Shown in pieces: positions 1-64,000 of a DNA stretch of 64,000 bases. The translations under genes were made by a program, and so were the position numbers. Below the pieces are notes generated by a model. It was not told the origin of the DNA and ran no database searches. It saw nothing but the letters and a program-made list of their open reading frames with translations. Source of the DNA: an uncultured Alistipes sp. (GTDB taxonomy: Bacteria > Bacteroidota > Bacteroidia > Bacteroidales > Rikenellaceae); the NCBI GenBank assembly GCA_900542505.1, contig UQNV01000002.1, positions 43,989 to 107,988 on the forward strand, written 5' to 3'. Numbering within the stretch: the first letter of the stretch is position 1; the number at the start of each line of letters is the position of its first letter.

Positions 1-1248
1 GCGCGCCTGCACCGCTTCGACCACAATGATGGCATCGTCGACGACCGTACCAATGGCGAGCACCAGCGCGAAGAGGGTCAGCAGGTTGATGGAGAAACCG
101 GCGATGGCCAGGAAGGCGAAGGTACCGATGAGCGATACGAGAATCGAAACCGTAGGAATCAGCGTCGAGCGGATATCCTGCAGGAAGACGTAAACCACCA
201 GCACCACAAGGATGATGGCCTCGATGAGGGTCTTGATAACCTCGTTGATGGAGGCGAAGAGGAAGTCGTTCACACTATGCAGGTGAGCGATGGCAACGCC
301 CTTCGGCAGGTCGGCCTCGACCTCGTCGAGCAGCGCGTTGATTTGGTTGACGACCTCCGTTGCGTTCGAACCGGCCGTCTGGAAGACCATGGTGCTGACT
401 CCGGCATGACCGTTCATCTTACCGACGTATGCATAGGACTCACGTCCGAGCTCGATGTCGGCGACATCCTTCAGGCGGAGAATCGTACCGTCGTCCTGAG
501 CCAGGATGACGATGTTCTCGAACTCCTCGGGAAGCGTCAGACGGCCCGAATACTTCATCGTATACTGGAAGGCGTTCTTCGAGTTCTCACCCAGCGAACC
601 GGTCGAAGCCTCGAGGTTCTGCTCGGCCAGTACGGCAGTGATGTCCGAAGGCATGAGCCGGTACTGGGCCATCACGTCGGGCTTGAGCCAGATACGCATC
701 GAGTAGTCGGAACCCAGCGTGAAGGCCTCGCCGACGCCCGGGATACGGACGATACGCGGCTCGATATTGATTTTCGAGTAGTTGGCCAGGAAGCCCTCGT
801 CATACGAGTCGTCGGGGCTGTAGAGCGAGAAGATTTTCACCATCGAGGTCTGACGCTTCATGGTCGTCACACCAATCTGCGTTACCTCGGAGGGCAGCTG
901 GCCGGTAGCGGTCGAAACCTTGTTCTGCACGTTCACGGCCGCCATGTCGGGGTCGGTTCCCTGCTTGAAATAGATGTTGATGGAGGCGGAACCTGCGGCA
1001 GCGGCCGAGGTGATGTAGGTCATGTCCTCCACACCGTTGATGGCCTCCTCCAGAGGTACGGCCACCGATTTCTGAATCGTTTCGGCGCTGGCGCCCGGGT
1101 AGGATGCACGCACCATCACCGTCGGAGGCGCGATATCGGGATACTGCTCAACCGGCAGCGATGCAAGACCGATGATACCGGCGATGACAATGACGATGGA
1201 GATGACCGACGCCAGTACGGGTCGTTCTATGAACTGTTTGAGTGTCAT
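1..1248 (-). CDS. RND multidrug efflux transporter, AcrB/HAE1 family (partial)
   Basis: Inner-membrane proton-driven pump subunit of a tripartite efflux system. The 416 visible residues begin with MTLKQFIERPVLASVISIV, a typical HAE1 start followed by TM1, then the periplasmic porter domain. They end in TM4 at GTVVDDAIIVVEAVQ, whose Asp404-Asp405 pair corresponds to the proton-relay Asp407/408 of AcrB. The gene runs off the left edge, so about 60% of a usual ~1040-residue protein is missing from view; nothing suggests it is broken. It starts 13 bp after the stop of the adaptor gene, so the two are almost certainly co-transcribed. Substrate cannot be deduced. Family assignment is very secure. 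Confidence 0.95.
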   Translation of the reverse strand, partial: MTLKQFIERPVLASVISIVIVIAGIIGLASLPVEQYPDIAPPTVMVRASYPGASAETIQKSVAVPLEEAINGVEDMTYITSAAAAGSASINIYFKQGTDPDMAAVNVQNKVSTATGQLPSEVTQIGVTTMKRQTSMVKIFSLYSPDDSYDEGFLANYSKINIEPRIVRIPGVGEAFTLGSDYSMRIWLKPDVMAQYRLMPSDITAVLAEQNLEASTGSLGENSKNAFQYTMKYSGRLTLPEEFENIVILAQDDGTILRLKDVADIELGRESYAYVGKMNGHAGVSTMVFQTAGSNATEVVNQINALLDEVEADLPKGVAIAHLHSVNDFLFASINEVIKTLIEAIILVVLVVYVFLQDIRSTLIPTVSILVSLIGTFAFLAIAGFSINLLTLFALVLAIGTVVDDAIIVVEAVQAR

Positions 1249-1261
1249 GGGTTATTCCTCC

Positions 1262-2458
1262 TTATTCATTTTGGGTTTGAGCGGCGCTCTGCTCGGGCTG
1301 GGCAGCCGTCTCGTTGTTCTGGGCGGCCGTCTCGCTGCCGGTCTGTGCGGCTGCAGCCTGGCCCTTGGGGATGATGGGCGTACCCTCACGCATCAGACCT
1401 ACACCCTCGGTGACGATGACATCACCCGGAGTAAGACCGGCGGTAACGATGTACTCCCGACCGTCCGAAATCTTCTCTACCTCAATCATCGACGACGAAG
1501 CCTTGCCGTCCACGAGTTTGTAGACATAAATCTTGTCCTGCAGCTCGAAGGTAGCCGTCTGCGGAACGACGATGCAATCCTTGTAGATATTGGGCATGAT
1601 GATGTTGCCGGTGCTTCCGCTCAGCAGCAGACCTCCCTCGTTGGGGAATGCCGCACGCAGCTGAACGCTACCCGTCGACGTGTCGACCACGCCGCTGATG
1701 GCCTCCACGCGGCCGTGGATGCCGTAGACCGAACCGTCATCGAGCTTGAGCTGCACGTCGGGCATGTTCTTGAGCGTCTCGGCGATGGAACCGTAGCGAC
1801 GGGTCAGGTTAAGCAGCTGCTTCGAGGTCATCGAGAAGTAGACATACATCGTCGAGTTGTCCGACACGGTGGTCAGCGGCTGCGGAATCGAAGCGCTCAC
1901 CAGGGCGCCGACACGGTAGGGGATGGTACCGGCCACACCGTTCGACGGAGCCTTGACAACCGTATAGGAGAGGTTGTTGGCAGCATTGACAAGAGCAGCG
2001 TCGGCCTGGGCGAGCTGAGCCTTTGCCGTCAGCAGGTTGTTCTCGGCGGTCGAAAGGTCGTACTGCGACACGACCTTGCGGGCGAAGAGCTCCTTCTTGC
2101 TGTCATAGGTCAGCTGTGCGGTGGCAACGGCAGCCTTGGCAGCCTCGACGTTGGCCTCGGCCGTACGCAGGGCAGCCTTGTAGGGCACCTGGTCGATGAT
2201 GAACAGGGTCTGTCCCTTCGAGACGGTCTGACCTTCGTTGATGCAGACCTGCGAAATCGTACCCGAAACCTGGGGATAGATGGCAATGTCCTGACGACCC
2301 CGAATCGCGGCCGAGTAGTTGGTCGGAATCGTACGGTCGGTTGTGGAGATGGTCTGCACGGAATACTCCGCGGCTCGTTGTTGAGTCGGTGCCTGTCCGC
2401 ACGAAACGACTGCCATACAGCAAGCGACGAGCGCTGCCTGTACAAATGTTTGCTTCAT
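1262..2458 (-). CDS. RND efflux periplasmic adaptor subunit (MFP, AcrA/MexA-like lipoprotein)
   Basis: Periplasmic membrane-fusion protein that couples the RND pump to an outer-membrane channel. It has 398 residues. The N-terminus is a lipoprotein signal with lipobox VVSC (Cys about residue 20). The barrel-sandwich (lipoyl-like) half motif GTISQVCINEGQTVSKGQ is followed by a coiled-coil hairpin of about residues 100-160 and the second lipoyl half. The C-terminal tail is rich in Ala, Gln and Glu, probably disordered. It is first gene of the operon with the RND pump. No TolC-type gene is in view; it may lie beyond the left edge. Confidence 0.95.
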   Translation of the reverse strand: MKQTFVQAALVACCMAVVSCGQAPTQQRAAEYSVQTISTTDRTIPTNYSAAIRGRQDIAIYPQVSGTISQVCINEGQTVSKGQTLFIIDQVPYKAALRTAEANVEAAKAAVATAQLTYDSKKELFARKVVSQYDLSTAENNLLTAKAQLAQADAALVNAANNLSYTVVKAPSNGVAGTIPYRVGALVSASIPQPLTTVSDNSTMYVYFSMTSKQLLNLTRRYGSIAETLKNMPDVQLKLDDGSVYGIHGRVEAISGVVDTSTGSVQLRAAFPNEGGLLLSGSTGNIIMPNIYKDCIVVPQTATFELQDKIYVYKLVDGKASSSMIEVEKISDGREYIVTAGLTPGDVIVTEGVGLMREGTPIIPKGQAAAAQTGSETAAQNNETAAQPEQSAAQTQNE

Positions 2459-2497
2459 AGTTTCTTCTTATTTTATACTAAAAAACTTTTTCAGGTG

Positions 2498-2505
2498 CAA
2501 AAGTA
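2498..2505 (-). promoter_or_regulatory. Bacteroidetes -7 box of the RND efflux operon
   Basis: On the minus strand this reads TACTTTTG, matching the Bacteroidetes primary sigma -7 consensus TAnnTTTG, about 40 bp before the adaptor start. No convincing -33 TTTG was seen, so activation by the divergent AraC-type regulator is possible (inference). Confidence 0.5.
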
Positions 2506-2593
2506 CCGTATTTTCTTCCGGTTTATCCCTCTATATTGCGAACAGTATTGGTTCTTTTCGGAACATCCGGATTCGATTCTTTTATTTTATCGT

Positions 2594-2601
2594 TATTTTT
2601 G
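2594..2601 (+). promoter_or_regulatory. -7 box of the araC-type gene
   Basis: TATTTTTG matches TAnnTTTG, 20 bp upstream of the ATG. The 163-bp divergent region between adaptor and regulator therefore carries back-to-back promoters. Confidence 0.45.
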
Positions 2602-2621
2602 TTCGAAAAAAGCAAAGAACC

Positions 2622-3464
2622 ATGCCGTTAACAAATCCCATCGTCACCACCGAGTCCGAACAATTCGTGGTCGGTGATTCCGATTTGCGCTATTTCAGCG
2701 ATTACCCGACCCGTTGCGAGTGCGGCGCCATCATCCTTTGCCGCAGCGGCAGCGCCGAGGCGACGGTCAATCTGCGAAGAGGGCGGCTCGAGCCCAACGC
2801 CATCCTGCTGATGCTGCCGGGCAGCATCCTGATGCTCACGGACATATCGTCCGATTTCCGCGTCACCTACTGCGTCTATTCGCGCGACATCTTTGCCGAG
2901 GCAAGTTTCCGCATGGAGCCGGCCTTCTTCCGGTTTCTGAGCGAGAACCCCATCTGCTATCCGCGAGGCGACGAAGGCGGCGCCAAAATATGGTTCGACA
3001 TCGCCGCATACACCTATCGCGACCGCGAGAATATCTTCCGCAACACCATCATCAAGAACCGCGTGCAGAACATCCTGCTCGAAATCTACGACAAACTGCA
3101 GCGCTTCGCCGAACGAGACCGCCCCGCACCCGGAACGACAAGCCGGCAGACGGAGCTTTTCCACCGCTTCCTGGCCCTCGTGCACGACCACTGCTCCGAG
3201 CAGCGCGACGTGGCCTACTACGCCGACAAGCTCTGCATCTCGACACGCTACCTTTCAACCATCGTGCAGAACGTCTCGCACTCATCGGCCAAGGAACTGA
3301 TTGACAAATCGGTGATTCTCGAAATCAAGATGATGCTCCAGTCGACCGACCTTTCGGTGCAGGAGATTGCCTACCGGCTCCATTTCCCCGACCAGTCCTA
3401 CCTGGGGCGTTATTTCAAGAAGCACACGGGTGTCTCGCCGACCGGATATCGCCGCAAATCGTGA
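2622..3464 (+). CDS. AraC family transcriptional regulator
   Basis: DNA-binding regulator of 280 residues. The N-terminal ~170 residues form a cupin-like sensing domain with no recognisable ligand motif. The last ~100 residues carry the double helix-turn-helix of AraC proteins, including the characteristic end ...VQEIAYRLHFPDQSYLGRYFKKHTGVSPTGYRR. It is divergently transcribed from the RND efflux operon, separated by only 163 bp. This arrangement usually means control of the pump operon, but no operator was identified. The domain architecture is secure; the target is an inference. Confidence 0.9.
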   Translation: MPLTNPIVTTESEQFVVGDSDLRYFSDYPTRCECGAIILCRSGSAEATVNLRRGRLEPNAILLMLPGSILMLTDISSDFRVTYCVYSRDIFAEASFRMEPAFFRFLSENPICYPRGDEGGAKIWFDIAAYTYRDRENIFRNTIIKNRVQNILLEIYDKLQRFAERDRPAPGTTSRQTELFHRFLALVHDHCSEQRDVAYYADKLCISTRYLSTIVQNVSHSSAKELIDKSVILEIKMMLQSTDLSVQEIAYRLHFPDQSYLGRYFKKHTGVSPTGYRRKS

Positions 3465-3527
3465 CCCATGACATACTGCATGGCCCGACGATTGCGTTGA
3501 TAGGGATATCACCAATAAAAAACAGGT

Positions 3528-4535
3528 ATGAAAATCGTATTTTTCGGAACTCAGCCCTATGACCGCGAATCGTTCGACACGCTCAATAGTAACGGTACAT
3601 ACGGCTTCGATATTGTCTACCACCACAGCCATTTGACACCCGACAACGCAATTCTGGCACGCGGCGCTGACGGCGTATGCATCTTCGTGAACGACACGGC
3701 CGACCGCGAGACCATCGGCCGGCTTGCCGCGATGGGGGTGAAGCTCATCGCGCTGCGCTGCGCGGGCTTCAACAACGTCGACCTCATGGCGGCAGCCGAG
3801 TGCGGCATCGGCGTGGTCCGCGTACCGGCCTATTCGCCCCACGCCGTGGCCGAGCACGCCGTAGCGCTGCTGCTGGCACTCGACCGCAAGGTGCACCGCG
3901 CCTACTGGCGCACGCGCGACGGCAACTTTTCGCTGCACGGGCTCTTGGGCTTCGACCTCTACGGCAAGACGGCCGGCATCGTCGGCACGGGCCGAATCGC
4001 ACGGGCGCTGATTGGCATTCTGAAGGGTTTCGGCATGGAGGTGCTCGCCTACGACATCCACCCCGACGAACACTACGCCCGCGAGGCGGGCATCGCCTAC
4101 GTCGGGCTCGACGAACTCTACCGCCGTGCCGATGTCATTTCGCTCCACTGCCCGCTTACCGAACAGACGCGCTACATGATAAACAGCGACACGATAGCCC
4201 TCATGAAACCGGGCGTCGTGCTGCTCAACACGGGCCGCGGGCAGCTGATTCATACCGAGGCGCTCATCGAGGGTTTGAAGCAGCGGCGCATCGGGGCGGC
4301 CGGCCTCGACGTATACGAGGAGGAGGCCGGCTACTTCTACGAAGACACCTCGGACCGCATCATGGGCGACGACGTGCTGGCCCGCCTGCTCTCGTTCAAC
4401 AACGTGCTGGTGACCTCGCACCAAGGCTTCTTCACACGCGAAGCGCTTGAAAACATCGCCCGCACGACGCTTGACAACATCCGCGCCTTTGCCGCCGGAG
4501 GGCCGCTGATCAACGAGGTGCGCTTCGGAGCATAA
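3528..4535 (+). CDS. ldhA: D-lactate dehydrogenase (2-hydroxyacid dehydrogenase family)
   Basis: NAD-dependent reduction of pyruvate to D-lactate in fermentative redox balancing, cytoplasmic. The 335-residue protein has the Rossmann dinucleotide motif GTGRIA at 153-158, the substrate Arg in LLNTGRGQ, the Glu of the family (DVYEEEAGYF region) and the catalytic His in TSHQGFFT near residue 297. The insertion EEEAGYFYEDTSDRI is typical of the fermentative LdhA subgroup rather than of phosphoglycerate dehydrogenases. It lies 63 bp after the araC gene on the same strand; whether it shares that transcript is unclear. Confidence 0.92.
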   Translation: MKIVFFGTQPYDRESFDTLNSNGTYGFDIVYHHSHLTPDNAILARGADGVCIFVNDTADRETIGRLAAMGVKLIALRCAGFNNVDLMAAAECGIGVVRVPAYSPHAVAEHAVALLLALDRKVHRAYWRTRDGNFSLHGLLGFDLYGKTAGIVGTGRIARALIGILKGFGMEVLAYDIHPDEHYAREAGIAYVGLDELYRRADVISLHCPLTEQTRYMINSDTIALMKPGVVLLNTGRGQLIHTEALIEGLKQRRIGAAGLDVYEEEAGYFYEDTSDRIMGDDVLARLLSFNNVLVTSHQGFFTREALENIARTTLDNIRAFAAGGPLINEVRFGA

Positions 4536-4654
4536 CATCCGCCGCCACATCCGGGCGCAGGGATGCTCCGGCCGGCTATCCGACACATCCGGACCTACGG
4601 GCAAGGGGAGGCCCGACCAACACTATCCGGCCCCTCCGCAGCCTAAAACGAACG

Positions 4655-4684
4655 GCCGGGCGGCACCAAGCCGTCCGGCTGTTT
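4655..4684 (+). terminator. Rho-independent terminator candidate after ldhA
   Basis: GC-rich hairpin: GCCGGGCGGC (4655-4664), loop ACCAA, GCCGTCCGGC (4670-4679), followed by TGTTT. The U tract is weak. Confidence 0.5.
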
Positions 4685-4752
4685 CCGTATCGAACCGTAA
4701 TCCGGGTATGCGGAACACGGAAAAGGGTAGCCGCACGCCCGGGGAAAAGCAC

Positions 4753-4760
4753 TACCTTTG
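4753..4760 (+). promoter_or_regulatory. -7 box of the flavodoxin-like reductase gene
   Basis: TACCTTTG matches TAnnTTTG, 34 bp before the chosen ATG at 4795. It supports that start over the in-frame codon at 4708, which lies upstream of the promoter. Confidence 0.55.
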
Positions 4761-4794
4761 TGACACAGAAACACGAAAACAACAGATTGTCACC

Positions 4795-5331
4795 ATGAAA
4801 AAGGTTCTGATTCTCTCGTCAAGCCCCCGCCGGGGCGGCAACTCCGACACGCTGTGCGACCGCTTCATGGCGGGCGCCGTCGAGGCCGGTCACTCGGTGG
4901 AAAAGATTTTCCTCGCCGACCGCAATATCAACCCCTGTACGGGGTGCAGCGTCTGCAGCATGTACGGAAAGCCCTGTCCGCAGCAGGATGATGCGGCCGA
5001 GCTCGTTGCGAAGATGATTGAGGCGGATGTCATCGTACTGGGAACGCCGGTCTACTTCTACACGATGTGCGGCCAGATGAAGACCTTCATCGACCGATGC
5101 TGCGTCCGCTACCTCGAAATCCGCAACAAGGAGTTCTACATCATCCTTGCGGCAGCCGAGGACGACGTGAAGCTGATGGAACGGACCGTCGACACGTTCC
5201 AGGGATTTTTCGACTGCCTCGAAGGCGCAACACTCAAGGGTGTCGTCTATGGCGCCGGCGCCTGGAAGCGGGGCGAAATCGAAGGCAAGCCGGCGATGAC
5301 GGAGGCCTGGGAGATGGGGCGGGGCTGCTGA
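4795..5331 (+). CDS. NADPH-dependent FMN reductase / flavodoxin-fold oxidoreductase
   Basis: Flavodoxin-fold protein of 178 residues that probably binds FMN and reduces small substrates (quinones, metals or an iron-sulfur partner) with NAD(P)H. It begins MKKVLILSSSPRRGGNSDTLCD; the SSPRRGGNSDTL segment is the phosphate-binding loop of the iron-sulfur flavoprotein-like FMN reductases. A CTGCSVCSMYGKPCPQQDD segment contains the Cys cluster often seen in that subgroup, where it may bind a cluster or form disulfides. The start at 4795 was chosen because the family motif begins there. Physiological substrate unknown. Confidence 0.85.
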   Translation: MKKVLILSSSPRRGGNSDTLCDRFMAGAVEAGHSVEKIFLADRNINPCTGCSVCSMYGKPCPQQDDAAELVAKMIEADVIVLGTPVYFYTMCGQMKTFIDRCCVRYLEIRNKEFYIILAAAEDDVKLMERTVDTFQGFFDCLEGATLKGVVYGAGAWKRGEIEGKPAMTEAWEMGRGC

Positions 5332-5376
5332 GCGCAGCATCGCTTCCGCGCCCAACGGACGCACCTGCATCGAAAC

Positions 5377-5411
5377 GCCGCACGGATTCAATACTCTGTG
5401 CGGCATTTCCG
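5377..5411 (+). terminator. Weak hairpin terminator candidate
   Basis: GCCGCAC (5377-5383) pairs with GTGCGGC (5398-5404), loop of 14 nt, followed by ATTTCC. It lies 45 bp beyond the flavoprotein stop. Long loop and poor U tract make it doubtful. Confidence 0.35.
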
Positions 5412-5526
5412 TCTCTTGAGACAGGGCAGTTCCTACGCCCATGGCCGCGACCGGCAACTACCGCGCCGATGAAACGGACAGGAGACGGTCCGATTCGCCC
5501 GACAAAAGGCGTCTATCACAGACATA

Positions 5527-5557
5527 AAAAATCTGCACCTGAACAGGTGCAGATTTT
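5527..5557 (-). terminator. Terminator of tRNA-Gly
   Basis: Near-perfect hairpin: AAATCTGCACCTG (5529-5541), two-base loop AA, CAGGTGCAGATTT (5544-5556). Read on the minus strand it is followed by a T run (the AAAAA at 5526-5530), 25 bp past the tRNA 3' end. The symmetry could also let it stop plus-strand transcripts. Confidence 0.75.
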
Positions 5558-5580
5558 CAGAAAGAAAAACTAAAATCTCG

Positions 5581-5653
5581 AGCGGAAAGCGGGATTCGAA
5601 CCCGTGACCCTCAGCTTGGGAAGCTGATGCTCTACCGACTGAGCTATTTCCGC
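5581..5653 (-). tRNA. tRNA-Gly (anticodon CCC)
   Basis: On the minus strand a 73-nt cloverleaf is readable: acceptor GCGGAAA/TTTCCGC, D arm GCTC..GAGC, anticodon stem TCAGC/GCTGA with loop TTCCCAA (anticodon CCC, codon GGG), and T loop TTCGAAT. The discriminator base is U, as expected for bacterial tRNA-Gly. CCA is not encoded. The first T-stem pair appears to be an A-C mismatch. Confidence 0.93.
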
Positions 5654-5714
5654 ATTCGGAGTACAAAGATACTCCGATTTTCCGAAATTTCAAGCGTTCC
5701 GCGATGGATTTTTG

Positions 5715-7622
5715 TCATCCCAGAACTTTTTGCAGCGAAGCGAGGTTACGCTCGTTCTGCAATTTGCGGCCTTCGGCCGTATAGAGGTAGTCGATTCGGT
5801 CGCGGAAGTGTTCTTCGACCTTGCCGCGCACAATCTTCATCGTACTGTTGACCAAACCGTTGCGCTCCGTAAAGGGCTCGTCGACAATGGCCAGGCCGGC
5901 CGGAAGCCACCGCTCGGGGAATTCGCCGGCAAAAATCCCGCCAGCACGGTAGCGGTCGATTTCGCCGCCCAGAATCGCAGCCGCAACGGAAGCACGTTCT
6001 GCCGGAGCCGTACCGCGCGCATCGAGTTCGCGGAGCAGCGCCTCGCGGTTGGGCACGACGATGGCGCCCGTAAAGGGGCTCTGGTTGTTGTAAATCAGAA
6101 TCTGGTCGATGAAGGGCGACTTGTCGACGATGGACTCCTCCATCCCTTCGGGGCTGTACTTCTCGCCGTCGGAGGCGATGAGCAGGCTCTTGAAGCGGCC
6201 CAGCACGTAGAGGAATTCATCCTCCGAGACATATCCCATGTCGCCCGTGTGGAGCCATCCGTCGCGCACGGTCTCGGCCGTCGCCTCGGGATTCTTCCAG
6301 TAGCCGGCCATGACGTTCTCGCCGCGGATGACGATTTCGCCCTTCTTGCCGCGCGGAAGTTCGCATCCCTGCTCGTCGACGATTTTCAGGTCGAGCGGAA
6401 TGAGAATCTTGCCCGACGAGCCAAAGCGGTGCCAGTGATACTTGGGCGAGTTGGTTGAGATGACGGGCGTCGCCTCCGAAAGGCCGTATCCCTGGAACAT
6501 CGGGATGCCGATGGCGTAGAAGAAACGCTGCAACTCGGCATCGAGCAGCGCACCGCCGCCGACAAAGAACTTCAGGCTGCCGCCGAAGGCCTCGCGGACC
6601 TTGCGGAAGAGCACCAGGTCGAAGAGCTTGACCGCGGGCCAGAGCACGAAACGCCACCCCTTGCCGCGGCTGTAGCCGTCCTGATTGTAGCAGTAGGCCG
6701 TCCGAAGCGCCAGCTCGAAGAGCCGCTCCGTGGCGGGACCCTTGGCGCGGATGGAACTCTCGATGTTCTTGCGGAAATTCTTGGCCAGCGCCGGCACCGA
6801 AAGCAGGAAGTGGGGGCGTACTTCGCGGATGTTGAGCGGGATATTCTTGAGCGTCTCCATCGGCGTGGCACCCACCTGCACCGTAGCGACCGTCGCTCCG
6901 CAGGCAATCATGATGTAGAATCCCACGACATGGGCGAAACAGTGGTCCAGCGGCAGGATGATGAGCGTACGGTACGACGACGGGATGTCGATGCGCGAGA
7001 GCGACTGCTCGACGTTGGCCGTATAGTTGCGGTGCGTCAGCACGACACCCTTGGGGTCGGCCGTAGTGCCCGACGTATAGGTGATGGTCGCGTAGTCGTC
7101 GTTGCGGATGGCGCGGCCTATGGCGAGGAACTCGTCGCGGTGGTCGTTCAGATAGGCGCGGCCGAGGCGCTTGAGCGTTCCCAACGCCATCTCGCCCGCC
7201 TCGAGCGGAATATGGCCGAAGACGATGATGTGCTGCAGTTCGGGCAGCTGGCCGACGATGCGGCGGATTTTCGGCAGCTGGTACTTCGAGACGAAGATGG
7301 CCTTTACCTCGGCATGGCGGAGGCGGAACAACAGGTCGTTCGACTCCTCGAGCTTGACCGACAGCGGCACGCTCACGCCGCCGGCATAGAAGAGGCCCAG
7401 TTCCGAGATAATCCAGGCGTTGCACCCTTCCGAGAGGATGGCGACCTTCTCCTTGGGCCGGATACCGATGGCGGCCAGGCCGGCACCCACCTCGAGCGCC
7501 TGCTCGCGGGTTTCGGCATAGGTCGTCGGTTCGAACTTGTGGTGACGCTTCTCGAGCAGGAAGGTCTTCTGTCCATACCGGGCGACCGACGACTCGAAGA
7601 GGTCAATGATGGTTTTCTTCAT
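5715..7622 (-). CDS. Long-chain acyl-CoA synthetase (AMP-forming, FadD-like)
   Basis: Activates fatty acids to acyl-CoA via an acyl-adenylate, at the inner face of the membrane. The 635 residues carry the AMP-binding P-loop signature YTSGTTADPKG near residue 195, the motif GYGLSEATP, and the adenylate-binding region WLHTGDMGYVSEDEFLYVLGRFKSLLIASDGEKYSPE. Length is normal for the long-chain class. It begins 3 bp after the lepA stop, so the two genes form one transcript; this pairing has no obvious functional meaning. Chain-length preference cannot be read from sequence. Confidence 0.92.
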   Translation of the reverse strand: MKKTIIDLFESSVARYGQKTFLLEKRHHKFEPTTYAETREQALEVGAGLAAIGIRPKEKVAILSEGCNAWIISELGLFYAGGVSVPLSVKLEESNDLLFRLRHAEVKAIFVSKYQLPKIRRIVGQLPELQHIIVFGHIPLEAGEMALGTLKRLGRAYLNDHRDEFLAIGRAIRNDDYATITYTSGTTADPKGVVLTHRNYTANVEQSLSRIDIPSSYRTLIILPLDHCFAHVVGFYIMIACGATVATVQVGATPMETLKNIPLNIREVRPHFLLSVPALAKNFRKNIESSIRAKGPATERLFELALRTAYCYNQDGYSRGKGWRFVLWPAVKLFDLVLFRKVREAFGGSLKFFVGGGALLDAELQRFFYAIGIPMFQGYGLSEATPVISTNSPKYHWHRFGSSGKILIPLDLKIVDEQGCELPRGKKGEIVIRGENVMAGYWKNPEATAETVRDGWLHTGDMGYVSEDEFLYVLGRFKSLLIASDGEKYSPEGMEESIVDKSPFIDQILIYNNQSPFTGAIVVPNREALLRELDARGTAPAERASVAAAILGGEIDRYRAGGIFAGEFPERWLPAGLAIVDEPFTERNGLVNSTMKIVRGKVEEHFRDRIDYLYTAEGRKLQNERNLASLQKVLG

Positions 7623-7625
7623 GGG

Positions 7626-9416
7626 TTAATCCATTTTGAGGACGGCGAGGAAGGCCGACTGGGGAACCTCGACGTTGCCGATTTGACGCATGCGTTTCTT
7701 GCCTCGCTTCTGCTTCTCCAGCAGCTTGCGCTTACGCGTGATATCGCCGCCGTAGCACTTGGCCGTCACATCCTTGCGCACGGCCTTCACCGTCTCGCGG
7801 GCGATGATTTTGGCGCCGATGGCCGCCTGGATGGCGATGTCGAACTGCTGACGCGGGATGAGCTCCTTGAGCTTCTCGCACATCTTGCGGCCGAAGTCAT
7901 AGGCATGGTCGGCATAGATGAGCGACGAGAGGGCATCGACCGGCTCGCCGTTGAGCAGGATGTCCAGCTTGGCGAGTTTCGACAGCTGGTAGCCCGTACG
8001 GTGGTAGTCGAACGAGGCGTAACCCTTCGAGATGCTCTTGAGCTTGTCGTAGAAATCGAAGACAATCTCCGAAAGCGGCATGTCGAAATTGATTTCCACA
8101 CGGTCCTGCGTAATGAAGGTCTGGTTCTTCATCACGCCGCGCTTGTCGATGCAGAGCTTGATGACGTTGCCCAGGAAGTCCGCCTTGGTGATAATCTGGG
8201 CCAAGATATAGGGCTCCTCGATTTTGGCTATTTTCGTGATTTCGGGCAGTCCCGAGGGGTTGTGCACCTCGAGCGTATCGCCCTGCGTGGTGGTAATGCG
8301 GTAGGAGACGTTCGGCACGGTGGTGATGACATCCATGTCGAATTCGCGGTAGAGCCGCTCCTGGATAATCTCCATGTGGAGCAGCCCGAGGAATCCGCAG
8401 CGGAATCCGAAGCCGAGCGCCAGCGAGCTCTCGGGCTCGAACGTGAGCGAAGCGTCGTTGAGCTGCAGCTTCTCGAGCGAGGCGCGCAGGTCCTCGTACT
8501 GGTCGGCCTCGACGGGATAGACACCGGCGAAGACCATCGGCTTGACATCCTCGAATCCGGCGATGGCCTCGCGGGCGGGATTGTTCACCGAGGTAATCGT
8601 ATCGCCGACCTTCACATCGGCCGAAGTCTTGATGCCCGAGCAGATGTAACCCACATCGCCGGCGCGGACCTCGTTGCGGGGCTGCATCTTGAGTTTCAGC
8701 ACGCCCACCTCGTCGGCATCGTATTCGCTGCCCGTATTGAAGAACTTGACGTGGTCGCCCTTGCGCAGCGTACCGTTGAAGATGCGGTAGTAGGCGATGA
8801 TGCCGCGGAAGGGGTTGAACACCGAGTCGAAAATCAGCGCCTGCAGCGGGGCGTTCTCGTCGCCCTTCGGCGCAGGTATGCGGTGGACGATGGCCTCGAG
8901 CACCTCCTCGATTCCCACGCCCGTCTTGCCCGACGCCAGGAGAATATCCTCATCCTTGCATCCCAGCAGGTCGATGACCTGGTCCTTCACCTCGTCAATC
9001 ATGGCCGAATCCATGTCGATTTTGTTCAGCACGGGGATGATTTCGAGGTCGTGGCCCACGGCCAGGTAGAGGTTCGAAATGGTCTGCGCCTGAATGCCCT
9101 GCGTGGCATCGACAACCAGCAGCGCACCTTCGCACGAGGCAATCGCGCGCGAAACCTCGTAGGAGAAGTCGACGTGTCCCGGCGTATCGATGAGGTTGAG
9201 CGTATAGAGTTCTCCGTCGGAGGCACGGTACTCCATCTGGATGGCGTGGCTCTTGATGGTGATGCCCTTCTCGCGCTCGAGCTCCATGTCGTCGAGCACC
9301 TGAGCCTGCATCTCGCGCTGGTTGAGCGTGTTGGTCTTTTCGAGCAGGCGGTCGGCAAGCGTACTCTTGCCGTGGTCGATGTGGGCTATGATGCAGAAAT
9401 TGCGGATGTTTTTCAT
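7626..9416 (-). CDS. lepA: Elongation factor 4 (LepA)
   Basis: Ribosome-associated GTPase that acts on stalled or misassembled translation complexes. It has 596 residues, the usual length. The G domain shows [11 protein letters not shown] (G1, residues 9-19), the DTPGHVDF G3 motif and NKIDMD (G4). The C-terminal LepA-specific domain ends [30 protein letters not shown]. The start at 9416 ([18 protein letters not shown]) matches the family; an in-frame codon eight residues upstream is unlikely. Confidence 0.97.
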
Positions 9417-9437
9417 GTCGTGGCGGAAAAATTCATG

Positions 9438-9445
9438 CAAATATA
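9438..9445 (-). promoter_or_regulatory. -7 box of the lepA operon
   Basis: TATATTTG on the minus strand, 22 bp before the lepA ATG, matches the Bacteroidetes -7 consensus. Confidence 0.5.
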
Positions 9446-9535
9446 CGAATTTTTCGCAAACCGAAGGGCCTCATCGGGCACCGCAGCACGATTTTCGGCC
9501 GGGAATCCGCCCGCCGCACGCCCCTCAAAACAGGA

Positions 9536-9564
9536 TGCGGGAGAAGGGGTGCCCCTCTCCCGCA
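9536..9564 (-). terminator. Terminator of the MFS transporter gene
   Basis: Stem TGCGGGAGA(A)GGGG (9536-9549) pairs with CCCCTCTCCCGCA (9552-9564), with a single bulged A and a tiny loop. It lies 23 bp past the transporter stop. The minus-strand tail TCCTGTTTTGAG is only modestly U-rich. Confidence 0.6.
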
Positions 9565-9586
9565 CAGCATTGCGCCGAGGCCTGCA

Positions 9587-10810
9587 TCAGGCCTTCCGCT
9601 CCGCGTAGTAGGAGCTGTCGAGCCCCAGCGCAAAACCGGAGCGCCAGCACCATGCCGCAACGGCAAGCAAGGCGGCAACGGCAGCGGCAAAGAGGAACGG
9701 GAAGCGGTCGCCGGCAAGACGCGAGAGGTGGAAAAGCCGCCCGAGCGGGTCCATCACGAAGGGACAGACGACAACGGCCAGATAGTTCATCGACATGACC
9801 AGCGAAAGGGCCAGCGTCGACAGCCGCGGAGGGCCGACGATGGCCGCCTTGTCGTAAATCAACGGCTGCATGACCCCGTAACCGAACCCGGCCAGCAGAC
9901 ATCCCAGCGCCATCATCGTCCGGCTGCCGAAACACCCCACGCAGGCCAGCCCGACGGCGATGAGCAGCAGCGAAACGACGTTGACCCGCTGCCGGAGCAT
10001 CCGGATGATGCGGGCGAGCAGGAATCCGGGCAGCATGATGGCCAGGAAGAAGAGCGAGATGAGCAGCCCCGAGAACGAGGCATCGAGCCCGCGCGCATCG
10101 ACCAGGAACGACGCATAGTAGGTCACCGTCAGCACCAGAAAGGTGATGGCGAAGTAGAGCGCCATCACGCCGGCCAGTTTGCCGCGGTCGATGGTCTTGT
10201 GCCTGAGCTGGTCACTCTGCGGCGGTTCGGCAGCCGACGGCGTGCGGCGAAGCAGGAAAACGGCCATGAGCGAGACGCCGGGCAGGGTATAGACCAGAAA
10301 GGGCAGATGCCAGTCGATGTTGGCCAGATAGCCCGCCAGCGCCGTGGCAAGCACCAGCGTCAGGTTGTTGATGGCCGAGCTGTAGCCAAGCTGCCGGACC
10401 CGGTAGTCGCCCGTGAAGTAGTCGGCCACGAGTCCCGTCGAGAAGGGAATCACCATGCCGGCGCCGATACCCAGCACCGAACTGATGACGATGAGTCCCG
10501 TCATGCTCCGCGCAAAGATGCAGGCCACGCCGCTCACGAAGAAGAGGGCGAGTCCCGCAACCAGCAGCGTGAACTTGCTGCGGTTGACAGAGATTTTGCC
10601 GGCCAGCAGCACGAAGGGGATGACGAGCAGCGACGGAAGCGACGTGAGCATCTGTATTTCCAAATCGGTCGCATGGGGGAAGATGCGGTTCAGGTCGCCC
10701 AGGATGGGGGAGACGGCCAGCCCCGGCAGCGAAGAGACCGCCGAGACGGACCAGATGGCGAGCAGCGCCGAGAGCGGCAGCAGCCCTTTTCCAGTCGGGA
10801 TTTTCATCAT
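9587..10810 (-). CDS. MFS transporter (probable drug/metabolite exporter)
   Basis: Integral membrane protein of 407 residues with about 12 predicted hydrophobic helices. Family hallmarks include the first-helix segment LSALLAIWSVSAVSSLPGLAVSPILGDL and the loop 2-3 region around LLVIPFVLLAGKISVNRSKF, a degenerate version of the MFS A motif (GxLaDrxGrr). Helix 4-5 contains VLGIGAGMVIPFSTGLVADYFTGDYR. Substrate unknown. It stands alone between the lepA operon and a BACON lipoprotein gene, with its own terminator. The start could be either of two adjacent ATG codons. Confidence 0.85.
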   Translation of the reverse strand: MMKIPTGKGLLPLSALLAIWSVSAVSSLPGLAVSPILGDLNRIFPHATDLEIQMLTSLPSLLVIPFVLLAGKISVNRSKFTLLVAGLALFFVSGVACIFARSMTGLIVISSVLGIGAGMVIPFSTGLVADYFTGDYRVRQLGYSSAINNLTLVLATALAGYLANIDWHLPFLVYTLPGVSLMAVFLLRRTPSAAEPPQSDQLRHKTIDRGKLAGVMALYFAITFLVLTVTYYASFLVDARGLDASFSGLLISLFFLAIMLPGFLLARIIRMLRQRVNVVSLLLIAVGLACVGCFGSRTMMALGCLLAGFGYGVMQPLIYDKAAIVGPPRLSTLALSLVMSMNYLAVVVCPFVMDPLGRLFHLSRLAGDRFPFLFAAAVAALLAVAAWCWRSGFALGLDSSYYAERKA

Positions 10811-10847
10811 TCAGGGATTTTCGGCCCGTACCCGCAACTGTCATACC

Positions 10848-10884
10848 AAAAAAGCGGGAGCGGCCCCGCACAGGGCCGCTCCCG
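10848..10884 (-). terminator. Terminator of the BACON/FISUMP lipoprotein gene
   Basis: CGGGAGCGGCCC (10855-10866) pairs with GGGCCGCTCCCG (10873-10884), loop CGCACA. On the minus strand it is followed by a T6 run (the A run at 10848-10853). It lies 39 bp past the stop. Confidence 0.85.
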
Positions 10885-10923
10885 TCATATCGCATGCCGC
10901 TCCTGCGGGGCGGACTGACCGCG

Positions 10924-12369
10924 CTACTCCTTCACGCAGCGCACCGTCATACCGTTGGCGCGATAGTGGGCCACCGAGGGAACCACGGCGCTCGACGCCA
11001 CATCCTGCTTGTTGAAATAGAAGTAGAAAGCTGCCGATTTCGTATCCGTCAGCGCATCCGAAGTCCAGTAAAGGCCCTCCCAGGGCTGTGCCTCGAGCGC
11101 CCCGTTGCGCGACTCGGGCAGGGGGTTGTAGACATTCTGGAACTTGCCGTCGGTATAGACGCGGCGTCCCGCACCCATGAAGAGCGTCGTTGCGCTGCCG
11201 TCGGTCAGCTCCCAGCCGTACTTCTCCTCATAATCGGAAGCCGCACCCGACTTGTCGGCAATCGTCAGCCCGGCAAAGGCGTCGGACGAAGGCACCCGCC
11301 AGCCCTTCGGGCAGGGGTCGTTCACGCTCTTCGCCGAGGAGCTCCACAGTGCATCGGAGTGCGACGCATAGAGCCAGTCGTAACGCGACTCCTCGACACC
11401 GAGCAGGAAGCTGAGCGGATGGGCCGCCGCATATTCGGCCGTACCCTTCGACGCGTCCGTCTCGTCGAACGAGTTGTAAACGCGCTTCGAATCACCGTCG
11501 TACATCGCCTCGCTGCTGCCCATCGAGAAGTTGTATTCGCTCGGACCGATGAAGGGCTCCTTGCGGCCCCACTGGTAGTAGAGGCCGTACGACTCGAGGA
11601 TTTCGTCCGTCGTCGAGTTGGCGTTGTTCATGGCTCCGAGGTTGCAGCCCATGACCGTCGTGCCGTTGGCAAGGGTGACTGCCTTGCCTGCGGGGTCGAA
11701 ATCGGTAATCCAGAGGTGCCACGTCCAGAGCAACGAGCCGGCGGCATCGTAGGCGCCGAGCAGGACGTTGCCCGTCTCGATTTTCGAATCGTCGTCTTCA
11801 TTGGCTCCGACATAGAAGCTGACCTTGCCGTCGCGCAGATTGAGGTACTGCAGCAGGCCGGTGGTCGTCTGCCAGACAATCTTCACCTCTGCCGTAGGCA
11901 TCGTCTCGGAACTCTCGCCGCGCCGCGTAGCGTCGAACGAATAGTTGGTGTTCGGCTGCGTCAGCACGAAACAGTTGGACTGCTCGGCCGAAAGGTCCTT
12001 CGTGGAGGCTATCGCCACATAGAGCGTCGCCGATACATTGGCGCCCTCGACCGAATGGCCCGTCAGAATGAGATTGCCCGATTCGACATGCTCCTCGTCG
12101 ATGACCGAAGGTGCGGTTACGCGCAGCGTTCCCGTCGCCAGGTCGGGTTCGGCCTCCCAACCTCCGGGAAGATTGGCAATCGAGATGGAGCTCACGCCCG
12201 ATGCGGTGAATCCCACCGTTTCGGTTGCTCCGAGTTCCTCGACGAAGAGTGCCGACTGATTGAGTTTCAGACGACCCGAGCTATCATCCTTGCTGCAAGA
12301 TACGGACAGCGTCGCCGCAACGGCGAACATCAGAACCAGCCGGATGCTCCGGCCGAAAAAATCCTTCAT
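10924..12369 (-). CDS. BACON and FISUMP domain lipoprotein
   Basis: Surface or periplasmic lipoprotein of 481 residues. The signal peptide MKDFFGRSIRLVLMFAVAATLSVSC ends in lipobox SVSC. Residues ~30-110 look like a BACON domain (LNQSALFVEELGATETVGFTASGVSSISI...GGWEAEPDLATGTLRVTA), a Bacteroidetes module tied to glycan or mucin binding. The C-terminal half resembles the Fibrobacter succinogenes major paralogous (FISUMP) domain, with DPCPKGWRVPSSDAFAGL as the hallmark. The start at 12369 places the signal peptide first; upstream in-frame residues cross the promoter. A ligand cannot be named. Confidence 0.8.
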   Translation of the reverse strand: MKDFFGRSIRLVLMFAVAATLSVSCSKDDSSGRLKLNQSALFVEELGATETVGFTASGVSSISIANLPGGWEAEPDLATGTLRVTAPSVIDEEHVESGNLILTGHSVEGANVSATLYVAIASTKDLSAEQSNCFVLTQPNTNYSFDATRRGESSETMPTAEVKIVWQTTTGLLQYLNLRDGKVSFYVGANEDDDSKIETGNVLLGAYDAAGSLLWTWHLWITDFDPAGKAVTLANGTTVMGCNLGAMNNANSTTDEILESYGLYYQWGRKEPFIGPSEYNFSMGSSEAMYDGDSKRVYNSFDETDASKGTAEYAAAHPLSFLLGVEESRYDWLYASHSDALWSSSAKSVNDPCPKGWRVPSSDAFAGLTIADKSGAASDYEEKYGWELTDGSATTLFMGAGRRVYTDGKFQNVYNPLPESRNGALEAQPWEGLYWTSDALTDTKSAAFYFYFNKQDVASSAVVPSVAHYRANGMTVRCVKE

Positions 12370-12409
12370 ATGCGTCGAAAATATCATTTTTCCAGTTCGA
12401 GAATTCGTG

Positions 12410-12417
12410 CAAAGATA
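12410..12417 (-). promoter_or_regulatory. -7 box of the BACON lipoprotein gene
   Basis: TATCTTTG on the minus strand, 40 bp upstream of the start at 12369. This is an exact match to the commonest Bacteroidetes -7 sequence. Confidence 0.6.
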
Positions 12418-12514
12418 CCAAAAAGCGGCGTATTTCCTACTGCCCGTCCCGAGAATTTGCATTCGGGAACAATTATTGCCGCCTCTCTTCTAACGAATTC
12501 CAAAACTTCATAGT

Positions 12515-13297
12515 ATGTCGGACAACAAATTTGAACCATCCGAAGCGGCCGCACCGGGCCGTTACCGAATCACCATCACCGAAAAGGGGCCCTATCTGGT
12601 CTACGGACGACCGTCCCTGACCATCGAACGCATCCGGCTCGGTCCGCGGGACGCAGGCCCCGGATTCGAGACCGGAGCACACTTCGAGATGCGGACCGAC
12701 CCCACGGCACTCTGCCGCTGCGGCGCTTCGCACCGCAAGCCCTATTGCGACGGTACGCATGCCTCGACAGCCTGGGACCCGACCCTCACCGCACCGCTGC
12801 AACCCACAACGGCGGGGCGCGAGGTGGTCGAAGGCGCCACGCTGACGCTCGAGGACCATCCGCGCAGGTGCACGCAGGCCCGTTTTTGCCAGGCCGAGGG
12901 CGATGTACGCTCGCTTGTCGGGCGCTCGTCCGACCCCGATGCGCGCCAGCGGGCCATTCACGAGGCGGGGCTCTGTCCCGGAGGGCGCCTCACGGCCCGC
13001 GACCGGCAAAGCGGCGAGGCGTTCGAAATCCGCTACGAACCGAGCCTCGGACTCATCGAGGCTCCCGCAGCCGGTGTGAGCGGCGGATTGTGGCTCCGCG
13101 GCGGCATCCCCTTCGGACGCGAGGACGGCCGCACCTATGCCACCCGCAACCGGGTCGTTCTCTGCCGCTGCGGACGTTCGGCCGACAAACCCTTCTGCGA
13201 CGGCACACACGCCACCGTCAAATGGCACGACGGACTGGACGAAGCAACGGCCGCACCGGAACGGACGGCCGCCCCGGCCGCCGGAGCAAAGCGGTAA
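12515..13297 (+). CDS. Double CDGSH iron-sulfur domain protein
   Basis: Small redox or cluster-transfer protein with two CDGSH (mitoNEET-type) [2Fe-2S] modules. In 260 residues, the first module has Cys67-x-Cys69 ... Cys78-Asp-Gly-Thr-His82 and the second Cys217-x-Cys219 ... Cys228-Asp-Gly-Thr-His232. Each is the three-Cys one-His ligand set of the family. The intervening segment (~100-190) contains further Cys and His residues (RRCTQARFC, HEAGLCPGG) and may be a Fer4_19-like or structural domain. Partner and role are unknown. The Ala/Pro-rich tail is probably disordered. Confidence 0.88.
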   Translation: MSDNKFEPSEAAAPGRYRITITEKGPYLVYGRPSLTIERIRLGPRDAGPGFETGAHFEMRTDPTALCRCGASHRKPYCDGTHASTAWDPTLTAPLQPTTAGREVVEGATLTLEDHPRRCTQARFCQAEGDVRSLVGRSSDPDARQRAIHEAGLCPGGRLTARDRQSGEAFEIRYEPSLGLIEAPAAGVSGGLWLRGGIPFGREDGRTYATRNRVVLCRCGRSADKPFCDGTHATVKWHDGLDEATAAPERTAAPAAGAKR

Positions 13298-13374
13298 CGC
13301 CGCCCTCCGCTGCCGGCAGGCTCCGGAACCGGCCTCCGGCGCAACGACCCGGCAATCAGGCTCATACGCCACGA

Positions 13375-13418
13375 AAAAGCGCCGGGCGGATGATTGGATT
13401 CATCCGCCCGGCGCTTTT
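13375..13418. terminator. Bidirectional terminator between the CDGSH gene and floA
   Basis: AAAAGCGCCGGGCGGATGA (13375-13393) is a near-perfect complement of TCATCCGCCCGGCGCTTTT (13400-13418). A and T runs on opposite ends allow termination of both convergent genes. Confidence 0.9.
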
Positions 13419-13471
13419 CTTCCGGTCATCGCAACGGCGGAAAACCCGCCCGGATGACCGCTCACGAAGTG

Positions 13472-14446
13472 CTATTTCTTCGCTTCGGGCCGCGCAATCG
13501 TCTCCCGCATGGCGGTGTCGGCCATCACGTTCTTCATCTTGTAGTAATCCATGATGCCCAGGTTACCGTTGCGAAACGCCTCGGCCATGGCCAGCGGCAC
13601 CTCAGCCTCGGCCAGAATCACCTTGGCGCGCGCCTCCTGCGCCTTGGCCTTGTTCTCCTGCTCGAGCGCCACGGCCATCGCACGACGCTCCTCGGCCTTG
13701 GCCTGGGCGATATTCTTGTCGGCCTCGGCCTGGTCCATCTGAAGCTGTGCGCCGATATTTTTGCCCACATCGATGTCGGCGATATCAATCGAGAGAATCT
13801 CGAATGCCGTACCGGCATCGAGTCCCTTGCCCAGCACCACGCGCGAGATGGAGTCGGGATTCTCGAGCACAATCTTGTGGGTCTCGGCCGAGCCGATGGA
13901 GGAGACGATTCCCTCGCCCACACGGGCCAGCACCGTCTCTTCGCCGGCGCCGCCGACCAGCTGCTTGATGTTGGCACGCACGGTCACGCGCGCCTTGGCG
14001 ATAAGCTGGATACCGTCCTTGGCCACCGCAGCGACGGGCGGCGTGTTGATGACCTTCGGGTTGACCGACATCTGCACCGCCTCGAAAACGTCGCGACCCG
14101 CCAGGTCGATGGCCGTCGCCATCTTGAAGTCGAGCAGGATGTTGGCCTTCTGGGCCGAGACGAGCGCATGCACGACGTTCGTCACGTTGCCGCCGGCCAG
14201 ATAGTGCGCTTCGAGTTCGTTGGGGTCGAGGTGAAGCCCCGCCTTCGTACCCTCAATCATCGAGGAGACGATGGTCGAGGGGGGCACCTTGCGCCAGCGC
14301 ATCAGAATCAGCTGGAGCAGGCTGATACGGACCCCCGACACCAGTGCCGAGAACCACAGCCCCACGGGAATGAAGTAGAAGACCAGCCAGACGGCCAGCA
14401 GCGAGACAAATACGATAAGGACGATGATGCCCGATTGCAAATCCAT
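13472..14446 (-). CDS. floA: Flotillin-like protein FloA
   Basis: Membrane-anchored SPFH/flotillin-like scaffold associated with functional membrane microdomains. The 324 residues start with a hydrophobic hairpin ([34 protein letters not shown]), followed by the conserved [31 protein letters not shown] of the FloA/YqfA family. An Ala/Glu-rich coiled-coil region ([41 protein letters not shown]) lies near the C-terminus. It follows the NfeD gene with a 19-bp gap, the normal FloA-NfeD pairing. Confidence 0.95.
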
Positions 14447-14465
14447 GGTCAGTAGGGTTTATTGG

Positions 14466-14933
14466 TTATTTGTTTTCGACAGGTTTGACGATGACGCTGA
14501 AGTTCTCGAAGCCGACCACTTCGACCTCCGTCCGGGGGTCGACATAGGCATCGAGCGACTTGGCCTCGTAGAGTTCGCCGCCGATTTCGACGCGGCCCAT
14601 GGGCGAGAGACGCGACACGGTCACGCCGCGCTCGCCCGTACGCACGCGGGTCTGGGGCGACGGCATGCTCGACGAATCGATTTTCTGACGCAGCGAAAAG
14701 CGCTGCCAGGTCTTGGCGCGCAGCGACAGCACCGTCACCACGAGCGACAGCACGACGACCAGCGCAACCACCGCGATGCCCGTCGGCGTATCGTGGTAGC
14801 GGAAGGCGAGGTAGATGGCGCTGCCGTCGCAGACAAGCGCCAGCAATGCACCGACCGATACGCCCGGCAGCAGCACGATTTCCGCGACGAGGAACAGCAG
14901 TCCCAGCAGGATGAGCAGAATGATGTAAAACAT
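14466..14933 (-). CDS. NfeD-like membrane protein
   Basis: Partner of FloA, 155 residues. Two to three N-terminal hydrophobic helices (MFYIILLILLGLLFLVAEIVLLPG and IAVVALVVVLSLVVTVLSL) precede a C-terminal OB-fold NfeD domain (GERGVTVSRLSPMGRVEIGGELYEAKS ... VEVVGFENFSVIVKPVE). This is the short NfeD form without the ClpP-like protease domain. NfeD proteins are thought to interact with the neighbouring SPFH protein in the membrane. Confidence 0.92.
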   Translation of the reverse strand: MFYIILLILLGLLFLVAEIVLLPGVSVGALLALVCDGSAIYLAFRYHDTPTGIAVVALVVVLSLVVTVLSLRAKTWQRFSLRQKIDSSSMPSPQTRVRTGERGVTVSRLSPMGRVEIGGELYEAKSLDAYVDPRTEVEVVGFENFSVIVKPVENK

Positions 14934-14971
14934 GGCGTACGTGGGGTTGTTTCCGCTATAAAGTTAATGTA

Positions 14972-16507
14972 TTATTCCGGTTGTGCGGCAATTTCGACCA
15001 CTTTTATTTCGAGCGCATGGTCCGCAGCGGCGACCGCTTCGGCAACACGGTCGGCTTCGGCCCGGTCTTCGAACGTTCCCACGACGAAGAGTTGCTGCCC
15101 GACGCGCGACAGTTCGCGTTCGCCCGCCGTCGAGGCAATCGCCTCCTTGACCGGATCGGGCAGTACGGGAAGACCCGCTATTTCGACCCGGTAGGTCACG
15201 GCCGGCTCGGGGTCACGGGCAAGATTGCGGTAAACGCCGTCGTTCCAGACGACGATTTCGGGGCGCAGGAATCCATGCTCCTTGAGCTGTTTCTGCGCAG
15301 CCTCGGCCTCGGTCCGCGTGGCGAAACCTCCCGCATAGTAGCACCATTTACCCTCATCGTTGACCAGATAGAAGAGCGGCTCGGCACCCCGGAAGGTCGA
15401 GACGGCCCGCTTGGTGTTGAACGTTCCGAGCAGGATGCGGTAGATGGTCCCCTTGGCATAGACCGGGCACTCGGGGATGGGATTCTTGTAGGTATACCTC
15501 GGCGTCGAAGAGAAGGCGATGCTGTCGTAGTCGAGGAAATAGCGTTCGCGCAACTCGACCTTGGGCAGTTCGAATTCGGCCCCGTTGAGCCGCAGGCCGG
15601 CCTGACGGAGCGAATCGCGTGCAGCAGTCAGCCCGAGGGCATCGGCCACCGAAATCTCGTAATCGAGCAGCACCTCCTTGCGCAGGAAGTAGTCGACCAC
15701 CTCGTCCGATTGGGTCATTCCCCGGAGTGCGGCCAGACGGCGCGTTGCCTTGGCCAGAAGCTCCTCTTCGCGCGCCAGCTCCTCCTCGCGGCCCAATATC
15801 TCGAGCACGTAGGCGTAGGCGTAGGACTTGTTGTCGAAGATGTAGTTCCAGCAGCGGGCAATCGAATCGGCCAGCGTCCGGTTGAGCTGCTGCAACGCCG
15901 TGCAGCGCTCGTAGATTGCCGTCGCCTCCTCCTGGGTCTGGACCTGCTCGTAGGCTCGGGCCGAGTCGGCCAGCGCCCGGTAGTTCTCGAAATAGCGGCG
16001 GACATCCTCGGCTACGCGGTACTCATCCCTCTGCGCACTCCGCAGCGCGGTATAATCGGTTTCGGGAAGCTGCTCCCGGAAGTAGGGGCAGTCGACCAGA
16101 TAGCGCACCTGGGGGCTCTTGACCGAGGGTTCGTCGGCCGGGCCTTCGGTCGCCGGCGCCGAACCGAGATTGGAAAGCACCCACTCCTGTTCGATTGTGT
16201 TGATGCGGTCGATGAGACGGCCCTTCGCGTTGCGGATTTCGAAAATCTGCCCCTCGAGCTGCAGAATATGCTGCGAGCGCTCGGCCCGTCCCTCGGGCTC
16301 CTCGCGCAACAGCTGCCGCTCCTGCTCGATGACCCGGTTCACCGAATCCTCGCGAAACTGCAGCCGGGCATCCTCGCGCAGCAGGGACATGTACTCCCCG
16401 TTGCCCTCAAGACCGGCAATACGCGGCGCTATATCCTGTGCACGAAGCGTTCCAGCCGCACACAGCAGCACCACAAAGAATGTGTATCTGAACATTTTAC
16501 GCATCAT
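14972..16507 (-). CDS. SPOR-domain periplasmic protein with coiled coil, unknown function
   Basis: Secreted protein of 511 residues with signal peptide MMRKMFRYTFFVVLLCAAGTLRA. Residues ~20-290 are rich in Glu, Arg and Leu, with likely coiled coil (RVIEQERQLLREEPEGRAERSQHILQLEGQ). The C-terminal part has one clear SPOR-like repeat (YRILLGTFNTKRAVSTFRGAE... WCYYAGGFATRTEAEAAQKQLKEHGF) and a second, weaker one (TYRVEIAG... LFVVGTFEDRAEADRVAEAV). SPOR domains bind denuded peptidoglycan, so a cell-envelope role is inferred. Its ATG overlaps the trkH stop as TAATG, so the start at 16507 implies translational coupling. Confidence 0.75.
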   Translation of the reverse strand: MMRKMFRYTFFVVLLCAAGTLRAQDIAPRIAGLEGNGEYMSLLREDARLQFREDSVNRVIEQERQLLREEPEGRAERSQHILQLEGQIFEIRNAKGRLIDRINTIEQEWVLSNLGSAPATEGPADEPSVKSPQVRYLVDCPYFREQLPETDYTALRSAQRDEYRVAEDVRRYFENYRALADSARAYEQVQTQEEATAIYERCTALQQLNRTLADSIARCWNYIFDNKSYAYAYVLEILGREEELAREEELLAKATRRLAALRGMTQSDEVVDYFLRKEVLLDYEISVADALGLTAARDSLRQAGLRLNGAEFELPKVELRERYFLDYDSIAFSSTPRYTYKNPIPECPVYAKGTIYRILLGTFNTKRAVSTFRGAEPLFYLVNDEGKWCYYAGGFATRTEAEAAQKQLKEHGFLRPEIVVWNDGVYRNLARDPEPAVTYRVEIAGLPVLPDPVKEAIASTAGERELSRVGQQLFVVGTFEDRAEADRVAEAVAAADHALEIKVVEIAAQPE

Positions 16508-17952
16508 TATCTCCACCATCTGATAAAGAACCACTGGATTAATCCGAATATTTCGAGACGGCCCAGCAACATCAACAGCGTATTGGACACCTTGACCGCC
16601 GCAGGCAGTCCCGAATAGTTGTCAAGCGACCCCACCTCGCCGAAACCGGGTCCGACGTTGCCCAGCGAAGCCACCGACGAGGAGAAACTCGTCAACAGGT
16701 CGACGCCGCAGGCCGTGCTGAAGACCGTGCCGATGAGCAGCAGCATGAGATAGGCAAAGATGAACGTCATCACGGCGTGGAGCGTCTCGCGTTCCTGCAT
16801 CACACCGTCGAGCTTGAAGCGAATCACCGCATTGGGATGCTGCTGCTGACGGAGCTGCGCCCGCATCATCTTCAGCGCCAGCACCAGACGGTTCACCTTG
16901 ATACCTCCAGCCGTGGAGCCCGCACAGGCACACACTATCGAACCGAACATGAGCATGATGATGGCGAACGAGGTCCACGTATTGGAGTCGGCCGTGGCGA
17001 AACCCGTCGTCGAAGCGACCGACACGAACTGGAAGCAGGCATGGCGGAACGACGCCCCGAGCGTGGGGTAGAGCTCCGCCGCATAGAGGCTCACGGCGAT
17101 GGCCAGGCTGCAGAAGAGGAGCATCCCGACGTAGAAACGCGTCACCTCCGAACGGAACAGGTTGCTGCGCTTGCCCGTAACCGTCGCATAAATCAGTCCG
17201 AAATGCAGGCCGGCGATAGCCATCACCAGGATGAGAATCGTATCGATTGCCGGACTGTTGTAGAACAGAATGCTGGAATTCTTGGTCGAGAATCCGCTGG
17301 TCGCACAGGCCGACATGGCGTGACAGAGCGCATCGAACCAGTTCATGCCGGCCATCTTGAGCAGCAGGGTCGCGACCGCCGTCAGCCCGACATAGACCAC
17401 CAGCAGAATCTGGACAATCATCTGCGTCCGGTAACGGTAGTTGTCCTTGGCCATCGATGAGAGCTCGACGTTCGAAAGCGTCATCTTGCTGCGGCCGAGC
17501 GACGGGAGAACCAGCAGAGCGAACATCACCACGCCCATACCGCCAATCCACGTCGACGAGAAGCGCCAGAACTGCAGGCCGCGCGGCAGCACCTCGACAT
17601 CGGTCAGAATCGACGAGCCGGTGGTCGTGAAGCCCGAGACGCTTTCGAACCAGGCGTTTACCAGGCTGAACTCGCCTCCCCAAATCAGGTAGGGGAACAT
17701 CCCCACCACGCAGGCCACCAGCCACGAGCCGACGACAATGCAGAAACCCTCCTTGGTGGTAATCTGTTCGGTCTTTTCGACGAAAATCAGCGGGAAGACT
17801 CCCAGCAGGGCTGTCAGCAGCGAGGAGAGCAGCAACGGATAGAACGACGAATCGACGCCGCTGACATAGGAGATTACGGCCGAAAGCAACATGAACAGCG
17901 CGATGAAAAGCATCACGCTGCCGACATACCGCAATACGACATCTATCCGCAT
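16507..17952 (-). CDS. trkH: TrkH/KtrB-family potassium uptake protein
   Basis: Polytopic inner-membrane K+ translocating subunit, 481 residues. The four selectivity-filter-like P-loop segments are visible, for example SVSGFTTTGSSIL, SACATSGFSTKNSS, SVASTTGFATADSN and SVASLGNVGPGFGEVG. These carry the conserved Gly residues of the TrkH pore. The start at 17952 (MRIDVVLRYVGSVMLFIALFMLL) puts the first helix at the N-terminus. No trkA/ktrA gating subunit is adjacent. It sits between a sensor-like gene (4 bp upstream) and a SPOR-domain gene (1-bp overlap). Confidence 0.93.
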   Translation of the reverse strand: MRIDVVLRYVGSVMLFIALFMLLSAVISYVSGVDSSFYPLLLSSLLTALLGVFPLIFVEKTEQITTKEGFCIVVGSWLVACVVGMFPYLIWGGEFSLVNAWFESVSGFTTTGSSILTDVEVLPRGLQFWRFSSTWIGGMGVVMFALLVLPSLGRSKMTLSNVELSSMAKDNYRYRTQMIVQILLVVYVGLTAVATLLLKMAGMNWFDALCHAMSACATSGFSTKNSSILFYNSPAIDTILILVMAIAGLHFGLIYATVTGKRSNLFRSEVTRFYVGMLLFCSLAIAVSLYAAELYPTLGASFRHACFQFVSVASTTGFATADSNTWTSFAIIMLMFGSIVCACAGSTAGGIKVNRLVLALKMMRAQLRQQQHPNAVIRFKLDGVMQERETLHAVMTFIFAYLMLLLIGTVFSTACGVDLLTSFSSSVASLGNVGPGFGEVGSLDNYSGLPAAVKVSNTLLMLLGRLEIFGLIQWFFIRWWR

Positions 17953-17956
17953 GGCA

Positions 17957-18760
17957 CTAAATTTTCGATTGTTTCGAGAGCGCAATGAGCGCATCGATTT
18001 TCTCCTTGAGCTGCAGCATCTCGTCCTTGAAGTCGCCCTTCGCCACAAAGGGAACCCGGTAGGCGAGGTAGTCGCCGAGCCCCTTGTTCATCTTCAACAC
18101 GGGGTCGACGCAGTAGAGGTTCATGAAATAGAAGAGCATCAACACGATGGCAATCATCACCACCAGCGAGATGAGCACCGGCGTAACGGCCCGGTAGGCA
18201 TTCTTCTTCATCTGCTCGGCGCGGGGGGCAAGCGAGCTCTGGGTCGAGGTCATGTAGTTCTTGATGGCCGAGGTCAGCCGTCCGTAGAGCGCTTCGTACT
18301 CGCCGTCATACCATCCGCGGCGCAGCGAATCGGGGCCAACCGCCCCCTTGGCCGCATCGGCCGGGCTCTCCGGAGTCGCGGCCGCCCAGGCCAGATAGCT
18401 GTCCGTCAGCAGACGCAGCTCGGTAGTGGCAAAAGCCAGCGAGTCGAGAAACGACTTCTCGAGCGCCTCGTTCTGCGCCACAAGCAGCGTATTTTCGAGA
18501 CGCTCCATGCTCGCGCGGCAAAGGCTGTCGTAGGTCCGGTCGCCGAAGACCGAGAGGTGCACCAGCGCTATGTTCTGCTCATGGGCGGCATCCAGCATCT
18601 GGCGCGCCAGCTCGATGTTGCGGGCGTTGGCCTTGAGGATGTCCTCCGTATCGCGGCTCATGTGGCTGAGTTCGAGGAAGGAGACCATCCCCGAAAAGAA
18701 GAGCAGGCAGACGATGCTCACAAAACCCGTGGTCACCCGTTTGCGCAAACCTGTCATCAT
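17957..18760 (-). CDS. Four-helix-bundle (MCP-like) membrane sensor protein without output domain
   Basis: Membrane protein of 267 residues starting MMTGLRKRVTTGFVSIVCLLFFSGMVSFLELSHMSRDTEDI, the typical first helix of chemoreceptor-type 4HB ligand domains. A periplasmic helical region (about 35-190) follows, then TM2 (VLISLVVMIAIVLMLFYFMNLY) and a short HAMP-like cytoplasmic tail ending DEMLQLKEKIDALIALSKQSKI. There is no kinase, methyl-accepting or cyclase domain after HAMP. It ends 4 bp before trkH. A regulatory link to K+ transport is an inference from position. Confidence 0.72.
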   Translation of the reverse strand: MMTGLRKRVTTGFVSIVCLLFFSGMVSFLELSHMSRDTEDILKANARNIELARQMLDAAHEQNIALVHLSVFGDRTYDSLCRASMERLENTLLVAQNEALEKSFLDSLAFATTELRLLTDSYLAWAAATPESPADAAKGAVGPDSLRRGWYDGEYEALYGRLTSAIKNYMTSTQSSLAPRAEQMKKNAYRAVTPVLISLVVMIAIVLMLFYFMNLYCVDPVLKMNKGLGDYLAYRVPFVAKGDFKDEMLQLKEKIDALIALSKQSKI

Positions 18761-18783
18761 AGATTCCAATTCATTTTTTACGG

Positions 18784-18791
18784 CAAATATA
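18784..18791 (-). promoter_or_regulatory. -7 box of the sensor-trkH-SPOR operon
   Basis: TATATTTG on the minus strand, 23 bp before the start at 18760. It lies in the short gap after mtaB and suggests the trio has its own promoter. Confidence 0.5.
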
Positions 18792-18797
18792 CGAATT

Positions 18798-20096
18798 TTA
18801 ACCCAAAATATCCCCACTCAGGTCGTGCGAATCGTCCATTTCACCCAAACGGACGCGGCAGACGGTATTGACGCGCGCCGCATCGTAGGGAGCTTTCACA
18901 CGGCGGTAGTTGCCCGTGAAGCCGAACATCATGCCGCCGCGGCGCGTGCTTTCGAACAGCACGTCGGCCTCCGTACCGGTGCCGCGGGCGCAGAAATCGC
19001 CGTGCAGGCGCGCACAGAGGGCCTCCAGCTCCTCCACGCGGCGGGTAGCCACCGACGACTGCACCTTGCCGGGCAGGTCGACGGCCGGCGTACCGGGACG
19101 CTCCGAGAAGGGGAAGATGTGGAGGAAGGCGGGGGCAAGCCGTTCCAGGAAGTCGTACGTCGTCCGGAAATCGGCCTCCGTTTCGCCCGGAAAGCCCACA
19201 ATCACGTCGATGCCGATAAAGGCGTCGGGCATCAGCCGGCGTACGGCCTCGACCCTGTCGGCGAAGCGGGCCGTCGTATAGCGGCGGCGCATGAGCCCCA
19301 GAATACGGTCCGAACCGCTCTGCAGCGGGATATGGAAGTGATGCTGGAACTTGGGCGATGCGGTGCAGAAGGCGATGATTTCGTCGGTCAGCAGATTGGG
19401 CTCGATGGAGGAGATGCGGTAGCGCTCGATGCCCTCCACCTCGTTGAGCGCACGGAGCAGGTCGATGAACTTCTCGCCCGTCGTCCGGCCGAAGTCGCCC
19501 GTATTGACCCCCGTGATGACAATCTCCTTCTGCCCGGCGGCGGCAATCTGCCGCGCCTCGGCCACCAGGTCGGCGATGGGCATGTTGCGGCTCGAACCGC
19601 GGGCATAGTGGATGGTGCAGTAGGAGCAGCAGTAGTCGCATCCGTCCTGCACCTTGAGGAAGGCCCGCGTCCGGTCGCCGCTCGAGAAGGCGGCGAAGAA
19701 GTTGGTCAGTTCGTCGGTCTCGCAGCTGTAGACCTGCGCACGGCCCTTGCCGGCCAGCTCCGTCACGCGGCGGTACAATTCACCCTTGTCGTTGTTGCTC
19801 AGCACGAGGTCGACCCCCTCGATGGCGGCGATTTCCTGCGGCTTGAGCTGGGCATAGCAACCCGTTACCGCAATGATGGCCTGCGGATTGCGGCGATGGA
19901 GCTTGCGAATCAGGTTGCGGCACTTCTTGTCGGCATGCTCCGTGACCGAGCAGCTGTTGATGACACAAATGTCGGCTTCGGCGTCGGGAGCCACGCGCAC
20001 GTATCCGCCCTGTTCGAACTGACGGGCGAAGGTGGAACTCTCCGAAAAGTTGAGCTTGCAGCCGAGCGTATGAAAGTTGACTCTGCGTTGTTGCAT
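18798..20096 (-). CDS. mtaB: tRNA N6-threonylcarbamoyladenosine methylthiotransferase MtaB
   Basis: Radical-SAM enzyme that converts t6A37 to ms2t6A37 in tRNAs reading ANN codons. In 432 residues, the N-terminal UPF0004 domain has the Cys ligands of the auxiliary cluster (HTLGCKLN, INSCSVT, VTGCYAQ). The radical-SAM motif CDYCCSYCTIHYARGSSRN (CxxxCxxC) follows at about 145. A TRAM domain is at the C-terminus. The sequence NFHTLGCKLNFSESS is typical of MtaB rather than MiaB or RimO. The start at 20096 (MQQRRVNFHTLGCKLN) fits the family. Confidence 0.93.
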   Translation of the reverse strand: MQQRRVNFHTLGCKLNFSESSTFARQFEQGGYVRVAPDAEADICVINSCSVTEHADKKCRNLIRKLHRRNPQAIIAVTGCYAQLKPQEIAAIEGVDLVLSNNDKGELYRRVTELAGKGRAQVYSCETDELTNFFAAFSSGDRTRAFLKVQDGCDYCCSYCTIHYARGSSRNMPIADLVAEARQIAAAGQKEIVITGVNTGDFGRTTGEKFIDLLRALNEVEGIERYRISSIEPNLLTDEIIAFCTASPKFQHHFHIPLQSGSDRILGLMRRRYTTARFADRVEAVRRLMPDAFIGIDVIVGFPGETEADFRTTYDFLERLAPAFLHIFPFSERPGTPAVDLPGKVQSSVATRRVEELEALCARLHGDFCARGTGTEADVLFESTRRGGMMFGFTGNYRRVKAPYDAARVNTVCRVRLGEMDDSHDLSGDILG

Positions 20097-20249
20097 GGGG
20101 AATGGATATGTTTCCGCTGCGAATTTACGAAAAGCGGACGAGACGGAAAAAATTTCGGTCGACATTTTGGGGCAGGACGGCCGCAGGGCGCGTCCGAAAC
20201 CGGAACGGCACCCGGGCGCGCCGGTCCTCACCGTGCCGCCACAAAGAAA

Positions 20250-20268
20250 ATGCCCCCTCTCGCGAGGG
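20250..20268 (-). terminator. Terminator candidate after the SAM methyltransferase gene
   Basis: On the minus strand GTCCCCTCGCGAGAGGGGGC forms a short GC hairpin followed by ATTTTCTTT. It lies ~110 bp past the methyltransferase stop and ahead of the mtaB promoter region. Confidence 0.5.
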
Positions 20269-20376
20269 GACATGCAGGATGAGGCCAAACCCGGGGACCG
20301 CCGCCTGAGGTCGGATTCCGAAACGAGCCTGAGGCGGGAATCGGAGGCCGCGCCTGAAGCCAGACTCGGGAGGACG

Positions 20377-21141
20377 CTACTTGCGGGCGACGTAGAAGAG
20401 GTCGAAGCAGTCGTCGCCCACCGGCGCAATGCGGTAATCCTCCATGCGGATGGAGGTGGTCAGGTCGGTATTGGCATGCAGCAGCCGGCGGCGGTTGAGC
20501 CGGTTCAGCAGGTCGTAGGGGAGTTGCAGCAGCCGGCGGGGGAGGCGATGCTGGAGGTCCAGCGGGTCGAAGCGGAGGATGCGCTCGACGCTTCGGCGGT
20601 TCTCGGCATAGTAATCCATCACCTTCCCGTTGCCGAAGACACCCAGCTGCTCGACCTCGCGGAACGAGGCCGCAAGCAGCCGCTGCAACTCCTCGGGACG
20701 GTATTCGCGCACATGCCACGGGTTGCGCGTGAGCGACATCGGGGCATTGGGCGTCGTCACCACGAAGCAGCCGCCCGGGCGCAGCACCCGGGCCACCTCG
20801 CGCACAAACGAGGCATCGTCCTCGATATGTTCGATAACCTGGAACGAGATGACGCAGTCGAAACTCTCGTCCCCGAAGGGCAGGGGAGGAACCGTCGCCC
20901 GACGGAACTCCACGTTGGGCACCCGGAGCAGCTCCGGCGCCGGAACATGCTTGTCGAGCGTCACGAAGCGGCCGACGCGGGGCGCGATGACCTCGATGCC
21001 GTAGCCCGACCCCGTCCCGATTTCGAGCGTGTCGCCGCCGACACGCTCCGCGGCGGCATGGTAGGCCAGCAGCGAGCGCTGGAATACGAAGTTGTCCGAG
21101 GCCTCGCGCGAGACCCGTTCCGCGGTATTGATTCGACTCAT
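20377..21141 (-). CDS. Class I SAM-dependent methyltransferase
   Basis: Methyltransferase of the UbiE/type-11 group, 254 residues. Motif I is DTLEIGTGSGYGIEVIAPRVG (residues ~37-57), the acidic post-I segment is VTLDKHV, and motif III-like FDCVISFQVIEHIEDDASFVREVARVLRPGGCFVVTTPN is well conserved. The C-terminal half contains a region typical of glycan- or lipid-linked methyltransferases, but the substrate is not identifiable. Its ATG overlaps the upstream S1-protein stop as ATGA, so both are translated from one message. Confidence 0.85.
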   Translation of the reverse strand: MSRINTAERVSREASDNFVFQRSLLAYHAAAERVGGDTLEIGTGSGYGIEVIAPRVGRFVTLDKHVPAPELLRVPNVEFRRATVPPLPFGDESFDCVISFQVIEHIEDDASFVREVARVLRPGGCFVVTTPNAPMSLTRNPWHVREYRPEELQRLLAASFREVEQLGVFGNGKVMDYYAENRRSVERILRFDPLDLQHRLPRRLLQLPYDLLNRLNRRRLLHANTDLTTSIRMEDYRIAPVGDDCFDLFYVARK

Positions 21142-22004
21142 TTCTCCTTGCGCAGTTTGATTCCCAGTTCCGTCATCTCCACCTCGCCGCGCTTGAGCAG
21201 CATGCCCAGCGAGCGTTTGAAGACCTTCTTGCTCATCTGCGTGCGGGCCGCCACCTCCTCGGGGGCGCTCGCATCGTTGAGCGGCAGGAAGCCGCCGTTG
21301 TCGTGCAGCAGTGCCAGCAGCGTCTCGGCCGAGTTCTTCACCTGGGCCAGACCCGTCTGCTGAAGGCTCACGTCGATGCGGTTGTCGTCGGTGATGCGGC
21401 TGACGTAGCCCTGCAGCCGCTCGCCGATGGCCACCGGACGGAACAACTGGTTGCGGTAGAGCATTCCCCAGTGGCGGTTGGCCACGATGACGCGGTAGCC
21501 GATGGGGCTTTCGGAGGCAACGAGCAGGTCGACCGACTGGCGGGGGGCCACGGTGATGACCTCGTTGCTGATGAAGCCCTTGAGCTTCATGGTCGCCACG
21601 CAGCGGCCCGTGATGTTGTCCGCATAGAGGTAGACGATGTAGCTCCGTCCCGGGAGCACGCCGCCCTGCTGGTTGCGGTTCGGGAGGAAGAGGTCCTTGC
21701 CGTAAAGCCCCCAGTCGAGGAAAGCCCCGTGGTCGGTCTTGTCGACCACCTTGAGATAACCCGCCTCACCGGCCTTGAGCAGAGGCGTTTCGGTCGTTGC
21801 GACGAGCCGGTCCTCGGAGTCGTGGTAGACGAAAACCTCCTTCGTGTCACCGACCTTGTCGGCGAGCGAAACATAGCGGTTGGGCAACAGCACCTCCTGC
21901 TGTTCCTCGTCCGCCAGAAATAGGCCGTGGTCCGAGATGCGGCTCACGGTGAGTTGCTGTACATGTCCGGCTCTGAGCATACTGGTTTCTGTATTCTGTT
22001 CCAT
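21138..22004 (-). CDS. S1-domain RNA-binding protein, CvfB/YitL-like
   Basis: Cytoplasmic RNA-binding protein of 288 residues. Tandem S1-like OB folds are visible (LTVSRISDHGLFLADEEQQEVLLPNRYV, LKVVDKTDHGAFLDWGLYGKDLFLPNRNQ, VANRHWGMLYRNQLFRPVAIGERLQGYVSRI). A C-terminal winged-helix segment (LPLNDASAPEEVAARTQMSKKVFKRSLGMLLKRGEVEMTELGIKLR) is present as in CvfB. CvfB homologues affect virulence-gene expression in Gram-positive bacteria; in Bacteroidetes the role is unknown. Confidence 0.88.
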   Translation of the reverse strand: MEQNTETSMLRAGHVQQLTVSRISDHGLFLADEEQQEVLLPNRYVSLADKVGDTKEVFVYHDSEDRLVATTETPLLKAGEAGYLKVVDKTDHGAFLDWGLYGKDLFLPNRNQQGGVLPGRSYIVYLYADNITGRCVATMKLKGFISNEVITVAPRQSVDLLVASESPIGYRVIVANRHWGMLYRNQLFRPVAIGERLQGYVSRITDDNRIDVSLQQTGLAQVKNSAETLLALLHDNGGFLPLNDASAPEEVAARTQMSKKVFKRSLGMLLKRGEVEMTELGIKLRKEK

Positions 22005-22020
22005 GGAATTTTTCCGGGCG

Positions 22021-22028
22021 CAAAAATA
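22021..22028 (-). promoter_or_regulatory. -7 box of the CvfB-like operon
   Basis: TATTTTTG on the minus strand, 16 bp before the start at 22004. Confidence 0.45.
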
Positions 22029-22104
22029 CGTTTTATTTTCGCCCCGTGCAACTTTCCGGCCTCACCGGGGCCTCAACACCCCGACACCCCGCTCGACCAT
22101 CGAA

Positions 22105-24630
22105 TCAATAGAGCAGTTCGACGGCCGTATAGTTGTCGGCCCCGGGCCGTCCGCGCAGCGTGAGCGTGACGGTAAACTCCTTGGCCATGGGAGCCTCCAC
22201 CTCGAGTTTCTCCACCCGCAGCGTGACGGCATCGCCGCCGGGCTCAAGCCGCAGCGCAGGCTCCTGTTCGGCCCAGCAGTGGCGGCTGGCCGTGATGCGG
22301 AGCTTTTCGAGCGTCACCGGCTCCGAGCCGCGCAGAGAGACGAACCGCAGCCCCCGCATGCGGCGGAACTGCTCGTGGCCAATGGTGAAGGAGAGCCGCG
22401 TGCGCTCCTGCGCGAAGTCGAAGGGAAGCCAGCAGCAGACCGCCCGTTCGGAACGCCGCACCATGTCGGGTGTAATGTCGCGGGTGGCCTCGACCAGCTT
22501 GCAGGCGGCCGTGAGCGGCTCGGCAAAGGGCTTCACGCGCGAAAGCGTGTCGGTTTTGCACCACCCCTCGTCCCACGTGCGGAAGTCGAAGGTCCCTCCC
22601 TCGTGCAGCGCCGCGAAGAAGTTGCGCCAGCGGGGGATGTAGAAGTCGCGGATGACGCCCGACCAGATGCGGGCCGAATAGTCGCTCAGCGACGGTCCGC
22701 CCCAGACCGATATGAGCCGCCGCCCTTCGCGCACGAAGCGGTTGCGCTCCTCCTCCGTACGGCCCGCCGCACGCGCCTGCGCCTCCCAGCGGTCGAGCCG
22801 CAGCAGCGGGTGCGAGGCCAGCAGCCGGTCGGCTTCGCGCAGCAGGGCGAGGAACCGACGCTCGTGGAGCGCCGCCTGCTCCTCGTCTCCGCACATGGTC
22901 GCCCACACGGCGGCATCGAGCAGGATGTCAGCCTTGCCGGCCAGATAGAAGGCGGCATACTGAATGGCGTCGCTGCGGTAGTTGGGCTGCGCCTCCAGCT
23001 CGGACGCCGCACCGAGGAACTCCTCGATGGCCTCGAAATAATTGTCGTTGATGCCCATCGTCGGCATGCGGCGCGAGAGCGGACGCAGCTGCCAGCGGAA
23101 ACGGGCGTTGTTGGTGAATTCGCCGTAGGCCGAGCCGAGCATGCCGCGCCAGAAACGGTCGACGCCCCGCACCGACTTGCCGTAGCGGGCCCGCGAATAG
23201 TCGTGCAGCAGGCGCAGCACATCGATGCGGCGGGAGCTCCATCCGGCGGCGGAAATCACCTCGTAGACCGCCTCGTTGTTCTCGACCCCTTCGGGCGAGG
23301 TGCCGTAGCCGACCAGTTCGCCCCGGTTGCGCGAGGCAAGCGCCCCGAGGTGGCCGTTGGCATAGAAATCGAGCACGCCCGTCAGCGCCGAGCGGCCGCC
23401 GAAATTGGGCACCGTGCTGTATATCCACTCCTTGCCATAGAGGCCCGAATAGTAGTTCCAGCTGTTCTCCGAACGCCAGACATAGTCGTTGAAGTCGACC
23501 GCGAGGTCGATGACGCACAACTTCCCGTCGGGAACGCCGCTCAGCAGCGCCTCGACGCTGTGGGGGTCCCAGATGGTGCGCTGATAGCCGAACATCCACC
23601 CCTGCATCATCCATACGGCGCCGGGATTCGCCTCCGAGAGCGAACGGTAGACCGTCTGCGCATAGCGGCGCAGCGTCGCGGCCCGCTCGTCGGAGCCCTT
23701 CTCACCGAAGGGGACGTCCAGCTCGTTGAAACAGTCCACCAGATAGTATTCGCCCCGACCGAATTCCCGCTCCCATTCGCGGACAAAGGCCGAGCCGATT
23801 TCGACGAATCGCGGGTCGAGCGGCGAGAGGAGGTTGCTCTCGAATCCCGACCAGCGGGTACGGGTCAGCGCCAGGTCGGGGTAGAGACGCCGCATGCCCT
23901 CGGGCACAAAGCCCGCGAAGCCCTGGAAGAGGGGCTTCATGCCCAGCGCCCGCATGCGCTCCAGAATCCGGTGCTGCAGCGCTATTTGCCCCTCGTGCCA
24001 CTCCTGCGACGGGGCGCCGTCGAGTCCCGTCATGTTGCCCATGCGCATCCAAGGCATGTGGGCCGGGCCGGTGAAGTAGGCGTCGATTTCCTTCTGCGTG
24101 AGCCCCATTTTCCGCCACACGCGCGCCAGGATGGCCTCGGTAGCCACCGGCGCCAGCGGCATGTCGAAACCGTGGAGCGCCATCCAGTCGAGCTCCCGCT
24201 CCCAGAGCTCCCAGTCCCAGAAGGGGGTCGTATAGCCGAACGTGCAGACATTCATATAGAGGTGGTGGCGGAAGGGCGAGCGGGTCACGCGCCGCTTCAG
24301 GTCGGGCAGCCGGTCGGGCAGTTCGAGGCGGTTGCCCGACCAGTTGGCTACACCGTATCCCTGCGAAAGGATGTAGTCGTAGAATCCGCGGCAGAGCGCC
24401 ACACAGCTGGGTCCCTCGATACACAGCCGTCCCTCTTCGACGCTCACGGCATAGCTGTCGCACCCCGAGGCGTCGGGCCTTGCCAGGACGAAACGGAGCT
24501 GTTCGGGCAGCCGGCCGAAGGTGCGGACGATGACCTGTTCCGCCTCGGCGATTTCACGCGGCCGGGTGTCGGCAGCCGCGACAACACCGGACAGTAACAA
24601 TGCAACAAAGAGCAAGAGGCTTTTCTTCAT
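22105..24630 (-). CDS. Alpha-N-acetylglucosaminidase (GH89)
   Basis: Secreted glycoside hydrolase that releases alpha-linked GlcNAc, as found on gastric mucin or in heparan sulfate. It has 841 residues with signal peptide MKKSLLLFVALLLSGVVAAA, an N-terminal domain, then the (beta/alpha)8 catalytic core (GYTTPFWDWELWERELDWMALHGFDMPLAP; MGNMTGLDGAPSQEWHEGQIALQHRILERMRALGMKPLFQGFAG). The candidate acid/base is Glu303 in CFNELDVPFGE. An NFGGRSAL segment aligns with the family NFGG motif. The start at 24630 gives the signal peptide at residue 1. It is transcribed divergently from the CocE-type hydrolase gene. Confidence 0.92.
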   Translation of the reverse strand: MKKSLLLFVALLLSGVVAAADTRPREIAEAEQVIVRTFGRLPEQLRFVLARPDASGCDSYAVSVEEGRLCIEGPSCVALCRGFYDYILSQGYGVANWSGNRLELPDRLPDLKRRVTRSPFRHHLYMNVCTFGYTTPFWDWELWERELDWMALHGFDMPLAPVATEAILARVWRKMGLTQKEIDAYFTGPAHMPWMRMGNMTGLDGAPSQEWHEGQIALQHRILERMRALGMKPLFQGFAGFVPEGMRRLYPDLALTRTRWSGFESNLLSPLDPRFVEIGSAFVREWEREFGRGEYYLVDCFNELDVPFGEKGSDERAATLRRYAQTVYRSLSEANPGAVWMMQGWMFGYQRTIWDPHSVEALLSGVPDGKLCVIDLAVDFNDYVWRSENSWNYYSGLYGKEWIYSTVPNFGGRSALTGVLDFYANGHLGALASRNRGELVGYGTSPEGVENNEAVYEVISAAGWSSRRIDVLRLLHDYSRARYGKSVRGVDRFWRGMLGSAYGEFTNNARFRWQLRPLSRRMPTMGINDNYFEAIEEFLGAASELEAQPNYRSDAIQYAAFYLAGKADILLDAAVWATMCGDEEQAALHERRFLALLREADRLLASHPLLRLDRWEAQARAAGRTEEERNRFVREGRRLISVWGGPSLSDYSARIWSGVIRDFYIPRWRNFFAALHEGGTFDFRTWDEGWCKTDTLSRVKPFAEPLTAACKLVEATRDITPDMVRRSERAVCCWLPFDFAQERTRLSFTIGHEQFRRMRGLRFVSLRGSEPVTLEKLRITASRHCWAEQEPALRLEPGGDAVTLRVEKLEVEAPMAKEFTVTLTLRGRPGADNYTAVELLY

Positions 24631-24666
24631 GATTCGGAGCAAACGGTTGTTGGACAAAAGGACAAA

Positions 24667-24674
24667 CAAATTTA
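24667..24674 (-). promoter_or_regulatory. -7 box of the GH89 gene
   Basis: TAAATTTG on the minus strand, 36 bp before the GH89 start. Confidence 0.5.
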
Positions 24675-24739
24675 TGTTTTTTCTTTCACTTTATCGGTCT
24701 TTTTCGCCCATTTTTCGGCTTTTGCCGGATAATTTTTGC

Positions 24740-24747
24740 TACCTTTC
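24740..24747 (+). promoter_or_regulatory. Candidate -7 box of the CocE-like gene
   Basis: TACCTTTC differs from TAnnTTTG only at the last base, 25 bp before the ATG. It faces away from the GH89 promoter, so the divergent pair shares a ~140-bp regulatory region. Confidence 0.35.
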
Positions 24748-24772
24748 CGCTCCGTTTGAACAACCGACCCCG

Positions 24773-26647
24773 ATGATACGACTCACGCTGCTGCTAATCC
24801 TGACCCTGACCGCGTTCCACACCGCCGCTGCCGGCATGCCGCTCGACAGCCTCTGCACCAAAACCGAGCACCGCATCGCCATGCGCGACGGCGTGCGGCT
24901 CCACACGACCGTCTATGCACCGAAGCGCGCCGAGGCGGCACCGATGCTCATCTTCCGCACCCCCTACGGATGCGCCCCCTATGGTCCCGGTCGCTTCCCC
25001 GCGTCGCTCGACGAGGGCTACCTGCGCGAATACCTCGAACGGGGCTACATCCTCGTCATGCAGGACGTGCGGGGCCGCTACATGAGCGAGGGCAAGTTCG
25101 TCAACATCCGTCCCGCAGCCGCAGAGGGCGCCACCGACGAGACGACCGACAGCTACGACACGGTGGAGTGGCTCGTGCGCAACGTGCCGCACAACAACGG
25201 CCGCGTGGGCTTCGCCGGAAGCTCCTATCCGGGGTTCTACGCCCTGATGGGTGCCCTGTGCGGTCATCCTGCCGTGCGGGCCGTATCGCCCCAGGCCCCC
25301 GTGGTCGACTGGTTCATGGGCGACGACACGCACCACAACGGCGTGCTGATGCTCACCGACTCCTACCGCTTCATCCCGGGCATGAGCCGCCCCGGGGAGC
25401 ACACCCCGGCCGAACGCATGCCCGCGCGCAAATACCCCTCGTGCCCCGAGGGGATGACCGAATACGAATTCTTCCTGGGCATCGCCACGCTCGACAGCCT
25501 CGGTCGGATGCTGCCGCCCACCCCCTTCTGGGAGGAGATGGCCGCCCATCCCGACTACGACGCTTGGTGGCAGGCGCGCGACGTGCGGCGCCGCTGCCAC
25601 GACATCCGCCCCGCCGTACTGATTGTCGGCGGCACCTACGACGCCGAGGACTGCTACGGCACCTGGAACCTCTACCGGGCCATCCGCAGCCAGAGCCCCG
25701 CCACCCCGTGCCGGCTGGTCATCGGACCCTGGTCGCACGGAGCATGGCGCAACGGCAGCGGCCGGCTCGGCCCCTTCGACTTCGGTGCCGAGGCGTCGTG
25801 GCGCTACTACGTGGAGCACTTCGAGCTTCCCTTCTTCGAGCGCTGGCTGCGTGACGGAGCAACAGAGAGGGAGGCGGAAGGGGAGCCGCACCCGACCGAT
25901 ACGAAGCCGGCCGAGAAGGATGCCGGCGCGGAGGTATCGGTCTACATCCCGGGACGCAACGGCTGGCGCACCTTCGACAGCTGGCCGCCCGCCGCATCGC
26001 GCGAGGTGACCCTCTATCTTCGGGAGGACGGACGGCTCGACACGCTGCGCCCCGCGGCACGCCGCTCCCGAAGCCATTACCGCTCCGACCCGAACGACCC
26101 GGTGCCCTACATGGAGCCGCTCGGCCGCAAACGCGACAAGCACTACATGGTGGCCGACCAGCGCTTCACCGACGGCCGGAGCGATGTGGTCACCTTCGCA
26201 TCGGAACCGCTCGAGCGCGACCTGACGCTCGCGGGCCCCGTCGAGGTGGAGCTCGAGGTTGCAATCTCGACCACCGACGCCGACTTTGTCGTCCGTCTTT
26301 CGGACCAGTTCCCCGAGCGGGATTCGCTCCCGGGCTACCGGATGCTGGTGCGCGGCGACGTGATGCGGGGACGCTACCGACGCAGCTTCAGCCTTCCCGA
26401 GCCGTTCCGCCCGGGACGGGTCGAGCGGGTGCGCTTCACGATGCCCGACGCCGTGCACACCTTCCGTGCCGGCCACCGCATCGTGGTGCAGGTGCAGAGT
26501 TCGTGGTTCCCGCTCGCCGAGCGCAGCCCTCAACAGTTCGTCAACCCGTGGACGTGCCGTCCCGAGGAGTTCCTGCCTTGCGACGTGACGCTCCTGCACG
26601 AACGGGGACACGCCTCGGCCATAACCCTCCGCGTCGTAGGCGAATAA
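24773..26647 (+). CDS. CocE/NonD family hydrolase (X-Pro dipeptidyl-peptidase S15-like)
   Basis: Secreted serine hydrolase of 624 residues. The signal peptide MIRLTLLLILTLTAFHTAAAG precedes an alpha/beta-hydrolase domain with the oxyanion segment MQDVRGRYMSEG, the nucleophile elbow GFAGSSYPGFYALMG (GxSxxG) and an acid/His region (GGTYDAED, GPWSHGAW). The C-terminal ~200 residues form the PepX-C jelly-roll typical of CocE and glutaryl-7-ACA acylases. It could cleave peptides or esters; substrate unproven. The in-frame extension upstream of 24773 overlaps the GH89 start and is rejected. Confidence 0.9.
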   Translation: MIRLTLLLILTLTAFHTAAAGMPLDSLCTKTEHRIAMRDGVRLHTTVYAPKRAEAAPMLIFRTPYGCAPYGPGRFPASLDEGYLREYLERGYILVMQDVRGRYMSEGKFVNIRPAAAEGATDETTDSYDTVEWLVRNVPHNNGRVGFAGSSYPGFYALMGALCGHPAVRAVSPQAPVVDWFMGDDTHHNGVLMLTDSYRFIPGMSRPGEHTPAERMPARKYPSCPEGMTEYEFFLGIATLDSLGRMLPPTPFWEEMAAHPDYDAWWQARDVRRRCHDIRPAVLIVGGTYDAEDCYGTWNLYRAIRSQSPATPCRLVIGPWSHGAWRNGSGRLGPFDFGAEASWRYYVEHFELPFFERWLRDGATEREAEGEPHPTDTKPAEKDAGAEVSVYIPGRNGWRTFDSWPPAASREVTLYLREDGRLDTLRPAARRSRSHYRSDPNDPVPYMEPLGRKRDKHYMVADQRFTDGRSDVVTFASEPLERDLTLAGPVEVELEVAISTTDADFVVRLSDQFPERDSLPGYRMLVRGDVMRGRYRRSFSLPEPFRPGRVERVRFTMPDAVHTFRAGHRIVVQVQSSWFPLAERSPQQFVNPWTCRPEEFLPCDVTLLHERGHASAITLRVVGE

Positions 26648-26775
26648 GGGAAAAAGCGGCCTCGGAACTCCCCGTGAAGACAAATTTTTTCGAAACAACC
26701 GCCCGTTTTTCAGAACAAACGGGTGCAAACCCGCCTATTTTTTAAGCGGAACGATACAGCGGCAGGATTTTTTGC

Positions 26776-26783
26776 TATATTTG
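26776..26783 (+). promoter_or_regulatory. -7 box of the nitrilase-family gene
   Basis: TATATTTG, 22 bp upstream of the ATG at 26806. Confidence 0.55.
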
Positions 26784-26805
26784 TGTTAGCACACAAACAA
26801 TACTT

Positions 26806-27567
26806 ATGAAAGTAGATGTAGCGATTTCTCAAATCGACATGGAGTGGGAAAACACCACCCGGAATCTCGCACGATTCGAGCCGGCCGTTGCCGAAGCCAA
26901 GGCCGACATCGTCGTCCTGCCCGAGATGTTCGCCACCGGATTCAAGCTGAGGCCCTCGGTGGTGGCCGAACCGATGGACGGTGAAGTGGTGACCACCATG
27001 CTCCGCTGGGCGCGCGAATACCGCAAGGCGGTGGTCGGCAGCGCCGTCATCTCGGAAGGGGGACTCTTCCGCAACCGGCAGTTCTTCGTCGAACCTTCGG
27101 GCCGGATGACCTGGTACGACAAGCACCACCTTTTCCGTCCGGGCGGCGAGGCGCGCGACTACGAACCCGGCAAGCAGCGCGTGATTGTCGAATACATGGG
27201 TATCCGCTTCCTGCTGCTGGTCTGCTACGACCTGCGCTTCCCCGTCTGGAGCCGCAACCGGGGTGACTACGACGCCATCATCTACAGCGCCTCGTGGGCC
27301 GACGACCGCCGCGAGGTATGGCGCACGCTGCTGCGGGCCCGGGCCATCGAGAACCAGTGTTACGTCATCGGCGTCAACCGCGTGGGTCGCGACCCCGACG
27401 CCGAATATGCGGGCGACTCGGCCATCATCGACTTCAAGGGCCGCACGCTGGTCGATGCCGGCTGCAGCGAGGGAACCCTCACGGCCACAATCGACACGGA
27501 GCAGATGGCAGCCTTCCGCGAGAAGTTCCCCGCCTGGATTGACGCCGACGACTTCGAGCTGCGGTGA
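26806..27567 (+). CDS. Carbon-nitrogen hydrolase, omega-amidase-like
   Basis: Cytoplasmic amidase of the nitrilase superfamily, 253 residues. The catalytic triad is visible: Glu40 (VVLPEMFATGF), Lys106 (WYDKHHLFRPGGE) and Cys140 (LLVCYDLRFPVWSRN). The sequence is close to the YafV/NIT2 omega-amidase group, which hydrolyses alpha-ketoglutaramate and alpha-ketosuccinamate in a metabolite-repair step. It is a single gene between terminators. Substrate assignment is by family only. Confidence 0.9.
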   Translation: MKVDVAISQIDMEWENTTRNLARFEPAVAEAKADIVVLPEMFATGFKLRPSVVAEPMDGEVVTTMLRWAREYRKAVVGSAVISEGGLFRNRQFFVEPSGRMTWYDKHHLFRPGGEARDYEPGKQRVIVEYMGIRFLLLVCYDLRFPVWSRNRGDYDAIIYSASWADDRREVWRTLLRARAIENQCYVIGVNRVGRDPDAEYAGDSAIIDFKGRTLVDAGCSEGTLTATIDTEQMAAFREKFPAWIDADDFELR

Positions 27568-27592
27568 CCGGCTGCCCGTAGGAAAGAACATA

Positions 27593-27628
27593 CCGGGTAC
27601 GTGCATAAAGGCACGTGCCCGGATTTTT
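27593..27628 (+). terminator. Terminator of the amidase gene
   Basis: CCGGGTACGTGC (27593-27604), loop ATAAAG, GCACGTGCCCGG (27611-27622), then ATTTTT. The single non-Watson-Crick pair is a G-U wobble in the plus-strand RNA, consistent with use in that direction. Confidence 0.88.
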
Positions 27629-27807
27629 ATATTCTGCCGGCCGACCTCCTATATCGCAGAGCCCCCCACCTGAATTGCAACAAGGCTTGCCGGACCGCAA
27701 ACCGCAACGGGACAAAAGCACGCAACAGAAAATACGGCTGCCAACGCGAAAAATCGCCCGCCGGGCCGTGACCTTTGCAGCAGACAAACATCCTCCCGTC
27801 CAAATCG

Positions 27808-27837
27808 AACCGGGCACGTGCATGCACGCGCCCGGTT
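27808..27837 (-). terminator. Terminator candidate of the small lipoprotein gene
   Basis: AACCGGGCACGTGCA pairs with TGCACGCGCCCGGTT. The one imperfect pair is G-U on the minus strand but A-C on the plus strand, suggesting minus-strand function. It shares the core CGGGCACGTGC with the amidase terminator. Tail TTCGATTTGG is weakly U-rich. Confidence 0.6.
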
Positions 27838-27912
27838 TCCCTAAACACGGAAGAATCACCGCTTACCGTCTAGGCGGGAGGTCCCGCCATCGGAAGCGGA
27901 ATCATGAACGCT

Positions 27913-28404
27913 TTAGTCTCTTACCAAGGGGATATCCTGTCTTACGGAAGGCTCATCCGCCTGATAAAGCCGATTGACCTTTGCGCCGTAACCTTTAATC
28001 GTGACGGTATAACGGGTCCATAACCCGAACAGGACCTTTTTGCGCTTGGTCTCGTATTGCGGATTAATAATCATATCATAATCCGTTCCTTCCAACGCTT
28101 TTGCCATGGCCATCGAACGAATGCGTTTGCCTCGAAGGCCAAAAATAGACTTGCTGTTGTTGGTAGTCAGGACCTCGGCATATTTACGACCACCGCTTAC
28201 CTTTATGCCGAACAGATATCCGACACGGACCGTACCCTCCACCTTTTCAGAGGTATTGAAATCCAAATCAGCGCGAATTTCATTGGGGTGCACTTCCGTA
28301 TAGGCAAAGGGTGCAGAAGCACACGTTCTGCCCAATGTCGAACAACTTGAGAATGCAAACATGGAAATAATTGCAATGATACCAGCGAATACAATACGTT
28401 TCAT
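27913..28404 (-). CDS. Small lipoprotein of unknown function
   Basis: Lipoprotein of 163 residues with signal MKRIVFAGIIAIISMFAFSSC and lipobox FSSC. The mature part is mainly beta and basic (TVRVGYLFGIKVSGGRKYAEVL; NPQYETKRKKVLFGLWTRYTVTIKGYGAKVN), with two similar hydrophobic-aromatic segments around VGYLFGIKV and VLFGLWTRYTVTIKGYG. I do not recognise a characterised family. The start at 28404 gives the signal peptide; an upstream in-frame extension would read through the hairpin element and is rejected. Base composition is lower in GC than the flanks. Confidence 0.7.
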   Translation of the reverse strand: MKRIVFAGIIAIISMFAFSSCSTLGRTCASAPFAYTEVHPNEIRADLDFNTSEKVEGTVRVGYLFGIKVSGGRKYAEVLTTNNSKSIFGLRGKRIRSMAMAKALEGTDYDMIINPQYETKRKKVLFGLWTRYTVTIKGYGAKVNRLYQADEPSVRQDIPLVRD

Positions 28405-28500
28405 ACGTTGTTTCTTAAAAGTTTTTTCATTTATTTTTCCGGTCCGTTGCAGTTTTCGGGGAGTGCGGGACTCGGACAAATAAAAAACGCGGACCTTTAA

Positions 28501-28637
28501 CTTCATTTGTTTCTGAGGTATCGCCAAACACCTTACTCCCAAACAAGTAAAAGCCCACGTTGGAATACAACGTGAGCATCAACTTTTACTCTTGGGAGTT
28601 TCTTTAAATTGGCGATTTTCAGAAACAAGAATAGAAG
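28501..28637. repeat. Long bulged inverted repeat (structured RNA or MITE/REP-like element)
   Basis: Six pairs of perfectly complementary blocks are nested around a five-base loop (28563-28567): CTTC 28501-28504/28634-28637; TTGTTTCTGA 28507-28516/28619-28628; TCGCCAA 28521-28527/28609-28615; ACTCCCAA 28535-28542/28592-28599; GTAAAAG 28547-28553/28583-28589; CACGTTG 28556-28562/28568-28574. Internal loops of 2-9 bases separate the blocks. An outer pairing TAAAAA 28481-28486 with TTTTTA 28645-28650 may extend it. It lies 97 bp before the lipoprotein start, so would sit in that gene's leader on the minus strand. Identity is unknown to me. Confidence 0.8.
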
Positions 28638-28936
28638 CTAACGCTTTTTATGTCAATATGTCCCTAATTTACCAGGTCATTTATTCATAGGCTGTCATAT
28701 TTAAATCATCGCTACAAAAATAATGAATTATTCAATGCTTCCAACATCCTCGGGAGATTTTTGTAAAATCGAACGTCAAGCGACACACCGCATCCGAGTC
28801 TGATTCAAACCGGAATACGACCCTTCGACAATATCCTGCGCGAAAGCCGAAACAGAGCCATCGGGCCACACCCATGTCCGGGAGAAGCAAAGCTCCTTTT
28901 TCCTGCCGAAAAATCGGCGATGACACGAAAATGTCG

Positions 28937-28944
28937 TATCTTTG
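28937..28944 (+). promoter_or_regulatory. -7 box of uvrA
   Basis: TATCTTTG, 49 bp before the ATG at 28994. No SOS-type operator was recognised. Confidence 0.55.
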
Positions 28945-28993
28945 CACGATTGCCGCCGCGCCCGCCCAATAGGGCGCCGGCTCATCGACCAAG

Positions 28994-31813
28994 ATGAAAA
29001 ACGATACGATTCAGATATTCGGCGCGCGGGTCCACAACCTCAAGAACGTGGACCTCGAGATTCCGCGCAACAAGCTGGTGGTCATTACCGGCCTTTCGGG
29101 TTCGGGCAAGTCGTCGCTCGCCTTCGACACCATCTATGCCGAGGGACAGCGCCGCTACATGGAGACCCTTTCGACCTATGCCCGCCAGTTCGTCGGCTCG
29201 ATGGAACGTCCCGACGTCGACAAAATCACGGGCCTCAGCCCCGTGGTGGCCATCGAGCAGAAGACCACCAACAAGAACCCCCGCTCGACGGTAGGCACCG
29301 TGACGGAAATCAACGACTTCCTGCGTCTGCTCTATGCCCGCGCCTCGCGCGCCTATTCGCCCGTCACGGGCGAGGAGATGGTCCACTACACGGACGAGCA
29401 GATTGCCGAACTGATAGCCAAGGGATTCACCGGACGGCGCATTGCGCTGATGGCCCCCGTGGTGAAGGGACGCAAGGGTCACTACCGCGAACTCTTCGAG
29501 AGCCTCGCCAAGAAGGGCTACATCTACGCCCGCATCGACGGCGAAATCCGCGAAATCACGGCCGGCATGAAGCTCGACCGCTACAAAATCCACACCATCG
29601 ACCTGGTCGTGGACCGGCTCAGCATCGCCGGAGCGTTCGAAGAGCGCCTGATGACCTCGCTCCGCGAGGCAATGCGCCAGGGCAAGGGGACGATGGCCGT
29701 CTACGACTACGGCACCGAGCAGCTGCGCTACTTTTCGCGCCACCTGATGTGTCCCTCGACGGGCATCGCCTTCGAGGACCCCGCCCCCCACACCTTCTCG
29801 TTCAACTCGCCCAAGGGGGCCTGCCCCCACTGCAACGGACTGGGCGAGGAGGCGGTCTTCGACCTGAAGAAAATCATCCCCGACAGCTCGCTTTCGCTAC
29901 GCCAGGGAGCCGTCGAGCCGCTGGGCAAGTATCGCAACAACATGCTCTTCGCCATCCTCGAGATGCTCGGGCGCCGTCACGACTTCACGCTCGACGACCC
30001 CGTCGAGAGCATCTCCGAAGAGGGGCTCAACGCCATCCTCTACGGCGACTCGGAGCCGCTGACGGTCAATCTGTCGGAGTTCACCTCATCGGGCGGCAAC
30101 CACCTCATTTCGTGGGAGGGCGTCGCCGAATACATCAGCCGCACGGAGGACGAGGAGTCGAAACGCGGCCAGAAGTGGCGCGAGCAGTTCCTCGTCTACC
30201 GCAAGTGCTCGGCCTGCGGCGGCTCGCGGCTCAAGAAGGAGGCGCTGCAGTTCCGCATCGGCGGCAAGAACATCGCCGAGGTTTCGGCCATGTCCATCGC
30301 CGACTTCTCGGAATGGATGGCCCATATCGAGGAGCACATGTCGGAGAAGGAGCAGAAAATCGGCCAGGAGGTCATCAAGGAGATTCGCGAACGGCTGCGC
30401 TTCCTGATGGACGTGGGGCTGGGTTACCTCTCGCTGGCGCGCTCGTCGCGTTCGCTGTCGGGCGGCGAAAGCCAGCGCATCCGCCTCGCCACACAAATCG
30501 GCTCGAAGCTGGTCAACGTGCTCTACATCCTCGACGAGCCGAGCATCGGACTCCACCAACGCGACAACAGGCGGCTGATTCGCAGCCTCGAGGAGTTGCG
30601 CGACGCCGGCAACTCGGTGCTGGTCGTCGAGCACGACGAGGAGATGATGCGCGCGGCCGACTTCATCGTCGACGTCGGCCCCAAGGCGGGCCGCCGCGGC
30701 GGACACATCGTCGCAGCCGGCACGCTGGAGGAGATTCTGAAGTCCGACACCATCACGGCCGACTACCTCACGGGGCGCCGCCGCATCGAGATTCCGGCCG
30801 AACTCCGCACGGGCACGGGCCAGAGCATCGTCATCCGCGGGGCCCGCGGCAACAACCTCAAGAACATCACGGCCGAGTTCCCGCTCGGCAAGTTCATCTG
30901 CGTGACGGGCGTCAGCGGCTCGGGCAAATCGACGCTCATCAACGAAACGCTGCGGCCCATCCTTTCGCGGGAACTCTATCACTCCTACGACCAGCCGCTC
31001 GAATACGACTCCATCGAGGGCATCGAGCACATAGACAAGCTGGTCGTCGTCGACCAGTCGCCCATCGGGCGTTCGCCCCGCAGCAACCCTGCGACCTATT
31101 CGAACGTCTTTTCGGACATCCGCAAGCTCTTCGAGATGACGCCCGACGCCCAGATTCGCGGCTTCAAGGCGGGGCGGTTCTCGTTCAACGTCAAGGGCGG
31201 CCGGTGCGAGACGTGCCGCGGTGCCGGCGTACAGACCATCGAGATGAACTTCCTGCCCGACGTCTACGTGCGCTGCCGGGAGTGCGGCGGCCACCGTTAC
31301 AACCGCGAGACGCTCGAGGTGCGCTACAAGGGCAAGAACATCGACGACGTGCTGAACATGACGGTCAACATGGCGGTGGAGTTCTTCGAGAACATACCCT
31401 CCATCCACCAGAAGCTGCGCGCCATCCAGGAGGTGGGACTCGGCTACCTGACCCTCGGCCAGCCCTGCACGACACTCTCGGGAGGCGAGAGCCAGCGCAT
31501 CAAGCTCTCGGCCGAACTGTCGAAGCGCGACACGGGCCGCACGCTCTACATCCTCGACGAACCGACGACGGGACTCCACTTCGAGGATATCCGCCAGCTG
31601 CTCGAGGTGCTCAACAAGCTCGTCGACCGGGGCAATACGGTCATCGTCATCGAGCACAACCTCGACGTGGTGAAGGTCGCCGACCACATCATCGACATCG
31701 GGCCCGAAGGCGGCGCTGCGGGCGGAAGAATCGTTGCTGCGGGCACCCCGCATGAAATCGCAGCCACACAAGGAAGCTACACGGGCGAATTTTTGCGGCA
31801 GATGGGAATTTAG
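28994..31813 (+). CDS. uvrA: Excinuclease ABC subunit UvrA (paralogue 1)
   Basis: DNA-damage recognition ATPase of nucleotide excision repair, 939 residues. Walker A motifs are GLSGSGKSS (~33-41) and GVSGSGKST; two ABC signatures LSGGESQR precede [10 protein letters not shown] and [10 protein letters not shown]. Zinc-binding Cys pairs are present in CPHCNGLG / CSACGGSR and CETCRGAG / CRECGGHR, so both zinc modules are intact. The N-terminal region reads [31 protein letters not shown], different from the second UvrA in this window ([31 protein letters not shown]). Which copy is the main repair protein is not settled here. Confidence 0.94.
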
Positions 31814-31854
31814 GCACCGGTTTTGCATGGGGTGGGGCATAAACCCCATATACC

Positions 31855-32397
31855 ATGAAAAAAATCATCCTCATTGTTGCCGGCGCACTTCTCTGCGCTA
31901 CGGCGGTGACCGTCATCGGCCAGAAGAAAATCCTGTCTCCCAAGGAAGAGCGTCGCGAAGTCCGCGAAAAACGGCGGGCCGAACGGCTTGCTGAGTTCGA
32001 ACGGTCGACCGATTCGCTCGTGCTCTCGCGCAACTTCCAGTTCAACCCCCAGACGATGCAGCGTCAACCGGCCGGACCGCTGCGCCAGCTGCTCAACCCC
32101 AACTTCACCGTCAGCATCTGGGACGGCACGGCCGACATCTGCCTTCCCTATGTCAAGGGATATGTGCCGCCTTACTACACGACCATACTCAACTATACGG
32201 TGGGCAACCTGCAGGGATACACCACCGAGCAGACGCACGAAGGGTGGATGGTGACCTTCTCGACGTCGCTCTTCTCGGCCTCGAACTACACCTTCACCTT
32301 CGAAATCTTCAGCCGCACGGGCGGTGCCAACCTCACCATCTCGAACCCCTGGTACAGCGACGTGCAGTATACGGGAACAATCTCGCAGCTCTATTAG
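31855..32397 (+). CDS. DUF4251 family exported protein
   Basis: Exported protein of 180 residues. An N-terminal signal MKKIILIVAGALLCATAVTVIGQ is followed by a charged helix (SPKEERREVREKRRAERLAEFERS) and the beta-rich DUF4251 domain, including SLVLSRNFQFNPQTM and a final GGANLTISNPWYSDVQYTGTISQLY. Function of the family is unknown. It lies 41 bp after uvrA on the same strand, so could be co-transcribed. A second DUF4251 protein is encoded at 42710-43297. Confidence 0.8.
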   Translation: MKKIILIVAGALLCATAVTVIGQKKILSPKEERREVREKRRAERLAEFERSTDSLVLSRNFQFNPQTMQRQPAGPLRQLLNPNFTVSIWDGTADICLPYVKGYVPPYYTTILNYTVGNLQGYTTEQTHEGWMVTFSTSLFSASNYTFTFEIFSRTGGANLTISNPWYSDVQYTGTISQLY

Positions 32398-32430
32398 CCG
32401 CCGGACCGCCCGACGGCCGGCCGACAAAAC

Positions 32431-32478
32431 AAAGGGAAACGCCCCCCGTGCGAAAGCGGGGTGACGTTTCCCTTTTTT
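32431..32478. terminator. Terminator after the first DUF4251 gene
   Basis: AAAGGGAAACG (32431-32441) with CCCCG / CGGGG inside pairs with CGTTTCCCTTT, then a T run to 32478. The left AAAG.. also gives a short T tail on the minus strand, so it may serve convergent ispF as well. Confidence 0.88.
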
Positions 32479-32519
32479 GCGTCGGCGCCTGGCTGCACCG
32501 ATGATGCAGATAAAAGCTT

Positions 32520-33002
32520 CTATGCCTTGTAAATCAAAGCAACAGCCGACGTAGAAACTCCCTCTTCGCGCCCTTCGAATCCCAGACGCTCGGTCGTGGT
32601 CGCCTTGACCGACACCCGGTCGACGGCGATACCCATCGCCTCGGCCATCGCCGCGCGCATCGCGTCGATATGGGGACGGAGCTTGGGACGCTGCATCGAG
32701 ATTGTGCAGTCGACGTTGCCGATTTCGTAGCCCCGCTCGCGCAGCATCGCCACAACGCGGCGCAGCAGGATTTTCGAGTCAATGCCCGCAAAGTCGGCCG
32801 ACGTATCGGGAAAGTGCAGCCCGATGTCGCCCAGCGCCGCCGCACCCAGCAGCGCGTCGCACAGGGCATGAATCACCACATCGCCGTCCGAATGGGCAAT
32901 GCAGCCCTTCGTATGCGCAATCTTCACGCCGCCCAACACCAGCGGCAGCCCTTCGCCGAGGGCGTGGACGTCGTATCCGTGTCCGATTCTGAAATCAGTC
33001 AT
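32520..33002 (-). CDS. ispF: 2-C-methyl-D-erythritol 2,4-cyclodiphosphate synthase
   Basis: Fifth step of the MEP isoprenoid pathway: converts CDP-methylerythritol 2-phosphate to MEcPP with release of CMP. The 160 residues show RIGHGYDVHALGEG (metal ligands Asp11 and His13), AHSDGDVVIHALCDALLGAAALGDIG (His metal ligand and substrate loop) and the C-terminal VKATTTERLGFEGREEGVSTSAVALI. Length and motifs are canonical for the trimeric zinc enzyme. It is a single minus-strand gene. Confidence 0.97.
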   Translation of the reverse strand: MTDFRIGHGYDVHALGEGLPLVLGGVKIAHTKGCIAHSDGDVVIHALCDALLGAAALGDIGLHFPDTSADFAGIDSKILLRRVVAMLRERGYEIGNVDCTISMQRPKLRPHIDAMRAAMAEAMGIAVDRVSVKATTTERLGFEGREEGVSTSAVALIYKA

Positions 33003-33073
33003 CGCTTTTTCGTTTTTTTGCCGGATGCCCGCCGCCCGCAGCGGGGCGGCAGCCTCCCGGCCGCATGATGGAA

Positions 33074-33081
33074 CAAAGATA
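33074..33081 (-). promoter_or_regulatory. -7 box of ispF
   Basis: TATCTTTG on the minus strand, 71 bp before the ispF start. Confidence 0.5.
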
Positions 33082-33208
33082 CGAACTTACAGTGGAATCC
33101 ACGCGGCGGAAGGCCGCTTTTTCGCGGCAAAACGCATTGCATCGCTGCCGCCGACGGCTCTTCGGCGGGGGAATCTTCGCCGCCGCGCGTATTTTCCGAA
33201 CTTTTTCT

Positions 33209-33216
33209 TATATTTG
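33209..33216 (+). promoter_or_regulatory. -7 box of the SDR gene
   Basis: TATATTTG, 27 bp before the ATG at 33244. Confidence 0.5.
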
Positions 33217-33243
33217 TAGGAAACAACAAAAACACCGGACATC

Positions 33244-34071
33244 ATGGCAGAGCAGCGGAATGAAGGAGCGGCGTTCGGGTACAGACCGACGGGCGACGCT
33301 CCGGAAGAGGTTTCGGAGCGCATCGAGTACCGTTATCCCGGACGGCGCGTCTTCGTCACGGGAGGCGCCCGGGGCATCGGACGCTCCATAGTCGAGGCAT
33401 TCTGCCATGCGGGTGCCCGTGTCGCATTCTGCGACAGCGACGCCGAGGCCGGAGCAGCCACCGCCGCAGCGACGGGAGCCCGATTCGCGCGGGTGGATGT
33501 CTGCGACGAAGGGGCGCTCGAGGCCTGCATCGCAAGGCTGTTCGAAGAGTGGGGCGACCTGGATGTCATCATCAACAACGTGGGCATCAGCCGCTTCTCG
33601 CCGCTTACCGAGACCTCCGTCGCCGAATTTGACCGCATCCTGGCCACCAACCTGCGGCCCGTATTCATCACCTCGCGGGCTTTGGCCCGCCACCGTACGG
33701 CACACCCCCGGGCAAACCCCTACGGACGCATCATCAACATCTCGTCGACGCGCTACCTCATGAGCGAACCCGGCAGCGAAGGCTATGCGGCCTCGAAGGG
33801 CGGCATCCGCTCGCTGACCCATGCACTGGCCCTCTCGCTGGCGCCGCTCCGCGTGACGGTCAACTCGATAGCCCCCGGATGGATTGAGCATGCCGACTAT
33901 GCGGGGCTCCGCCCCGAGGACCATGCACAGCACCCCTCGGGTCGGGTCGGGCGTCCTGAGGACATCGCACGGGTCTGCCTCTTCCTCTGCGCCGCGGAGA
34001 ACGACTTCATCGACGGCGAGAACATCACCGTCGACGGAGGCATGACCCGCAAGATGATTTACGTGGAGTGA
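33244..34071 (+). CDS. Short-chain dehydrogenase/reductase (SDR)
   Basis: NAD(P)-dependent oxidoreductase of 275 residues. The cofactor motif is TGGARGIG (39-46), followed by Asp64 after strand 2 (FCDSDAEAG), which favours NAD(H). NNVG is at 111-114, the catalytic Ser is in NISSTR (~167), and the catalytic Tyr181-x3-Lys185 is in GYAASKGG. The C-terminus has NSIAPGWI and the closing AENDFIDGENITVDGGM of classical SDRs. The ~30 N-terminal residues precede the fold and are unusual in length. Substrate not identifiable. Confidence 0.9.
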   Translation: MAEQRNEGAAFGYRPTGDAPEEVSERIEYRYPGRRVFVTGGARGIGRSIVEAFCHAGARVAFCDSDAEAGAATAAATGARFARVDVCDEGALEACIARLFEEWGDLDVIINNVGISRFSPLTETSVAEFDRILATNLRPVFITSRALARHRTAHPRANPYGRIINISSTRYLMSEPGSEGYAASKGGIRSLTHALALSLAPLRVTVNSIAPGWIEHADYAGLRPEDHAQHPSGRVGRPEDIARVCLFLCAAENDFIDGENITVDGGMTRKMIYVE

Positions 34072-34139
34072 CCCGCCCGGAGGCAGGAGCATTCCGTTAC
34101 AAGACAATATAAAATAACAACATAAAAACAACATCCGCT

Positions 34140-35591
34140 ATGTCAGCTATTACCACGCTCGAACCCCGCATCGTCTGGGAGCAGTTCGATGCCATCACGC
34201 AAATTCCCCGCCCCTCGAAAAAGGAGGGCAAAATCATCGCCTACCTGGTCGATTTCGCCAAACGCCACAACCTCGAGTACCGCAAGGATGCCATCGGCAA
34301 CGTGGTCATCTGCAAACCGGCCACTCCGGGCTTCGAGGAGCGTCCGACCGTCGTGCTGCAGTCGCACATGGACATGGTGTGCGAGAAGAATTCCGACGTG
34401 GAGTTCGACTTCGAGAAGGATGCCATACGCCCCTACATCGACGGCGAATGGGTCAAGGCCGAGGGCACGACGCTGGGGGCCGACTGCGGCATCGGCATGG
34501 CTGCGGCACTGGCCGTGCTGATTGACCCCGCGGTGGAGCACGGACCCGTCGAGGCGCTCTTCACGGTCGACGAGGAGACGGGGCTCACCGGAGCCTTCGA
34601 ACTGGGCGAGGGGATGCTCACGGGCAAATACCTCGTCAACCTCGACTCGGAGGACGAGGGCGAGCTCTTCATCGGCTGCGCCGGCGGCATCGACACCATC
34701 GCCACGTTCCACTACCATACCGAGGAGGCGCCGCTCAACTACTCGTTCTTCCGCATCGACGTCTCGGACCTGCAGGGCGGCCACTCGGGCGACGACATCG
34801 ACAAGGGACGCGCCAACTCGAACAAGCTCGTGGCCCGTCTACTGTGGGAAGGCATGCAGAGTTTCGAGCTGAAGCTCAGCTACTTCAATGGCGGCAACCT
34901 GCGCAACGCCATCCCGCGCGAGGCCTATGCCATCTTCGGCGTGCCGACGCGCTTCGCCGGCGAGTTCCGCAAGCGCTATGCACTCTTCGCCGAGGACATG
35001 AAGGCCGAATTCCGGCTTCGCGAGCCCAACCTCCGCATCACGCTCAACGAGATGCCGCAGGTGGACAAGGTGCTCGACGCACGGACGCAGGCGGGGCTCA
35101 TCAACGCGCTGGTGGGGGTTCCCAACGGCGTCATCGCCATGTCGTTCGCCGTTCCGGGGCTGGTGGAGACCTCGACCAACCTCGCGTCGGTGAAGTTCGT
35201 CGGCGACGACCGGATTGTGGTCACCTCGTCGCAGCGTTCGTCGGTCGAGAGCGCCAAGACCTACGTCATGCAGATGGTCGAGTCGGTCTTCACGCTGGCC
35301 GGCGCCGACGTGGCCCACTCGGACGGCTATCCCGGCTGGGCGCCCAACCCCGAATCGCGGCTGCTCGACATCACGGTCAAGAGCTACGAACGGCTCTTCT
35401 CGACCGAGCCCAAGGTGCGCGCCATCCACGCCGGACTGGAGTGCGGCCTCTTCCTCGAGAAGTATCCCGACCTGGAGATGGTCTCCTTCGGCCCGACGCT
35501 CCGCGGCGTGCACTCGCCCGACGAACGGCTCGAGATTGCCACCGTCGGCAAGTTCTGGGCGCTGCTGCTCGAGGTGATGAAGAACATCTGA
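34140..35591 (+). CDS. pepD: Aminoacyl-histidine dipeptidase (M20 family, PepD)
   Basis: Cytosolic zinc dipeptidase of 483 residues with broad Xaa-His/dipeptide specificity. Metal-ligand motifs are VLQSHMDMVCEKN (His, Asp), GADCGIGMAAALAV, TVDEETGLTGAFEL (general-base Glu and metal Glu), and SDGYPGW / HAGLECGLFLEK near the C-terminus. The central lid domain contains DLQGGHSGDDIDKGRANSNKL. The profile fits PepD rather than PepT or DapE. It begins 68 bp after the SDR gene on the same strand. Confidence 0.95.
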   Translation: MSAITTLEPRIVWEQFDAITQIPRPSKKEGKIIAYLVDFAKRHNLEYRKDAIGNVVICKPATPGFEERPTVVLQSHMDMVCEKNSDVEFDFEKDAIRPYIDGEWVKAEGTTLGADCGIGMAAALAVLIDPAVEHGPVEALFTVDEETGLTGAFELGEGMLTGKYLVNLDSEDEGELFIGCAGGIDTIATFHYHTEEAPLNYSFFRIDVSDLQGGHSGDDIDKGRANSNKLVARLLWEGMQSFELKLSYFNGGNLRNAIPREAYAIFGVPTRFAGEFRKRYALFAEDMKAEFRLREPNLRITLNEMPQVDKVLDARTQAGLINALVGVPNGVIAMSFAVPGLVETSTNLASVKFVGDDRIVVTSSQRSSVESAKTYVMQMVESVFTLAGADVAHSDGYPGWAPNPESRLLDITVKSYERLFSTEPKVRAIHAGLECGLFLEKYPDLEMVSFGPTLRGVHSPDERLEIATVGKFWALLLEVMKNI

Positions 35592-35714
35592 TGCGCCGCC
35601 TTACGGCCTGAATCTGCGGTGTGACTTCCGACGGGAGGTCGCCCCGCCGACTTCGGTGCAGCAGCACCGGAGCCGCCGCCTCCACCGTATGTTCCGAAAA
35701 GCCCCTGTCCCGAA

Positions 35715-38150
35715 ATGAAGCGGAGCCACGCCCTGCTCCTGGCCCTCTGTCTGCTCTCCTCCGGTCCGCTCGCAGCCCAGGAACCGTTAGACAACTACTA
35801 TCCCTACAATCCTTCCGATTACGAGGAGGAGTATCGTCCCATGCTCCGTCCCGACTCGACGCTCTTCTACCGCGGCATCGCGCTTGCGGAGGACCTCTAC
35901 GGACGCAACAGCGACTTCCGTTTCCCGTTCGTCCGCTACAGGCGGCGCGGCCTGCCATGGGACACCGAACAGACCCGGCTGCACGGCATCGAACTCGGAT
36001 ACGGACATCGGACGGCGCTGGGCAATCTGGGAGCAGGGGAGTACCGTACATCGGGCCTCCACATGGCCGACGCGGAGGGCGGGTCGATAAACGGCAGCCG
36101 CGAGATGCGCCTGCCCGAAGAGGAGAGCACTCCCTGGCACCGCGCTTCGGCGACCTTCGCCGGACGCAACTACCTCTTCGGCGCCAGACTTGCGGCGGGC
36201 CGGGCGTTGGGCAACGGATGGAGCGGCGCCGCATCCGTACACTATCGTACGGGACGCGACATGCACGTCGAAGGGGTCTTCACCGACGCGCTGTCGGTCG
36301 GCGTGCGTGCCGCAAAACGCTTCGGCGAGGGCCATTCGCTCGCACTGCTGCTCATCGCCTCACCCTCGATGCGGGGCCTGCGCTCCTCGTCGACCGAAGA
36401 GGCCTTCGCCCTCACGGGCGACCCGCTCTACAACCCGGCATGGGGCTATCAGGACGGCAAGGTGCGCAACTCGCGCGTCCGCCGTGAATTCGTCCCGCTT
36501 GCCGCAGCCGTCTACCGCCGCATGCTCGGCACCGTAACCCGGCTGGAGGCATCGCTCGGCGCCGAATACGGCTGTCAGAGCTACAGCTCGCTCGGCTGGT
36601 ACAACGCCCGGACCCCGCAGCCGGACAATTACCGCTACATGCCCTCGTATACGGGCGACCGTGCATCCGAGCAGGCCTGGCGCAACAACGACCCGCGCTA
36701 TACGCAAATCGACTGGGACGGACTGATTGCCCGCAACCGCATGGCCGACGGCGAGGCGGTCTATGCGCTCGAGGACCGCGTGACGCGCACGGCGCGCATG
36801 CAGCTGGACCTGAGGCTGACGACCGAGATGGACGAGCGTCTGACGCTGCGCTACGGGCTTCACATCGACCTCGACAACCGCCGCAACTACAAGCGGATGC
36901 GCGACCTGCTCGGCGCACGCTATCTGACCGACATCGACCAGTATCTGGTCGACGACGACACCTACAGCAACCTGCTCCAGAACGACCTGCGCCACCCGAA
37001 CCGCCGAATCGGCGAGGGCGACCGTTTCGGCTACGATTATGCGCTCACCACGCGCAGCGTCCGGGCCCACCTCGACGCGGAATACCGCACCGACCGCCTG
37101 ACGGCCCGGCTCCACGCCTCGCTGGGCCACGACACCCGCTTCCGCCGGGGATACTACGAGAAGGAGCTCTTCGCGGGACGGAACTCCTACGGGCTCTCGC
37201 GCGAGAGCACCTTCACGCCCTACCTGCTCAAGGGGCAGGCCGGCTGGGCCTTCTCGCCCCGCAGCTATCTGGAGGTCGTGCTCGCCACCGGAGCACGGCC
37301 GCCCGAGGCCGAAGCGTTATTCCTCCAGCCGCAGTACAACAACCGCCGGGTCGACGACATCGGCGAGGAGCACATCCACGCCGCCGAGCTCAACTACCGC
37401 CGCATGGGGCGCTACCTCTCGTTCCAGGCCACGCTCTATGTCGTGGCGCTGCTCGACGGACTGGAGACGATGCGCTACTACGACGACCTGGCCTCAACCT
37501 ACTGCGACCTGACGGTGTCGAACATCGGAACGCTCTCGGCAGGAGCCGAGGCGGCACTCGACTGGCGCATCTCCGGGCGCTGGAGCCTCTCGCTCACCGC
37601 TGCCGCCGCACGGTTCAAATACATCCGCGACCCGCGCGTGACGCTCTACTCCGATGTGGACAACACGCTGGTCGACGACCATGCCGTGAGTCGTATGGGC
37701 GCATGCGTTCCCGGCGGAGCGCCGCAGCTGAGCGGCTGCGCCGAGATTCGCTATTTCGGACCGCACGGCTGGGGATTCCGCCTCTCGGGCAGCTATGTCG
37801 GGGCACGGTATGTCGAACCTTCGCCCGTCCGACGCACCGACCGCGTGGCCCGGCAGGGCGCCGTATCCGAAGAGCTTTTCGAACGCTTCACCGCACAGGA
37901 GCGGCTCGACGACGCCGTCTCGCTCGACGCCTCGCTCTTCAAGAGTTTCTACTTCGACCGTTCGCGACTGACCCTGTCGCTCATGCTGAGCAACCTGCTC
38001 GGCACGCACGACGCCCTCTACGCCGGATATGAATCGCTCCGCGTACGGCGCAGCTACAGCGGCGACATGACCGTACACACCCCCTTCGACACTCGCTACA
38101 TGCACGCATATCCCCGCTCGTTCTATCTTACGGTCTCTTACCGATTTTAA
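35715..38150 (+). CDS. TonB-dependent receptor-like outer-membrane barrel protein without a plug
   Basis: Outer-membrane protein of 811 residues with signal peptide MKRSHALLLALCLLSSGPLAAQ. Most of the length consists of alternating beta-strand segments rich in Arg, Tyr and acidic residues, e.g. RHHL-like turns and RLHASLGHDTRFRRGYYEKELFAG. It ends with the C-terminal aromatic signature YLTVSYRF of BAM-folded barrels. I cannot find the N-terminal carboxypeptidase-like domain, TonB box or plug of SusC proteins, so it may be a receptor-derived barrel with another function. It starts 123 bp after pepD. The SusD partner is absent. Confidence 0.72.
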   Translation: MKRSHALLLALCLLSSGPLAAQEPLDNYYPYNPSDYEEEYRPMLRPDSTLFYRGIALAEDLYGRNSDFRFPFVRYRRRGLPWDTEQTRLHGIELGYGHRTALGNLGAGEYRTSGLHMADAEGGSINGSREMRLPEEESTPWHRASATFAGRNYLFGARLAAGRALGNGWSGAASVHYRTGRDMHVEGVFTDALSVGVRAAKRFGEGHSLALLLIASPSMRGLRSSSTEEAFALTGDPLYNPAWGYQDGKVRNSRVRREFVPLAAAVYRRMLGTVTRLEASLGAEYGCQSYSSLGWYNARTPQPDNYRYMPSYTGDRASEQAWRNNDPRYTQIDWDGLIARNRMADGEAVYALEDRVTRTARMQLDLRLTTEMDERLTLRYGLHIDLDNRRNYKRMRDLLGARYLTDIDQYLVDDDTYSNLLQNDLRHPNRRIGEGDRFGYDYALTTRSVRAHLDAEYRTDRLTARLHASLGHDTRFRRGYYEKELFAGRNSYGLSRESTFTPYLLKGQAGWAFSPRSYLEVVLATGARPPEAEALFLQPQYNNRRVDDIGEEHIHAAELNYRRMGRYLSFQATLYVVALLDGLETMRYYDDLASTYCDLTVSNIGTLSAGAEAALDWRISGRWSLSLTAAAARFKYIRDPRVTLYSDVDNTLVDDHAVSRMGACVPGGAPQLSGCAEIRYFGPHGWGFRLSGSYVGARYVEPSPVRRTDRVARQGAVSEELFERFTAQERLDDAVSLDASLFKSFYFDRSRLTLSLMLSNLLGTHDALYAGYESLRVRRSYSGDMTVHTPFDTRYMHAYPRSFYLTVSYRF

Positions 38151-38240
38151 GTAAATATTAAATTTTTGAGCGTTTTTTGGAGTTTTTATTTAAAATTTCA
38201 TAATTTAGAGAGACCAAAACCCAAAAAACTTCAACCTACA

Positions 38241-39347
38241 ATGATTATCGGTATTCCCAAAGAAATCAAGAACAACGAGAACCGCGTTGCGCTTACGCCC
38301 GCTGGTGCACAGGAGATGACCAAACGGGGCCACAAGGTATATGTACAGGCTACGGCCGGTGTGAACAGCGGATTTCCCGACGAAGCCTACGTGGCCGTGG
38401 GAGCGGAGATTCTGCCCACCATCGAAGAGGTATACGCCCGGGCCGAGATGATAATCAAGGTCAAGGAGCCGATTGAACCCGAATACAAGCTCATCCGCAA
38501 GGACCAACTCGTTTTCACCTATTTCCACTTCGCCAGCTGCGAAGCGCTCACCCGCGCGATGGTCGAGAGCGGCGCCGTCTGCTGCGCCTACGAGACGGTT
38601 GAACGCCCCGACCGTTCGCTGCCGCTGCTGATTCCCATGTCGGAGGTTGCCGGCCGCATGTCGACGCAGGAGGGACGCTATTTCCTCGAAAAGCCGCGCG
38701 GCGGCAAGGGCAAGCTGCTGGGCGGCGTTCCGGGCGTGAAGCCGGCGAAGGTATTCGTCATCGGTGCCGGCGTGGTCGGTACGGCTGCAGCACGCACGGC
38801 TGCCGGAACGGGCGCCGACGTGACCATCTGCGACATCTCGCTCCAGCGGCTGACCTACCTGGCCGACGTGATGCCGAAGAATGTCAAGACGCTCATGTCG
38901 TCGGAATACAACATCCGCGAGGAGCTCAAGACGGCCGACCTGGTCATCGGTTCGGTTCTGATTCCGGGAGCAAAGGCCCCCAAGCTGGTGACGCGCGACA
39001 TGCTGAAACTCATGGAACCCGGCACGGTGATGGTCGACGTGGCCATCGACCAGGGCGGCTGCTTCGAGACGTCGCGTCCCACCACCCACGAAGACCCCGT
39101 ATACTACGTCGACGGCATCCTGCACTACTGCGTGGCCAACATTCCGGGCGCCGTACCCTACACCTCGACGCTGGCTCTGACCAACGCCACGCTGCCCTAT
39201 GCCATCCAACTGGCCGACAAGGGGTGGCGCCGCGCCTGCAAGGAGAACCACGAGCTGGAGCTGGGACTCAACGTCGTACAGGGCAAGGTGGTCTACAAGC
39301 CCGTGGCCGAGGCATGGGGCCTGCCGTACGAACCGCTGGAGCTGTAA
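38241..39347 (+). CDS. ald: Alanine dehydrogenase
   Basis: NAD-dependent interconversion of L-alanine and pyruvate plus ammonia, 368 residues. The N-terminus [36 protein letters not shown] matches the family, with the substrate-binding Arg15. The catalytic His is in FTYFHFAS (~97), and the Rossmann motif [24 protein letters not shown] is at ~173. The closing segment [26 protein letters not shown] is typical. The start at 38241 begins exactly at the family N-terminus; the longer in-frame reading is rejected. A short AT-rich leader precedes it. Confidence 0.95.
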
Positions 39348-39368
39348 TCCGAGGCTTCCGAATACGAA

Positions 39369-39399
39369 AGAGGGCTTTCCCGTTGCGGGAAAGCCCTCT
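39369..39399. terminator. Bidirectional terminator between ald and the fusion oxidoreductase
   Basis: AGAGGGCTTTCCCG (39369-39382), loop TTG, CGGGAAAGCCCTCT (39386-39399). Perfect 14-bp stem between two convergent genes; U tract is weak on both sides. Confidence 0.75.
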
Positions 39400-39427
39400 C
39401 TGCTTTGCGCCTACGGACGCCGCCGCC

Positions 39428-41971
39428 TCAGATGAAGAGGTTGACATTGGCCTGCTCGGCACGCTCGAGGTAGGCGGCCACACCGCCCAGCGTGACGTTG
39501 TCGAGCAGCTCCTCGCGGCGGATGCCCATCACGTCCATGCTCATCGTGCAGGCAATCATCTCCACGCCGTTGTCGGCCGCCTGGCGCATCATGCACTCAA
39601 GGCTGTCGATGCGCTTCGTCCGCATGACGTGGCGCATCATCCGGCTGCCCAGTCCGAAGAAGTTCATCTTCGAGAGGCTCAGCCGACGGCTGTCCGAAGG
39701 CATCATCCATCCGAACATGCGGCCGAAGAGGTCCTTGGCCACGGAGGGCTTGCGCTGCTTCTTGATGACGTTCAGCCCCCAGAAGGTGAAGAACATCGTC
39801 ACGCGCTTGCCGGCAGCCGCCGCTCCGTTGGCAATCACGAACGAGGCCAGCGCACGGTCCAAATCGTCACTGAAGACAATCAGCGTCTTGTCGTCGGCCG
39901 CCGCCGTCGGAGCGGAACACGCCGTCGCGTGACCCGACGGCTCCTCCTTGCTCACCGTCGCCTCGACAATGCCCCCGCGCTGCTCAACGCCCTCGAGCCG
40001 GGCGCCCGTCATACGGCACCACGACGCCACGTCGCGGGCAAAGGCCTGGTCGGTCGCCCGAATCCGCAGCCGGCCGCCGACTGCCAGTTCCTCGTAGCAG
40101 CGTTTGAGCTGCATGACCGGTCCCGGGCACATCAGACCGCAGGCGTCGACCTCGACTACTTCGCCACAGCTGCACGACGACGTCGGAGTCTGGACCTTTC
40201 CCGAACCCGCTTCTGCCGCGTCGGCCTTGCCGGAGGCCCCCTCCGACGGCCGACCGTCGTCCGTCGAGCCGAGCGATGCAGGCCCCGCCGAACCATCCTC
40301 ACGGCCGCCGTCGGGTGCAGGCAGGGGTGCCGTGGCCGCAAGCCAGGTCCGGTATCCGCCCGAGAGGTTGCGCACGTCGTCGAACCCGCGCTGCGTAAGG
40401 ATGCGCGAAGCCAGGTAGCCGCGCAGACCGACGGCACAGGTCACCACCACCGGACGGTTGCGGGGCAGCTCGTCGAGGTGCTCGCGCAGTTCGTCGAGCG
40501 GGATGTTGACGAAGCCCGGAATGGAGCCCAGTTCGTATTCGGCCCGCGTCCGCACGTCGATGCGCACGGTCTCTTCCGGGAGTGCAGCCACCTCACGCCA
40601 GTGGAGCGTGCGGCACTTGCCCGTGAGGATGTTCTCGGCCACGTAGCCGGCCATGTTGATGGGGTCCTTGGCCGAGGAGTAGGGGGGTGCATAGGCATGC
40701 TCGAGTTCGGTCAGGTCGTAGACCGTGCCGCCGCGCTGGATGACCTGGGCCGCCATCTCGATGCGCTTGTCCACACCTCCGTATCCGACAATCTGCACAC
40801 CCAGCAGCCGTCCGCTGTCGGGGGCGAAGACAAGCTTGATGCTCATCGGCACGGCACCGGGGTAGTAGCCTGCATGTGACGAGGAGTGGGTGTAGGAGGA
40901 GCGGTAGGGGATTCCCTCGCGCTGCAACATGCGGGCATTCATGCCGGCCGTGGCGACGGTCAGGTCGAAAACCTTGGCAATCGACGTGCCGATGGAGCCG
41001 GAATAGGTGCTCCGGTCGCCGAAGACGATGTTGTCGGCCACGATGCGCCCCTGCTTGTTGGCCGGTCCGGCCAGCGGAATCATCGTCGGACGCCCCGTCA
41101 CGGGATTGAGCACCTCGACCACGTCGCCCAAAGCATAGATGTCGGGGTCGGAGGTCCTCATACGGTCATCGACGACAATACCCCCGCGGGCACCGAGTTC
41201 GAGTCCCGCCTCGCGAGCCAGCCTGTTCTCGGGCCGTACGCCGATGCTGAGCAGCACCATGTCGGCCTCGATGCGGGCGCCGCTCTGGAGATGAACCGCC
41301 ACGGCCCGCCCCGCATCCTCGAAGCGGACAACCCCTTCGCCCAGCCGGAGGCCGATGCCCTTGTCGGCCAGATGGCGGTGTACGATGGCGGCCATCGAGA
41401 AGTCGAGCGGCGCCATCACCTGCGGTGCCATCTCGACCACGTCGACATGAAGGCCCGCTTCGTGGAGGTTCTCCGCCATTTCGAGCCCGATGAATCCGCC
41501 GCCGACAACCACCGCACGCCGCGGCTGTTCGCGACGCAGGTACTCCTTGATGGCATCCGTGTCGGGCACGCTGCGCAGCGTGAAGATGCGACGGTCGTCG
41601 ATGCCCTCGATGGGGGGACGCAGCGGCTCGGCTCCCACCGAAAGCACCAGCTTGTCGTAGGGCTCCGTGTAAAGCTCGCCCGTGGCAAGACGCCGCACCT
41701 CGACCAGACGCTTCGCACGGTCGATGCGCACCACCTCCTGCTCGGTACGGATGTCGATGCGGAAGCGTCGGGTGAACCCCTCGATACTCTGCACGAAGAG
41801 CTTGTTGCGGTCGGCAATCGTCCCGCCGATGTAGTAGGGGAGTCCGCAGTTGGCGTAGGAAACATACTTCCCCCGCTCGAAAAGCACGATGTTCGCATGC
41901 TCGTCCATACGGCGCAGACGGGCCGCAACGGTGGCACCGCCCGCCACTCCTCCGATAATCAGGTAATTCAT
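39428..41971 (-). CDS. FAD-dependent CoA-disulfide reductase-like protein fused to rhodanese, TusA and DsrE domains
   Basis: Four-module sulfur-metabolism protein of 847 residues. Residues 1-450 are a pyridine-nucleotide disulfide oxidoreductase with FAD motif IIGGVAGGATVAARLRR, the single active-site Cys42 (YANCGLPYYIGG) of CoA-disulfide reductases, and VGGGFIGLEMAENL for NAD(P)H. Residues ~455-548 are a rhodanese domain with candidate Cys512. A Gly/Ser/Asp-rich linker (549-603) leads to a TusA domain (~604-676; CPGP with Cys615). A DsrE-like domain follows (~694-847, Cys808). This suggests intramolecular persulfide relay. The marR-type gene lies 71 bp upstream on the same strand. Confidence 0.93.
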   Translation of the reverse strand: MNYLIIGGVAGGATVAARLRRMDEHANIVLFERGKYVSYANCGLPYYIGGTIADRNKLFVQSIEGFTRRFRIDIRTEQEVVRIDRAKRLVEVRRLATGELYTEPYDKLVLSVGAEPLRPPIEGIDDRRIFTLRSVPDTDAIKEYLRREQPRRAVVVGGGFIGLEMAENLHEAGLHVDVVEMAPQVMAPLDFSMAAIVHRHLADKGIGLRLGEGVVRFEDAGRAVAVHLQSGARIEADMVLLSIGVRPENRLAREAGLELGARGGIVVDDRMRTSDPDIYALGDVVEVLNPVTGRPTMIPLAGPANKQGRIVADNIVFGDRSTYSGSIGTSIAKVFDLTVATAGMNARMLQREGIPYRSSYTHSSSHAGYYPGAVPMSIKLVFAPDSGRLLGVQIVGYGGVDKRIEMAAQVIQRGGTVYDLTELEHAYAPPYSSAKDPINMAGYVAENILTGKCRTLHWREVAALPEETVRIDVRTRAEYELGSIPGFVNIPLDELREHLDELPRNRPVVVTCAVGLRGYLASRILTQRGFDDVRNLSGGYRTWLAATAPLPAPDGGREDGSAGPASLGSTDDGRPSEGASGKADAAEAGSGKVQTPTSSCSCGEVVEVDACGLMCPGPVMQLKRCYEELAVGGRLRIRATDQAFARDVASWCRMTGARLEGVEQRGGIVEATVSKEEPSGHATACSAPTAAADDKTLIVFSDDLDRALASFVIANGAAAAGKRVTMFFTFWGLNVIKKQRKPSVAKDLFGRMFGWMMPSDSRRLSLSKMNFFGLGSRMMRHVMRTKRIDSLECMMRQAADNGVEMIACTMSMDVMGIRREELLDNVTLGGVAAYLERAEQANVNLFI

Positions 41972-42006
41972 GTTGGTCTTCGTTTTATTATTTGACAATA
42001 TACATA

Positions 42007-42021
42007 TTTTACAATGGAAAA
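42007..42021. promoter_or_regulatory. Operator-like site in front of the fusion oxidoreductase gene
   Basis: TTTTACAATGGAAAA lies between marR and the oxidoreductase start. It matches the site at 42461-42475 in 13 of 15 positions, with similar flanks. This repetition suggests a binding site for the MarR protein (inference). Confidence 0.5.
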
Positions 42022-42042
42022 CATTCGAGTAAAAAAAGAGGC

Positions 42043-42408
42043 TCAGGCCTCCTCCATCGAGCGACGGAGCGCATCGAACAGAGCCGAGCAATGGAGCCCC
42101 GAAGCCATCACCGAACGAATCTTCACACGCCCCTCATCGGTGAGCGAGAAGACCATCTGCCGCTTGTCGTGCGGAGCGATTTCACGCCGCACATAGCCCT
42201 TGTTCTCGACCGCCGTGATGACCTTCGAGACACGCGAATTCGACAGCCCGACGTACTCGCTCAGCGCACCCGCCGTCCGGGTCTCACCCTCCTTGAGGGA
42301 GCAAAGCACCATCGCTTCGTTGATGGTGATGCCGTGCTCTTCGGCAAAATCGCGCTCGAAGCGGTACAACGCCTTATATATATCCTTGATAACGCAAATC
42401 CGTTCCAT
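42043..42408 (-). CDS. MarR family transcriptional regulator
   Basis: Winged-helix regulator of 121 residues: MERICVIKDIYKALYRFERDFAEEHGITINEAMVLCSLKEGETRTAGALSEYVGLSNSRVSKVITAVENKGYVRREIAPHDKRQMVFSLTDEGR covers the dimer helix, HTH and beta wing (APHDKRQ). It contains Cys5, Cys36 and Cys106, so a thiol-based switch sensing reactive sulfur is conceivable but speculative. It is transcribed in the same direction as, and 71 bp before, the sulfur-transfer fusion protein gene. Confidence 0.88.
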   Translation of the reverse strand: MERICVIKDIYKALYRFERDFAEEHGITINEAMVLCSLKEGETRTAGALSEYVGLSNSRVSKVITAVENKGYVRREIAPHDKRQMVFSLTDEGRVKIRSVMASGLHCSALFDALRRSMEEA

Positions 42409-42429
42409 ACTTCTCTATTGTTCCGAGGG

Positions 42430-42437
42430 CAAAGGTA
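42430..42437 (-). promoter_or_regulatory. -7 box of the marR gene
   Basis: TACCTTTG on the minus strand, 21 bp before the marR start. The palindrome at 42461-42475 lies where the -33 region is expected. Confidence 0.6.
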
Positions 42438-42460
42438 GCAATATTTTACTATTAAACAAA

Positions 42461-42475
42461 TTTTCCGATGGAAAA
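42461..42475. promoter_or_regulatory. Operator-like palindrome upstream of marR
   Basis: TTTTCCGATGGAAAA, an inverted repeat with half sites TTTTCC/GGAAAA. Its position over the -33 region of the marR promoter suggests autorepression. Confidence 0.6.
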
Positions 42476-42559
42476 TATTTCCAGACACAATACCACCAGC
42501 GGACACAAAGGCAACGCCCCGAAGAGAGGGGCATTGCGCCGTGCCGGGAACGGGAGCGG

Positions 42560-42592
42560 AAACGGAAAGGGGAGTGAAAACGGAAAGGGGAG
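42560..42592 (+). repeat. Short purine-rich direct repeat
   Basis: AAACGGAAAGGGGAG occurs at 42560-42574 and 42578-42592, flanked by GTGCCGGGA copies at 42541 and 42596. Function unknown; it resembles the purine-rich tract near the right end of the window in composition. Confidence 0.6.
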
Positions 42593-42627
42593 CGGTGCCG
42601 GGAGGCGGAGGCAGTATATACATATAC

Positions 42628-42658
42628 AAAAAAGTCCCGGCCGCCACGCGACCGGGAC
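42628..42658 (-). terminator. Terminator of the second DUF4251 gene
   Basis: GTCCCGG and CCGGGAC arms (42634-42640 and 42652-42658) form a stem; on the minus strand a T6 run follows. It is 51 bp past the stop. Confidence 0.8.
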
Positions 42659-42709
42659 AGGGCTTCGGCAACCTCCATTCATAACCGAAGCCGGAGCATA
42701 AGTCTTACA

Positions 42710-43297
42710 TCAAAGCGATGCGCCCTGAACCACGCTGCGCCGGTCGTAGGGGAGCAGTCGCCCGTTGAGCGTTATGCGCCCCGAGCGATACATCGACTCC
42801 ACGAGCAGCGACGCACGGTTCGAACCCTCGGGCAGCGAGATGGTCACCATCGCGGAGATTCCCAGACCCGACACGTTCATCGAGAAAAGCAGCGTTCCGC
42901 GCTTGTCCCTGTCGACCTTCACGCTCGAAGCCTTGCCCTCGACCGTGATGCCTCCCACGCCGTTCGGCCCGCCGCTGTTGAAGGGGGCTATCTGTACGAC
43001 GGCATCGTCACCCGTGAGCGACACGAAGTTCGTCGCCGAGGTGACAAAGGCCGTTTCTCCATGCTTGAAAACCAGCTGGTCGGCCGACATGACGAAATTC
43101 CGCTCCTGAAGCGCCTTGACAGCCGCCGCATAATCGAGCGAATCCTGAATAGCTTCGAGCTGCTTGCGGACCTTGCGCTTCTGCGCCCGCGTCAGCTCCT
43201 CCTGCTGATGCTCGGGCGATTGGGCCCGCGCGGTCGATGTGGCGCCGAAACCCAATGCCAGCATCAGAATCAAAGTCAACAACATTCTGTTTCCCAT
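42710..43297 (-). CDS. DUF4251 family exported protein (second copy)
   Basis: Exported protein of 195 residues. Signal MGNRMLLTLILMLALGFGATSTARAQ is followed by a charged helical segment (EELTRAQKRKVRKQLEAIQDSLDYAAAV) and a DUF4251 beta domain (RNFVMSADQLVFKHGETAFVTSATNFVSLTGDDAVVQIAPFNSGGPNGVGG ... TLNGRLLPYD). The ATG at 43297 is preferred to a TTG four codons upstream. Its role is unknown. It is divergent from the MarR-efflux operon but separated by 234 bp. Confidence 0.82.
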   Translation of the reverse strand: MGNRMLLTLILMLALGFGATSTARAQSPEHQQEELTRAQKRKVRKQLEAIQDSLDYAAAVKALQERNFVMSADQLVFKHGETAFVTSATNFVSLTGDDAVVQIAPFNSGGPNGVGGITVEGKASSVKVDRDKRGTLLFSMNVSGLGISAMVTISLPEGSNRASLLVESMYRSGRITLNGRLLPYDRRSVVQGASL

Positions 43298-43465
43298 ATT
43301 ACATTCCAAATTGAATCAACCGGTCTTCCGAATCGCACCGGCGGCATGCCGCAGCGCACGGATTTCCGGCCTATCCTAAAAACGGAACCGAGGCCCGTTT
43401 TATTGCACGCAAACAGGCAAAACGCCCAATGGGAAGAGCCCCGGAGAGAGGTGCCCAAAGCGGGA

Positions 43466-43489
43466 AATTAGTCAAATATTTGACTAATT
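43466..43489. promoter_or_regulatory. Perfect 24-bp palindrome, probable MarR operator
   Basis: The half site AATTAGTCAAAT is followed directly by its exact reverse complement. The palindrome contains the -33 element TTTG (43479-43482) of the efflux operon promoter, so a bound repressor would block RNA polymerase. Autorepression by the adjacent MarR protein is inferred. Confidence 0.8.
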
Positions 43490-43502
43490 ACAGACTATTT
43501 GC

Positions 43503-43510
43503 TATCTTTG
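43503..43510 (+). promoter_or_regulatory. -7 box of the MarR-TolC-HlyD-MFS operon
   Basis: TATCTTTG, 20 bp downstream of TTTG at 43479-43482 and 21 bp before the marR ATG. This is the best complete -33/-7 promoter in the window. Confidence 0.75.
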
Positions 43511-43531
43511 CGCCCGCAAACACATCTCTTC

Positions 43532-43975
43532 ATGACCAAACAAGGGGCCGAATTCCGCAACCTTCAGCTGGTGATTGTACGCGCACGAATGGCATTCCGC
43601 CGCTACATCCAGCGTACGCTCAAAGAGCACGGATTCGGAATCACATTCGAAATGCTGCAGGTAATCAGCTGCCTGTGGCGCGACCAGGGAATCGCCCAGC
43701 AGACGCTCGCCGAACGAATCGTCAAGGACAAGGCCAGCCTGAGCAACCTGCTGAACAACCTCGAACGCAAAGGCTACATCAGCCGGAAGGAAGACGCAGC
43801 GGACCGCCGCAACAAGCTGGTCTATCTGACCCCCGAAGGCGAGGCGCTCTGGCAGCGGCTCCTGCCCATTTTCGACGAAGTCTACACCCGGGCCGAAGAG
43901 GCCATGGGGCTGGCTCGCATCCGCAACCTCACGGCCGAACTCGAAGAGATGCACAATATACTGGAAAATGCATAG
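43532..43975 (+). CDS. MarR family transcriptional regulator of the efflux operon
   Basis: Winged-helix regulator of 147 residues. It begins MTKQGAEFRNLQLVIVRARMAFRRYIQRTLKEHG and has the MarR recognition helix and wing (QTLAERIVKDKASLSNLLNNLERKGYISRKEDAADRRNKLVYLTPEGEALW). First gene of an operon with TolC, HlyD and MFS genes; its end overlaps the TolC start by 8 bp. The palindrome over its promoter is the likely operator, and the inducer is probably an efflux substrate. The start at 43532 is downstream of the -7 box; the earlier in-frame codon overlaps it. Confidence 0.92.
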   Translation: MTKQGAEFRNLQLVIVRARMAFRRYIQRTLKEHGFGITFEMLQVISCLWRDQGIAQQTLAERIVKDKASLSNLLNNLERKGYISRKEDAADRRNKLVYLTPEGEALWQRLLPIFDEVYTRAEEAMGLARIRNLTAELEEMHNILENA

Positions 43976-45350
43976 GAAATTCATCCCCATAATCGGACTC
44001 GCCGCTCTGCTGGCTCCGGGTCTTTCCGCCCGTGGGCAGGGCATGGACGCAGTTCCCGCCGCGGCATCCGACACGACATCCGCCGCTGCGGTCCCCGCAC
44101 TGCCGCAGGCCGACGAGCTCTTCCTGACCGTCGAGGAGCTCTTCGAGCAGGGCATCCGCCACAGCCTCACGCTCCAGGCCGACGCCATGGAGGAGCAGGC
44201 CGCACGGGAACGCGAACGTACGGCCCGCACCGCACGCTATCCCGACCTCGAGGTGGAGCTCCGGGGCGGTTTTGTCGGCCAGCCCGTCGTCTTCCGCCAC
44301 GGACTGACGGACGCCTATCGTCCCGATGCGCCCGACTGGTCGCAGAACTACGCCGTGGACCTGGCCCAACCCCTCTATCAGGGAGGACGCATCCGCCACT
44401 CCATCCGCAAGGCCGACCTCGAAAAGCGGCTCGCGGTGCTCCGGACATCGGGCGACCGCGCCGAGGTGAAACTGAACCTGCTCGAACAGTACCTCCAGCT
44501 CTTCAGCCTCTACCGTGAACAGGAGGTGCTCGCCCGCAATATCGAGGAGTCGGAGCTCCGGCTGCGCGACATCCGCCGGATGAAGGAGGAGGGGCTCATC
44601 ACCAACAACGACGTGCTGCGCAGCGAAATGCAGCTGACCAACGACCGGCTCTCGCTCCGGGAGACGCAGAACAGCATCCAGCTCGCATCGCAGCAGCTCG
44701 ACATTCTGCTCGGACTCGACGAGATGCTGCTGCTCCGGCCCGACTCGTCGCTGCTCTACCGCGAACTGTCGCTCGACAGCTACGAAACCTACATCGCCGA
44801 GGCATACGCCAACGACCCCACGATGCGTCAGCTGCGCATGCAGACCGAGCTGGCGCAAAACGACGTACGGCTGACCCGTGCGGCCACGCTGCCCAGCATC
44901 TCGCTCTACGCATCGAATACGCTGGCGCGTCCCATCTCCCGCACGATGGAGGACCTCTACAACAACAACTGGAACGTCGGTCTCTCGGTCTCGTTTCCCC
45001 TCTTCGCACTCTACAAGAACCGCTACAAGGTGCGTGAAAGCAGGGTGGCGGTCTCGCTGCGCCGCAATGCCGAGGAGCAGGAGATGCAGCGCATCCGCGT
45101 GCGCGTGCGCACGGCCTTCCTGCGCCATCAGGAGGCTCTGCAACAGGTCGAGGCGTTGAAACTCTCGGTCCGTCAGGCACAGGAGAACTACCGCATCATG
45201 CAGAACCGCTACCTCAACCAGCTGGCGATTCTGACCGACCTGCTCGACGCCAACAGCGTGCGCCTCAACGTCGAGCTGCAGCTCACCACCGCCCGCACGC
45301 GCGTCATCTATACCTATTATCAACTCCAGAAAGCCTGCGGTCGGCTCTGA
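43968..45350 (+). CDS. TolC family outer-membrane efflux protein
   Basis: Outer-membrane channel of a tripartite exporter, 460 residues, with a cleavable-type signal MHRKFIPIIGLAALLAPGLSARG. Two OEP repeats of long helices are visible (LFLTVEELFEQGIRHSLTLQADAMEEQAARERERTARTARYPDLEVELRGGF ... and YIAEAYANDPTMRQLRMQTELAQNDVRLTRAATLPSISLYASNTLARP). A periodic pattern typical of the coiled-coil tunnel is present. It overlaps the marR gene by 8 bp and precedes the HlyD gene by 15 bp. Confidence 0.94.
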   Translation: MHRKFIPIIGLAALLAPGLSARGQGMDAVPAAASDTTSAAAVPALPQADELFLTVEELFEQGIRHSLTLQADAMEEQAARERERTARTARYPDLEVELRGGFVGQPVVFRHGLTDAYRPDAPDWSQNYAVDLAQPLYQGGRIRHSIRKADLEKRLAVLRTSGDRAEVKLNLLEQYLQLFSLYREQEVLARNIEESELRLRDIRRMKEEGLITNNDVLRSEMQLTNDRLSLRETQNSIQLASQQLDILLGLDEMLLLRPDSSLLYRELSLDSYETYIAEAYANDPTMRQLRMQTELAQNDVRLTRAATLPSISLYASNTLARPISRTMEDLYNNNWNVGLSVSFPLFALYKNRYKVRESRVAVSLRRNAEEQEMQRIRVRVRTAFLRHQEALQQVEALKLSVRQAQENYRIMQNRYLNQLAILTDLLDANSVRLNVELQLTTARTRVIYTYYQLQKACGRL

Positions 45351-45365
45351 AAACAGACATCGGAC

Positions 45366-46433
45366 ATGAACGAATGGAATGAAAAAAGGCGGAAACTGCG
45401 CAGACACCGGCTCCGCAACATCGTACTGAATCTCATCTGCATCATACTGGCAGGCTCGGGCCTGTGGTTCACGTTCAACTATTTCCGGCGCTACATCAAC
45501 TACGAGGTGACCAACGACGCCTTCATCGACCAGTATGTCGCCCCCATCAACATCCGCGTGTCGGGCTACATCCAGGAGGTGCGCTTCCGCGAGCACCAGT
45601 TCGTACACAAGGGCGACACGCTGCTCGTGCTCGACAACCGCGAATACATCATCAAGGTCAAGGAGGCCGAGGCCGCACTGCTCGACGCCCACGGCACGCA
45701 GGATGTCATCCATTCGGGAGTCGAGACCTCGCAGACGAACGTCGCCGTACAGGAGGCCAACATTGCCGAGGCGAAGGCCAAACTCTGGCAGCTGGAGCAG
45801 GACTACCACCGCTTCGAACGGCTCATGCGCGACGAGTCGGTCACCCGCCAGCAATACGAGCAGGCCAAGGCCGCCTATGATGCCGCCCGTGCGCGCTACG
45901 ACGCGCTGGTGGCCCAGAAGAATGCAGCCGTGTCGCAGTACACCGAAGCCAGCAAGCGGACCATCGGTGCCGAGGCCAACATCCTCCGCTGCGAGGCCAA
46001 TCTCGACATCGCGCAGCTGAACCTCTCCTACACGGTGCTGACGGCACCCTACGACGGCTACATCGGCCGCCGCACGCTCGAACCGGGCCAGTACGTACAG
46101 TCGGGGCAGACCATCTCCTATCTGGTCCGCAGCAAGGACAAGTGGGTGACGGCCAACTACAAGGAGACCCAAATCGCACACATCCACATCGGGCAGGAGG
46201 TCATCATCAAGGTCGACGCGCTGCCCGGACGCCGTTTCCGCGGTCGCGTCACGGCCATCTCGGAGGCCACAGGCTCGAAGTATTCGCTCGTCCCGACCGA
46301 CAACTCGGCGGGCAACTTCGTCAAGGTGCAGCAGCGCATCCCGGTCCGGATTGACTTCGAAGATGTCTCCGACGAGGAGATGGGCCTGCTGCGTGCCGGC
46401 ATGATGGTCGAAACCGAAGCGCTGCGCCGATGA
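45366..46433 (+). CDS. HlyD/EmrA family periplasmic adaptor
   Basis: Inner-membrane-anchored adaptor of 355 residues linking an MFS pump to TolC. A cytoplasmic basic head (MNEWNEKRRKLRRHRLRN) precedes one TM helix (IVLNLICIILAGSGLWFTFNYF). Then come the lipoyl half VAPINIRVSGYIQEVRFREHQFVHKGDTLLVLD, a helical hairpin (about 95-190) and the second lipoyl half LTAPYDGYIGRRTLEPGQYVQSGQ. This is the EmrA type with an uncleaved anchor, unlike the lipoprotein adaptor of the RND operon at 1262-2458. Its stop overlaps the MFS start. Confidence 0.94.
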   Translation: MNEWNEKRRKLRRHRLRNIVLNLICIILAGSGLWFTFNYFRRYINYEVTNDAFIDQYVAPINIRVSGYIQEVRFREHQFVHKGDTLLVLDNREYIIKVKEAEAALLDAHGTQDVIHSGVETSQTNVAVQEANIAEAKAKLWQLEQDYHRFERLMRDESVTRQQYEQAKAAYDAARARYDALVAQKNAAVSQYTEASKRTIGAEANILRCEANLDIAQLNLSYTVLTAPYDGYIGRRTLEPGQYVQSGQTISYLVRSKDKWVTANYKETQIAHIHIGQEVIIKVDALPGRRFRGRVTAISEATGSKYSLVPTDNSAGNFVKVQQRIPVRIDFEDVSDEEMGLLRAGMMVETEALRR

Positions 46434-48034
46434 TGACGATGGCCCAACTCGAGCTGCCCGTGCGCAAGTGGGTGCCGGACTGGCTGGGTGTGGTGAGCAT
46501 GTTCGCCGTCATCCTGCCCGTCACGATGCTCAACGGCACCTACACGGGCTCGATGCTCGAGGTATCGAATACGCTCGGCACCTATTCCGAGGACATCACG
46601 ATGGGGTACTACGCCGCCTCGGCCGGCATGGCCATGGCCTATCCCATCATCGCGAAGGTGATGAGTGCGGTCTCCTCGAAGGTGATGCTGCTCGTCGACC
46701 TGACGCTCCAGTTTCTCCTGAGCTGGCTCTGCGCACGCTCGCAGAATGCCGACATGCTCATCGTCTGCAGCTTCTTCATCGGATTTCTGAAGGGATTCCT
46801 CATGATGTGGGGCATCCACCGCATGCACAAGATATTCAGCCCCAACAACGTCCGCAGCGAGTTCTATGCCTACTTCTACCCGCTGGTCTACGGCGGGGGA
46901 CAGCTCTCGATGATTATCACCGCCGAACTGGCCTACCACTACGACTGGAAGTACATGTACTACTTCATGATGTCGCTGCTGCTGGTGGCCATCCTCTTCG
47001 TCGCCATCTGTTTCCGCAACGACAAGCCGCTCCAGCGCATTCCGCTCAAGGTGCTGCACATACGCGAGATACTGGTCATCTCGACCGGCATACTGATGGT
47101 CATGTATGTGCTCAACTACGGCAAGGTGCTCGACTGGATGGCGTCGCCGCGCATCTGTCTCTACATCGCCGTGGCGCCGATGCTCATCGCCTTCTTCATC
47201 TGGCTCCAGCACCATTCACGCTCCCCGTACGTCTATCTGGCTCCGCTCCGCCAGCCCAAGGCCATCGTCGGATACTTCTACATGATGCTCGTCATGTTCT
47301 TCAGCACCTCGACCACGCTGCTGACCAACTACATGACCTCGATTCTGCAGGTCGACGCCACACGCACCTACGTGCTCTACATCTACCTGCTGCCGGGATA
47401 CGTGCTCGGCGCCTTCATCTGCTTCTGGTGGTTCCGCTGGCAGCGGTGGCGCTTCCGCTTCCTCATTGCGGGCGGCATGTCCTGCTTCGCGCTCTTCTTC
47501 GGAATGCTCTATTTCGGCATCTCCCCCGACAGCACCTACGAGATGCTCTTCCTGCCGATATTCATCCGCGGACTGGGCATGCTGACACTCATCATCGCCT
47601 TCGCGCTCTTCGCCGTAGAGGATTTGCAATTCAAATATTTCCCGTCGAACGCCTTCTTCCTGATTCTCTCCCGTTCGGTGCTGGCGCCCGTCATCGCCAC
47701 CTCGTTCTACAGCAACCTGCTCTACCGGCTGCAGCAGCACTACATCCACTCGCTGGCCGAGAACTTCACGCTTGTCGACCCGCAGGCCGCCGAACGCTAC
47801 CACCAGGCGCTCAACTCCTATCTGGCTCAGGGACACGGTTATTCGGAGGCGGCACAGATGGCCGTCACGTCGCTCAACTCCATTCTCCAGCAGCAGGCGC
47901 TGCTGCTGGCGCTGAAGGAGATTCTGGGATGGCTCTTCGTCGTGTCGCTTGTCATCGCCGTCATCTCGCGCTTCATTCCCTTCCACAAGACCATCCGCGT
48001 ACGCTACGCCAAGACGGGCGACGACATGGTATAG
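46430..48034 (+). CDS. MFS transporter, DHA2-like (EmrB family)
   Basis: Polytopic inner-membrane pump of 534 residues with about 14 hydrophobic helices, the size of the DHA2 drug/H+ antiporter group. The N-terminal helix VVSMFAVILPVTMLNGTYTGSMLEVSNTLGTYSEDITMGYYAASAGMAMAYP matches the EmrB type. It starts within the HlyD stop (ATGA overlap), so marR, tolC, hlyD and emrB-like genes form one unit. Drug specificity is unknown; the A/C motifs of the family are only weakly preserved. Confidence 0.9.
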   Translation: MMTMAQLELPVRKWVPDWLGVVSMFAVILPVTMLNGTYTGSMLEVSNTLGTYSEDITMGYYAASAGMAMAYPIIAKVMSAVSSKVMLLVDLTLQFLLSWLCARSQNADMLIVCSFFIGFLKGFLMMWGIHRMHKIFSPNNVRSEFYAYFYPLVYGGGQLSMIITAELAYHYDWKYMYYFMMSLLLVAILFVAICFRNDKPLQRIPLKVLHIREILVISTGILMVMYVLNYGKVLDWMASPRICLYIAVAPMLIAFFIWLQHHSRSPYVYLAPLRQPKAIVGYFYMMLVMFFSTSTTLLTNYMTSILQVDATRTYVLYIYLLPGYVLGAFICFWWFRWQRWRFRFLIAGGMSCFALFFGMLYFGISPDSTYEMLFLPIFIRGLGMLTLIIAFALFAVEDLQFKYFPSNAFFLILSRSVLAPVIATSFYSNLLYRLQQHYIHSLAENFTLVDPQAAERYHQALNSYLAQGHGYSEAAQMAVTSLNSILQQQALLLALKEILGWLFVVSLVIAVISRFIPFHKTIRVRYAKTGDDMV

Positions 48035-48093
48035 CGCCCCAACGGCCCGTTCCCCGCACACGGAAACGGGCGAAGTCCTTCGCCCCCGACCCG

Positions 48094-48136
48094 AAAAAGC
48101 CCCGGACGCACGGCATCGAGCCGCGACCGGGGCTTT
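48094..48136. terminator. Bidirectional terminator between the efflux operon and the M16 peptidase gene
   Basis: AAAGCCCCGG (48096-48105) pairs with CCGGGGCTTT (48127-48136), separated by 21 bases that can form a small inner pairing. A run and T run at opposite ends suit the convergent genes. Confidence 0.75.
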
Positions 48137-48224
48137 CGTTATCCGCTCCGCCACCGGGCAAACCGGAACCGGAAGGGGACAACAGAGGAAAAGGCAGACC
48201 GGAAGGCGGGCAGCAGGGCCGCCG

Positions 48225-49445
48225 CTACCGGTAAATGAGCCGCGAGGGGGAGGCGAAAATCTCCTCGGCGGTCTCGGTGAGCTGCGAGGCGGTAAGCGCC
48301 TCGATTTTGGCATAGACCTGCTCCATGGTGTCGACATCGTCATGGGTCAGGAAACTTTTGCCGGCGCCGAGCATGTAGCCCTCGTTGCTCTCCATCGAGA
48401 TGGCAAGCTGGGCGACAAACTGCTTTTTGGCCATCGAGAGCCGGCGTCCCGAGAGGGGCGTGCGGCGCAGCCGTCCGATTTCGGCATCGAGCAGTTCGAG
48501 ACACCGGTCGGCATTGGCATGGTCGGAGCTGAAGTAGATGGCTACGATGCCGCAGTCACCGTAAGGCGTATAGCTCGCCTCGATGTTGTAGGAGAGGCCG
48601 TGACGTTCGCGCAGTGAGACGTTGAGCAGCGAATTGGCGCTCGGACCACCCAGGATGTTGGTCACCAGCGCCAGCGGCAGCCGCCGCGGGTCGTCGATGC
48701 CATAGGCGCGGCAGCCGACGATGCAGTGGAGCTGGTGGGTGTGCTTGGTGACCTGATGCTCGAACGGGGCGCAGGGGTGGGGCACCGAGCGTTCGAAGCC
48801 GCGCGTCGTGGCGGGAAAATCGCCGAAGTAGCGCAGCGCCAGTTTCTCGACGCTCCGCTCCGAGAGGTTGCCGATGGTCGAGAAGACCATCTGGTCGGTG
48901 GTATGGGTCCGCGAGGTAAAGGCGCGGATGGAATCTCCGCTGTAGCGCGCCAGCGCAGCCTTGCGCCCCAGGATGTTGTGGCCCAGCTCCGACCCCTCGA
49001 AGAGCATGTCCTCGAAGGTATCGTAAATCAGGTCGGCCGGCGAATCCTTATAGGTATTGATTTCGTCGTAAATCACCTCCTTCTCGCGCTCCAGCTCGCG
49101 GTCGGGGAAGGTCGAGCGGAAAGCCACGTCGGCAAGCAGCTCGGCCGCCCGGGCGAAGTCGCCGCGCAGCGTCGTGGCATGGATGGTGGTATCCTCCTTG
49201 GTGGTGAAGGCATTGAGCTCGCCGCCGAGGTTTTCGAGCCGGCAGTTGACCTGCCAGGCACGGCGCCGCTGCGTTCCCTTGAAGAAGGCGTGTTCGGCGA
49301 AGTGGGCCAGGCCGTATTCCCCGGGCCGCTCGTCGCGGCTGCCGGCATTGACCACCAGCGCACAATGGGCCACATTGCCCTTCACCCGGCGGTGGATGCC
49401 CCGGATGCCGTTGGGAAGGCGGTAGGTATGGAATTCTCTCTGCAT
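48225..49445 (-). CDS. M16 family zinc metallopeptidase
   Basis: Pitrilysin-type peptidase of 406 residues, the single-unit size of bacterial M16B enzymes. The inverted zinc motif HFAEH is at 48-52 in GEYGLAHFAEHAFFKGT, with the downstream acidic ligand in ELEREKEVIYDEINTYKDS. A conserved C-terminal half contains RRLPLALVTNILGGPSANSLLNVSLRERHGLSYNIEASY (Arg/Tyr pair of M16). There is no signal peptide, so a cytoplasmic role is likely. It follows the second uvrA gene by 61 bp on the same strand. Confidence 0.92.
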   Translation of the reverse strand: MQREFHTYRLPNGIRGIHRRVKGNVAHCALVVNAGSRDERPGEYGLAHFAEHAFFKGTQRRRAWQVNCRLENLGGELNAFTTKEDTTIHATTLRGDFARAAELLADVAFRSTFPDRELEREKEVIYDEINTYKDSPADLIYDTFEDMLFEGSELGHNILGRKAALARYSGDSIRAFTSRTHTTDQMVFSTIGNLSERSVEKLALRYFGDFPATTRGFERSVPHPCAPFEHQVTKHTHQLHCIVGCRAYGIDDPRRLPLALVTNILGGPSANSLLNVSLRERHGLSYNIEASYTPYGDCGIVAIYFSSDHANADRCLELLDAEIGRLRRTPLSGRRLSMAKKQFVAQLAISMESNEGYMLGAGKSFLTHDDVDTMEQVYAKIEALTASQLTETAEEIFASPSRLIYR

Positions 49446-49506
49446 GGTACGTTCTCTTCATCGTTGCGGAGGTATGCCTCCGCAGCAGCCCGTTTTTTGC
49501 AACGGC

Positions 49507-52293
49507 TCAAAGTTTGGTGCGCAGCCGCAGGAACTCGCCCGTATGGCTTCCGGCGCACGCTTCGAGCCCCCGGGGCGTCCCCTCGTAGACCAGCCGCCCG
49601 CCCTTGTCGCCCGCCTCGGGGCCGAGGTCGATGACCCAGTCGGCACACTTGATGACATCCATGTTGTGCTCGACGATAACCACCGTATGGCCCCGCTCGA
49701 TGAGGGCATCGAAGGCGGCCAGCAGCTTCGAGATGTCGTGAAAATGGAGTCCCGTGGTCGGCTCGTCGAAGATGAACATCACGCCGCCCTGCGCGTCATC
49801 CTTCGTGAGGAACGAGGCGAGCTTCACGCGCTGGCTCTCGCCGCCCGAAAGGGTCGACGACGACTGTCCGAGCTTGATGTAGCCCAGCCCGACATCCTGC
49901 AGCGGCTGGAGCCGCTCGACAATGCGGCGGCAGGTGGCATCCTTGCGCTCCTCGCCGAAGAAGGCGATGGCATCGTCGACCGTCATCTCGAGCACGTCGT
50001 AGATGTTCTTGCCGCGATACTTCACCTCGAGCACCTCGTCCTTGAAGCGCTTGCCGCCGCAGGCCTCGCAGACCAGCTCGACATCGGCCATGAACTGCAT
50101 CGAAACCTTGATGACACCCTCGCCCTGGCACTCCTCGCAGCGGCCTCCCGCCACGTTGAACGAGAAGTGGGCCGGCGTGAGCCCCGTATGGCGGGCATAG
50201 GGCTGGTCGGCAAAGAGCTTGCGGATTTCGTCGTAGGCCTTGATATAGGTGACCGGATTCGAACGGGTCGACTTGCCGATGGGGTTCTGGTCAATCATCT
50301 CCACCGAGCGGAGCATTGCCACGTCGCCCTCAAGCCCGTCGAAATCGCCCGGCTTGACACCCGTATCGAACAGCTGACGGCGCAACGCCGGGTAGAGGAT
50401 GCCCTTGACCAGCGACGACTTGCCGCTGCCGCTCACGCCCGTAATGCAGCACATCACCCCGAGCGGAATACGCACGTCGATGTTGCGGAGGTTGTTCTCG
50501 CGCGCACCGCGGATGAGAATCGAGTTGCGCCACGACCGCTCCGAGAGGGGAATCTCGATACGCCGGCGCCCCGTGAGGTAGTCGGCCGTGAGGCTCCGGC
50601 CGCAGCCGAGCAATTCGTCGAGGGTTCCGCTGAAGACCACCTCGCCGCCGTTGTAACCCGCCTTGGGGCCGATGTCGACGATGTAGTCGGCCGCATGGAT
50701 GACCTCCTCCTCGTGCTCGACGACGATGACCGTATTGCCCAGGTCGCGCAACTGGCGGAGAACCTTGATGAGGCGGTTCGTATCGCGCGGATGGAGTCCG
50801 ATGGAGGGCTCGTCGAGGATATACAGCGACCCCGTGAGGTTGCTGCCCAGCGACGTCGAAAGGTTGATACGCTGGCTCTCGCCGCCCGAAAGGGTCGACG
50901 AAAGGCGGTCGAGCGTCAGATAGCCCAGCCCCACGTCGGCCAGATACTGCAGCCGGTTGCGGATTTCGACCAGAATGCGGGCCGCGGTCTTCGTATCGTG
51001 CTCGTCGAGTTCGAGCGTCCGGAAAAACTCCAGCAGCGCATCGACCGGCATCCGCACCAGGTCGGCGATGGTCCGTCCGCCCACCCGCACGTAGAGCGCC
51101 TCGCGCCGCAGGCGGCTGCCGCCGCATTCGGGACAGGTGGTCTTGCCCGTATAACGCGCCTTCATCACCCGGAACTGGATTTTGCGCCGTTCGGAGTCGA
51201 TGTAGGCGAAGAAGTCGTCGAGACCGTGGAAATACTCGTTGCCGCGCCACAACAGCAGTTTCTGCTCGGGCGTCAGTTCGTAGTAGGGCGTATGAATCGG
51301 GAAGCCGAACTTCGGCGCATTGGCCACCAGACGGTCCTTCCACTGGCGCATCGTCTCGCCCCGCCAGCAGGCCACGGCATCCTCGTAGATGCTCTTGCCC
51401 TTGTCGGGGATGACCAGGTCCTCGTCGATGCCGATGACCTTGCCATACCCCTCGCAGCGGGGACAGGCCCCCAGCGGATTGTTGAAACTGAAGAGGTGCT
51501 CGGTGGGCGGCTCGAATTCGATGCCGTCGGCCTCGAACCGCGCGGAGTATTCCGTCGTACCGTCGTCGGTGATGATGCGGCAGACGCCGTCGCCGTAGGA
51601 GAAGGCCCGCGCAATGGAGTCGCGCAGACGCGTCTGTGCATCGTCGTCCGCAGAGACCTTCAGACGGTCGATGACCACCGAAAGCCCCTCGGTCGGAGTG
51701 GTGTCGGTGACCGTCGGCAGGAAATCCTCGATGAGCATCGTGCATCCGTCGGCATGGAGGCGCAGCAGGCCATCGGCCAGCAGCAGCGTCAGCTTCTCGA
51801 TGAGGCCCTGACCCGCTCCGGTCAGCAGCGGCGCCGCCACCGCAACCCGCGTGCCTTCGCCCAGTGCAAGCACCCGCTCGGCCACCTCGTCGACCCCGTA
51901 ACAGCGCACCTCGCACCCCGATACGGGCGAGAAGGTATGACCCACGCGGGCGAAGAGGAGCTTCAGATAGTCGTAGATTTCGGTCGTCGTGCCGACCGTC
52001 GAACGCGGATTGCGCGTATTGACCTTCTGCTCGATGGCGATGGCGGGGGCGATACCCGTGATGACATCGACATCGGGTTTGTTGATTTTGCCCAGAAACT
52101 GCCGGGCATAGGCCGACAGACTCTCGACATAACGGCGCTGTCCCTCGGCAAAGATGGTGTCGAAGGCCAGGGTCGACTTGCCCGAGCCCGAAAGGCCCGT
52201 GACAACGACCAGCGCATTGTGGGGGATTTCCACGTCGATGTTCTTGAGATTGTGGACCCGTGCCCCCTTGATGATTATCGAATGTTCCTGCAT
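49507..52293 (-). CDS. Excinuclease ABC subunit UvrA (paralogue 2)
   Basis: Second full-length UvrA in the window, 928 residues from the preferred start. Intact motifs are [17 protein letters not shown] / [25 protein letters not shown] / CEACGGKR, two LSGGESQR signatures, [10 protein letters not shown] and [10 protein letters not shown]. Both ATPase modules and zinc modules look functional. Its N-terminal region ([42 protein letters not shown]) differs from paralogue 1. It is between yigZ and the M16 peptidase gene. The start at 52293 is chosen over an ATG eight codons earlier; both are possible. Confidence 0.92.
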
Positions 52294-52328
52294 TTCGTTC
52301 GTTACAATTTGCTGCATGCACCGGCCGC

Positions 52329-52940
52329 TCAGCGCGCCTCTTCGATTACGCTGCCTTCGGCCTTGCGCAGTCGTTCGACGAGCCGCCCGGCCCGGCTTTC
52401 GCGGATACGCAGCTCAAGTGTGCAAAGGTTGTCGAAGCGCTGCGAGACGACGGTCGGCTGCTCCTCCTTGACCACCTTCATGATGCCGTTCATCGCCGCA
52501 TAGGGGAAATCGACCCGCAGCGTGCGGTCGACCGTCCGCTCGACAATCTCGGCGGCGGCCAGGACGTCGGCCGCCGATTCGCGGTAGGCGGCAATCAATC
52601 CCGGAACGCCCAGTTTCGTCCCGCCGAAGTAGCGCACGACCACCACCAGACAATCCGTCACCTCGCACGAGAGCAGCTGTCCGAGGATGGGCCTTCCGGC
52701 CGTACCCGACGGTTCGCCGTCGTCGTTGGCCCGGAAGTTCTCGCCGAGGGGACCCAGCCGCCAGGCATAGCAGTGGTGCGTGGCATCGTAGTAGCGCTTG
52801 CGCAGCTCGTCGAGCTGCGTGCGGATTTGCTCCTCGTTTCGGACCGGATAGGCGAAGGCGAGGAACTTGCTGCTCCGCTCGCGGCTGTGGCTTTCGGCCG
52901 GCGCGGCGATGGTGCGGTAACTGTCCGACTGCTGTTCCAT
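52329..52940 (-). CDS. YigZ/IMPACT family protein
   Basis: Protein of 203 residues in the UPF0029 (YigZ/IMPACT) family, implicated in translation control in eukaryotes but not defined in bacteria. The signature [41 protein letters not shown] is complete. The N-terminal fold reads [45 protein letters not shown]. The C-terminal DUF1949-like domain follows. Its ATG overlaps the lepB stop by one base (TGATG), implying co-translation. Confidence 0.93.
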
Positions 52941-54295
52941 CAGCGTACCTTCATGAAGATTCGCTCCCAGCGGATGTTCGACGGGAACTTTTTGGCGGCA
53001 TCGAGCGACAGCCAGACGAACGACGCCTTGCCGACGATGTGGTCCTCGGGCACGAATCCCCAGAATCGCGAATCGGCCGAGTTGTGGCGGTTGTCACCCA
53101 TCATCCAGTAGTAGTCCATGGCGAAGGTGTAGTGCTTCGCCTCGACGCCGTCGATGAAGATGCGGCCGTCGCGCTCCTCCAGCTCGTGGCCTTCGTAGGT
53201 TTCGATGATACGGCGGTAGAGCTGCAGGTTGTCGGGCGTCAGCTCGACCGTAGCGCCGCGGGCCGGCACCCAGACCGGACCGTAATTGTCCTGGCTCCAG
53301 CGCGCCTCGCCCCATTGGGGGAAGACGTCGTCGTTGGGGGCGTAGACATAACGGCGCATCGACAGCACGTTGTCCAGCTTGTCCAGCTCGGCGGCCGCCT
53401 TGGCCGTGAGGGTCATGTAGTAGACCGAGCCGTTGCCGCTGTATTCGGTCACCCCGAGGTTGTCGAGCGCATACTGGGTGAGCGGCGAGGAGGTCTGCAC
53501 CAGATACATGTACTGCTTGCCCGGCACGTCGTCCTCCTCGCGGCCGTTGATGTGGACGGCACCGTCGACCACCGAAAGCGTATCGCCCGGCAGGGCGACG
53601 CAGCGCTTGATGTAGTTCTCGCGCTTGTCGACCGGGCGCGTGATGACCGTATATTCGTCGAAGAGGCGGCGACGGCCCTCCTCCTTGCCGTAGGTCTGCT
53701 CATAGGCGCGCAGTTCGTCGTAGTAGGTGACGTTCTGCTTCTCGAGCAGCACCGTGTCGCCGGCCGGGAAGTTGAAGACCACCACATCGCCGCGGCGCAC
53801 GCGCCCCAGCCCCTTGAGCCGGTGGTAGGGCCACTTGACCGCCTCGGAGAAGGATTTGCACGTGGTCGAGAAGGGCATCGTGTGATGCACGAAGGGGAAC
53901 GAGAGCGGGGTATTGGGCATCTGGGGCCCGTAGGCCACCTTGCTCACATAGAGGTAGTCGCCGATGAGCAGCGACTTCTCCATCGACGAGGTGGGAATCA
54001 CGTACATCTGGAATACGAAGATGTGGACCAGCGAGGCCACGACCGTGGCGAAAACGATGGCGTTGACCCACTCGTAGACCGTCTTGTAGGCCTTGCTCTT
54101 CTTGCAGAGTTCGGCGTTGTGGCGCCACACGTAGCGGTAGAAGAGGCGCGAGATGTAGAGGTCGTAAATCACCACGAGGCCCAGAAGCAGCCACAGGTTG
54201 CCCGTCCAGACGACGAACCAGAGCGTGTAGAGCAGCGAGGCGAGCGTGAAGCCCACCCATTTGTTGCGAAGAATCGCCTTGAGTTTATTCATCAT
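52940..54295 (-). CDS. lepB: Signal peptidase I
   Basis: Membrane serine protease that removes signal peptides of exported proteins, 451 residues. Two N-terminal helix regions (WVGFTLASLLYTLWFVVWTGNLWLLLGLVVIYDL and VNAIVFATVVASLVHIFVFQMYVIP) anchor it. The catalytic Ser104 is in PTSSMEKSLLIGDYLYV and the Lys base in KRENYIKRCVALPGDTLSV. Box E is GDNRHNSADSRFWGFVPEDHIVGKASFVW. It is longer than the E. coli enzyme because of a large insertion between the Lys box and box E. dapB is upstream. Confidence 0.95.
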   Translation of the reverse strand: MMNKLKAILRNKWVGFTLASLLYTLWFVVWTGNLWLLLGLVVIYDLYISRLFYRYVWRHNAELCKKSKAYKTVYEWVNAIVFATVVASLVHIFVFQMYVIPTSSMEKSLLIGDYLYVSKVAYGPQMPNTPLSFPFVHHTMPFSTTCKSFSEAVKWPYHRLKGLGRVRRGDVVVFNFPAGDTVLLEKQNVTYYDELRAYEQTYGKEEGRRRLFDEYTVITRPVDKRENYIKRCVALPGDTLSVVDGAVHINGREEDDVPGKQYMYLVQTSSPLTQYALDNLGVTEYSGNGSVYYMTLTAKAAAELDKLDNVLSMRRYVYAPNDDVFPQWGEARWSQDNYGPVWVPARGATVELTPDNLQLYRRIIETYEGHELEERDGRIFIDGVEAKHYTFAMDYYWMMGDNRHNSADSRFWGFVPEDHIVGKASFVWLSLDAAKKFPSNIRWERIFMKVR

Positions 54296-54397
54296 GTCGT
54301 TCGATTGACTTCCTGCGCCGGAGCCGCATCGGAACCCGAAACGGGCCGCCGCGACGCCGCATCGCGGAAGGTGCGTTGTTGATTACTTCAGAGTTGG

Positions 54398-55111
54398 TTA
54401 CTTCAGAAGGTCCTCCATCGAGTAGACACCGCAGCGGCCGCAAAGGAACTCGGCCGCCACAACGGCGCCGAGCGCCAGCGTACGGCGGTTCTTGATGGTA
54501 TGGCGCAGTTCGATGCGGTCGTCCTCCGATTCGTAGGTCACCGTATGGATGCCGGGCGTCATGCCTTCGCGCACGGAGTGGATTTCAATCTGGTCCGCAG
54601 CGGCAGGGGCGTCGTTGACCCAGCCCCGTTTCGACGCGAGCTCGGCGATGATGCCTTCGGCCAGGGTGATGGCCGTACCGCTCGGGGCATCCTTCTTCTG
54701 AGTGTGGTGCACCTCCTCGATGGAGACCTCGTAGCCGCCCACACGGTTTACGAGTGCTGCGAGCTGGCGGTTGAGCCGGAACATCAGGTTGACGCCCAGG
54801 CTGTAGTTCGAGGCGTAGAAGAGCGCCCCGCCGCGCTCGCGGCAGTAGTCGGTCAGTTCGCCCAGACGCGCCGTCCAGCCCGTTGTCCCGCTCACCACCG
54901 GAACCCGGCACTCGATGCAGCGCCGGATGTTGTCATAGGCCGTGGCGGGGGTGGTGAACTCCAGCGCCACGTCGGCGCCGGCCAGGTGCGAAGCGTCGAG
55001 TTCCGCCGCATTCTCGGCGTCGATGACCAGCACGACCTCATGGCCGCGCTCCAAGAGTATCTTTTCGATTTCACGGCCCATTTTGCCGTAACCGATGATT
55101 GCTGCCTTCAT
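54398..55111 (-). CDS. dapB: 4-hydroxy-tetrahydrodipicolinate reductase
   Basis: NAD(P)H-dependent step of the diaminopimelate/lysine pathway, 237 residues. The N-terminal nucleotide motif is IIGYGKMGREIEKIL, the substrate loop is VVSGTTGWTARL, and the active-site region is NYSLGVNLMF followed by EEVHHTQKKDAPSGTAITLAE (catalytic His and Lys). The length is on the short side but complete, as in Bacteroidetes DapB. It heads the dapB-lepB-yigZ-uvrA-M16 gene run, although 102 bp separate it from lepB. Confidence 0.96.
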   Translation of the reverse strand: MKAAIIGYGKMGREIEKILLERGHEVVLVIDAENAAELDASHLAGADVALEFTTPATAYDNIRRCIECRVPVVSGTTGWTARLGELTDYCRERGGALFYASNYSLGVNLMFRLNRQLAALVNRVGGYEVSIEEVHHTQKKDAPSGTAITLAEGIIAELASKRGWVNDAPAAADQIEIHSVREGMTPGIHTVTYESEDDRIELRHTIKNRRTLALGAVVAAEFLCGRCGVYSMEDLLK

Positions 55112-55139
55112 GTCTTTCGATGTCTATAATATATGTGCG

Positions 55140-55147
55140 CAAAGATA
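55140..55147 (-). promoter_or_regulatory. -7 box of dapB
   Basis: TATCTTTG on the minus strand, 28 bp before the dapB ATG. Confidence 0.6.
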
Positions 55148-55405
55148 ATACATGACCGCTGTAAAAACAACGTCCCGCCCCGTTTTTTGTCCCCGGGCCC
55201 CGCCGGCACCGCGGACCTGCAGCGCCCGAAAGGGTTCCGACGAAGGCTTGCGACACCGCCGGGACCGGCCGCATGGACGATTGGTCGGAAAAAAGTACGG
55301 TTTTTTCGGAAAACATGCGGAATTTACAAAAGATTTATTATCTTTCGGATGCATTCGATTCCAATTCGAAATCGAATCAAGGCCTAAACAACAAAAACCG
55401 TTATC

Positions 55406-56836
55406 ATGAAAACCGAAGAGAAGAAGACCCGGACCGAAAGCGACCTGCTGGGCAGCGTCGAGGTTCCCTGCGATGTACTGTACGGCGTACAGACGCTGCG
55501 CGGAATGGAGAACTTCGCCATCAGCAAATTCCGCCTGAGCGAATACCCCCGTTTCATCGAGGGTCTGGCCATCGTAAAACTGGGCGCCGCCATCGCCAAC
55601 CACGAGATGGGGCTGCTTTCGGACGAGCTGTTCGAAGCCATTGCCCAGGCCTGCAACGAAATCCGCGCAGGAAAGTTCCACGAGTTCTTCCCCGTGGACA
55701 TGATTCAGGGCGGCGCCGGCACCACGACCAACATGAACGCCAACGAGGTGATTGCCAACCGTGCGTTGGAAATCATGGGCCACAACCGCGGCGAGTACCA
55801 GTACTGCTCGCCCAACGACCACGTCAACTGCTCGCAGTCGACCAACGATGCCTATCCGTCGGCCATCCATATGGGACTCTATGCCACGCACCTCGAGCTG
55901 AGAAAGCACCTGCTGGAGCTCATCGACGCATTCAAGCGCAAGGGCGACGAATTCGCCGGCGTGCTCAAGATGGGCCGCACGCAGCTGCAGGATGCCGTGC
56001 CGATGACCCTCGGGCAGACGTTCCACGGATTTGCAAGCGTACTGGAGGGCGAGGTGGACAATCTGGACCACGCGGCACTTGAATTCCTCTCCATCAATAT
56101 GGGTGCAACGGCCATCGGTACGGGCATCTGTGCCGAACCGGGCTATGCCGAGCGCTGCACGGCCGCCATACGTGAAATCACGGGTTGGGACGTCAAGCTG
56201 GCCGACGACCTGGTGGGCGCCACCTCCGACACGGTCTGCATGGTAGGCTACTCGTCGGCCATGAAGCGCATCGCCTCGAAGATGAACAAAATATGCAACG
56301 ACCTGCGCCTGCTCTCGTCGGGCCCGCGCTGCGGTCTGGGCGAGTTCAACCTCCCGGCGCGTCAGCCCGGTTCGTCGATTATGCCCGGCAAGGTCAACCC
56401 CGTGATTCCCGAGGTGATGAACCAGATAGCCTTCAAGGTCATCGGCAACGAGTTGTGCGTAACGATGGCCGACGAAGCGGCCCAGATGGAGCTCAACGCC
56501 ATGGAGCCCGTCATGGCCCAGTGCTGCTTCGAATCGGCCGAGCTGCTGATGAACGGTTTCGACACGCTGCGCATCCGCTGCGTCGAGGGCATCACGGCCA
56601 ACCCGGAGCGCTGCCTGCAGTATGTCCACAACAGCATCGGCGTGGTGACGGCACTCAACCCGATTATCGGCTACAAGAACTCGACGAAAATCGCCAAGGA
56701 GGCGCTCGAAACCGGCCGCGGCGTCTACGAGCTGGTGCTCGAACACGGCATTCTGACGCGCGAGGAGCTCGACGAGGTGCTCAAGCCCGAGAACATGATT
56801 CGCCCCGTCAAACTGAGCATCAAGCCCCGCCGCTGA
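55406..56836 (+). CDS. aspA: Aspartate ammonia-lyase
   Basis: Reversible conversion of L-aspartate to fumarate plus ammonia, 476 residues. The fumarase/aspartase signature GSSIMPGKVNPVIPEV contains the catalytic Ser loop. TNMNANEVIANRALEIMGH and NDHVNCSQSTNDAYPSAIH form the substrate pocket, and GRTQLQDAVPMTLGQTF the helix bundle. These favour aspartase over fumarase C. It is separated from dapB by 294 bp of divergent region and followed by its own terminator. Feeding fumarate for anaerobic respiration is a plausible role. Confidence 0.95.
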   Translation: MKTEEKKTRTESDLLGSVEVPCDVLYGVQTLRGMENFAISKFRLSEYPRFIEGLAIVKLGAAIANHEMGLLSDELFEAIAQACNEIRAGKFHEFFPVDMIQGGAGTTTNMNANEVIANRALEIMGHNRGEYQYCSPNDHVNCSQSTNDAYPSAIHMGLYATHLELRKHLLELIDAFKRKGDEFAGVLKMGRTQLQDAVPMTLGQTFHGFASVLEGEVDNLDHAALEFLSINMGATAIGTGICAEPGYAERCTAAIREITGWDVKLADDLVGATSDTVCMVGYSSAMKRIASKMNKICNDLRLLSSGPRCGLGEFNLPARQPGSSIMPGKVNPVIPEVMNQIAFKVIGNELCVTMADEAAQMELNAMEPVMAQCCFESAELLMNGFDTLRIRCVEGITANPERCLQYVHNSIGVVTALNPIIGYKNSTKIAKEALETGRGVYELVLEHGILTREELDEVLKPENMIRPVKLSIKPRR

Positions 56837-56858
56837 CCCCTTTCCCGCTCAAGACAAG

Positions 56859-56918
56859 GACGGACGCCGAGACAGCCGCCGAATATTTCGGTCCGGTTCG
56901 TCCGGCGTCCGTTTTTTG
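56859..56918 (+). terminator. Terminator of aspA
   Basis: ACGGACGCCG (56861-56870) pairs with CGGCGTCCGT (56904-56913) and is followed by TTTTT. The long loop includes a small CCG..CGG helix. Confidence 0.75.
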
Positions 56919-57011
56919 CCCCTCGGCGAAGCACAGAGGAGGGGAGGGAAGCGTCCGGACAAAATTCTCGTGCAGGCGCGGCTTTTTGCGCCCGCCTTTT
57001 CGCATCCCGGG

Positions 57012-57106
57012 AGAAGACAGGATGCGGCTCGGCAAAAGAATCAGACAACTTTGTTTTTCTGCCCTTGCCTTTGCGTATCTTTGAAGAAGACAGGATGCGG
57101 CTCGGC
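57012..57106 (+). repeat. Direct repeat upstream of truA (22 bp, two copies)
   Basis: Identical 22-base copies at 57012-57033 and 57085-57106, 73 bp apart, starting AGAAGACAGGATGCGG. Each is followed 43-54 bases later by a TATCTTTG box (57076-57083 and 57160-57167). Confidence 0.75.
57076..57083 (+). promoter_or_regulatory. Upstream -7-like box before truA
   Basis: TATCTTTG following the first repeat copy; likely relic or tandem promoter. Confidence 0.35.
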
Positions 57107-57159
57107 TGAGTCGAATTGCGAAAACTCCGTTTTCATTTGCCTCCGCGCTCGCCTTTCAC

Positions 57160-57167
57160 TATCTTTG
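57160..57167 (+). promoter_or_regulatory. -7 box of truA
   Basis: TATCTTTG, 23 bp before the truA ATG at 57191. Confidence 0.55.
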
Positions 57168-57190
57168 CACCGCAACGAACAGAGCACCAC

Positions 57191-58006
57191 ATGCGCTATT
57201 TTCTCGAACTCAGGTACAACGGCGGCGCCTACTGCGGATGGCAGCGGCAGCCCGACATGCCCTCCGTGCAGCAAACGCTCGAAAAGGCGCTGTCGACCCT
57301 GCTGCGCGAAACCGTCGAGGTGACGGGAGCCGGCCGGACCGACACGGGTGTCAACGCCTCGTACTACGTGGCGCACTTCGACGTGACGGCAGCCATAGAG
57401 GATACCGCCCAGACGCTCTACAAGCTCAACTTCCTGCTGCCCGGCGACATCGCCGCAGGCGGACTGACCCCCGTTGCAGAGGAGGCGCATGCGCGCTTCA
57501 GCGCCCGCGAGCGGGAGTACCGCTACTACATCGAACCGCAGAAGAACCCCTTCACACGCCACGCCTCGTGGCAATACTACGTACCGCTCGACATCGCACG
57601 GATGAACCGCGCGGCCGAGGTGCTGCTCACCGAGCGCGACTTCACGTCGTTCGCCAAGCTCAACTCGAACAACCGGACCAACATCTGCCGCGTGAGCGAG
57701 GCGCGCTGGGAGGTCGAACCGTGGGGCTCGCTCTGCTTCACCATCCGCGCCGACCGTTTCCTGCGCAACATGGTGCGCGCGATTGTCGGCACGCTGGTCG
57801 ATGTCGGACGCGGCCGCTACACGCCCGAGGAGTTCGCCGCGATTGTCCGCAGCCGCAACCTCTCCAGGTCGAGCGGGGGAGCGCCTCCGCAGGGACTCTT
57901 TCTGAGCGACGTACGCTATCCCGAAGAGCTGTTCCGCCCGGCGATGCTCCGCCGCGACCCGCACGGCTGCCTGCTGCAGCGTCCCGACACCGAAGTCTCC
58001 CGCTAA
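57191..58006 (+). CDS. truA: tRNA pseudouridine synthase A
   Basis: Makes pseudouridine at positions 38-40 of tRNA anticodon arms, 271 residues. The start MRYFLELRYNGGAYCGWQRQ matches the family, as does the catalytic-Asp motif GAGRTDTGVNAS (Asp51). Further motifs are AREREYRYYIEPQKNPF and IRADRFLRNMVRAIVGTLVDVG. The upstream in-frame extension passes through promoter sequence and is rejected. It precedes the O-methyltransferase gene by 19 bp and probably shares a transcript. Confidence 0.96.
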   Translation: MRYFLELRYNGGAYCGWQRQPDMPSVQQTLEKALSTLLRETVEVTGAGRTDTGVNASYYVAHFDVTAAIEDTAQTLYKLNFLLPGDIAAGGLTPVAEEAHARFSAREREYRYYIEPQKNPFTRHASWQYYVPLDIARMNRAAEVLLTERDFTSFAKLNSNNRTNICRVSEARWEVEPWGSLCFTIRADRFLRNMVRAIVGTLVDVGRGRYTPEEFAAIVRSRNLSRSSGGAPPQGLFLSDVRYPEELFRPAMLRRDPHGCLLQRPDTEVSR

Positions 58007-58025
58007 ACACCGAAATGCCACGACC

Positions 58026-58673
58026 ATGGACCCCATCGAAGAATACATCCACCGGATGAGCGACGCCGAAGAGCCGCTGCTCCACGAACTCGACCGCCGG
58101 ACCAACCTGCGCGTCGTCCAGCCCCGCATGATTTCGGGCCACATCCAGGGCAAGCTGCTCGAGATGCTCGTCCGGATGACGGGGGCCCGGCGCGTCCTCG
58201 AAATCGGCACCTTCACGGGCTATTCGGCCCTGGCGATGGCCGCCGGACTGGGCGACGACGGGGTGCTGCACACCATCGAGGTGGACGACGAGCTGGAGTC
58301 GTTCGCCCGCTCCTTTTTCGACCGCAGCCCCCATGGTAGCAAAATCCGGCTCCACATCGGGTCGGCACTCGACATCGCCCCGCAACTGGGCGAATGCTTC
58401 GACCTGGTCTTCATCGACGGCGACAAGCGCGAATACCCGGCCTATTACCGGATGCTGATGGGCGACGGCGCGACACCGGCGCTGGTCCGCCCGGGTTCGG
58501 TACTCATTGCCGACAACATCCTCTGGTCGGGCAAGGTGGTGCAGCCCGTGGCCCACAACGACCGCCATACGCAGGCGCTGCTCGAATTCAACCGCATGGT
58601 GGTCGAAGACCCCCGCACCGAAAACGTCATCGTCCCGCTGCGCGACGGGCTGAATCTGATTCGGGTGCGGTAA
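58026..58673 (+). CDS. O-methyltransferase (caffeoyl-CoA/catechol type)
   Basis: SAM-dependent methyltransferase of 215 residues. Motif I is RRVLEIGTFTGYSALAMAAGL (about 58-78), the acidic residue HTIEVDDE follows strand 2, and the metal/SAM region DLVFIDGDKREYPAYY includes the Asp of divalent-metal-dependent catechol-type enzymes. DNILWSGKV is the second conserved metal loop. YrrM-like tRNA methyltransferases (TrmR) share this fold; its position beside truA makes tRNA modification (5-methoxyuridine) worth considering. Substrate is unproven. Confidence 0.88.
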   Translation: MDPIEEYIHRMSDAEEPLLHELDRRTNLRVVQPRMISGHIQGKLLEMLVRMTGARRVLEIGTFTGYSALAMAAGLGDDGVLHTIEVDDELESFARSFFDRSPHGSKIRLHIGSALDIAPQLGECFDLVFIDGDKREYPAYYRMLMGDGATPALVRPGSVLIADNILWSGKVVQPVAHNDRHTQALLEFNRMVVEDPRTENVIVPLRDGLNLIRVR

Positions 58674-58680
58674 CAATAAA

Positions 58681-58711
58681 AAAATAAGAGTCGCAATACG
58701 ACTCTTATTTT
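58681..58711. terminator. Bidirectional terminator after the O-methyltransferase gene
   Basis: AAAATAAGAGTCG (58681-58693), loop CAATA, CGACTCTTATTTT (58699-58711): a perfect 13-bp stem with A and T runs at opposite ends, between convergent genes. Confidence 0.92.
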
Positions 58712-58733
58712 GATGTTTACTATTCCTTATCTT

Positions 58734-59150
58734 CTATTGGAAGCTACAATAGACTCCGTTATCCCACATTATCAATACCTTAGTTGGCACATCCGGAACT
58801 TGATTAGAACTGGTTCTCCAGAATTTTATCGTCTTAACCCATTTCCCGTTAATACGAAATGTAGTGCTATATGCACTCTCTCTAACGTATAGGTGACCAG
58901 CTCCTCCTTGCTTTGTTGCAGTAAAAGAATTAGTCAAATTTTGAAAAACTACCGTTTCTCCACCATCATATACAACAATATCATAATATTCACCTCGAGA
59001 TACGCCTAACTCAGGGATATCAGTATCAGCTTGCAAGGTAGCCGTTCCAGAGGTCTGAGTCATAGTCTGAGTCACAGTCGCAATAGCCAATGAATATGGA
59101 CACACACAAAAAAGGATTAAACAAATCCAATACATATATACTCTTCTCAT
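58734..59150 (-). CDS. Small secreted protein of unknown function (AT-rich)
   Basis: Protein of 138 residues with signal peptide MRRVYMYWICLILFCVCPYSLAIA. The mature part is Thr/Ser- and aromatic-rich, beta-sheet-like (VTQTMTQTSGTATLQADTDIPELGVSRGEYYDIVVYDGGETVVFQNLTNSFTATKQGGAGHLYVRESAYSTTFRING). It ends in Cys-containing VLIMWDNGVYCSFQ. Codon use is far more AT-rich than its neighbours, suggesting transfer. The start at 59150 is best as it begins the signal peptide. Confidence 0.7.
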   Translation of the reverse strand: MRRVYMYWICLILFCVCPYSLAIATVTQTMTQTSGTATLQADTDIPELGVSRGEYYDIVVYDGGETVVFQNLTNSFTATKQGGAGHLYVRESAYSTTFRINGKWVKTIKFWRTSSNQVPDVPTKVLIMWDNGVYCSFQ

Positions 59151-59250
59151 TTTTTTATACCCTATTCGTGTCGGGCGCATCTTTTAATTCATGATATTAC
59201 AAATATAATAATATACTCATTTTAATCACACTACAATTTAAACATTTTTA

Positions 59251-59258
59251 TATATTTG
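59251..59258 (+). promoter_or_regulatory. -7 box of the small exported ORF
   Basis: TATATTTG, 22 bp before the ATG at 59281. Confidence 0.5.
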
Positions 59259-59280
59259 GTTAATCTAAACCAACCGCTCC

Positions 59281-59559
59281 ATGAAAAATCGAACAATGTT
59301 GGCCATGCTTGCTCTTTTCTCGAATCTAATGCTGCTTGCAGTTTCCAACGACAAATCCGGGAAAGTATCGAAAGAGGAGCTCGAGATGAGCAGTTACACC
59401 CCCAAAGCCCGAGCAGTCGTCCTCAACAAAGAGAGCAACCTTTGGTACAACATCTCCCGGACATCAAACTCATATACGATGGCTCCGTGCGCATCAAGCC
59501 GTAGGCAGCGACATGACCAACATATAGGACAACTCGTCAACCCAGCATTCCTCCACTAA
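59281..59559 (+). CDS. Small exported protein, unknown; possible frameshift near the end
   Basis: Frame of 92 residues with an apparent signal MKNRTMLAMLALFSNLMLLAVSN followed by a polar region (DKSGKVSKEELEMSSYTPKARAVVLNKESNLWYNISRT). The overlapping +2 frame from about 59455 continues with LPDIKLIYDGSVRIKP and stops at 59504. That looks more protein-like than the predicted tail SNSYTMAPCASSRRQRHDQH. A one-base shift near 59460 could therefore have truncated or joined it. Family unrecognised. AT-rich like the gene upstream. Confidence 0.5.
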   Translation: MKNRTMLAMLALFSNLMLLAVSNDKSGKVSKEELEMSSYTPKARAVVLNKESNLWYNISRTSNSYTMAPCASSRRQRHDQHIGQLVNPAFLH

Positions 59560-59598
59560 CGGAGCCTACACACCGATAGCAAGCAAACATTATAATAT

Positions 59599-59925
59599 AT
59601 GGAAATCAAGGAGTTACAGGACAAGGTGGACGCCTGGATTAAACAGTACGGCGTGCGCTACTTTTCGGAACTGACAAACATGGCCTGTCTGACCGAGGAG
59701 GTGGGGGAGTTGGCCCGCGTCATGGCCCGCACCTACGGCGACCAGTCCTTCAAGGCGGGCGAGAAGGCCAACCTCGCCGACGAAATGGCCGACGTATTGT
59801 GGGTGCTGGTCTGTCTGGCCAACCAGACGGGGGTCGACCTTACGGCCGCCATGGAGGCCAACTTCGCCAAGAAAACCTCACGCGACAAGGAGCGCCACCT
59901 CAACAACGAGAAGCTGCGGGACTAA
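59599..59925 (+). CDS. MazG-like nucleotide pyrophosphohydrolase
   Basis: Single-domain all-alpha NTP pyrophosphatase of 108 residues, which likely clears non-canonical or excess dNTPs. Metal-binding acidic motifs are LTEEVGELARVM (Glu33, Glu34, Glu37) and NLADEMADVLWVLVCLANQTGVDL (Glu61, Asp64). It resembles the short MazG/RS21-C6 class rather than full two-domain MazG. It follows the AT-rich islet and returns to normal base composition. A terminator lies 70 bp downstream. Confidence 0.88.
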   Translation: MEIKELQDKVDAWIKQYGVRYFSELTNMACLTEEVGELARVMARTYGDQSFKAGEKANLADEMADVLWVLVCLANQTGVDLTAAMEANFAKKTSRDKERHLNNEKLRD

Positions 59926-59995
59926 CGCCCCGGAGGTCCCGCCATGCCGCCGCATGGCGCCCGGCCGTCGCTGCCCACCCGAGGCAACCATCGAC

Positions 59996-60035
59996 AAACG
60001 AACCCCGTGCCGGAGTATCGGCACGGGGTTCGTTT
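59996..60035. terminator. Bidirectional terminator after the MazG-like gene
   Basis: AAACGAACCCCGTGCCG, loop GAGTAT, CGGCACGGGGTTCGTTT: perfect 17-bp stem between convergent genes, followed by ATGAC and a G run (about 60041-60049). Confidence 0.88.
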
Positions 60036-60063
60036 ATGACGGGGGGGGGAGGCAAATCGGGCC

Positions 60064-61866
60064 TCAACGTGCGTCGTGATTGCGGGAGATGTCGCGCGAT
60101 GAATTATCCGCCAGCACCTCGGCCTCGAAAATCCGAATCGGCAGAGCCCGCTGCACCGGGATGCGCTCCGCTTCGACCAGCTCCTCGAACGACCGGCCGA
60201 ACCATCGGCGGGAGAGGTCTGCGCGCAACCCGGCATAGACCTCCGACAGCGCCTGCTGCACCTCGGCATAGACGGCATAAGGCGTCTCGCAGGCGAGATG
60301 AATGCCGAAAAGTCCCCGGCTCGCCTCATAACGCTCCGTGCGGCCGTCGGGCAGGTCAATCTCCATCTGCCGGCTCTCGGAGAGGGTCGGGAGGTGCGAG
60401 GGGTTGAGCACGAAATCCCGGGCCAGTGCCTTCAGCTCCTCCGGGCTGCACTCCTCCAAATGACCCGGAGTTCCGGCAAGGATTGCTCCCCGGGCATTCA
60501 CCAGCACCATGAAGTAGTTGCGCTCCGCCATATCCAGGCGGTACGAATCGGGGTAGTGCGCATCGCCCGGAACCCGCTCCCAGGGAGTAACCATCTCAAC
60601 GCCTTCGGACTGCGTCTCGATTCGGGGCGGAAGGAGCCGCTCGACTTCGGTCTCGCCCTCCATGGTTTTGTAGCGTACACGCAGCACAGCAGCCCTGCGC
60701 AACAAATCCTTGACTTCGGAGAGGGAGCCCATCGGCACCGTGCGGGCGGCACGGATGACGACCGTCATGCCGGGACGCTCCTCCCTGGAGAGGCTGTCGC
60801 GCCATGCAATCACGGCCGTACGCAGCTCCCCGGCTGTGACCTCTCGCCCGTTGAAGAGGATTTTGCCGTCGGAAGAAATATGGATTTCGCTCCGCTGCGG
60901 AGCGGACTCGGAGGGTCCGGCCGGAGAAGGGTTCGGAGCCGGGGAGGGTTCACGGGTGGTAAAACTGCAGAGCATCATCATTCCAGCCACCACGGGGATG
61001 GCAGCACCGAGACGCCACAGGGCATGGCGGTGCATTTCGCGTCGTGTCATCATAATGAATCGATTTTTGGTGAATGAATGGTTCAGCCCACAGGTTATAT
61101 CCGGATTATAACCGAAAAGCTGACGAAAAACAAGTTGACGGTATCGGTCCAGGTCATATCCCAGGTCCAGTACGTCGCGGTCGGCCTCCCACTCCTGCAC
61201 CTCGCGCAGAGCCCGCTGCAACAGCCAGACAAAGGGATTGAACCACAGGAGGCAACGGGCCAGCTCGGCCACAAGCAGTTCGGCCGAATGGCGGTGGCGG
61301 ATGTGGCTCGCCTCGTGGGCAAGCACCGCCTCGCGCTCCTCCGCGTCGTAGCCCGGCCCCAGATAGGCCGTCCGCCAAAGCGAGAAGGGGGTTTCGACCT
61401 CGTCGCTCTCGGCCACGAAGTAGTCGCCGCGCTCGGTCACCCTGGCACGCCGCCGCAGGCGCCGGACCGCAACCACATGCCGGAGCAGAGCCAGAAGCAG
61501 CAGGGCGGTCGCGACGCCGTAAATGCCCCACATCACCATCCTCAGCACCTGCACGCGGTCAACCGCCGTCTCCGTGTGCCCCGGCCCCGCTTCGCCCGCC
61601 GCCTGCAGGGAGGCGACATGCTCCGGGCGCTCCGCAGCCGCGTCCGGCACCGGCTCCTCGAAAACGACCGACGCCGGCCCATGCGTCCGGGCAGGGTAGA
61701 GGGGGATGTTCAGAAGCGGAAGCGCCACCGACAGCAGGATGGCCGCCACCAGAAAGCGCCGGCAATGGCCGAACGCAACCCGGCGCACGAGCATCAGGTG
61801 GTAGAAGGCCAGCAGCAGACCGCTGCAGAAGAGCACTTCGAGCAGATAGAGCGGCAGAGGTTTCAT
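60064..61866 (-). CDS. BlaR1/MecR1-like M56 membrane metallopeptidase with extended C-terminus
   Basis: Membrane sensor-protease of 600 residues. N-terminal helices (VLFCSGLLLAFYHLML, FLVAAILLSVALPLLNIPLY, LRMVMWGIYGVATALLLLALLRHVV) precede the zinc motif HEASH (184-188) in VLAHEASHIRHRHSAE, with the Glu ligand in the following helix (NPFVWLLQRALREVQEWEAD). A further TM (about 283-302) leads to a ~300-residue periplasmic region. That region has an ExbD/TonB-like segment (LFNGREVTAGELRTAVIAWRDSLSREERPGMTVVIRA) instead of a penicillin-binding domain. The BlaI-type gene is 6 bp upstream. Signal recognised is unknown. Confidence 0.9.
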   Translation of the reverse strand: MKPLPLYLLEVLFCSGLLLAFYHLMLVRRVAFGHCRRFLVAAILLSVALPLLNIPLYPARTHGPASVVFEEPVPDAAAERPEHVASLQAAGEAGPGHTETAVDRVQVLRMVMWGIYGVATALLLLALLRHVVAVRRLRRRARVTERGDYFVAESDEVETPFSLWRTAYLGPGYDAEEREAVLAHEASHIRHRHSAELLVAELARCLLWFNPFVWLLQRALREVQEWEADRDVLDLGYDLDRYRQLVFRQLFGYNPDITCGLNHSFTKNRFIMMTRREMHRHALWRLGAAIPVVAGMMMLCSFTTREPSPAPNPSPAGPSESAPQRSEIHISSDGKILFNGREVTAGELRTAVIAWRDSLSREERPGMTVVIRAARTVPMGSLSEVKDLLRRAAVLRVRYKTMEGETEVERLLPPRIETQSEGVEMVTPWERVPGDAHYPDSYRLDMAERNYFMVLVNARGAILAGTPGHLEECSPEELKALARDFVLNPSHLPTLSESRQMEIDLPDGRTERYEASRGLFGIHLACETPYAVYAEVQQALSEVYAGLRADLSRRWFGRSFEELVEAERIPVQRALPIRIFEAEVLADNSSRDISRNHDAR

Positions 61867-61872
61867 GGCATC

Positions 61873-62277
61873 CTATTGTTTCGTATCGTCTTGCGACGTG
61901 TCGTTTTGCAGCATCCGCAGGATGGCATCGGTCTCTTCGAGCGAAATGGCCTTCTGCTCCGAAAAGAAGGAGACCAGACGGCTGAGCGAACCGCCGAAGA
62001 AGTTCTTCAGCACACCGTCCATGTATCGCCGCGCATAATCCTCCTTTGCCACAAGCGGGAAGTACTCATGGGTCTTGCCGTAGGCCTTGTGCGAGACAAA
62101 CCCCTTCTTTTCGAGAATCCGCACGATGGTCGAAACGGTGTTGTAGGCGGGTTTGGGCTCCTCCATCTCGTCGAGAATGTCGTGAATGACCACAGCTCCG
62201 CGCGCCCACAGCACCTGCATGATTTCCAGTTCGGCCCGCGTCAGCTCCTGCGGCCTGTTTTTAACGATTTCCGCCAT
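61873..62277 (-). CDS. BlaI/MecI/CopY family transcriptional repressor
   Basis: Winged-helix repressor of 134 residues: LTRAELEIMQVLWARGAVVIHDILDEMEEPKPAYNTVSTIVRILEKKGFVSHKAYGKTHEYFPLVAKEDYARRYMDGVLKNFFGGSLSRLVSFF is the standard domain with recognition helix YNTVSTIVRILEKKGF. Cleavage by the co-encoded M56 protease normally inactivates such repressors and derepresses the operon. Inverted ACAACTAAAT sites flank its promoter. Confidence 0.95.
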   Translation of the reverse strand: MAEIVKNRPQELTRAELEIMQVLWARGAVVIHDILDEMEEPKPAYNTVSTIVRILEKKGFVSHKAYGKTHEYFPLVAKEDYARRYMDGVLKNFFGGSLSRLVSFFSEQKAISLEETDAILRMLQNDTSQDDTKQ

Positions 62278-62282
62278 AACTA

Positions 62283-62343
62283 TACATTTAGTTGTTCTCT
62301 GTACGGCGAAGGTAAAACTAATTTTTTAATTATACAACTAAAT
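62283..62343. promoter_or_regulatory. Promoter/operator region of the BlaI-M56 operon
   Basis: Inverted copies ATTTAGTTGT (62286-62295) and ACAACTAAAT (62334-62343) lie 38 bases apart around a -7-like TACCTTCG (minus strand, 62308-62315). The half site TACA(A/T)-TTAG resembles BlaI/MecI operators. Autorepression is inferred. Confidence 0.65.
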
Positions 62344-62422
62344 TATTAGTTATTTTCCTGGAAAAGTCGGTCAAAAGGGAGAGGGGAGCGGAGAAGAGGC
62401 TATATCCGAGGGGGAAAAGCAG

Positions 62423-62452
62423 GAAAAAGGCGGGCCCACGAAGGGACCCGCC
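62423..62452 (-). terminator. Terminator of the plug-motif protein gene
   Basis: GGCGGGCCC (62429-62437) pairs with GGACCCGCC (62444-62452), with G-U/bulge near the loop ACGAAG. On the minus strand a T5 run follows. It is about 100 bp past the stop. Confidence 0.75.
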
Positions 62453-62549
62453 AGCGGCATAAAACAAGAATATGGGTATCATCCGACAGGGACGCGCACC
62501 CGCCGACACCGGACGAAAATCCGAAGAGCAGAGGCGCAGACACCTGCGC

Positions 62550-63521
62550 TCACTCCGCAAGGTCGATGTAAACAGCCCCGTAGCGCCCCCGAGACCCGTA
62601 AAGCTGAACAGCTTCGGCCGGCAAAATATAATAGTAGTACATCGGAACCTCTGCTCTTGTCGAGAAGGCATTGGCCTGACACATCGACAGCCATGCATCG
62701 ACCGTCGTAAAACGACCGTTCAGCAGGACAAGCGGTACCCGCTCGGGGTAGGTTTCACCCACAACAACCGCGCGCGTCGCAGCAGCGGACGGCGGCACGA
62801 CACCCTTCAACGAATCGAGCAGGGCGGAGGCCCTTGCCGCAGACTCTGCGCCATCGGCAGGATTCCAGACATCGAGCCGCCGCAGAACCAGCCCCTCGAT
62901 AAAGCGAAGCACGGCCCCGGGAACAAGCTTGCCGTCGAGCAGGTAAACCGCATCTTTGGGCAGGCCGCGCCAGATGCCTTGCGGCGTCCACGACACCTGC
63001 ACATAGCCCACCTTCCGCCGCAGCGAGTCGTAATCGGCACGCAGCGAATAGGTATTCATCCGCACCGGCTCGTAGCGCCGCCACCCCGTATGTCGGACGG
63101 TCTCTTCGCCGCCCGCCCACGTATAGCCGGCCACGTTACCGACCAGATGGGGAGCGACGGCTTTACGGCGGTTGCGCTCGGTAAGGAACTTCAGCAGCCG
63201 AACCTGTTCGCGGCCCGTAGAGTCGGAGAGCCGCATGCGCCGCCTCTTGACCTTCACACGCCGCACATTCCAGAGTGTCACGGCATCATAAGCCTCCGAA
63301 AAGGGGACACGACGGCGGTTGAGCCTGCAGGCGACACGACTTGAGGTATCGGCCAGGGCCGACAGTGCGGCGGGAGCATCGGCTACCGTGTCGCGCTGCG
63401 CCTGGTCGAAGCGCAGCACCGCCTCCGCCCGTCCGGGCTCCTGCGCCGAGGCGCTCCACAGACCCGGTACAAGGGCGGCCAACAGAAGAATAATTCGGGA
63501 CAAGGTCGATTTTCGCATCAT
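62550..63521 (-). CDS. Exported protein with TonB-plug-like motifs, unknown function
   Basis: Exported protein of 323 residues with signal MMRKSTLSRIILLLAALVPGLWSASAQ. The middle is basic (RRVPFSEAYDAVTLWNVRRVKVKRRRMRL). The C-terminal part has two stretches similar to TonB-receptor plug motifs: DAVYLLDGKLVPGAVLRFIEGLVLRRLDVWN, and PLVLLNGR ... ILPAEAVQLYGSRGRYGAVYIDLAE, the latter close to the LYGSRGANGVIxIxT hallmark. No beta barrel follows. It neighbours the BlaI-M56 operon, which also has a TonB/ExbD-like segment, but it has its own terminator and opposite gap. Function unassigned. Confidence 0.65.
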   Translation of the reverse strand: MMRKSTLSRIILLLAALVPGLWSASAQEPGRAEAVLRFDQAQRDTVADAPAALSALADTSSRVACRLNRRRVPFSEAYDAVTLWNVRRVKVKRRRMRLSDSTGREQVRLLKFLTERNRRKAVAPHLVGNVAGYTWAGGEETVRHTGWRRYEPVRMNTYSLRADYDSLRRKVGYVQVSWTPQGIWRGLPKDAVYLLDGKLVPGAVLRFIEGLVLRRLDVWNPADGAESAARASALLDSLKGVVPPSAAATRAVVVGETYPERVPLVLLNGRFTTVDAWLSMCQANAFSTRAEVPMYYYYILPAEAVQLYGSRGRYGAVYIDLAE

Positions 63522-63589
63522 GTTCTAAATTTTTCGTAAATGTACTACTAAAAATTTAGAAATACAACTGTTCCATCCCTGACAAAGCG

Positions 63590-63956
63590 AAAGAAGGAAG
63601 GAGGCAGGGTAGAAGAAGCGGAGGAGAAGAACGGAATACAGAGGAATCCAGGGAAAAAGCAGGACTACTGTGCGGCAAGCGACTTTGGGTACCCGGAAGC
63701 TGGAACGAACGGAACGAAGAGCAGGAGAGACAGAAGCGGGTCGGAGACCGAGGCAGGGACTGGGACAGAGACCGGCGCGGAGCAGACACAGGGGCAGGCA
63801 CGGATACAGAAGCGGGAATGGAAGCGGGGGCTGGAACGAGGACTGGGACGAGGACTGGGACAGAGACCGGCGCGGAGGTAGACACGGGAACAGGCGCGGG
63901 GGCAGGCACGGAAACAGGCGCGGGAACCGGAGCGTAGGAGGGGACCGGTACGGGGC
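63590..63956 (+). repeat. Purine-rich low-complexity repeat
   Basis: GA/GG-rich tandem-like sequence. A 25-base block starting GGACTGGGACAGAGACC occurs at 63757-63781 and 63852-63876, and GGGACAG, CGCGG and ACAGGCGCGGG motifs recur. The contig probably ends here because the repeat could not be assembled. Confidence 0.75.
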
Positions 63957-64000
63957 CTGTCTCTTATACACATCTCCGAGCCCACGAGACATCTCAGGAT
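63957..64000. other. Illumina Nextera adapter contamination (not genomic)
   Basis: The end reads CTGTCTCTTATACACATCT (Tn5 mosaic end), then CCGAGCCCACGAGAC (Nextera i7 read-through adapter), then ATCTCAGG, which fits an i7 index, and AT. Minus-strand frames starting here give the familiar artefact peptides MSRGLGDVYKRQ and MGSEMCIRDR. Confidence 0.97.

Follow-up and report, generated by a model that had tools for sequence, protein, structure and literature searches.

What is a long hairpin with regularly spaced internal loops doing upstream of a small lipoprotein gene of an uncultured Alistipes? The window analysed here, a stretch of 64,000 nucleotides, holds this hairpin at 28501-28637, where a sequence-only reading had seen six nested complementary blocks over 137 bases and judged them to be far beyond a simple terminator. 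The blocks lie exactly there (Table 1). Folding gives -60.3 kcal/mol (z -7.9) for 28480-28660 on the plus strand and -70.8 kcal/mol (z -8.5) for 28473-28660 on the minus strand, with 0 of 200 shuffles equally stable in either case. The low GC content that had set the segment apart is equally real, at 0.387 in 28501-28637 versus 0.64 and 0.63 in the flanking genes and 0.615 in the whole window. The RNA sense of the hairpin is the minus strand. Three readings had been offered: a recombination site, a MITE/REP-like element, and a small RNA or structured leader belonging to the lipoprotein. Comparison with other genomes supports the last and does not support the other two. As judged from this comparison, the hairpin is one copy of a multicopy leader RNA that many Bacteroidota carry before unrelated genes, mostly genes for exported proteins; the class itself, its location before such genes and its conserved competing helices are established by comparing sequences. 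The element probably serves the lipoprotein mRNA as its 5' leader and belongs to an apparently undescribed class of cis-regulatory RNA, a bistable attenuator.

The conserved unit extends from about 28441 to 28722 and is thus wider than the six blocks, adding the segments a, b' and c, a U-rich tract, a mini-ORF and a promoter-like box. The lipoprotein itself gave 23 bits against Pfam PF20205 (DUF6567), under the cut-off of 27. Beyond it, where the lipoprotein gene and the carbon-nitrogen hydrolase gene converge, lies a near-perfect palindrome (27808-27837), perhaps a bidirectional terminator.

Table 1. Blocks of the hairpin and features of the conserved unit, in window coordinates.
Feature	Position	Strand	Remark
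Block 1, CTTC/GAAG	28501-28504/28634-28637		
Block 2, TTTCTGA/TCAGAAA	28510-28516/28619-28625		
Block 3, ATCGCCAA/TTGGCGAT	28520-28527/28609-28616		
Block 4, ACTCCCAA/TTGGGAGT	28535-28542/28592-28599		
Block 5, GTAAAAG/CTTTTAC	28547-28553/28583-28589		
Block 6, apical	within 28553-28561/28569-28577		
Core structured RNA (match of covariance model R1)	28473-28660	-	159 bits, not independent of the model since the window copy is one of the 37 behind it; z -8.5
Segment a (AGCGUU)	28640-28645	-	pairs with a', or within P1 with b' and the U-rich tract
P2, 5' strand	28619-28625	-	partner 28510-28516; pair counts
P3, 5' strand	28609-28616	-	partner 28520-28527; pair counts
P4 (28592-28599/28535-28542) and P5 (28583-28589/28547-28553)	28535-28599	-	enclose the apical hairpin; exact complementarity in the window
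Segment a' (GAUGCU, 28575-28580), with the apical hairpin's 5' arm (28569-28577)	28569-28580	-	pair counts
Segment b (AACGUGGGC), 3' arm of the apical hairpin	28553-28561	-	alternative partner of b'
GGU (28530-28532) and ACC (28517-28519), flanking the 3' strand of P3	28517-28532	-	pair counts
Segment b'	28486-28495	-	28486-28493 pair with b, 28490-28495 with c
U-rich tract UUUUUUAU in which b' ends; doubles as the 3' strand of P1	28480-28487	-	
Segment c (CGGACC)	28441-28446	-	complementary to the 5' part of b'; between U-rich tract and start codon
Mini-ORF ATG AAT AAA TGA, context GCCTATG	28677-28688	-	
Promoter-like box TATTTTTG (TAnnTTTG)	28715-28722	-	starts 34 nt ahead of the mini-ORF ATG
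Led gene, 163-aa predicted lipoprotein, lipobox SSCS	27913-28404	-	start codon 28402-28404

With the neighbouring carbon-nitrogen hydrolase as query, 80 loci were found, the closest of which (L003, from Alistipes sp. Marseille-P5061, genome G001) keeps synteny on either side of the element. The element itself matched by blastn in 7 of the 11 genomes behind the hydrolase loci and in 41 of the 101 genomes of the genus of G001, most copies being about 70-80% identical. A covariance model (R1), built on a MAFFT alignment of 37 copies (A2), found matches in 132 of 150 genomes of the family, with at least 17 in one genome, in 92 of 247 genomes of the order and in 30 of 296 of the phylum (E 1e-4); these three counts include G001, and copy numbers are bounded by the candidates scored, 17 per genome in the family. 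Half of the genomes behind named records (20 of 40) were matched as well, among them Phocaeicola, Palleniella, Xylanibacter, Terrimonas and Ferruginibacter, while Marinobacterium, a Spirochaetes bin and others were unmatched. In the phylum of the Marinobacterium genome (L031), taken as a control, R1 matched in 0 of 150 genomes, an empty result that is weak by itself. The finding that would have spoken against a conserved element, a lack of covarying copies in any genome, was looked for with these two methods, as had been proposed; instead, copies turned up in family, order and phylum, and their helices carry compensatory changes. Together with the fold z-scores, the covarying copies rule out chance or a plain hairpin. 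The viral collection gave two exact 20-nt matches (L001, L002) with the rest of the element absent, and we take them as chance. Two further sets were used below: A3, 103 copies from 100 sources aligned by R1, from which further loci with the same copies were omitted, and the distant set A4, the best 34 loci from the phylum and named-record searches. In one locus, L186, leader and exported-protein gene occur twice in tandem (1240-1424 and 2363-2549).

Which genes does the element lead? An ORF of at least 45 aa lies on the 3' side of 98 of the 103 copies, on the same strand (five have none), and its start codon clusters around 56 nt from the core (median 56 nt). By a home-made rule of hydropathy and lipobox, 81 of these 98 ORFs carry a signal peptide or lipobox and 17 do not, versus 6 of 61 ORFs on the mirrored side, that is, the 5' side on the opposite strand. 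This asymmetry and the covarying copies in many genomes support the leader or small RNA of the earlier proposal. The enrichment also holds against the surroundings: among ORFs of at least 130 aa, export signals were called in 55 of 66 led ORFs. The comparison sets gave 36 of 166 (remaining ORFs at these loci), 148 of 706 (loci L003-L082) and 9 of 39 (window). The led proteins are diverse, 116 of them (from 137 copies, the remainder having no ORF of at least 90 aa) falling into 75 sequence clusters. Among ten searched against Pfam, one has fn3, one is a TonB receptor with plug and CarbopepD_reg_2, one reaches a DUF below cut-off and seven match nothing. Exceptions to export, named by eye, are a zinc-ribbon-like ORF after L217 and a restriction-like ORF after L084. 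Just downstream of the copies in L204 and L210 lie small helix-turn-helix-like ORFs that resemble each other and, again by eye, are not exported.

A mobile or repeat element (MITE, REP or recombination site) that brings a promoter and inserts upstream of genes would also be multicopy and could be low in GC relative to its flanks, as this one is. The polarity to genes is clear, however, exported-protein ORFs lying on the 3' side and hardly on the mirrored one; the start codons cluster in their spacing, and RNA helices, promoter-like box and mini-ORF are conserved. Most copies differ at the level of identity given above, with compensatory changes in the helices, and plasmids and phages gave no match to the element. 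In the one close genome that was aligned, at L003, the flanks are conserved and the element is in place. We therefore regard a mobile origin as extremely unlikely.

The helices themselves were assessed by pair counts. The structure that R1 carries holds P2, P3, the apical hairpin and one stray pair; a.a', b.b' and P1 are absent from it. Across A3 (103 copies), P2 is paired in 99.0% of cells with both-side changes in 6 of 6 counted pairs, P3 in 99.8% (5 of 5) and the apical helix a'.b in 98.3% (5 of 9), followed by a.a' with 96.1% (4 of 6), b.b' with 96.0% (4 of 8) and P1 with 91.0% (5 of 11). The GGU/ACC pairing is formed in 95.8%, with both-side changes in 1 of 3 pairs and a variable pair distributed as UA 84, UG 12 and CG 3. 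When all column pairs of A2 were scanned, P2, the long-range b.b', apical a'.b, P3 and P1 came out at the top; a.a' ranked only about 22nd by covariation, which counts against it, though 95% of its cells are paired there. In the corresponding scan of A3, which requires unbroken columns, a.a' and P1 lie outside the top 25. RNAalifold on A2 gave 22 pairs and under-predicted the rod because P4 and P5 are poorly aligned there; for the same reason these two helices were left out of the alignment pair counts. An additional hairpin of the type GTGCCG...CGGCAC stands between mini-ORF and core in several copies of the Alistipes group (L085, L088, L089, L093, L094, L095).

Shuffled and slid controls were run for a.a' and b.b'. 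In paired cells as well as in covariation score, both lie above all slid controls. Against 500 shuffles, a.a' was reached in at most 5 on every measure. Counted alone, b.b' lies above all 500 in covariation score and cells paired; its both-side-change count was reached in 5, and its pair-type count, one of the five measures, in 132, which counts against the attenuator reading. In the 34 distant copies the six best stems are P2, P3, b.b', the apical hairpin, a.a' and GGU/ACC. There, a.a' and GGU/ACC jointly show covariation above all 500 shuffles, the variable GGU/ACC pair being UA 27, CG 5 and UG 2, while b.b' is paired in 95.6% with one both-side change, a count reached in 118 of 500 shuffles; for b.b' the distant set thus backs pairing more than covariation.

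Along the RNA, the segments follow in the order a, a', b, b' and U-rich tract, and the helices a.a', a'.b and b.b' are mutually exclusive. One position of a', b and b' covaries three ways (C-G-C 36, T-A-T 29, T-G-C 16, A-T-T 3), a second one reads G-C-G in 90 copies and A-T-A in 7, and in all 102 countable copies b fits both a' and b' with at most one miss each. As b is unable to pair with a' and b' together, a'.b and b.b' must compete. In the window the two are nearly isoenergetic (-12.2 and -12.1 kcal/mol), with a.a' at -5.9, b'.c at -9.5 and P1 at -7.5 kcal/mol. These conserved alternative pairings suggest an on/off switch for the led genes, as far as alignments can tell. The arrangement is attenuator-like, with helices 1:2 and 3:4 set against 2:3 by pair counts and covariation (weak for b.b' in the distant set) and with a U-rich tract directly after segment 4: at least 6 T within the 9 nt after b' occur in 101 of 103 copies versus 15 of 510 control windows, and the tract is also visible in distant copies.

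Does the switch need termination at all? A translational switch could do without it, b' choosing between b and c and the U-rich tract serving merely as the 3' strand of P1; since c lies between U-rich tract and start codon, ribosome access would change. Indeed, b' and c of the same copy complement each other beyond all 2000 permutations (mean 15.78 versus 13.24, sd 0.24, maximum 14.09, 102 copies), even if a copy's own downstream region reaches the 95th percentile for c in only 17 of 102, and the A-tract/U-tract pairing of P1 is formed in 91.0% of cells. Yet the U-rich tract follows b' directly in nearly every copy, and it is seen in distant copies where P1 is not among the best stems. In those distant copies whose start codon lies far away, moreover, c could hardly shield it. 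Taken together, we find such a switch unlikely.

Upstream of the core, the attenuator reading meets a minimal ORF. The motif CC[TG]ATG precedes the core in 60 of 103 copies, and among the 58 distinct mini-ORFs that start with it, 54 have an in-frame stop within four codons versus 17 and 16 in the other frames; by rule the last CC[TG]ATG was chosen in each copy, wrongly so in L144 at least, and mini-ORFs that share descent do not count as independent. Independently of this motif, 78 of 102 upstream regions contain some ATG that meets a stop within three codons, versus 33.0 (sd 4.7) after shuffling. The repeated regulatory codons of an amino-acid leader peptide are not what these ORFs contain: 50 of the 58 have just one or two, varied, sense codons after the ATG. 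Further upstream, a TAnnTTTG box, the Bacteroidota promoter type, stands 28-42 nt ahead of the mini-ORF in 44 of 60 copies versus 1 of 60 at 70-84 nt. In six distant copies (L218, L220, L221, L222, L227, L230) a TAnnTTTG-like box abuts the core and no mini-ORF is recognised; the next ORF follows 200-300 nt downstream and belongs to one protein cluster in all six, that of L218 being a TonB-dependent receptor with a plug domain.

An element with its own promoter-like box, a U-rich 3' end and many copies per genome could also be a stand-alone small RNA family, like 6S RNA or FopS, that sits upstream of exported-protein genes and acts in trans, b.b' and the U-rich tract being its end; a number of distant copies, with the box directly at the core and without a nearby start codon, would fit this. 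Against a free-standing RNA stand the start codons clustered around 56 nt downstream, a signal-peptide enrichment confined to the 3' side, and the covariation of b' with c, which lies past the U-rich tract. We consider this reading improbable. Improbable as well, in our judgement, is a ligand riboswitch or a self-cleaving or processing element, with the pseudoknot (a.a', and GGU/ACC around the P3 strand) as aptamer or catalytic core. Conserved stretches and pseudoknot-like pairings speak for it; the genes controlled by most metabolite riboswitches share a pathway, whereas those led here have export in common. A riboswitch would be compatible with the attenuator if a ligand sets the switch.

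How might the bistable attenuator work? Transcription would begin at the TAnnTTTG promoter and, in many copies, next pass a mini-ORF of mostly two to three codons. The RNA of about 185 nt that follows would fold into the rod P2-P5, whose foot carries a and, on the 3' side, b' and the U-rich tract, and whose tip is formed by a' and b. In the predicted default state, a'.b forms the apical hairpin, P1 may close the foot, and polymerase would read through. In the second state, a signal would favour a.a' and so free b for b.b', which together with the U-rich tract resembles an intrinsic terminator, and transcription would stop ahead of the gene. In the full-length mRNA, b' could pair with c beyond the U-rich tract, possibly tuning translation. 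That the helices switch in the cell and in which direction, that the U-rich tract terminates, and that the mini-ORF plays a part are inferences.

Several observations count against the attenuator reading. As b.b' spans the whole rod, it would as a terminator enclose a large structured loop, which is unusual for terminators. The apical hairpin is local and forms first, and a.a' would need forcing. In 17 of the 34 distant copies the next ORF is at least 130 nt away or absent. A terminator scan confined to loops of 3-8 found no site at b'; its sole match, where chance alone would give 0.6, was the apical hairpin followed by TTTTAC. The 5' part of the core also contains a sigma-70-type match (TTGACA, 17, TATTCT). 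If either this site or the terminator-like match at the apical hairpin were functional, the attenuator model would be wrong.

Bacteroidota are major gut bacteria, and to our knowledge few cis-regulatory RNAs are known from them. If one leader class precedes unrelated exported-protein genes, it would define a post-initiation regulon for the cell envelope that is recognised through RNA structure and not through a common pathway. The minimal ORF poses the question of what two to three codons can sense. A bolder reading, which we put forward tentatively and hold to be rather unlikely, is a Bacteroidota-wide switch for envelope load: the bistable leader of many unrelated exported-protein genes would read ribosome behaviour at a minimal start-x-stop ORF, responding to initiation or termination whatever the codons, and the four-segment strand exchange would set the genes up or down together. 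The covarying exclusive helices lend themselves to compensatory mutation.

Is the class already known? Rfam 15, a search that had also been suggested for this hairpin, gave no family at cut-off over the element: at gathering cut-off only tRNA was found, elsewhere in the window and in eight further loci. Another eight loci were searched with the limit relaxed to E 1; a single match falls on the element (EGFOA-assoc-1 in L188, on the opposite strand, 17.4 bits versus a cut-off of 224.5) and 14 lie elsewhere, all below cut-off. A search of open-access papers, including PMC2864571, PMC8040213, PMC11109978, PMC7366714, PMC9723704, PMC11697453 and PMC8632094, did not yield the element; with supplements outside this search, it may still be among the 3161 candidates of PMC8040213 or the 64 structured 5' regions of PMC9723704. 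Bacteroidales-1, Bacteroides-1, Flavo-1 and 6S-flavo are likewise structured RNAs of Bacteroidetes, according to the main text of PMC2864571, yet their Rfam models matched neither the window nor the 16 other loci. FopS of Bacteroides is described in the main text of PMC11697453 as a multicopy Bacteroidales RNA family linked to outer-membrane proteins; in contrast to our element, it is about 65-70 nt long, consists of a single-stranded 5' part and a terminator hairpin, and acts in trans. Its structure has, per the authors, been deposited in Rfam (PMC11697453, main text), no family of which reached cut-off on the element loci. For minimal upstream ORFs, the main text of PMC11109978 offers a precedent in the fthC uORF candidate, where the speed of initiation is suggested as the sensed quantity; unlike the present class, the ilvB and fthC uORF motifs are, as presented there, each bound to one gene and one genus (Corynebacterium, Streptococcus).

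The element would be a new class of attenuator, in which a long rod lies between the exclusive helices, a minimal ORF takes the place of a codon-rich leader peptide and the targets are unrelated genes mostly for exported proteins. Attenuators of the trp type are built from regions pairing as 1:2, 2:3 and 3:4 and a short leader ORF. The element shares with them the four segments, the same exclusive pairing logic, the U-rich tract in last position and the short upstream ORF. It differs in that its mini-ORF mostly has two to three codons of varied identity, and in that the spacers between segments 1 and 2 and between 3 and 4 pair with each other as a long rod. Finally, a trp-type attenuator serves one biosynthetic operon, whereas this leader serves proteins of 75 sequence clusters.
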